A stretch of DNA of 20,418 nucleotides, taken from a virus. Shown here piece after piece: positions 1 through 20,418 of this stretch. The stretch covers positions 1 through 20,418 of IMG/VR virus record IMGVR_UViG_3300044634_003118. One strand, given 5' to 3'. The position numbers and the translations under genes are program-made. The notes under the pieces are model-generated. The model worked only from the letters and a program-made list of their open reading frames with translations, did not search any database and had not been told where the DNA came from. Every line of letters begins with the position of its first letter. Position 1 is the stretch's first letter.

Positions 1-427
1 CCTTGGCCTTTCGTAGAAGTTCAGCAAACTCCCAAGCCCGAAGGTCTTGTCTTTCGTGGCGTTCATCAAGGTCGATGATAGTCAAATCAATGGCCTTGGT
101 CAGCCGCTCGACCTCGGCCTTGAGGCGTTCAATCTGGTTCTCAAGGTCTTGGTTCTCTCTGGCTCGCTCGTTGCAAGCCACGCCGCTGTCGGCAACCATG
201 TCCTTCCAAGCATCGACCTCGGCCTTGAGGCGGGCGTTCTCCTTCTCCAAGTCTATGTTTGGAATAATCGTGCGGGTGCAAAACGAACGCAACCGGGCGT
301 TCTCGTCTTTAAGGCGGGTGCATTCGGCGTCCAGCTCGTCGCAGATTTCCTTATAGCGGACGAGGTCGGATTGAGCGATGACCATCGCTGCCCACTTCTC
401 GGGGTCGACTGGGATATACTTGCCCAT
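1..427 (-). CDS. Coiled-coil hypothetical protein (3' end cut by window edge)
   Basis: A leftward reading frame opens at the ATG complementary to 425-427 and stays open to the left edge, so at least 142 residues are visible and the C-terminus is missing. From about residue 30 it is dominated by heptad-like Leu/Glu/Lys/Arg segments such as ENARLKAEV and IERLKAEVERL, which predict a long coiled coil. No catalytic motif is visible. The start codon shares one base with the stop of the upstream gene (TGATG), a translational-coupling arrangement, which supports both start and strand. I do not recognise the family. Coiled-coil proteins of this sort in phage early operons are usually unassigned. Confidence 0.75.
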   Translation of the reverse strand, partial: MGKYIPVDPEKWAAMVIAQSDLVRYKEICDELDAECTRLKDENARLRSFCTRTIIPNIDLEKENARLKAEVDAWKDMVADSGVACNERARENQDLENQIERLKAEVERLTKAIDLTIIDLDERHERQDLRAWEFAELLRKAK

Positions 428-669
428 CAGTTATTATAGCAGGCACGACGAATCGTGCGTTCGTGATGCTTCCAGCCGTAGCCGGGAACGTAAGCGCGGA
501 CTCGTCCGATGACATCCTTGCCGACCAAGGTGATTTGGACGCTCATATCGTCGTCATGGCAACTCAACCCCGTGCAGTCAGGCGGCAGGTTTTCCATCAT
601 GTTCACGATGGCGTTGTCTGCCCATACCTCAAAGCCCAGGCGGTCGATTTGATCTCGGTCAGGTTTCAT
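427..669 (-). CDS. Hypothetical protein, 80 aa
   Basis: Small soluble protein of unknown function. It starts at an ATG overlapping the stop of the upstream kinase gene by 4 bases (ATGA) and ends in a 1-base TGATG overlap with the next gene. It is therefore embedded in a translationally coupled series, which is the main evidence that it is real. Its sequence has an acidic stretch (CHDDDMS) followed by a beta-like segment and a basic C-terminus (HHERTIRRAC). No family is recognised. Confidence 0.7.
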   Translation of the reverse strand: MKPDRDQIDRLGFEVWADNAIVNMMENLPPDCTGLSCHDDDMSVQITLVGKDVIGRVRAYVPGYGWKHHERTIRRACYNN

Positions 670-1256
670 CGGTAGATGTGGTAGATTTCAGACGCTACGG
701 CACGGACGCCGGCGGGGTCAACCGCCAATCGAGTATGCAGTATCTGCATGGACGCCATCATGTCCGCCAAGCTGCCCGCTTCCTCTTCGTTCGCCGGCCC
801 GTAACCAGGCCGCTGCATCTCGACCGTCACGATCTGGGCATCGAGGTGCTTGGCCAGAAACAGGTACTCATTCAGGTAACGCCAGTCGGACACCAAGGCC
901 ACGGGGCGGACGTCGAGCGGCGCGTAATCCAAGAACATATGCACTTGGGCGTTCAGGTGCCGAGCGAAGATGTCTTTGTCCACCCCCCGGAGGGTGCGGC
1001 CTAATTCGACCAGCAGCCCCCTCTGGCGAACCTTGAAGTCTTCGGCGTGGAAGTCCCGCTCCCCGGCCTTGAAGACCCCCATCGCCCGAAGCACGTCGTT
1101 AGCCCTGTCCTTCAAGACGTCGGCAAACTTGAAGACCTCCGCACGGCAACCGTTGCCGTTGAAGTGTTCCATCAGACAAGCGGCGAAGGTGTCCTTCCCC
1201 GCGCGAGCGACCCCGGTGATCATAAAGACCAGCGGCTTGTTATTTTTAGGCATCAT
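666..1256 (-). CDS. P-loop nucleotide kinase-like protein (deoxynucleoside monophosphate kinase type)
   Basis: About 196 residues. Near the N-terminus, after a beta strand (LVFMITG), is a Walker A loop GVARAGKDT at about residues 15-23. The GxxxxGKD(T/S) form is typical of phage dNMP kinases and related adenylate-kinase-fold enzymes, which phosphorylate dNMPs to dNDPs to feed phage DNA synthesis. An internal segment ending VALVSDWRYLNEY fits the family's central strand with an acidic residue followed by Arg. Two adjacent ATG codons (1256 and 1253) are the best starts; an upstream extension to 1337 would lie inside the helicase gene and adds a low-complexity leader. The gene overlaps the helicase end by 8-11 bases. 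The fold is reasonably sure, the exact substrate is inferred. Confidence 0.75.
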   Translation of the reverse strand: MMPKNNKPLVFMITGVARAGKDTFAACLMEHFNGNGCRAEVFKFADVLKDRANDVLRAMGVFKAGERDFHAEDFKVRQRGLLVELGRTLRGVDKDIFARHLNAQVHMFLDYAPLDVRPVALVSDWRYLNEYLFLAKHLDAQIVTVEMQRPGYGPANEEEAGSLADMMASMQILHTRLAVDPAGVRAVASEIYHIYR

Positions 1257-2733
1257 AGTTATCGAAGATTCGTCCGTAGATTTTTTGGAGGGGGGACTGG
1301 CGGCTCCCGCCCTTTTGCATACGCCAATCGGAGGCAATGGCCTTCGACGCCGAGTCCTTGCTCAGACGCTCGGCCCCGCGCACCCCGAACTGCTGGAGTT
1401 TACGCACCTGCTTGATGGTTGCCAGATTAAGGGCTTCCCGTGCCTTCAGACGGGCGATCATCCAATCGGCTTGGTCAGCGGTCATTCCCTTGGCATAAAC
1501 GCCGTAGCGGGCCAGCTCGGTGCCTTGGTAGTGGAACATGGACGAGTCCGACGTCGACGCCGGCAGGACAAAGCCGAAGACGGCACAGGCGACGGACAGG
1601 TCGACCAGCCCCAGTTCCTTGGCTTCCTTCGTGGCCGACCGCTGCTCTTCGGCGGCGATACGGCGGAGCATGGCTTCCTCCGCCTGGCGGTCGCAACCCT
1701 GCGCGGCGTCGAGCGGGTCATGCGACCCCTCAATCTGGGCGGACTTGGCCTGCGGGTGAACCGTGAAGGCGTCCGCCGGCGTGAAGGAGTTCTCGCCGCT
1801 GATCCACATGGGGTCGAGGATGAGGCAATCGGTCTTGCCCGGAGCCGTGCGGAGGCCACGCCCGATCATCTGGCACCAGAGGGCGCGGGACTGGGTCGGA
1901 CGCAGCAAGATGACGCAATCGGTCTCGGGGGCGTCGAAGCCCTCGGTGAACAGGTTGACGTTGCAGAGGACACGCAGGTCGCCGTTCTTGAAGGCTTCGA
2001 CGGTGCCGGCACGGAACTTGCCCGTGCTGCCGTCGGCGTGGCCGGCTTCGATGCCGCGCTGGCGGAGGTGGGCGACTAGGCGGAGCGAGGAGTCGACGTC
2101 GGGCAGGAAGGCGATGGCCTTCTTGCGATCCCAGCGGTTCAGCTCGGCGACGATGCTGTCGGCGACCGCTTCCAAGGCGTCTTCGTAACCGCGCAGGCGG
2201 ATGAGGCTCATCTCGACGGGCATCTTCTGAGCCATCGGGCGGACGAGGTGACCCTGCTCGATAAGGGTGCGGATGGCAATCTCGTAGGCGGTCTCAAAAC
2301 CCACGGTCTCCAGACGCTGGCGGTCGAGGCGGTCAGGCGTGGCGGTCACGGCGACCTTCGGGCCGGTGAAGGCTGCGTTGAACTTGGCCCAAGAAGAAGC
2401 GACGGCATGGTGGGCTTCGTCGAAGACGACCAGCGCGGTGGCCTTGTCTTCGGCGGAGATATGGTCGAAGTCAGCGGAGAAGACGGACAGGGCTTCGCCG
2501 ACCACGCCGGCACGGGTCATCGTCGCAGCCGCCTGGTCAATCAGTTCCTTACGGTGGGCGACGAAGAAACACTTGCGGTTCGTGCCGGCCTGCCAGCGGT
2601 GCATGATGCTGGATGCGATGACGGTCTTGCCGGCACCCGTCGGGGCGATCACCAGCGGGTTGACGCCCTTGGCTAGGTGCGACAGCGCGGCGGTGACGGC
2701 GGCTTCCTGATAGTCTCGGAGCTTGAGTTCCAT
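1246..2733 (-). CDS. DEAH-box superfamily 2 helicase
   Basis: ATP-dependent helicase of 495 residues. The motifs appear in family order: a Q-motif-like LRDYQ near residue 5, Walker A APTGAGKT at about 30-37, motif Ia with AHRKELIDQA, Walker B DEAHH at about 105-109, motif III TATPDR, a C-terminal RecA-like domain with GFDAPETD, and motif VI QMIGRGLR. This is the SSL2/RadD-like architecture common in phage recombination modules, where it probably unwinds or remodels branched DNA. I prefer the ATG at 2733, two bases after the upstream stop, over a TTG at 2748. The last third is helical with no recognised domain. No Shine-Dalgarno motif is visible. Confidence 0.93.
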   Translation of the reverse strand: MELKLRDYQEAAVTAALSHLAKGVNPLVIAPTGAGKTVIASSIMHRWQAGTNRKCFFVAHRKELIDQAAATMTRAGVVGEALSVFSADFDHISAEDKATALVVFDEAHHAVASSWAKFNAAFTGPKVAVTATPDRLDRQRLETVGFETAYEIAIRTLIEQGHLVRPMAQKMPVEMSLIRLRGYEDALEAVADSIVAELNRWDRKKAIAFLPDVDSSLRLVAHLRQRGIEAGHADGSTGKFRAGTVEAFKNGDLRVLCNVNLFTEGFDAPETDCVILLRPTQSRALWCQMIGRGLRTAPGKTDCLILDPMWISGENSFTPADAFTVHPQAKSAQIEGSHDPLDAAQGCDRQAEEAMLRRIAAEEQRSATKEAKELGLVDLSVACAVFGFVLPASTSDSSMFHYQGTELARYGVYAKGMTADQADWMIARLKAREALNLATIKQVRKLQQFGVRGAERLSKDSASKAIASDWRMQKGGSRQSPLQKIYGRIFDNYDA

Positions 2734-2735
2734 GT

Positions 2736-3068
2736 TCAGATGCCGCAATGGCGGATGACGATAGCACGGTGCTGCTCGCTCTCGCCTTCGACGTCGAGGC
2801 CGGCGCGGAGCATGGCGTTGTGGACACGGCGACGGGTGAGGAACGTGATGGGTTTAACGTCGCCGCGCAAGTAATGCTTGTAGGCGTTGTTCCAGAACCA
2901 GGCGACGCCCATGTAGTTCTTGGTGCCGATGAACGTGCGATCCAAGGCATGGATGCCGTCGATGGCGTCAGGCGTCAGGGCGTTGATGTTGATGTTCTTG
3001 GCCGGGATATGATTCATCTTGCGGATGAGCTGCTTCCAAGCGGGGGTGGTGCTGCGTTGTTTGTACAT
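2736..3068 (-). CDS. Hypothetical protein, 110 aa
   Basis: Unrecognised protein. The ATG at 3068 is preferred over longer non-ATG extensions into the terminator region. An AAAGGA sequence lies about 14 bases upstream, rather far for a ribosome binding site but one of the few purine-rich leaders in the window. The sequence has an N-terminal basic helix, a central aromatic stretch (YMGVAWFWNNAYKHYL) and a basic C-terminal region (FLTRRRVHNAMLRAGL) resembling a DNA-contacting helix. It is the first gene after the terminator that follows the SSB gene and ends two bases before the helicase start, so it probably works with the helicase. Confidence 0.65.
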   Translation of the reverse strand: MYKQRSTTPAWKQLIRKMNHIPAKNININALTPDAIDGIHALDRTFIGTKNYMGVAWFWNNAYKHYLRGDVKPITFLTRRRVHNAMLRAGLDVEGESEQHRAIVIRHCGI

Positions 3069-3118
3069 ATAATCGGGTGGCGTCCTTTGTTGTGTGCATC
3101 GGCGTCGGCAACACAAGC

Positions 3119-3148
3119 ACAAAAAAGGAGGAACTTTCGTTCCCCCTT
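3119..3148 (-). terminator. Rho-independent terminator after the SSB-like gene
   Basis: On the minus strand a stem of four plus five base pairs, with one internal mismatch, is closed by a GAAA tetraloop (loop at 3135-3138) and followed directly by a run of six T (3126-3121). It lies about 20 bases beyond the stop of the SSB-like gene. A second short stem (CCCCCTT/AAGGGGG at about 3165-3181) spans that stop codon. Expression of the helicase and kinase genes further left must come from read-through, antitermination or an undetected promoter in 3069-3118. Confidence 0.8.
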
Positions 3149-3169
3149 AGGTACCGCCTATATCCCCCT

Positions 3170-3619
3170 TTAGAAGGGGGCGATCACCGGGCCGTTGGGC
3201 AGGCGGGTGAAGAAGGACGCCTGGTAGGCCACCCCCTCCGTCCCGTCCTTCTTGGTGTACTTGCGCTCGGTCACGCGCACCTTGAGGTTACGACCCTTGG
3301 CACGGGCCAGAATCTTCTCAAGGAACGTCTCGTCGACCTCCAGCTCGCCGCCGGCGACGTACTCCTTGACCTCCTCGTCCGTGGCCGAAGCAGCAAGGAA
3401 CTGCTCCAGGCGTTCGTGGCCGCCGTTCTTGTCCGGCTTGGCGAACAGGTCGCCGAAGACGGTCTCGCCTTCGGTGGTCACGAAGGTGATGCGGGCGTAC
3501 AGGTCGGCGCGGGGCGGGAGGTAGTCCTGCTTCGCACCCTGCACGGTCGCCGTGTAGGTGCCGGCCTTGGTCACATACTTGCGATCCTCGGCGGCGTTGG
3601 GGTTGAACTTGAATGCCAT
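3170..3619 (-). CDS. DUF669-like phage protein, probable single-stranded DNA-binding protein
   Basis: 149 residues opening MAFKFNPNAAEDRKYV, then a beta-rich core (TYTATVQGAK, LYARITFVTTEG) and a C-terminal segment with NLKVRVTERKYTKKDGTEG. This layout resembles the DUF669 group of small phage proteins that sit next to exonuclease and annealing genes and are thought to bind single-stranded DNA. Here it directly follows the RecE-like exonuclease in the same operon, which fits. The assignment rests on pattern and context, not on a diagnostic motif. It is preceded by a 39-base mRNA leader without a single G and followed by a strong terminator, both consistent with high expression. Confidence 0.65.
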   Translation of the reverse strand: MAFKFNPNAAEDRKYVTKAGTYTATVQGAKQDYLPPRADLYARITFVTTEGETVFGDLFAKPDKNGGHERLEQFLAASATDEEVKEYVAGGELEVDETFLEKILARAKGRNLKVRVTERKYTKKDGTEGVAYQASFFTRLPNGPVIAPF

Positions 3620-3658
3620 GTTATGGTATTTGGGTTATGGGTTGTGGTTGGGGGAGAG
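3620..3658 (-). promoter_or_regulatory. G-free C/A-rich translation leader of the SSB-like gene
   Basis: The 39 bases between the exonuclease stop (3659) and the SSB start contain no C on the plus strand, hence no G in the mRNA. The leader is built from repeats like AACCCATAACCC and has no Shine-Dalgarno sequence. An unstructured pyrimidine/A leader of this kind could be bound by ribosomal protein S1. The composition is seen directly; the role is inferred. Confidence 0.5.
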
Positions 3659-4447
3659 TTACTGCACCCACTTGGGGAGCGAGAGCGTCTGGACTTCCTG
3701 CGGGTAGCCCGGGTACTGCTTGAACGTATTGCAGGAACGGAACAGGTCGATGGCCGAGTTCATCAGGGCGAGACCCTTCTGGTGCGCGGCCTCGTCGAGC
3801 GTGTAGGTAGCCCAGCAATTCGGGAAGTCCTTCTCGACGGCGAGGAAGACGAACTGATCGGCGTGAGCGAGGGTCGTGTACCAGGCGTCTTGCAAGAAGT
3901 ACATATAGTTGGCGATATCACGACCGAAGGAATTCGCGCCGGCGTCCATTGTGGTTTTGACGTCTACCACGATACGCTTGCCAGCCTTCGTCGTGATGAT
4001 GGCGTCGATCCTGCCCTTGATGTCCGTGCCGTTGACACGTCCGACCATCGGGACTTCCGTGATCATCGACTCGCCGTCGAAGTCCTTCATCAGTTTGTCG
4101 AGGCCGGCACGGGCGGCGATGGACACGTTGGTGACCAGCTCGCCGTCCTTCTGGCTGATGGCTTCCTGACCAGGCTTGAGCGTGGACTGGAATGCGGCCC
4201 AGATTTCTTTTCCCTCTTTAGTCCTTTTATCGCAGTCCGGGGCGACGACGACGGTAGCGTCGAAGACTTTCGGCTGGAGCGAGGCGAGGTGGATCAGGGT
4301 GCCGAGCCGCTGGGCCGGCGTCTGCTCCGTGCGGTCACGGTCGAGGTAGGCGAGGTAATGCGCGGGGGAGCGAAGCAGCTCTTTCGCGCCGCTCTGCGAC
4401 AAACCGGGATGGTTGATGTACTCTTCGTCGGGGATTTGTTTGCTCAT
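3659..4447 (-). CDS. RecE-like PDDEXK exonuclease
   Basis: 262 residues. The N-terminal LSQSGAKELLRSPAHYLAYL matches the start of phage-type RecE/Cas4-like nucleases. It is followed by GTLIHLA (His53), an acidic residue in ITEVPM (Glu131), GRIDAI (Asp148), VDVKTT (Asp162, Lys164) and a YxxxxQ segment (Gln186). These are the usual H, D, (D/E)xK and YxxQ elements of the exonuclease VIII-like fold. Such enzymes resect double-stranded ends to give 3' single strands for an annealing partner. Here the RecT-like gene lies upstream and the SSB-like gene downstream. The ATG at 4447 follows the stop of a tiny membrane ORF by four bases. Confidence 0.88.
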   Translation of the reverse strand: MSKQIPDEEYINHPGLSQSGAKELLRSPAHYLAYLDRDRTEQTPAQRLGTLIHLASLQPKVFDATVVVAPDCDKRTKEGKEIWAAFQSTLKPGQEAISQKDGELVTNVSIAARAGLDKLMKDFDGESMITEVPMVGRVNGTDIKGRIDAIITTKAGKRIVVDVKTTMDAGANSFGRDIANYMYFLQDAWYTTLAHADQFVFLAVEKDFPNCWATYTLDEAAHQKGLALMNSAIDLFRSCNTFKQYPGYPQEVQTLSLPKWVQ

Positions 4448-4451
4448 GGGA

Positions 4452-4538
4452 TTATTTCTTGGATTTGAAGTCGATGAGGATCATCGTCAGGGTGGTCAGG
4501 GCGATGTTAATGCAGATGAGGAGTTTCGTTTCGTCCAT
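4452..4538 (-). CDS. 28-residue single-pass membrane peptide
   Basis: A short frame exactly fills the space between two genes. Its ATG lies one base after the upstream stop (TGACATG) and its stop lies four bases before the exonuclease start. The product has a short acidic N-terminus (MDETK), one hydrophobic segment of about 17 residues and a lysine-rich tail (DFKSKK), as expected for a single transmembrane helix with the basic end in the cytoplasm. The tight fit in a coupled operon is the main support. Function is unknown; tiny phage membrane proteins can act in lysis timing or exclusion, but nothing here proves either. Confidence 0.55.
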   Translation of the reverse strand: MDETKLLICINIALTTLTMILIDFKSKK

Positions 4539-4539
4539 G

Positions 4540-4782
4540 TCAGTTCTTGGTGAGATTGCGGTAAGTTGACACGGCCTCGACGCTGACGATGCTGCGGAGG
4601 TAGAGCAGTTCCTTCATCAGGTCGACGTTCTGCTCGCGCAGGTCGTTCAGCTCAAGGCGTACCTCGAAACAGTTCTGGCTCATCTGGTGGACGATCTGGG
4701 TCAACGCCTTTACCTGCTCTTCCGGCGAGCGGTCGGGCAGGGGCTTGAATTCGTGGACGATTTCTTCGGGGGGGTGGCTCAT
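4540..4782 (-). CDS. Small helical (coiled-coil) protein, 80 aa
   Basis: The ATG at 4782 overlaps the stop of the RecT-like gene by four bases (ATGA), which sets the start. A longer frame upstream lies inside that gene. After a Pro-rich N-terminus (MSHPPEE, KPLPDRSPEE) the protein is helical, with leucine heptads in the second half (LELNDLREQNVDLMKELLYL). It could be an accessory oligomerising factor of the recombination module, but I recognise no family. Confidence 0.65.
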   Translation of the reverse strand: MSHPPEEIVHEFKPLPDRSPEEQVKALTQIVHQMSQNCFEVRLELNDLREQNVDLMKELLYLRSIVSVEAVSTYRNLTKN

Positions 4783-5552
4783 AGGGAAAGATGCGAGTCG
4801 ACGGCGGTGAGGAACGGGCCAGGCTTCTTGCAAAGAGTGTCGGCCAAGTCCTGCGAGATGTCTGCCCAGCCCTGCTCAGGAGTCAAGTGGCCCACCTGCC
4901 GTAGCACGGCGACGGCGGCGTCCCGCTTGGCTTCAGGGACTAGTTCGTCGAGCGTGAGGGTATTCTGTCGGGCGATGGGGCGGGAGGGCGTGGCGTCGAG
5001 TTCTTCGACGGTGTAGGTGCCGAAGCAGCACTCCGGGGCGATGAGGCGGACGCCCTCGCTGATTGCACGGGCGGTCAACATCCGGCGCGGCCACTTCTTC
5101 CAGTTCTCTTTTAGGCAAGGCTGAAGGGTTTTCTTGTCGGTCGTCATAGCGGTGCCGTTGCCGACGTACTCCTTCATGTCGGCGACGATGTCGGCGGACG
5201 ACGTCCCCTTGCGGAACGTGGCCTTCACCTTCTCATCGGTTCGCTCAGTCCAGACGACCGTGCCGCCGGCCTGCTGAAACTTGGCCAGCAAGGCGTCGGA
5301 GCGGATGGCGAGCTGCCCTTGGATGAAGTGGTACGTCCGCGCCAGTTCCAGCGGGGACTTCTTTTCGACCATGCATTGCATGGCGAGGATTTCGCCCTGC
5401 TCGGGCTTATCCAAGCCGAAGATGCCAGACTTGAAGATGGCCAGGCCAATGGTCTTGATCGCCTGCATCGGGTCGGAGATGCGGTCATAGACGCCGGTGA
5501 CGGCGAGGTCGTGCGACTGGGGCGTCACGGGGACGAGTTCGTTGTTTTCCAT
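4779..5552 (-). CDS. RecT-like single-strand annealing protein
   Basis: 257 residues. The central segment, with KSPLELARTYHFIQGQLAIR followed by a DALLAKFQQAGG block and, later, WKKWPRRMLTARAISEGVR then TYTVEEL, matches a phage family I know as RecT-type recombinases. In that family the pattern is YHxIxGxPALKADAMLARFQ, then WxKYPRQMLxARxISEG, then a Y(T/D)xEEL motif. The family anneals complementary single strands and promotes strand exchange with a partner exonuclease, which is encoded two genes downstream. The C-terminus (after about 205) is variable and helical. The start at 5552 follows the upstream stop by one base. Confidence comes from the motif run plus the RecE/SSB neighbourhood. Confidence 0.72.
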   Translation of the reverse strand: MENNELVPVTPQSHDLAVTGVYDRISDPMQAIKTIGLAIFKSGIFGLDKPEQGEILAMQCMVEKKSPLELARTYHFIQGQLAIRSDALLAKFQQAGGTVVWTERTDEKVKATFRKGTSSADIVADMKEYVGNGTAMTTDKKTLQPCLKENWKKWPRRMLTARAISEGVRLIAPECCFGTYTVEELDATPSRPIARQNTLTLDELVPEAKRDAAVAVLRQVGHLTPEQGWADISQDLADTLCKKPGPFLTAVDSHLSL

Positions 5553-5553
5553 G

Positions 5554-5754
5554 TTAAGAGGCGAGGTAAGCGAAGAAGAGGAACAGACCGCCGATCATCC
5601 AAAAGACGATGCTGGCAAGCATCCCGGTGGCCATGTCGTCATCGGTCTTGTCGGCGGCGCGGCGAGCCTTGAGGACGCCGAGGGCGACGACGGTGGCCAC
5701 GCTGATGAAACAGGCGGCGGTCACCAGCAGGAAGATTTGAAGCACGGTTTTCAT
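5554..5754 (-). CDS. Small membrane protein with two transmembrane helices
   Basis: 66 residues. Hydrophobic segments at about 4-27 and 45-64 flank a charged loop (KARRAADKTDDD), predicting a helical hairpin in the inner membrane. Its ATG overlaps the upstream stop by one base and its stop is one base before the RecT-like start, so it is co-translated with the recombination genes. A class II holin would look similar, and a lysozyme-like gene heads this operon, but size and topology alone do not decide it. Confidence 0.65.
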   Translation of the reverse strand: MKTVLQIFLLVTAACFISVATVVALGVLKARRAADKTDDDMATGMLASIVFWMIGGLFLFFAYLAS

Positions 5755-5963
5755 CAGGCGACGGCCTTGGCGGCGGCGAGGAGTTTGCGGCTGGACACAC
5801 GGCGGAGGACGCCGTCCAGCATCATGTTGTAGGACACCTTCGTGTTGACGACGTAGGGCTTGAGCCGACGTGCCACGGTGCCGTCCGAAAGGACGACGTA
5901 CTCGGTGTCAGGGATGGAGGCCAGCAGGCGAGCTGGCGGGGTCTTGATTAGTTTCGTGATCAT
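5754..5963 (-). CDS. Hypothetical basic protein, 69 aa
   Basis: Starts MITKLIKTPP and contains YVVLSDGTVARRLKP, then SYNMMLDGVLRRVSSRKLLAAA. The spacing of the two Asp-Gly turns between short beta strands faintly recalls the DNA-binding beta domain found next to HNH endonucleases in phages, but no HNH residues are present and the match is weak. The first 12 bases of the gene are identical to those of the next upstream gene. Part of the coupled leftward operon, with a 7-base spacer before the start. Confidence 0.6.
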   Translation of the reverse strand: MITKLIKTPPARLLASIPDTEYVVLSDGTVARRLKPYVVNTKVSYNMMLDGVLRRVSSRKLLAAAKAVA

Positions 5964-5970
5964 GGGAAAC

Positions 5971-6162
5971 TTAGACCAGGCGGTTCCAAGGGACGAGCGA
6001 GTCCATGAGGGCTTCGGCGTCGAGTTCGGCCTTCAGCTCGCCACGGGGGACGAGTTTGAAGCGGAGGTTGCCGGCGGCGCGTTCATCACGGACGATGCGT
6101 TCGGCTTCGATGATGTCGGCCACTTCTGTGGCTTCGACTCGGTTGTGGTATTTCGTGATCAT
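5971..6162 (-). CDS. Hypothetical protein, 63 aa
   Basis: Small acidic/helical protein beginning MITKYHNRVEATEVADIIEAERIVRDER. No motif recognised. It lies between the RuvC-like gene (15-base spacer) and another small gene, all in the same direction without sizeable gaps. It shares its first 12 coding bases (ATGATCACGAAA) with the following gene, though the two proteins diverge immediately after. Confidence 0.6.
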   Translation of the reverse strand: MITKYHNRVEATEVADIIEAERIVRDERAAGNLRFKLVPRGELKAELDAEALMDSLVPWNRLV

Positions 6163-6177
6163 GTGGGTGGCTAGGAA

Positions 6178-6612
6178 TCAGAGGTTGAATTGCTGCGCGT
6201 GGGAGAGCAAGCAAAAAGCATCAGCCGTTTTGAGCGTGATTTTTTCCACGCTGGGGAAACGACGCTGTGCCTCCCGTTTCAAAATATTCTTCCACTCGGT
6301 CGTCGTATGCCCTCCGCCCTTCTTCGTGCCGACGCCCATCGTCTTCTGCCACTCCTGCGGGGTCACCAGCACGACCTTGAATCCGCGCCCCTGCCAAAGG
6401 CCGACGATCCAGCCGTAGGAGTAGCCCAGTTTAAACGACGCCGATGCCGGGATAGGGCCGACGAACGCCGGCACCTTCTCGATGACCACCGTGGTGTTGA
6501 TCGGCGGACACAGTTCAACCAGGCCATCGTTGTCGCCCCAAGTAATCTGGGAGCCTTCGTCCAGTACCCAGCCGCCGGACGCTCCCGGGTCGATGCAGAG
6601 GTAGGACTTCAC
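6178..6612 (-). CDS. RuvC-like Holliday junction resolvase
   Basis: 144 residues with the RNase H-like RuvC layout. CIDPGASGG at residues 6-14 supplies the first catalytic Asp (DPG). VVIEKVPAF supplies the central Glu at about residue 45. VTPQEWQKTMG is followed by a C-terminal KTADAFCLLSHA whose Asp would complete the acidic cluster. Family members cleave four-way DNA junctions made by recombination or replication, fitting the RecE/RecT neighbours. The start is a GTG at 6612 that overlaps the stop of the lysozyme-like gene by four bases (GTGA). Length is typical of compact phage RuvC proteins. Confidence 0.82.
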   Translation of the reverse strand: MKSYLCIDPGASGGWVLDEGSQITWGDNDGLVELCPPINTTVVIEKVPAFVGPIPASASFKLGYSYGWIVGLWQGRGFKVVLVTPQEWQKTMGVGTKKGGGHTTTEWKNILKREAQRRFPSVEKITLKTADAFCLLSHAQQFNL

Positions 6613-7082
6613 TTTGTAAGTTCCCGGTAGATGTTGCCCACACGCTCCGCCGCTTCGGCCTTAGCCTTCGGCGCGGTGACCAGAGAATGGCCTACCGCCT
6701 TTGCTCCGCTGAACCCCATCGTGAAAGCGAGATAGATTTGTTCGGGCGACGGCTTCAGGATGCCGTCGTCGACGAGCCGTTCCCTGCACCACGTCACATA
6801 AGCCAAGGCGATTGCTCGCTGGTTCTCAGGCACCCGCCACTCCCGCCGGCTGATCTTCGGCAGGCCGTGCTTCTCCCGCCATTGGTTCGCCGTGATCCAA
6901 GCGGCGACGTGAACTTGCCAAGCCCCCACAGCTTTCGTGCCGTCGCCCACGGCGGCGTAGTTCATGCCGCTCTCGACCGCGCCGATGGCGTTCGTCAGGA
7001 TGAGCAACTCGGCCTTGTCCCGGGCTTCAGCAGGCATGGCCGCAAGCGTCGCAGCCAACGTAACCAGTAGGGTGTTCGTCAT
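6609..7082 (-). CDS. Exported lysozyme/transglycosylase-like protein
   Basis: 157 residues. Residues 1-20 form a cleavable-looking signal peptide ending AEA before RDK. The mature part has AIGAVESGMNYAAVGDG (probable catalytic Glu37) followed by AVGAWQVHVAAW, the E-S-G and G-(A/P)-(W/Y)-Q pattern of lysozyme-like muramidases and lytic transglycosylases. A second part with QRAIALAYVTW fits the helical lobe. It would cleave peptidoglycan after Sec export. It is the first gene of the leftward recombination operon, where lysis genes are not normally found, so a role other than late lysis is possible. ATG at 7082 chosen; no clear SD. Confidence 0.7.
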   Translation of the reverse strand: MTNTLLVTLAATLAAMPAEARDKAELLILTNAIGAVESGMNYAAVGDGTKAVGAWQVHVAAWITANQWREKHGLPKISRREWRVPENQRAIALAYVTWCRERLVDDGILKPSPEQIYLAFTMGFSGAKAVGHSLVTAPKAKAEAAERVGNIYRELTK

Positions 7083-7313
7083 CCCCCGAGGGCTATAGCC
7101 AGAAAAAACAAAGGCAATGAAATACTTATACCCCGGGGGGGGGAAATCCTTCCGAAAAATAAAAGGGGTCGCAATATTTTAGGGGGTCGACGTTTTTGGA
7201 TCATGTGCGTCGGCCATGCGTAGCCGGCAAAGTGTGGCCCATTTAATGGCCGTATTTATTGGATAAAAGTTGTCTATAATAAATCGACATATGCGTGTCG
7301 ACGTGTCGACGGC

Positions 7314-7341
7314 GCGGAGATTAGGGCCGATTAATCTCCGC
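7314..7341. repeat. Perfect 10-bp inverted repeat (hairpin or operator)
   Basis: Arms GCGGAGATTA (7314-7323) and TAATCTCCGC (7332-7341) are separated by 8 bases. There is no T-run on the downstream side of either strand (five A follow on the plus strand), so it is not a canonical terminator. It may be an operator or a structured leader, since it lies in the spacer that must carry the leftward promoter. Confidence 0.6.
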
Positions 7342-7512
7342 AAAAATGCGTAGGAAAATCCGAAAAAATCCGAGTTCACGCCCCTAAAAATGAATTTTTT
7401 ATGGGGAAAATGAAAATTTTTCGGTTTTCGGGGGGGGGTCAGTATGAGTCCGACCCCGCCACCCCCTGGATTTTTCAATTTTTGTGGGCGGGGTCTAATC
7501 CTGATAACATGA

Positions 7513-7531
7513 CTAATGATTAAATCATTAG
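7513..7531. repeat. 19-bp AT-rich palindrome at the left edge of the GC-rich block
   Basis: CTAATGATT and AATCATTAG flank a single central A, giving a perfect 9-bp-arm palindrome. It lies seven bases before one copy of the 11-bp inverted repeat that also occurs near the right edge of the block. Confidence 0.7.
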
Positions 7532-7537
7532 CAGGTT

Positions 7538-7548
7538 ACCCCGGATTC
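7538..7548. repeat. Left copy of 11-bp inverted repeat bracketing the GC-rich block
   Basis: ACCCCGGATTC here is matched by its exact reverse complement GAATCCGGGGT at 11572-11582. The pair encloses the whole compositionally distinct region. It could be a terminal inverted repeat of an inserted element or chance; 11 bp is short. Confidence 0.5.
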
Positions 7549-7589
7549 GGATCAATGGTAAGTTACTTACCTTTGATTTGTAAACCCCA

Positions 7590-8034
7590 CTTTCAACCGC
7601 CGGCGGACGGCGGGGCGGCCGCACGGGATCGGCAGCGGCAACGGTTGCCGCCCTTCCGGGGCGGCACGGGGCCGGCGGCAGGCCGGCGGCAAGGGTTTGA
7701 CCGTGCCGGCGGCAGGCCAGCGGACGGGGCAAGGGAAGGGGAAGCCCCGCACGGGGCGGCAAAGGGCGGCACGGGGCAAGGGAAGCCGGCGGACGGCAGC
7801 GGCAAACGGCAGCGGGGCGGCGGACGGACGGCAAGGGCGGCAAGGGCGGCAAGCTGCCCCGGCTTTGCCTAGGCGGGGCGGCACGGGGCGGAAAGGGGAA
7901 AGGGGAAGGGCGGACGGGGTTTGCCGCACATGAATCACAAGCGGCGGCAAATATGGGGCAAATAGGGGGCCAGGCACCCCCCTACGGGGGTTTAACGGGG
8001 CTTGTGCGGCACGGTTGCACGGTTGCGAACTAGG
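7590..8034. other. GC-rich low-complexity non-coding stretch (left flank of accessory block)
   Basis: Built from a few recurrent words (GGCGGC, CGGACGG, GGCACGG, GCAAGGG) with G strongly favoured on the plus strand. Open frames here are a by-product of the composition: their products are runs of Pro/Arg/Ala or Gly/Arg with no domain-like pattern. It lies downstream of the terminator that ends the accessory operon. Near 7965-7992 it includes a short hairpin (ACCCCC/GGGGGT) and one copy of a 16-bp repeat shared with the right flank. Confidence 0.6.
7968..7983 (+). repeat. 16-bp direct repeat GGCCAGGCACCCCCCT, left copy
   Basis: An identical copy is at 11243-11258 in the opposite GC-rich flank, and a 13-base partial copy (GGCCAGGCACCCC) lies near 9259 inside the 315-residue gene. 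The repetition in both non-coding flanks suggests a shared origin of the flanks. Confidence 0.65.
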
Positions 8035-8065
8035 GAAAAGAAAAGCCCCGGACGTGCCGGGGCTT
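8035..8065 (-). terminator. Rho-independent terminator of the accessory operon
   Basis: On the minus strand a perfect 9-bp stem (AAGCCCCGG/CCGGGGCTT) with a 5-base loop is followed by TTTTCTTTTC. It lies about 25 bases beyond the stop of the last accessory gene (8091) and confirms that the block is transcribed leftward. Confidence 0.85.
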
Positions 8066-8090
8066 GTAAGGGTTGCGGGGCGGCGGGGCT

Positions 8091-8657
8091 TCATTCCAGC
8101 GGCGGCGGATTAAAGGCCGGCCAGCGGCGGGATTGAATCACCCCATCAATTGGATCATGCAAACGGTAAAGGCCGGCCAACTTATTAAAGTAAACGGCAA
8201 GCCGGGGCAGCAGCTCCGGCGGCAACCGTTTAAGCACGGCACGGGCCGCGCAACCCCCTTCCGGCCATTGCCCGGTGCCGTAATAATGGCGGCAACCGCC
8301 GGCAAGGGCGGAGGCATGATCCGCTGCCCAATCCCATATGTAACCGGGGGCACCGTGGCCATATGCCGTTGCCTTTATCAATCGAAGGGCGGCAGCGGCA
8401 AGCCGGGGCTTGTGAGCTGTCCAGCCAATCAAATCCGAATTCCGCCCGGTTGCGTAAAACGAAAGCAGCGGGGAAAACGGCAAGGGGTAAACCGTGCCGG
8501 AAACCGTCCGCCGCTTGCCGCCGGAGGTGACTTGCACGGCAGCCGGCAAACCGTGGCCGGCGTACCCCGTTGCAACCGCCGTCCGGGTGATCCCGTCCCG
8601 GCAAACAACCGGCAACCGTTTGCCGGGGTAATAGCGGAAACCTTGGGAGTTAAACAT
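8091..8657 (-). CDS. Accessory-block hypothetical protein, 188 aa
   Basis: The ATG at 8657 overlaps the end of the 315-residue gene by 8 bases, and a terminator follows the stop. The sequence begins MFNSQGFRYYPGKRLPVVCRDG and has a plausible mix of hydrophobic and charged residues, including YFNKLAGLYRLHDPIDGVIQ near the C-terminus. No family recognised. Codon use (CTT/TTG Leu, ATT Ile, CCG Pro) matches the other accessory genes, not the phage core. A plus-strand frame over the same bases is judged a shadow. Confidence 0.6.
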   Translation of the reverse strand: MFNSQGFRYYPGKRLPVVCRDGITRTAVATGYAGHGLPAAVQVTSGGKRRTVSGTVYPLPFSPLLSFYATGRNSDLIGWTAHKPRLAAAALRLIKATAYGHGAPGYIWDWAADHASALAGGCRHYYGTGQWPEGGCAARAVLKRLPPELLPRLAVYFNKLAGLYRLHDPIDGVIQSRRWPAFNPPPLE

Positions 8658-9597
8658 GAGCGGCGGCAACGGTTGCGCGGATGACAAAGCCGGATTGATC
8701 GGCCCGGGCCTTGCCTTTTGCTTTCAATATGCCGATGCGGCCCCGTCCGTCCGCCGCTTTCCTATCTAGAAAACGCAAGTCATGCCGATCAGCGGAAAAG
8801 GTGGGGCGGGCTTCCGGCAGGCCGGGAAGGGCGAACCGCTGCCCCGGCCTTACCCCGTCCGCCACGGCGGCAACGTTCACGCCGGCGGCAAGGGCCAAGC
8901 CGGCGGCGGCGGCGTTTGTTTCAGAATAAGAAAAGGTCAGGTGATAATTCCGGGGAAGCTCACCTTTAGCAAAGGCAACGGCACGGCGGAGGGATTTACT
9001 ATAATCATAAAAACGCAACCGGGGGAATTCCGTAAACAACTCCGGGGCCAGCTTTTCCCACGGGAGATCGCTTGTGCCGTTCAACCGTACAACCGGTTTT
9101 AAGCCCCGCCGATTTGCTTTCCTGATCAATGCGGCAATTTCTCCTTTAAGGGCGGCAATAAAGCCGGCCCGGTTTTCATGTAGAAAACGGGTTCGCATGA
9201 CCCGGGCTTTATTGACCGCTTCAAATATGCCGGCACGGCCTGCCGTAAAGAGACAAGCGGCCAGGCACCCCGCGGACGCATGGGGGCAAAGGTTACCGAC
9301 CCCGGCAAGCTGCCCCGGGGCAAGGTATAAAATCCCGGTCAGGTAACCGCTTGCCGTCCCCTTATCCGTCTTTGCGTCCGCTTCTACTGACAGCAAATAT
9401 GACGGCATATAGAAGGGAAGCAAAGCGGCGGGGTGGATCACCGGGGCGGCGGGGCGGGGCAAGCCGGCGGAATAATGGCCACCGTCCGGGCCGGACGTGC
9501 CGGCGGACTTCGGGGGGCATAGGTTTGCCGGCTTCATGCCGGCGGTGATCAGGAAAGCCGGTTTAACCGCCGGCACGGGATTGTTTATGGGTTTCAT
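8650..9597 (-). CDS. Conserved phage/plasmid-type protein with CPHASAGCLAAC cysteine motif
   Basis: 315 residues. Residues 1-60 are Pro/Ala-rich and probably disordered. From about 88 the sequence follows a pattern I recall from uncharacterised phage and plasmid proteins: YLAPGQLAGVGNLCPHASAG followed by CLAACLFTAGRAG (Cys104, Cys111, Cys115), RLNGTSDLPWE (about 161-171), FYDYSKS (196-202), NYHLTFSYSE, DLRFLD and GILKAKGKA near the end. Three cysteines close together suggest a metal or cluster site, and the Gp88-type phage proteins share a similar CPxxxxC flavour, but no reaction is known to me. It is the longest and best-supported gene of the block. The ATG at 9597 is preceded by an 18-base leader without G. 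Confidence 0.78.
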   Translation of the reverse strand: MKPINNPVPAVKPAFLITAGMKPANLCPPKSAGTSGPDGGHYSAGLPRPAAPVIHPAALLPFYMPSYLLSVEADAKTDKGTASGYLTGILYLAPGQLAGVGNLCPHASAGCLAACLFTAGRAGIFEAVNKARVMRTRFLHENRAGFIAALKGEIAALIRKANRRGLKPVVRLNGTSDLPWEKLAPELFTEFPRLRFYDYSKSLRRAVAFAKGELPRNYHLTFSYSETNAAAAGLALAAGVNVAAVADGVRPGQRFALPGLPEARPTFSADRHDLRFLDRKAADGRGRIGILKAKGKARADQSGFVIRATVAAAHV

Positions 9598-9615
9598 GGG
9601 TTTTAGGGGAAAGGG

Positions 9616-9981
9616 TTAAGCGGCGGACTTTGCGGGGATTCCGGTCGGAAAGTGAACATCCGCTTTCCATGCGGCGGCAAAGGCAATTGCCTTTAAATAA
9701 TCCCCTAAAACCTGCGGCATGGGCCGGCCAAGCGGCGACATAAAAACACCGTCACCGCGCTCCCATATGCCGGTCGGCATCCCTTCGGGGATGAGCTGCA
9801 TAGGGAGCCGGGTGAATTCAAGTTTAAGCTCACCGTGGCAAGCCCCGGCTTCCCATGCGATCAGCACGGCAGCGGGGCGGCGGCGGAGGTTAACGGATTG
9901 GATGGTAACGGGCGAACCGTCCGCCGCTTTACGGGCGGCGGTCAGGATTGCACGGGCGGCGGTTGTTTGATCGGTTTTCAT
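9616..9981 (-). CDS. Accessory-block hypothetical protein, 121 aa
   Basis: The start is the ATG at 9981, ten bases after the upstream stop; a longer frame extends into Pro-rich translation of the neighbouring gene and is rejected. N-terminal helix MKTDQTTAARAILTAARKA, then beta-like VTIQSVNLRRRPAAVLIAWEAG and a helical C-terminus YLKAIAFAAAWKADVHF. Function unknown. The leader is C/T-rich without G. Confidence 0.62.
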   Translation of the reverse strand: MKTDQTTAARAILTAARKAADGSPVTIQSVNLRRRPAAVLIAWEAGACHGELKLEFTRLPMQLIPEGMPTGIWERGDGVFMSPLGRPMPQVLGDYLKAIAFAAAWKADVHFPTGIPAKSAA

Positions 9982-9991
9982 GTGGGGGAAA

Positions 9992-10231
9992 TTAAGCGGA
10001 AGGGGTTTGATCGGCGGCAAAAGCGGCAACCCGGTTTGCTTCCCAGTTGGAATAGTGGGCAAGGGCGGCGGCAAGCTGCTGGAATTGTTCAAACCGGGCG
10101 GCGTAAAGGTCGCCGGCGGTTCCGGAATCAAACCGATTTTCGGCGTCATGCGCGGACTGGATGACGGAAAAGGCGGCATCAATTGCCTCCCTGATAACGG
10201 GATCGGCGGCGGGGTCGGATTGTTTGCTCAT
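9992..10231 (-). CDS. Accessory-block hypothetical protein, 79 aa
   Basis: Helical, Ala-rich acidic protein (REAIDAAFSVIQSAHDAENRFD; AARFEQFQQLAAALAHYSNW). ATG at 10231 follows a 14-base leader made only of C, T and A. No motif recognised. Consistent spacing, direction and leader type with its neighbours support it as a real gene. Confidence 0.6.
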   Translation of the reverse strand: MSKQSDPAADPVIREAIDAAFSVIQSAHDAENRFDSGTAGDLYAARFEQFQQLAAALAHYSNWEANRVAAFAADQTPSA

Positions 10232-10245
10232 GTTAGGGGAAAGGG

Positions 10246-10557
10246 TTAAAGGGAAGCACCGGCGGCACGGGCCGCAAGGGAAGCGGCGGCTTGTTCCAAG
10301 TTGCCGGCGGATTCATGCCCAAGGGAAAACCGGGGGAACGTTTGCCGGAGGTAACGGGCCGCACCGGTCAACTTTGCCCCGGCATCAATTGAAAGGAGAT
10401 CGGCAAGGGAGATGCAACCGGCCACTTCGTCTAGCTCATTCAAAACATAAACGGCGGTTTCAGGTGCGTCCGCTTGCAATGTGTTTGCCAAGTTGTCCGC
10501 TTCCATGGCGGCAATTTGGATGATATGGGAAACCGGCATGAGGTTAACGGAATGCAT
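10246..10557 (-). CDS. Accessory-block hypothetical protein, 103 aa
   Basis: Starts MHSVNLMPVSHIIQIAAMEAD; internal ATG codons at residues 7 and 18 are alternative starts. It has an N-terminal helix, a short strand AVYVLNELDEVAG and a helical, Ala-rich C-terminal half with a Tyr/Arg segment (AARYLRQTFPRF). No family recognised. The 12-base leader lacks G. Confidence 0.58.
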   Translation of the reverse strand: MHSVNLMPVSHIIQIAAMEADNLANTLQADAPETAVYVLNELDEVAGCISLADLLSIDAGAKLTGAARYLRQTFPRFSLGHESAGNLEQAAASLAARAAGASL

Positions 10558-10569
10558 AGGGGGAAGGGA

Positions 10570-10653
10570 TTAAAGAGAGAGAAAGGCAACGGCGGTAATC
10601 CACATGAGGAAAACGATAGCGGCGGCGGTCAGGGCGTCTTTTAGGTGTTGCAT
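10570..10653 (-). CDS. 27-residue membrane peptide
   Basis: A tiny frame fits between two accessory genes. Its ATG (10653) is 19 bases after the upstream stop, and the leader is made only of C and T. Its stop is 12 bases before the next start. The product is MQHLKDALTAAA followed by a hydrophobic stretch IVFLMWITAVAFLSL, a probable single membrane helix. Position, spacing and leader match the neighbours, which is the evidence for it. Function unknown. Confidence 0.5.
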   Translation of the reverse strand: MQHLKDALTAAAIVFLMWITAVAFLSL

Positions 10654-10672
10654 AGGAGGGAAGGGGAAGGGG

Positions 10673-10870
10673 TTAAGCGGTTGCACGGTTCAATTCAGAT
10701 TCAACTAAATCAGGGCAGCCGGCGAAAAAGTAAAACCCCACCGTGGCAAGCTGGCCGTAGCAAACCGCACGGGCGGCGGTTTCCCCGTGCCGTGCGGCGT
10801 AAAGGGAAAACCCTTTTGCGGCGGCATGAGACGTTTTGATATGAGCGGGAACGTTATCGGAGTTATACAT
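10673..10870 (-). CDS. Accessory-block hypothetical protein, 65 aa
   Basis: The ATG at 10870 (MYNSDNVPAHIKTSHAAAKG) is preferred; the longer frame to 11029 would overlap the gene upstream. Contains AARHGETAARAVCYGQLATVGFYFFAGCPDLVESEL, with a hydrophobic/aromatic patch and two Cys. No family recognised. Confidence 0.55.
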   Translation of the reverse strand: MYNSDNVPAHIKTSHAAAKGFSLYAARHGETAARAVCYGQLATVGFYFFAGCPDLVESELNRATA

Positions 10871-10938
10871 GGGAGTATTGAGTACGGGATTGAGAAAGAG
10901 GGAAGCGGCGGGGCTTGTCAAACGGTTTGATTGAGTGA

Positions 10939-11106
10939 TCAGGAAATGATATAGGTATAATTTCCAAGGGCGTTTAGTTCGCGCACCGTATTGTCCAGCT
11001 GATCCAGCTTGCGTTTGAATGCCATCCAATCGCCGTTAGGGTTAAGGAGCTTTAGCTCCGCCTGCAGGGATTTAATTTCACTAATAATTTGGGATTCGGT
11101 TTTCAT
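10939..11106 (-). CDS. Small coiled-coil-like protein, 55 aa, first gene of the accessory operon
   Basis: A frame from the ATG at 11106 to a TGA at 10939-10941 encodes MKTESQIISEIKSLQAELKL, an Asn-Pro-Asn-Gly turn, then a second helix with RKLDQLDNTVRELNALG. Two amphipathic helices joined by a Gly turn suggest an oligomerising helical hairpin. Its composition is less GC-rich than its neighbours. A 68-base gap separates it from the next gene. Promoter not identified; CATAAT at about 11165-11170 (minus strand) is a weak -10 candidate. Confidence 0.6.
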   Translation of the reverse strand: MKTESQIISEIKSLQAELKLLNPNGDWMAFKRKLDQLDNTVRELNALGNYTYIIS

Positions 11107-11242
11107 GTGTCAGGGGATCGGGTACGGGATGAGACAAAGGCCCGGGCGGCGGCCGGTCAACGTCATTATGTCATAAAGTTTGCCCCCTATTTTTGGACAT
11201 GGGAAGCCCCGCCGGCGGACGGTTAAACGGCACGGCAACGGC

Positions 11243-11258
11243 GGCCAGGCACCCCCCT
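11243..11258 (+). repeat. 16-bp direct repeat GGCCAGGCACCCCCCT, right copy
   Basis: Exact match to 7968-7983 in the left flank, in the same orientation, about 3.3 kb apart. Confidence 0.65.
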
Positions 11259-11369
11259 CTTTCGGCACGGCAGCGGGGCAGGCGGACGGCAATCCCTACC
11301 CCTTGCCGCCGGCAGGCGGACGGGGTGCGGGGCGGGGCGGCGGCGGACGTGCCGCCGTTCCCTATAGGC

Positions 11370-11405
11370 GGACGGACGGACGGACGGACGGACGGACGGA
11401 CGGAC
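11370..11405. repeat. GGAC tetranucleotide tandem repeat, nine units
   Basis: Nine uninterrupted GGAC units followed by GG. The three-unit repeat would encode Pro-Ser-Val-Arg on the minus strand, but no supported gene covers it. Short CGGACGG fragments are scattered through both GC-rich flanks, so it looks like local slippage expansion of the prevailing word. Confidence 0.9.
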
Positions 11406-11550
11406 GGCAGCTGATCAGGCGGACGGCAACGGCACGGCACGGCAATCGGTTGCACGGACGGCAAAGCGGCAAGGGAAGCACGTCAACGGCAGGCCGGCAG
11501 GCCGGCACGGCCGGCCAATCGGCCACGGTTGCGGGGCGGCGGCAGGGTTT

Positions 11551-11568
11551 GTTCAATAATTATTGAAC
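11551..11568. repeat. 18-bp perfect palindrome at the right edge of the GC-rich block
   Basis: GTTCAATAATTATTGAAC reads the same on both strands and marks the abrupt change from GC-rich to mixed composition. It is three bases before the right copy of the 11-bp inverted repeat. It mirrors the AT-rich palindrome at 7513-7531, though the sequences differ. Confidence 0.75.
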
Positions 11569-11571
11569 CCT

Positions 11572-11582
11572 GAATCCGGGGT
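11572..11582. repeat. Right copy of 11-bp inverted repeat bracketing the GC-rich block
   Basis: GAATCCGGGGT is the reverse complement of 7538-7548. A further 12-bp palindrome, GATTCGCGAATC, lies at 11594-11605. Confidence 0.5.
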
Positions 11583-11745
11583 GAGGAACCCAGGATTCGC
11601 GAATCATGACCTTTTTAATCATGTATTGCCGACTCATGTATAGACTCCCCACTAAGGAATCTATTCCCCCATCCGCCAGCGGGGGGGGCGAAGCCCCACC
11701 GACCCCGTTAAAAACATGGGGGTAAACCAACGAAAACCATATGTT

Positions 11746-11793
11746 TTGCTACTATGTTGGTCTAGGCAATCACAGTAGCAACCACAGTAGCAA
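11746..11793. promoter_or_regulatory. Three AGTAGCAA-type repeats, possible operator
   Basis: CACAGTAGCAA occurs at 11771-11781 and 11783-11793 as direct repeats 12 bases apart. A third copy with one change (CATAGTAGCAA) lies inverted at 11746-11756. Repeated sites of about 11 bp spaced one helical turn apart suggest a bound protein. CATATA/TATAGA (about 11796-11803) immediately downstream could be a -10 region, but this is weak. Confidence 0.5.
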
Positions 11794-11809
11794 TACATAT
11801 AGACAATTC

Positions 11810-11854
11810 ATTTACTTTGTATCTCCCTTTACAGGGAGATTAAACAAAGTAAAT
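11810..11854 (+). other. Long two-stage hairpin upstream of the late operon
   Basis: An outer 11-bp stem (ATTTACTTTGT 11810-11820 with ACAAAGTAAAT 11844-11854) and an inner 8-bp stem (ATCTCCCT 11821-11828 with AGGGAGAT 11833-11840) share a 4-base loop. A 3-base bulge lies on one side. No T-run follows, so it is more likely a structured leader RNA, processing site or protein-binding site than a terminator. Confidence 0.7.
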
Positions 11855-11900
11855 AATGGCCAAGCCATTATAGCCTTTACGCCTTTGAGGGCGTAGGCTA
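11854..11900 (+). other. Two further back-to-back hairpins
   Basis: TAATGGC/GCCATTA (11854-11870, 3-base loop) is followed at once by a second hairpin. That hairpin pairs TAGCCT 11871-11876 with AGGCTA 11895-11900 and ACGCC 11879-11883 with GGCGT 11890-11894, with a 2-base bulge and 6-base loop. With the preceding hairpin they fill 91 bases without unpaired gaps and end 12 bases before the first late gene. Confidence 0.65.
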
Positions 11901-11912
11901 AATGTCTGGCCA

Positions 11913-12281
11913 ATGAGCCAACCCTTCCGCCCCTTCCGTCGCCGCGCCGGCAAGGCGATCACCCGTCGTCCCGAGTCGCCGTGGGCGAGGGCATGGCGTC
12001 TGTCGCCCGAGCGGATGCGCGAACACATCAGCCGGCTGAACGAGGCGAGGACGGCCAAGTCGGAGGAAGCCGCCCAGCTTGTCCAGGCGGTGCTGAACCT
12101 GATCCCGACCGACCGGGGTTACCGCGCCCACGAAATCCGAGACCTGTTCGCCGCCGAGTGGGGACGGTGCTACGACGAGCCGCTGACGAAGAAGGACGCC
12201 TGGAACAAGATTCGCAAGGCCATGCGTCACGGGATGCTCGCCCGGGATGACAACGGTTTGATATTTCCACGACACGGGTAG
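11913..12281 (+). CDS. Hypothetical protein, 122 aa, first gene of the late operon
   Basis: Very basic N-terminus (MSQPFRPFRRRAGKAITRR), then helices and a C-terminal segment RGYRAHEIRDLFAAEWGRCYDEPLTKKDAWNKIRKAMRHGMLARDDNGLIF whose helix-helix-strand rhythm resembles a winged-helix domain. This suggests a DNA-binding protein, possibly a regulator of the late genes or a terminase accessory factor. The ATG at 11913 has no SD and sits just after a chain of hairpins. Core-type codon use. Family not recognised. Confidence 0.6.
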   Translation: MSQPFRPFRRRAGKAITRRPESPWARAWRLSPERMREHISRLNEARTAKSEEAAQLVQAVLNLIPTDRGYRAHEIRDLFAAEWGRCYDEPLTKKDAWNKIRKAMRHGMLARDDNGLIFPRHG

Positions 12282-12290
12282 CCGATTGAC

Positions 12291-12566
12291 TTGGCCGATG
12301 TCGGGCGTAACCATGACGGCGTGGTACGAAACAACGACATCAGCGGAGACAACTTCCGAGCGGCCTGCGAAACTCTCGTAGCCGACGCCCAGCACCTGCG
12401 ACGCATCGGTGGCATGAACATCATCCGGGCCGCGCACATCCATGAGCAGAGCGGTGACGAGGAAGTCTCGCAACTTCTGATCTCCGAGGCGGCGGTCATG
12501 TTATCGGTGGCCAGTCAGATTGAGGACTTGCTCTGTCCTCCCAGCGATCCCGATGCCAATCTATGA
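12291..12566 (+). CDS. Hypothetical protein, up to 91 aa, non-ATG start
   Basis: The frame opens with a TTG at 12291, nine bases after the previous stop. A GTG ten codons later is an alternative, and the first ATG is not until residue 42. The core (NFRAACETLVADAQHLRRIG; LISEAAVMLSVASQIEDLL) is helical and ends with a Pro/Asp-rich tail overlapping the next gene by 14 bases. No family recognised. It fills an otherwise empty gap in the late operon, and its composition matches coding DNA. Confidence 0.5.
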   Translation: MADVGRNHDGVVRNNDISGDNFRAACETLVADAQHLRRIGGMNIIRAAHIHEQSGDEEVSQLLISEAAVMLSVASQIEDLLCPPSDPDANL

Positions 12567-13095
12567 CGAATACCAAAGGTTCTGGAAGCGGCTCTCCAAA
12601 GTGGATAGGGCGGCATTGGAAGCGACTGGATTTAACCACCGAAACCCTGACGATGCCGGGGTTCCCCACGCTCATCGTTACTTCGGAGGCGAACCCGTGT
12701 CCGACCATGAAGACGAGTCGAAGAGCGAAGGGTACGACATCAACCAGTTGCAAGCGGTGCAATGGCAGATGCGCGAAAGGACGTACACGGAAATGAGCGA
12801 AAGACTCTTCACGCAGGACATGGTGCTGGACATCCTTCGCAAGGTGATCGCCGTGATTGATATGTCGACCCACGCCGAAGTCCGGCTGCACGGGACGTGC
12901 ATCAAGCTCGCCCTCGGGATGCCCGACCAGCCGACCATGACGGCTCTGGCCAACCAGCACCGCCTGACCCGTGCCGCCATCTCCGCTCGGGTGAAGACCA
13001 TCCAGCGTAACCTCAGCCTTCCGCCGTCGATGTACATGAAGTCAGAATCGGCGTGTAAGAAACTTTCCGTGGCGCGGAGGAAGAAACTCCGATGA
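12553..13095 (+). CDS. HTH-containing DNA-binding protein, 180 aa
   Basis: The ATG at 12553 (MPIYDEYQRFWKRL) overlaps the previous gene by 14 bases. The C-terminal third contains TMTALANQHRLTRAAISARVKTIQ, a good helix-turn-helix: ALANQH as first helix, LTRAAISARVKTI as recognition helix, as in sigma-4-like and terminase-small-type domains. A helical region (TQDMVLDILRKVIAVIDM) precedes it. It lies immediately upstream of the small terminase, overlapping it by 4 bases (ATGA), so it may regulate the late operon or assist DNA recognition at packaging. Confidence 0.68.
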   Translation: MPIYDEYQRFWKRLSKVDRAALEATGFNHRNPDDAGVPHAHRYFGGEPVSDHEDESKSEGYDINQLQAVQWQMRERTYTEMSERLFTQDMVLDILRKVIAVIDMSTHAEVRLHGTCIKLALGMPDQPTMTALANQHRLTRAAISARVKTIQRNLSLPPSMYMKSESACKKLSVARRKKLR

Positions 13096-13715
13096 GCGAC
13101 AAGGTACGTCCCATCGACCTAGCCGGCCGCTTCGGCGTCACCAAGCAGGCAATCAACAAGTTCATCCAGCAGGGGATGCCCCTCGACTCCATCGAGGCCG
13201 CAGAGTCGTGGTACATGGCCCGAGGTGCTGGACGCATGGGTTCATCCGTCCGTCCAGACAAGGACTTCACCGAGACCGTCGAGCGTCAGCGCGAACTGAA
13301 GGCTCTGGCGTATCAGCAGTACCTTGACGACCTCGGCAGCAACTCGCCCGACGCCAGCAAGTCGTATGCGACATACGATAAGTTGGTGAAGACCTTGGTG
13401 ACGCTGGAAAAGGAACTCCAGGCTCGGCAGATCGCCAGCCGGGAGTACATCCGCACCCAGACCGCCATCGAAAGGTTCGGGCGAGTGTTCGCGCAAGTCC
13501 GTGAAGAGGTCACGCAGCTCGGCACGAAACTGGCGTCGAGGGTAAACCCCGACAACCCGGGACGTGCCATGAAGGCCATCGACGACGAGGTGAAGAAGAT
13601 GCTTGAGCGTCTGTCCGCCGCCGCCGGCTATGCGGAGCAGGCCGTGGTCAAGGAAGTCGACCCTGAAGAACCCATCGAGGTCGAAGACGAGGATTCCGTC
13701 GACGAAGTCGAATGA
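13092..13715 (+). CDS. Terminase small subunit (Nu1-like)
   Basis: 207 residues. N-terminal helix-turn-helix in RPIDLAGRFGVTKQAINKFIQQGMP (about 6-30), as in lambda Nu1-type DNA recognition domains. Then a charged helical middle (VERQRELKALAYQQYL, ASREYIRTQTAIERFGRVFAQVREEVTQLGTKLASR) and a strongly acidic C-terminus (DPEEPIEVEDEDSVDEVE) that could contact the large subunit. It binds the packaging site and hands DNA to the motor. It is coupled to the large terminase by a 4-base overlap. Assignment by domain pattern plus position. Confidence 0.8.
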   Translation: MSDKVRPIDLAGRFGVTKQAINKFIQQGMPLDSIEAAESWYMARGAGRMGSSVRPDKDFTETVERQRELKALAYQQYLDDLGSNSPDASKSYATYDKLVKTLVTLEKELQARQIASREYIRTQTAIERFGRVFAQVREEVTQLGTKLASRVNPDNPGRAMKAIDDEVKKMLERLSAAAGYAEQAVVKEVDPEEPIEVEDEDSVDEVE

Positions 13716-15577
13716 TCATCGACCCGAAGACAGTCGATACTTTCGAGGCTCACATCCGCGCGATGATGACGCCAGACCCCGAAGGTGATATCGTCGCATG
13801 GCTTGAAGCCAACGTGCGCGAAGTCCCCGGCTCGCCGCAGCCCGGGCCGTTCCGAGTGGAGTCCACGCCGTTTCTTGCTCCCATCCTCCGCGCCTTGAGC
13901 GACCCCGAGATCACCACCGTCGTCGTCTTGGGTGCCGTCCAGATGGGCAAGTCATCCCTGCTGGAACTGTGGTCGACCTTCATCCCTGCCCGTTCGCCTG
14001 GCCCGACGCTGCTCTTGCAGGACGTCGACGACAACGCACAGGACTGGCAGAAAGACCGCCTACGTCCGATGTGGGAAGCCACGCCGGCGACGCTGGCCAA
14101 GATGGAGGACTCTGAACGCAACCAATGGAAGAAGACTCGTTTTGAGCGTAACACCGTCTGGGTGTTGGGTGCGAATAACAAGAAGAACCTCCAGCGTCGT
14201 TCCATCCGATTTCTTGGAGGTGACGAAGTCTGGCTTTGGCCCAAGGGTCACCTGAACGAAGCCTTGGCGCGTCGCACGGCGTTCATCTGGCAGGGCAAGT
14301 CGCTGCTCGTTTCGCAGGGCGGCGTCGAGGGCGACGATATCACCGACCTGTGGAACCAGTCCGACCGCCGGGAGTGGACGTTCAAGTGTACGCAATGCGG
14401 AACCCGCCAGGCGTGGGAGTGGGAGCAGTTGATCTATCCCGAGGACGCCCGTGAACCTAACGGCTGGAACTTGGACAAGGTCAAGGCCGGCTGCACCTAC
14501 GAGTGCAAGTCATGCAAGCACCGCTACCGTGACTCGTTTGAAGTCCGCGCCGAGCTGAACCTGACCGGCGAGTACATCCCGATGAACCAGAACGCTCCCA
14601 AGGGCGTCGTCGGATTCCATTGGAATTCACTCTGTGCTCAATGGGGCTTGGACTGGGGCAAACTGGCGGAGATGGCCATCCGTGCGAAGCAGGCTTTCGA
14701 GGAACACGGTGACGACGTCGCCCGTCGTGAATTCAAGCAAAAGCGTCTGGCCCTCAGTTGGTCTGACGATCCTGATGACGGCGGCGGCGAAGTCATGCCG
14801 CAGGGCTACAAGATGCTCGACCAATGGGACGACGAGGCGTTCATGGTCGATAGCAAGCTCGCCGAACCTCCCTTCAAGGACGAGTACAAGAAGGCCAAGC
14901 AGTTCGCCCGGCTCCGCTTCATGGCCGTAGACGTGCAGCGCAAGGGCTTCTACTGGATTGTCCGGGCGTGGGCCTTGGACGGCAAGTCACGCATGGTGCA
15001 ATGGGGCTACTGCGACACCGAGGAGGAACTTCGGGAAGCCCAGAAACGCCTGGAGGTCTCCGACTTCTTCGTGTTCGTCGACTCGGGTGACGGCCCGAAC
15101 ACCGACACCGTCTACCGTATGTGCGCGAAGTACGCCTGGAACGCCACCAAGGGTTCCGGCCAGAATGAGTTCCCGTGGCGTATCCAGACGCCCTACGGCA
15201 TCAAGGTGGCCTACCGCCCTTACGCCCGAGCCAAGGTGATCCAAGTCGGCCAGACCTCCTGCAAACTTTACCTGTTCTCCAACTTGTACTTCAAGGACTC
15301 CATCTCCCGCCTCCGCCGCGCAGGCCATCATACCTACCCCGAAGACGCCGGCGACGAGTACCGCAAGCAGATGCAGTCGGAACACCGCACCCGACAGGCG
15401 AACGGGCAGGCCATCTGGCTTCCCATCGGCGAACGAGCGAACCACCTCTGGGACGCCGAGGTCATCGGCATGGTACCCGCCCTGATGGCCAAGCTCATCG
15501 GGCGCGGCAAGAACCGCAACGGTAAGCCCGAAGACCGAAAGCCTGACGAAAAGCAGGTCGAGGAAGAAACCGCTTGA
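13712..15577 (+). CDS. Terminase large subunit (GpA family)
   Basis: 621 residues. The ATPase domain has a Walker A-like GAVQMGKSS (74-82) and Walker B RFLGGDEV (Asp171/Glu172). A zinc-ribbon-like insertion with CTQCGT and later CKSCKHRY follows at about 225-275. The C-terminal RNase H-like nuclease has LRFMAVDVQRKGFYWIV supplying the first acidic residue and FVFVDSGDGP the second. This order is typical of lambda GpA-type terminases, which translocate concatemeric DNA into proheads and cut it. Length is normal for the family and the gene is intact. Confidence 0.94.
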   Translation: MIIDPKTVDTFEAHIRAMMTPDPEGDIVAWLEANVREVPGSPQPGPFRVESTPFLAPILRALSDPEITTVVVLGAVQMGKSSLLELWSTFIPARSPGPTLLLQDVDDNAQDWQKDRLRPMWEATPATLAKMEDSERNQWKKTRFERNTVWVLGANNKKNLQRRSIRFLGGDEVWLWPKGHLNEALARRTAFIWQGKSLLVSQGGVEGDDITDLWNQSDRREWTFKCTQCGTRQAWEWEQLIYPEDAREPNGWNLDKVKAGCTYECKSCKHRYRDSFEVRAELNLTGEYIPMNQNAPKGVVGFHWNSLCAQWGLDWGKLAEMAIRAKQAFEEHGDDVARREFKQKRLALSWSDDPDDGGGEVMPQGYKMLDQWDDEAFMVDSKLAEPPFKDEYKKAKQFARLRFMAVDVQRKGFYWIVRAWALDGKSRMVQWGYCDTEEELREAQKRLEVSDFFVFVDSGDGPNTDTVYRMCAKYAWNATKGSGQNEFPWRIQTPYGIKVAYRPYARAKVIQVGQTSCKLYLFSNLYFKDSISRLRRAGHHTYPEDAGDEYRKQMQSEHRTRQANGQAIWLPIGERANHLWDAEVIGMVPALMAKLIGRGKNRNGKPEDRKPDEKQVEEETA

Positions 15578-15610
15578 CGCCAAGACTCCCAATGGCATCT
15601 TACATCCCAA

Positions 15611-15684
15611 GCCGGCTGGCTCGACATACATACCACGGGTGGCTCTTGTGGATCGTTCATGGGGTGGGGTCAGCCGGCCCTTTT
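15611..15684 (+). terminator. Terminator-like long-range stem between terminase and connector genes
   Basis: GCCGGCTG (15611-15618) pairs perfectly with CAGCCGGC (15671-15678) and is followed by CC and TTTT. The 52-base interior could hold further stems. The 125-base gap is the largest in the late operon. It may attenuate transcription between packaging and head genes, or be a structured leader, since a conserved start element overlaps its end. Confidence 0.45.
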
Positions 15685-15701
15685 ACACGGGGCTAAACGC
15701 A
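15682..15701 (+). promoter_or_regulatory. Late leader element, copy 1
   Basis: TTTACACGGGGCTAAACGCA, ending one base before the connector-gene ATG. It shares TT-ACA, GGCTAAAC and CA at the same spacing with copies at 18632-18651 and 20145-20164. Confidence 0.6.
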
Positions 15702-15702
15702 A

Positions 15703-15969
15703 ATGGCACGACCCCAAGGTATCTTCCTTATTTTCGACATTTGCGACATCCTTGAGATCGTCGCCAAGGCGAAGGAACTCCTGAAGCAGGGTAAGACCAT
15801 GATGGAATACTCCGACTCTGGCACCAATGTCGTGAAGGAGTTCCCGATGGACATCTCCACCGTCTTGGTGGAATGCCGCTACGCGCTGATGGTCAAAGAC
15901 CCCCAGACCTACGGCTCCGTCGACCGTGTCAGGGTCATCAATATGCTCAATAACTTCCGAGGACTCTGA
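15703..15969 (+). CDS. gpW-like head-tail connector candidate, 88 aa
   Basis: Small protein between large terminase and portal, exactly where lambda carries W. It has a helix (ILEIVAKAKELLKQG), a beta hairpin (MMEYSDSGTNVVKEFPM) and a second helix (STVLVECRYALMV), the helix-hairpin-helix order of the gpW fold, which seals the portal after packaging. Sequence similarity itself is weak, so the call leans on position and pattern. Its start follows a conserved leader element, and its stop overlaps the portal ATG by one base (TGATG). Confidence 0.6.
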   Translation: MARPQGIFLIFDICDILEIVAKAKELLKQGKTMMEYSDSGTNVVKEFPMDISTVLVECRYALMVKDPQTYGSVDRVRVINMLNNFRGL

Positions 15970-17561
15970 TGCGACCCAAAAAGACCAAGAAGACCGCCAT
16001 CCCGCAGGTCAAAGCACCCAAGACGCCCAAGGGAGCCGCATCGCCGGTACCCGTGAAGCAGGCGTCGGGCGGCGGCTCTGGCCCGGGCATCTTCTCCAAT
16101 TTCGAGTCCGCAAAGTTCAGCAACAAGCGTTCTTGGATTTGGTCGTCTTGGCCGCAGGACTTCAAGAAGACCATGACGGTCTTCGACCGCATGGAGACCA
16201 CGCGCAAGATGCGCTGGTTGGAGTTGAACGCCGGCCTGATCCGTCAGGTGCTGTCGGACATGGCCCTCTACACGGTCGGGGCTGGCATCAAGCCCCAGTC
16301 CCAGTCTGGCGACGAGATGTGGGACGACGCCGCAGAAATTTACTTCAAGCAATGGGCTTCCCGAGCCTGTGATATCACGGGACGGTTCTCGTTCTTTGAA
16401 CTCCAGCACATCTGCTGCCGCCTGATGGATCGTGACGGCGAGTGCTTCATCATCAAGACCCGTGGCCCCGGCGGAGAACCCCGTCTTCAGGTCATCGAGA
16501 GCCACCGTGTCGGTAACTCATCGAATAACGAAGTGCCTCCGGGCATGGTGGACGGGATTCAGTTTGGGCCGTACGGACAGCCTATTTTCTATAATGTAAT
16601 CCGCTCGGACGGTTCCAGCCGCCTGGTGCCGGCCAATGCCGTGATGCACCTCTACGAACCCGAGCTGGCTTCGGGTGCGCGAGCCTACAGCCCCCTCCAG
16701 CACTCGATCAACAACTTGGTCGATATGCTGGAAATCCTGTCCCTCGAAAAACTCGCCGTGAAGACGGCGTCGGACATCACTCGCACAATCACCCGTGAGA
16801 ATCCGAACTTCGACGGCACCCAGTCCGACTTTGAAGCCTTCGGCATGAAGCCGCAGGACTACGGCGACGGCATGACCGACCCGAGCGAGGCTTCGACCTT
16901 CCTCGGCGGCAAGGTGCTGGCCCTCGCCCCCGGCGAACGCCTGGAGTCCTTTGAGTCGAACCGCCCGAACAAGACCTTCGACGGATTCATCGAACACCTT
17001 GAGCGTGATTCTCTCGCAGGGATGCTCCCCTACGAATTCAGCGCGAACCCGACCAAGGCCGGCGGCGCGGTCATGCGTTTCGTGGTGGCCAAGGCCGACC
17101 GCAAATTCTCGCATCGTCAGCAGGTGATGATCCAGCGTTTCCTCACCCCCGTCTGGGGCTACGTCATCGGCTGTGCCATCAAGGACGGCTTCCTCCGCTC
17201 GACCGAATATTGGACGAACGTCACTTGGACGACGCCCCGCCGTGTCACCGTCGACGCCGGTCGTGACGCGCAGCAGAACCGCATGGACATCGAGTCCGGC
17301 CTCAAGAGCCTTACGGACAACTACCTTGAAGAGGGTCTCGACCCCAAGGAAAAGATGCGCGAGAACGCCGCCGAGAAGCGTTACCTGATGGACCTCTCCA
17401 AGGAGTTCGACGTGCCTCTTTCGATGCTCTACAAGCCGCAGAACGTCGCCCCTTCGGACATCAACGCCGCCGTCGCCGACGACGACGTGAAGATGGACGA
17501 CGGTGCGAAGATCGTCGAAGACGACGTCGACCCGGACGACGAAGAAACCTTCAACAAATAA
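15969..17561 (+). CDS. Portal protein (lambda gpB family)
   Basis: 530 residues. After a basic, disordered N-terminus come segments typical of lambda-type portals: RMRWLELNAGLIRQVLSDM-like helices (here KMRWLELNAGLIRQVL), VGAGIKPQSQSGDE, a D-R-D-G-E-C core (CRLMDRDGECFI), an HRVGN turn, MHLYEPELASGARAYSPLQ and LPYEFSANPTKAGGAV near the clip/crown. The C-terminus is acidic. It forms the dodecameric DNA entry channel at the capsid vertex. Length matches the family, and the gene sits between connector and protease as in lambda. Confidence 0.92.
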   Translation: MRPKKTKKTAIPQVKAPKTPKGAASPVPVKQASGGGSGPGIFSNFESAKFSNKRSWIWSSWPQDFKKTMTVFDRMETTRKMRWLELNAGLIRQVLSDMALYTVGAGIKPQSQSGDEMWDDAAEIYFKQWASRACDITGRFSFFELQHICCRLMDRDGECFIIKTRGPGGEPRLQVIESHRVGNSSNNEVPPGMVDGIQFGPYGQPIFYNVIRSDGSSRLVPANAVMHLYEPELASGARAYSPLQHSINNLVDMLEILSLEKLAVKTASDITRTITRENPNFDGTQSDFEAFGMKPQDYGDGMTDPSEASTFLGGKVLALAPGERLESFESNRPNKTFDGFIEHLERDSLAGMLPYEFSANPTKAGGAVMRFVVAKADRKFSHRQQVMIQRFLTPVWGYVIGCAIKDGFLRSTEYWTNVTWTTPRRVTVDAGRDAQQNRMDIESGLKSLTDNYLEEGLDPKEKMRENAAEKRYLMDLSKEFDVPLSMLYKPQNVAPSDINAAVADDDVKMDDGAKIVEDDVDPDDEETFNK

Positions 17562-17564
17562 TTC

Positions 17565-18635
17565 ATGTACTCCCTTTCCAACGCATTCAAGACCTTCGCC
17601 CCGATTCTCATCGAGCCGGCGAAGGCCAAGGCTTACCTCGACAAGGTGGCCGAAATCTCTCCCGCCGACCTGAAGGGCAACGGCGACATCGAAGACATGA
17701 TGGAGATGCTCTTCGGTCCCCGTCCGACGATGGTCAAGACCGGCAAGGTCGCTTATATCCCCGTGCGCGGCGTGATCGGCTCTGGCCTCACCGAGCTGGA
17801 AAAGATGATGGGTGCCTGCGACGTCGAAGAGGTCGAGGAGATGCTGGAGGACGCCGAGCGTGACCCCGGCGTCGAGCATATCATCATGGACTTCGACTCG
17901 CCTGGCGGCACCGTCACCGGCGTTCCCGAACTCGCCGCCCGTATCCGCAAGTGCGTCAAGCACACCATCGGTTACACGTCCAAGCAGTCCTGCTCCGCAG
18001 CCATGTGGATTATGAGCCAATGCGACGAAGTCTACGCCAGCCGTTCGGCCACCGTGGGCAGCATCGGCGTCTACATCCCGTTCTACGACATGAAGGCGGC
18101 TTACGCGCAGGACGGCGTCAGCGTCGATCTCATCAAGGCTGGCTGGGCCAAGGGGGCTGGTTTCGCCGGCACCTCCCTCACCCCCGAGCAGCGTAAACTA
18201 TTCCAAGACGACGTCGACGAGTCCCACGCCTGGTTCATTTCCGACGTCCTCAAGGTTCGCACCTACGCCGACCCCGCCGATATGCAGGGTCAATGCTGGA
18301 CGGGCAAGAAGGCCGCCGAGAAGAACCTCATCAACGGCATCGTCGACAGCATCGACGCCTTGTACATGGCCATTGACCCCACGGAGTACGCCGCGCACGA
18401 AAAAACCGAGCCGCACAAGTTTCCCATGATCGCCATGAACATGGTAGAAGCCGCCGACGTTTCGCCCGAGCAAGGCGAGAAAGACGACGGCGTCGCCCCG
18501 ATTTCCGACGACAAAAAGAAGAAGAAAAAGAAGAAGAAGCCGGACGGCACGGATTCGGACGAAGACGAGGATGAGGCGGAAATCCCCGACGACGGATGCC
18601 CCCCCATCGACACCGACTGCAAGCCCAAGGCTTGA
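17565..18635 (+). CDS. S49-family prohead protease (lambda gpC / SppA-like)
   Basis: 356 residues. The ClpP/SppA-type core shows IPVRGVIGSG (65-74), IIMDFDSPGGTVTGV (106-120), the nucleophile Ser144 in QSCSAAMW, ATVGSIGVY (162-170) and a candidate catalytic Lys196 in KAGWAKGAG, 52 residues after the serine as in SppA enzymes. It would cleave scaffold and possibly portal during prohead maturation. The C-terminus is odd: nine consecutive lysines (about 317-325) followed by an acidic stretch. A cluster of Met codons (MIAMNMVEA) about 70 residues from the end could start a nested scaffold, as Nu3 is nested in lambda C. The start is ATG, 3 bases after the portal stop. Confidence 0.9.
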   Translation: MYSLSNAFKTFAPILIEPAKAKAYLDKVAEISPADLKGNGDIEDMMEMLFGPRPTMVKTGKVAYIPVRGVIGSGLTELEKMMGACDVEEVEEMLEDAERDPGVEHIIMDFDSPGGTVTGVPELAARIRKCVKHTIGYTSKQSCSAAMWIMSQCDEVYASRSATVGSIGVYIPFYDMKAAYAQDGVSVDLIKAGWAKGAGFAGTSLTPEQRKLFQDDVDESHAWFISDVLKVRTYADPADMQGQCWTGKKAAEKNLINGIVDSIDALYMAIDPTEYAAHEKTEPHKFPMIAMNMVEAADVSPEQGEKDDGVAPISDDKKKKKKKKKPDGTDSDEDEDEAEIPDDGCPPIDTDCKPKA

Positions 18636-18651
18636 CACTTGGCTAAACCCA
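18632..18651 (+). promoter_or_regulatory. Late leader element, copy 2
   Basis: TTGACACTTGGCTAAACCCA, overlapping the protease stop codon and ending two bases before the ATG of the coiled-coil gene. Closest to copy 3. Confidence 0.6.
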
Positions 18652-18653
18652 AG

Positions 18654-19115
18654 ATGACGCTCGAAGAACGCCTTAACTCGCTGAAGGAAGCCTTCACCGG
18701 CAAGACCGCTGAGGTCGAAGCCAAGGCCAGCGAAGTTGCCTCCCTGTCCGCCAAGGTCGATGAACTGACCGCTGCGATGTCCGCCAAGGACGCTTCGCTC
18801 GCCGAGTTCACCGCCAAGGTCGCTGACCTTTCCTCCAAGCTCGCCGCCGCCGATGAACTTCGTGCCAAGGCCGAAGCCCAGGCGAAGGAAATTCACGCCT
18901 CGCAGGAAACCGCCGGCAAGAAGGCCGCTGCCATCGCCGCCTCCGTCGGCGTCACTCCCCTTGAAGTCACCCCCGCCGAAGTCGCCGCTACCTCCAAGAG
19001 CGACGAGGATATCTCCGCCGAGTGGGTGGCCCTCAAGCAGACCGACCCCAAGGCTGCTTCCGATTTCTACAGCAAGAACCGTCCGGCCATCCTCCGCGCC
19101 GCCGGCCTTCGCTGA
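18654..19115 (+). CDS. Coiled-coil scaffold or capsid-assembly protein candidate, 153 aa
   Basis: I choose the ATG at 18654, placed right after the leader element as in its two sister copies; a TTG at 18639 would lie inside that element. Residues 1-95 form a long Ala/Lys/Glu-rich coiled coil (KTAEVEAKASEVASLSAKVDEL and similar). The C-terminus (ISAEWVALKQTDPKAASDFYSKNR) is a compact helical module common in phage proteins upstream of capsid genes. Position between protease and major capsid protein suggests an internal scaffold digested during maturation; a lambda D-like decoration role is less likely because it is not beta-rich. Confidence 0.65.
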   Translation: MTLEERLNSLKEAFTGKTAEVEAKASEVASLSAKVDELTAAMSAKDASLAEFTAKVADLSSKLAAADELRAKAEAQAKEIHASQETAGKKAAAIAASVGVTPLEVTPAEVAATSKSDEDISAEWVALKQTDPKAASDFYSKNRPAILRAAGLR

Positions 19116-19151
19116 TTCTTTCCCCTCTCCAACCCAACCTAACTCCCTACT
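19116..19151 (+). promoter_or_regulatory. G-free pyrimidine-rich leader of the capsid gene
   Basis: All 36 bases between the scaffold stop and the capsid ATG are C, T or A; there is no G and no Shine-Dalgarno motif. It shares TTTCCCCT with the accessory-operon leaders. The major capsid protein is the most abundant late product, so this leader must be efficient. Confidence 0.55.
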
Positions 19152-20066
19152 ATGTCTAACAGCATTGGTGGCTTGACCCTCCAGCTCGTCGCTGAAGAGT
19201 CCCTCCGCACCCTCGTCCCCGAACTCGTTCCCCTGACCGAGATCGCCGTCACCGACTTCGGCAACTACGTCGCCGAGCGCGGCACCACGGTTCACACCCG
19301 TTACGCCGGCTCCTTCACGGCCACCACCTTCAACGCCGCCAACGGCTTCGTCCCCTCGGACGCTGTCTCCACGGACGTCCCGGTGACCATCGCCGACCTG
19401 AAGTATGTCGACGTCGCCTTCACCGACTACGAAGCCTCCACCCTCAGCCTGGAACGCCTCCGTCGCCTCTTCTTCGCCCCGATTGCCAACGCCGTCCAGA
19501 AGTCCCTGTTCGACGAAGTCCTCTCCAAGGTGACGGCCGCCAACTTCGCCACCGAAGCCTACTCCGGCGCGACCAGCGGCTTCAACCGCATCGCCGTGGC
19601 CAATGCTGCGAAGAACCTCACCAAGGCTAACCTGCCCCACATCGGTCGCAAGTTGCTCATCAGCCCCGACGCCATGGGCCAGCTCGTTCAGGACCCGTCC
19701 GTCGCCCAGACCTTCTCCTACGGCAACAGCGATGTGATCCAGAAGAACTCCATCAGCAAGGAACTCCACGGCTTCAGCGTCTCCGAGTACAACGGTTTCC
19801 CCGTCTCTGGTACGCCCTTCACCGAAGGTCTCAACGGTGTGGCCTCCTGCAAGGAAGGTCTCGTCATCGTGACCCGTGTTCCTGCTACCCCGACCACCGG
19901 CGGTGGCGAACAGATGGTCGTTCAGGACCCGGACAGCAAGTTCTCCTTCGCTCTCCGCTACTGGTACAACTGGCAGGCCGGTAAGCACAATATGTCTGCC
20001 CTCTGGCTCGTTGGTTCTGCGGTCGGTAACCCGAACGCCCTCCAGCGCATCGCCTTCACCTCGTAA
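19152..20066 (+). CDS. Major capsid protein (HK97-fold type)
   Basis: 304 residues. N-terminal helix LQLVAEESLRTLVPELVPL, then a beta-rich region (GTTVHTRYAGSFTATTF), VPVTIADLKYVDVAFTDYEAS and LERLRRLFFAPIANAVQKSLFDEVLSKV forming the spine-helix region. Then a P-domain, LLISPDAMGQLVQDPSV, ending in a beta-rich segment KFSFALRYWYNWQAGKHNMSALWLVGSAV. This order is that of P22-coat/HK97-like shell proteins found in many siphophages. Position after protease and scaffold and before a strong terminator agrees. Codons are very strongly biased to C-ending forms, as expected for a highly expressed gene. Confidence 0.9.
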   Translation: MSNSIGGLTLQLVAEESLRTLVPELVPLTEIAVTDFGNYVAERGTTVHTRYAGSFTATTFNAANGFVPSDAVSTDVPVTIADLKYVDVAFTDYEASTLSLERLRRLFFAPIANAVQKSLFDEVLSKVTAANFATEAYSGATSGFNRIAVANAAKNLTKANLPHIGRKLLISPDAMGQLVQDPSVAQTFSYGNSDVIQKNSISKELHGFSVSEYNGFPVSGTPFTEGLNGVASCKEGLVIVTRVPATPTTGGGEQMVVQDPDSKFSFALRYWYNWQAGKHNMSALWLVGSAVGNPNALQRIAFTS

Positions 20067-20108
20067 GTTTCGGGGGAGTTTAAAATCCCCCAAAGCGACA
20101 ATGCGAAG

Positions 20109-20147
20109 CCCTCTCCCCGCGCCACGGGGGGAGGGTTTCTTATTTTG
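20109..20147 (+). terminator. Strong rho-independent terminator after the capsid gene
   Basis: A 10-bp stem (20109-20118 with 20126-20135, one G-T wobble) and 7-base loop is followed by TTTCTTATTTT. A second near-palindrome (GGGGGA 20072-20077 / TCCCCC 20086-20091) precedes it, directly after the stop codon. Downstream genes need read-through or their own start signal; a leader element begins within the T-run. Confidence 0.88.
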
Positions 20148-20164
20148 ACAATGGGCTAAACCCA
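20145..20164 (+). promoter_or_regulatory. Late leader element, copy 3
   Basis: TTGACAATGGGCTAAACCCA; its last A is the first base of the next gene's ATG. It lies directly after the capsid terminator, so it is well placed to restart expression. Confidence 0.6.
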
Positions 20165-20418
20165 TGTCGGGAATCACGGACGAATGGGCTGTAGACGCCT
20201 CGGAAATCCTTTCCGAGATCCCTAAGGCCGTGACCGTTAAAAACGTCCCAGGCGGGACGCCAGTAGCCTTAAACGCGCTGATGTCGCAGCCGGCCATCAT
20301 GCAGGACTTGGAAACGGGGGGCTTTATGAACCAGACCTCGTTCGACATGAAGTTCCTGCGGACGGACGCCGCCGCCAATCCGGGGCTGATCGCCTTCGGG
20401 AATGTGGTGGCCTATGGG
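20164..20418 (+). CDS. Partial head-completion-region protein (cut by right edge)
   Basis: An open frame from the ATG at 20164 runs to the window end, giving 85 residues: MSGITDEWAVDASEILSEIPKA, then VPGGTPVALNALMSQPAIMQDLETGGFMNQTSFDMKFLRTDAAANPGLIAFGNVVAYG. The length, the GNVVxYG turn and the position after the capsid gene suggest a head-tail joining or neck protein, but I do not recognise a specific family. A much longer frame on the opposite strand over the same DNA is a codon-bias shadow. Confidence 0.7.
   Translation, partial: MSGITDEWAVDASEILSEIPKAVTVKNVPGGTPVALNALMSQPAIMQDLETGGFMNQTSFDMKFLRTDAAANPGLIAFGNVVAYG

Follow-up and report, generated by a model that had tools for sequence, protein, structure and literature searches.

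G-free leaders as candidate start regions for Shine-Dalgarno-independent translation in a group of related phages

How could a ribosome find the starts of genes that are preceded by no Shine-Dalgarno (SD) site? The question is raised by an array of small accessory genes in an IMG/VR virus record (IMGVR_UViG_3300044634_003118, positions 1 to 20,418; this whole stretch of 20,418 nt, or 20.4 kb, is further referred to as the window). For five consecutive genes of the array, the initial annotation described G-free, pyrimidine-rich leaders and tentatively proposed a repeated initiation design, read through ribosomal protein S1 or by absence of structure. We considered the following alternatives: the leaders could be unstructured start regions; the string repeated in them could be a joint for gene exchange; a pyrimidine tract in them could be recognized by S1 or another factor; they could act at the level of transcription; they could pair with 16S rRNA as a displaced substitute of the SD site; or they could merely reflect the local base composition.

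The window encodes a GpA-type terminase, a portal protein, an S49-type protease, the major capsid protein and an exonuclease VIII-like protein, while the small unknown genes form a minus-strand array with a GP88-family gene (PF17338) as its last member. The phage genome has about 60% G+C. Related phages were retrieved via GP88; 13 of them span the same region and were compared wholly or partly, yielding, together with the window, 14 genomes, whose accessory regions amount to 22.4 kb in all. The matching segments of the relatives are mostly 80-95% alike, the variable part being that from GP88 to approximately 11.6 kb. The composition of the accessory stretch (approximately 7500-11600 of the window) is unlike that of the rest of the phage: its sense strand is rich in GCCGCC/GCCGTGCC, and it contains a CGGA tandem repeat (11369-11407). 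Because of this odd composition, a coding model trained on the phage overlooks most genes in the stretch. As our home-made gene caller hence misses genes there, the accessory genes were tiled by maximal coverage, blind to the preceding sequence.

The array opens with a 55-aa gene (MKTESQIISEIKSLQ...; 10939-11106, minus strand, as all features of the array), which follows a promoter-like element TTGAC-N17-TTTGTCTCAT at 11129-11160. Most of the 14 genomes have a similar, slightly varied arrangement at this place, and the element probably serves as the array promoter. The form TTTGTTTATGTGTCCTATG or similar, found in some relatives (G001, G006, G009, G012), would leave the first gene almost without a leader. 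The predicted transcript would start at or beside the first ATG in some relatives (e.g. G006 and G009), and the first gene may be leaderless there.

The five leaders were found exactly as initially described, comprising 73 nt in total with not a single G and with no SD match, each leader being situated between a TAA stop codon and an ATG. The first one, CCCCTTCCCCTTCCCTCCT (19 nt, 10672-10654, read directly), precedes the gene of a 27-aa hydrophobic peptide (MQHLKDALTAAAIVFLMWITAVAFLSL; 10570-10653), present in most related phages and one of the most stable genes in an array that otherwise varies; the leaders of its orthologues differ in sequence in nine genomes, nearly all of them being G-free beside the ATG. 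The second, TCCCTTCCCCCT (12 nt, 10569-10558), belongs to a 103-aa gene (10246-10557) with relatives in 11 other genomes compared, and its G-free run also covers the 3'-terminal part of the gene upstream, making up 29 nt in total. The leaders CCCTTTCCCCTAAC (14 nt, 10245-10232), whose type also precedes unrelated gene families, and TTTCCCCCAC (10 nt, 9991-9982) precede genes of 79 aa (9992-10231) and 121 aa (9616-9981), respectively; as in the case of the 103-aa gene, no known family was assigned to these two. The last leader, CCCTTTCCCCTAAAACCC (18 nt, 9615-9598), precedes the GP88 gene (315 aa, 8650-9597; Pfam PF17338, E = 1.1e-42; PHROG 1617, E = 9.3e-59). The GP88 gene of related contigs has the same leader, and in some relatives a different G-free leader occurs at this place. 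In two relatives (G002, accessory region positions 1863-2198; G004, 1288-1572) there are extra genes directly ahead of GP88 with GP88-like N-termini (MKPKNNPVPAAT... and MKPIKQTAPQVK...), which suggests that other genes could have been inserted into the GP88 start.

As to the proposed scheme of TAA, then CCCTTTCCCC or a close variant, then ATG, both TAA and ATG are present in all five cases, the exact CCCTTTCCCC occurs in two leaders, and the other three carry variants. Nor is the design special to the five genes, since the 65-aa gene upstream of them in the same array (10673-10870) also has a 14-nt G-free leader (10884-10871). It is not restricted to the array either, as strongly G-free leaders were also found at 19115-19151 (plus strand) and 3620-3658 (minus strand).

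The absence of G is a general property of the array. We collected 51 accessory leaders with a gap of 5-40 nt from the upstream stop codon in the 14 accessory regions. They contain 24 G in 895 nt (2.7%), as compared to 25.9% in coding sequences, and 40 of them are entirely G-free; the binomial probability of such a deficit given the coding G frequency is approximately 3e-81, which ignores the relatedness of the genomes and hence should be read as "very strong" and not literally. The G content is 0-4% at each position from -1 to -15, and a G-free stretch of 15 nt precedes 90% of the starts with accessory leaders versus 1.9% of internal ATGs. The median length of the G-free runs in the array is 24 nt. 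Codons 2-7 of the accessory genes are also G-poor (6-11%), and the stop codon preceding the leader is TAA in 47 of 51 cases.

The motifs themselves were compared with dinucleotide-preserving shuffles. On the local strand of the window, [ACT]15-ATG was seen five times, versus a mean of 0.55 and a maximum of 4 in 1,000 shuffles, and CCCTTTCCCC before ATG was seen twice, versus a mean of 0.007 (1,000 shuffles). In the 14 accessory regions, all 11 sense-strand copies of CCCTTTCCCC have an ATG within 14 nt (shuffle mean 0.07, never more than one), and all 22 sense-strand copies of TTTCCC(C)TAA are located just ahead of an ATG (shuffle mean 0.06, never more than one); neither string occurs on the antisense strand.

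Which bases are tolerated can be seen at the major capsid gene (19152-20066). Its 37-nt G-free leader (19115-19151, plus strand) was compared in 80 contigs, where it has 43 distinct versions with a mean pairwise identity of 0.54. G makes up 0.1-1% at positions -1 to -30, the G-free part extends over approximately 36 nt, and beyond -40 the G content is 24-30%. Among the departures from the column majority only 7 of 444 are to G: 1 of 108 from A, 4 of 192 from C and 2 of 144 from T, versus 65%, 36% and 19%, respectively, at the third codon positions of the same gene. Judging by these substitutions, G is selected against in the capsid leader while the other bases drift.

A G dip is also observed at other core genes. 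For the 149-aa gene 3619-3170 on the early/replication side, whose G-free leader is at 3620-3658 (minus strand), 11 orthologues have 2% G at positions -20 to -1 versus 20% at -60 to -31. The same tendency is seen for other core genes with an intergenic leader of their own, e.g. that at 17565 (1% G), while genes starting inside the upstream gene mostly have no dip. On the whole, the core genes are SD-free yet only G-depleted (approximately 14% G; a G-free stretch of 15 nt is seen in about 20%). Thus, strict exclusion of G is not required by every gene, and a part of the gap between the core and accessory genes is due to errors in start calling. We also noted a repeated element TTGACA-N3-GGCTAAACCC, or its near variants, at 18632-18650 and 20145-20163 (both plus strand) and in G002, G005, G007, G009 and G012 (3-5 sites each). 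Some copies end with TC. The element ends 0-14 nt upstream of the ATG of mostly late genes; its TTGACA is too near the start codon for an ordinary -35 box.

The SD sites were defined as AGGA, GGAG or GAGG in the usual window, and one gene caller was used for all phages. No SD site was found in 99 leaders of the phage group, and 224 leaders of a larger contig set had SD sites in 2% of cases. Two phages with G+C content similar to or above that of the phage group, Pseudomonas phage Haddon and Caulobacter phage Sansa, had them in 67% of leaders, the samples being small (6 and 12 leaders). No SD sites were seen in Verrucomicrobia phage P8625, crAss001 and an Akkermansia phage, the control samples comprising 6-12 leaders each. 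Taken together, the lack of SD sites is phage-wide, while strict exclusion of G is seen in the leaders of the accessory array and of some core genes. The initial interpretation is partly supported, its supported part being that of a repeated non-SD initiation design.

The host is probably a member of Verrucomicrobiota. The sole match of the capsid protein among 50,697 phage records was Verrucomicrobia phage P8625 (E = 7e-17, 28% identity), and P8625 also was the best-scoring among the terminase matches listed (E = 6e-32); the identity in these two matches supporting the host is 24-28%. On the other hand, for the portal protein the matches to Wolbachia phages are about as good as those to Akkermansia phages, making the host assignment uncertain. 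P8625, with a Puniceicoccales host, is hence the nearest cultured relative by capsid and terminase. It resembles the phage group in having SD-less leaders (none of 29 leaders with a gap of at least 5 nt has an SD site) and a coat gene whose ATG is preceded by about 29 nt with no G; the difference is that its leaders are A-rich (12% G), with no CCCTTTCCCC-type string among those listed. Some Verrucomicrobiota, namely Akkermansia and Verrucomicrobia bacterium IMCC26134, have been classed as SD-scarce although their anti-SD sequence is intact (PMC10783764). The lack of SD sites in the phage agrees with this feature of its probable host phylum; the passages considered report the scarcity of SD pairing in bacterial genes, and describe no rule of G-free leaders.

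If the leaders serve to keep the start region open, little structure should be predicted around the start codons. Indeed, the mean predicted folding energy of the 45-nt windows at accessory starts is -0.9 kcal/mol, versus -10.3 kcal/mol inside genes; it is approximately -6 kcal/mol at ab initio core starts and from -7 to -10 kcal/mol in SD phages. Thus, the "absence of structure" variant of the initial annotation fits the data. The start windows remain equally open when their letters are shuffled (-1.0 kcal/mol), and hence base composition alone accounts for the openness. A structured RNA element in the leaders was rejected, as the Rfam search yielded no match and almost no leader structure is predicted.

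We consider it probable that the G-free leaders enable translation to start independently of SD sites, and that the phage infects an SD-scarce host, most likely from Verrucomicrobiota. Selection would strip G from approximately 15-36 nt ahead of the start codon and, in accessory genes, also from the first few codons. RNA consisting of A, C and U could form A-U pairs only, leaving the start codon unstructured, so that the 30S subunit could land without the SD contact. As the genome has about 60% G+C, C dominates in what is left, and strings like CCCTTTCCCC are largely what the exclusion of G leaves. In addition, the leader CCCTTTCCCCTAA has repeatedly been employed as a ready-made module for starts of accessory genes that are unrelated to each other and can be exchanged. 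Both the effect of G-free leaders on initiation and the identity of the host are what we infer from sequence comparisons.

Bacteroidota provide a known case of SD-independent initiation. In Flavobacterium johnsoniae, it is associated with Kozak-like A-3 and A-6 and with little structure; in this SD-less bacterium, replacement of A-3 by G cut the output of a reporter by 70%, compared to a cut of 15% when C was introduced and of 30% with U (PMC6847099). The latter data independently support, by experiment, G as the worst leader base. The phage leaders are similar to this system in the absence of SD sites and the weakly structured start region, with G being harmful in the reporters of F. johnsoniae. 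In contrast to the leaders of Bacteroidota, which are A-rich (A at -3, -6, -12 and -13), they are C-rich and have A or C at -3; the phage genome has about 60% G+C, and some genes have leaders from which G is almost completely excluded. The Kozak-like enrichment in A is not observed in the accessory leaders, where the frequencies of A and C are 0.45 and 0.53 at position -3, and 0.35 and 0.59 at position -6.

The lack of G does not by itself explain everything, as it leaves the excess of TTTCCC unaccounted for: this string occurs in 20 of 44 distinct leaders, whereas 1.2 are expected from composition (maximum 6). The longer leader type, CCCTTTCCCCTAA (type I), precedes five unrelated gene families, the shorter type, TAATTTCCCTAA, precedes four, and the GP88 gene carries either of them, depending on the phage. 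One could suggest that the string is a recombination joint, that is, identical short leaders let accessory genes swap as ready-to-translate cassettes. This is possible, although rather doubtful, and would be compatible with SD-independent translation from G-free leaders. The distribution of the two types over gene families favors the suggestion, and so does the location of the array, which lies where phages that are otherwise 80-95% identical differ from each other. At the same time, the strings are merely 13-21 nt long, no recombinase is linked to them, and the capsid leader is equally G-free, yet its gene is not exchangeable. Besides, the exact string is not strongly held: the similarity of orthologous GP88 leaders is 0.53, versus 0.61 at fourfold sites, and strong conservation of the exact string was rejected by this test. 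The simplest reading is that the string is copied or moved along with accessory genes, and is retained because it is G-free.

In this layout the leaders resemble the Start-Associated Sequences (SAS) of cluster K mycobacteriophages (PMC3203893), as in both cases a short asymmetric repeat, common to related phages, is situated several bases before the ATG of many unrelated non-structural genes. The difference is that the SAS (GGGATAGGAGCCC) holds the SD core AGGAG, while the phage element is devoid of G and unable to pair with the anti-SD sequence; no inverted-repeat extension (ESAS) was seen at the phage leader element. Hence, the string is a SAS look-alike in layout and not a member of the SAS. 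A tentative idea, less than likely in our opinion, is that CCCTTTCCCCTAA-N1-6-ATG is both a portable G-free start module, by which any accessory gene could be translated in an SD-less host of high G+C content, and a swap joint, thus forming an SD-free counterpart of the SAS.

An exact scan of 2.9 million viral contigs found TAACCCTTTCCCCTAA in 14 contigs, mostly from the same phage group or from unrelated phages where the site is away from a comparable leader. In one contig, L205 (IMG/VR 3300027797_000133, 24.5 kb, 59% G+C), the same 16-mer is located inside a 35-nt G-free leader, and a second gene has a 40-nt G-free leader. L205 comes from the same metagenome as the relative G012, and the terminase of the window has no match in it. 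The G-free leaders of L205 hint at a host-level habit.

If, instead, a C/U-rich tract were a landing site read by bS1 or another factor, pyrimidines should be more common among the non-G bases of the leaders. They are not: their share is 0.758 in accessory leaders, compared to 0.707 in coding DNA and 0.791 at third codon positions, and 0.70 in the capsid leaders versus 0.755 in the capsid gene. Thus, the constraint is the absence of G, and hence of RNA structure, rather than a pyrimidine signal, and this part of the initial annotation was not supported. Moreover, A-rich leaders occur at the same position (in G012 and P8625), and the capsid leaders exchange A, C and T freely. No S1 or S21 domains are encoded in the phages examined, with the positive controls being detected. 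The excess of TTTCCC over the leader composition and its similar distance from the ATG in the two main leader types speak for such a signal, but on balance it is unlikely, and absence of structure is favored over S1 as the reading of the leaders.

The leaders could also act in transcription, C-rich and G-poor RNA being an intergenic Rho-loading (rut) site. The rut sites are known to consist of C>G bubbles, and the leaders have this make-up. However, the G-free runs are short and lie directly before the ATG, a rut site would not be expected to be placed so exactly before starts (22 of 22 copies), and the depletion of G runs on into codons 2-7, which is a footprint of translation initiation; we regard this role as very unlikely. 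Alternatively, UUCCCCUA could pair with UAGGGGAA, a conserved sequence in helix 45 of 16S rRNA, as a displaced SD substitute, given a presumed complementarity over 8 nt. This extremely improbable variant was rejected, since the common three-C variants (TTTCCCTAA) and most capsid leaders break the complementarity, and helix 45 is itself paired within the ribosome. Finally, chance, that is, pyrimidine-rich DNA that merely happens to precede starts, could draw on the excess of C over G on the sense strand of the array region, but the motif is commoner than local composition predicts, and the shuffles that never match the observed counts, the antisense strand with no copies, the internal ATGs lacking G-free leaders and the capsid-leader substitutions refute this explanation, leaving it next to no probability.

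Most studies of how starts are chosen in the absence of SD sites concern AT-rich Bacteroidota, in which it is difficult to separate the abundance of A from low structure. In the phages considered here, the genome of about 60% G+C, the C-rich leaders and the 43 versions of the capsid leader point to the loss of G as the selected property. These leaders make it possible to tell "no G / no structure" apart from "A-rich" or "pyrimidine-rich", and supply sequences for testing. A G-free rule would also aid gene callers, which are poor at placing starts in SD-less phages.
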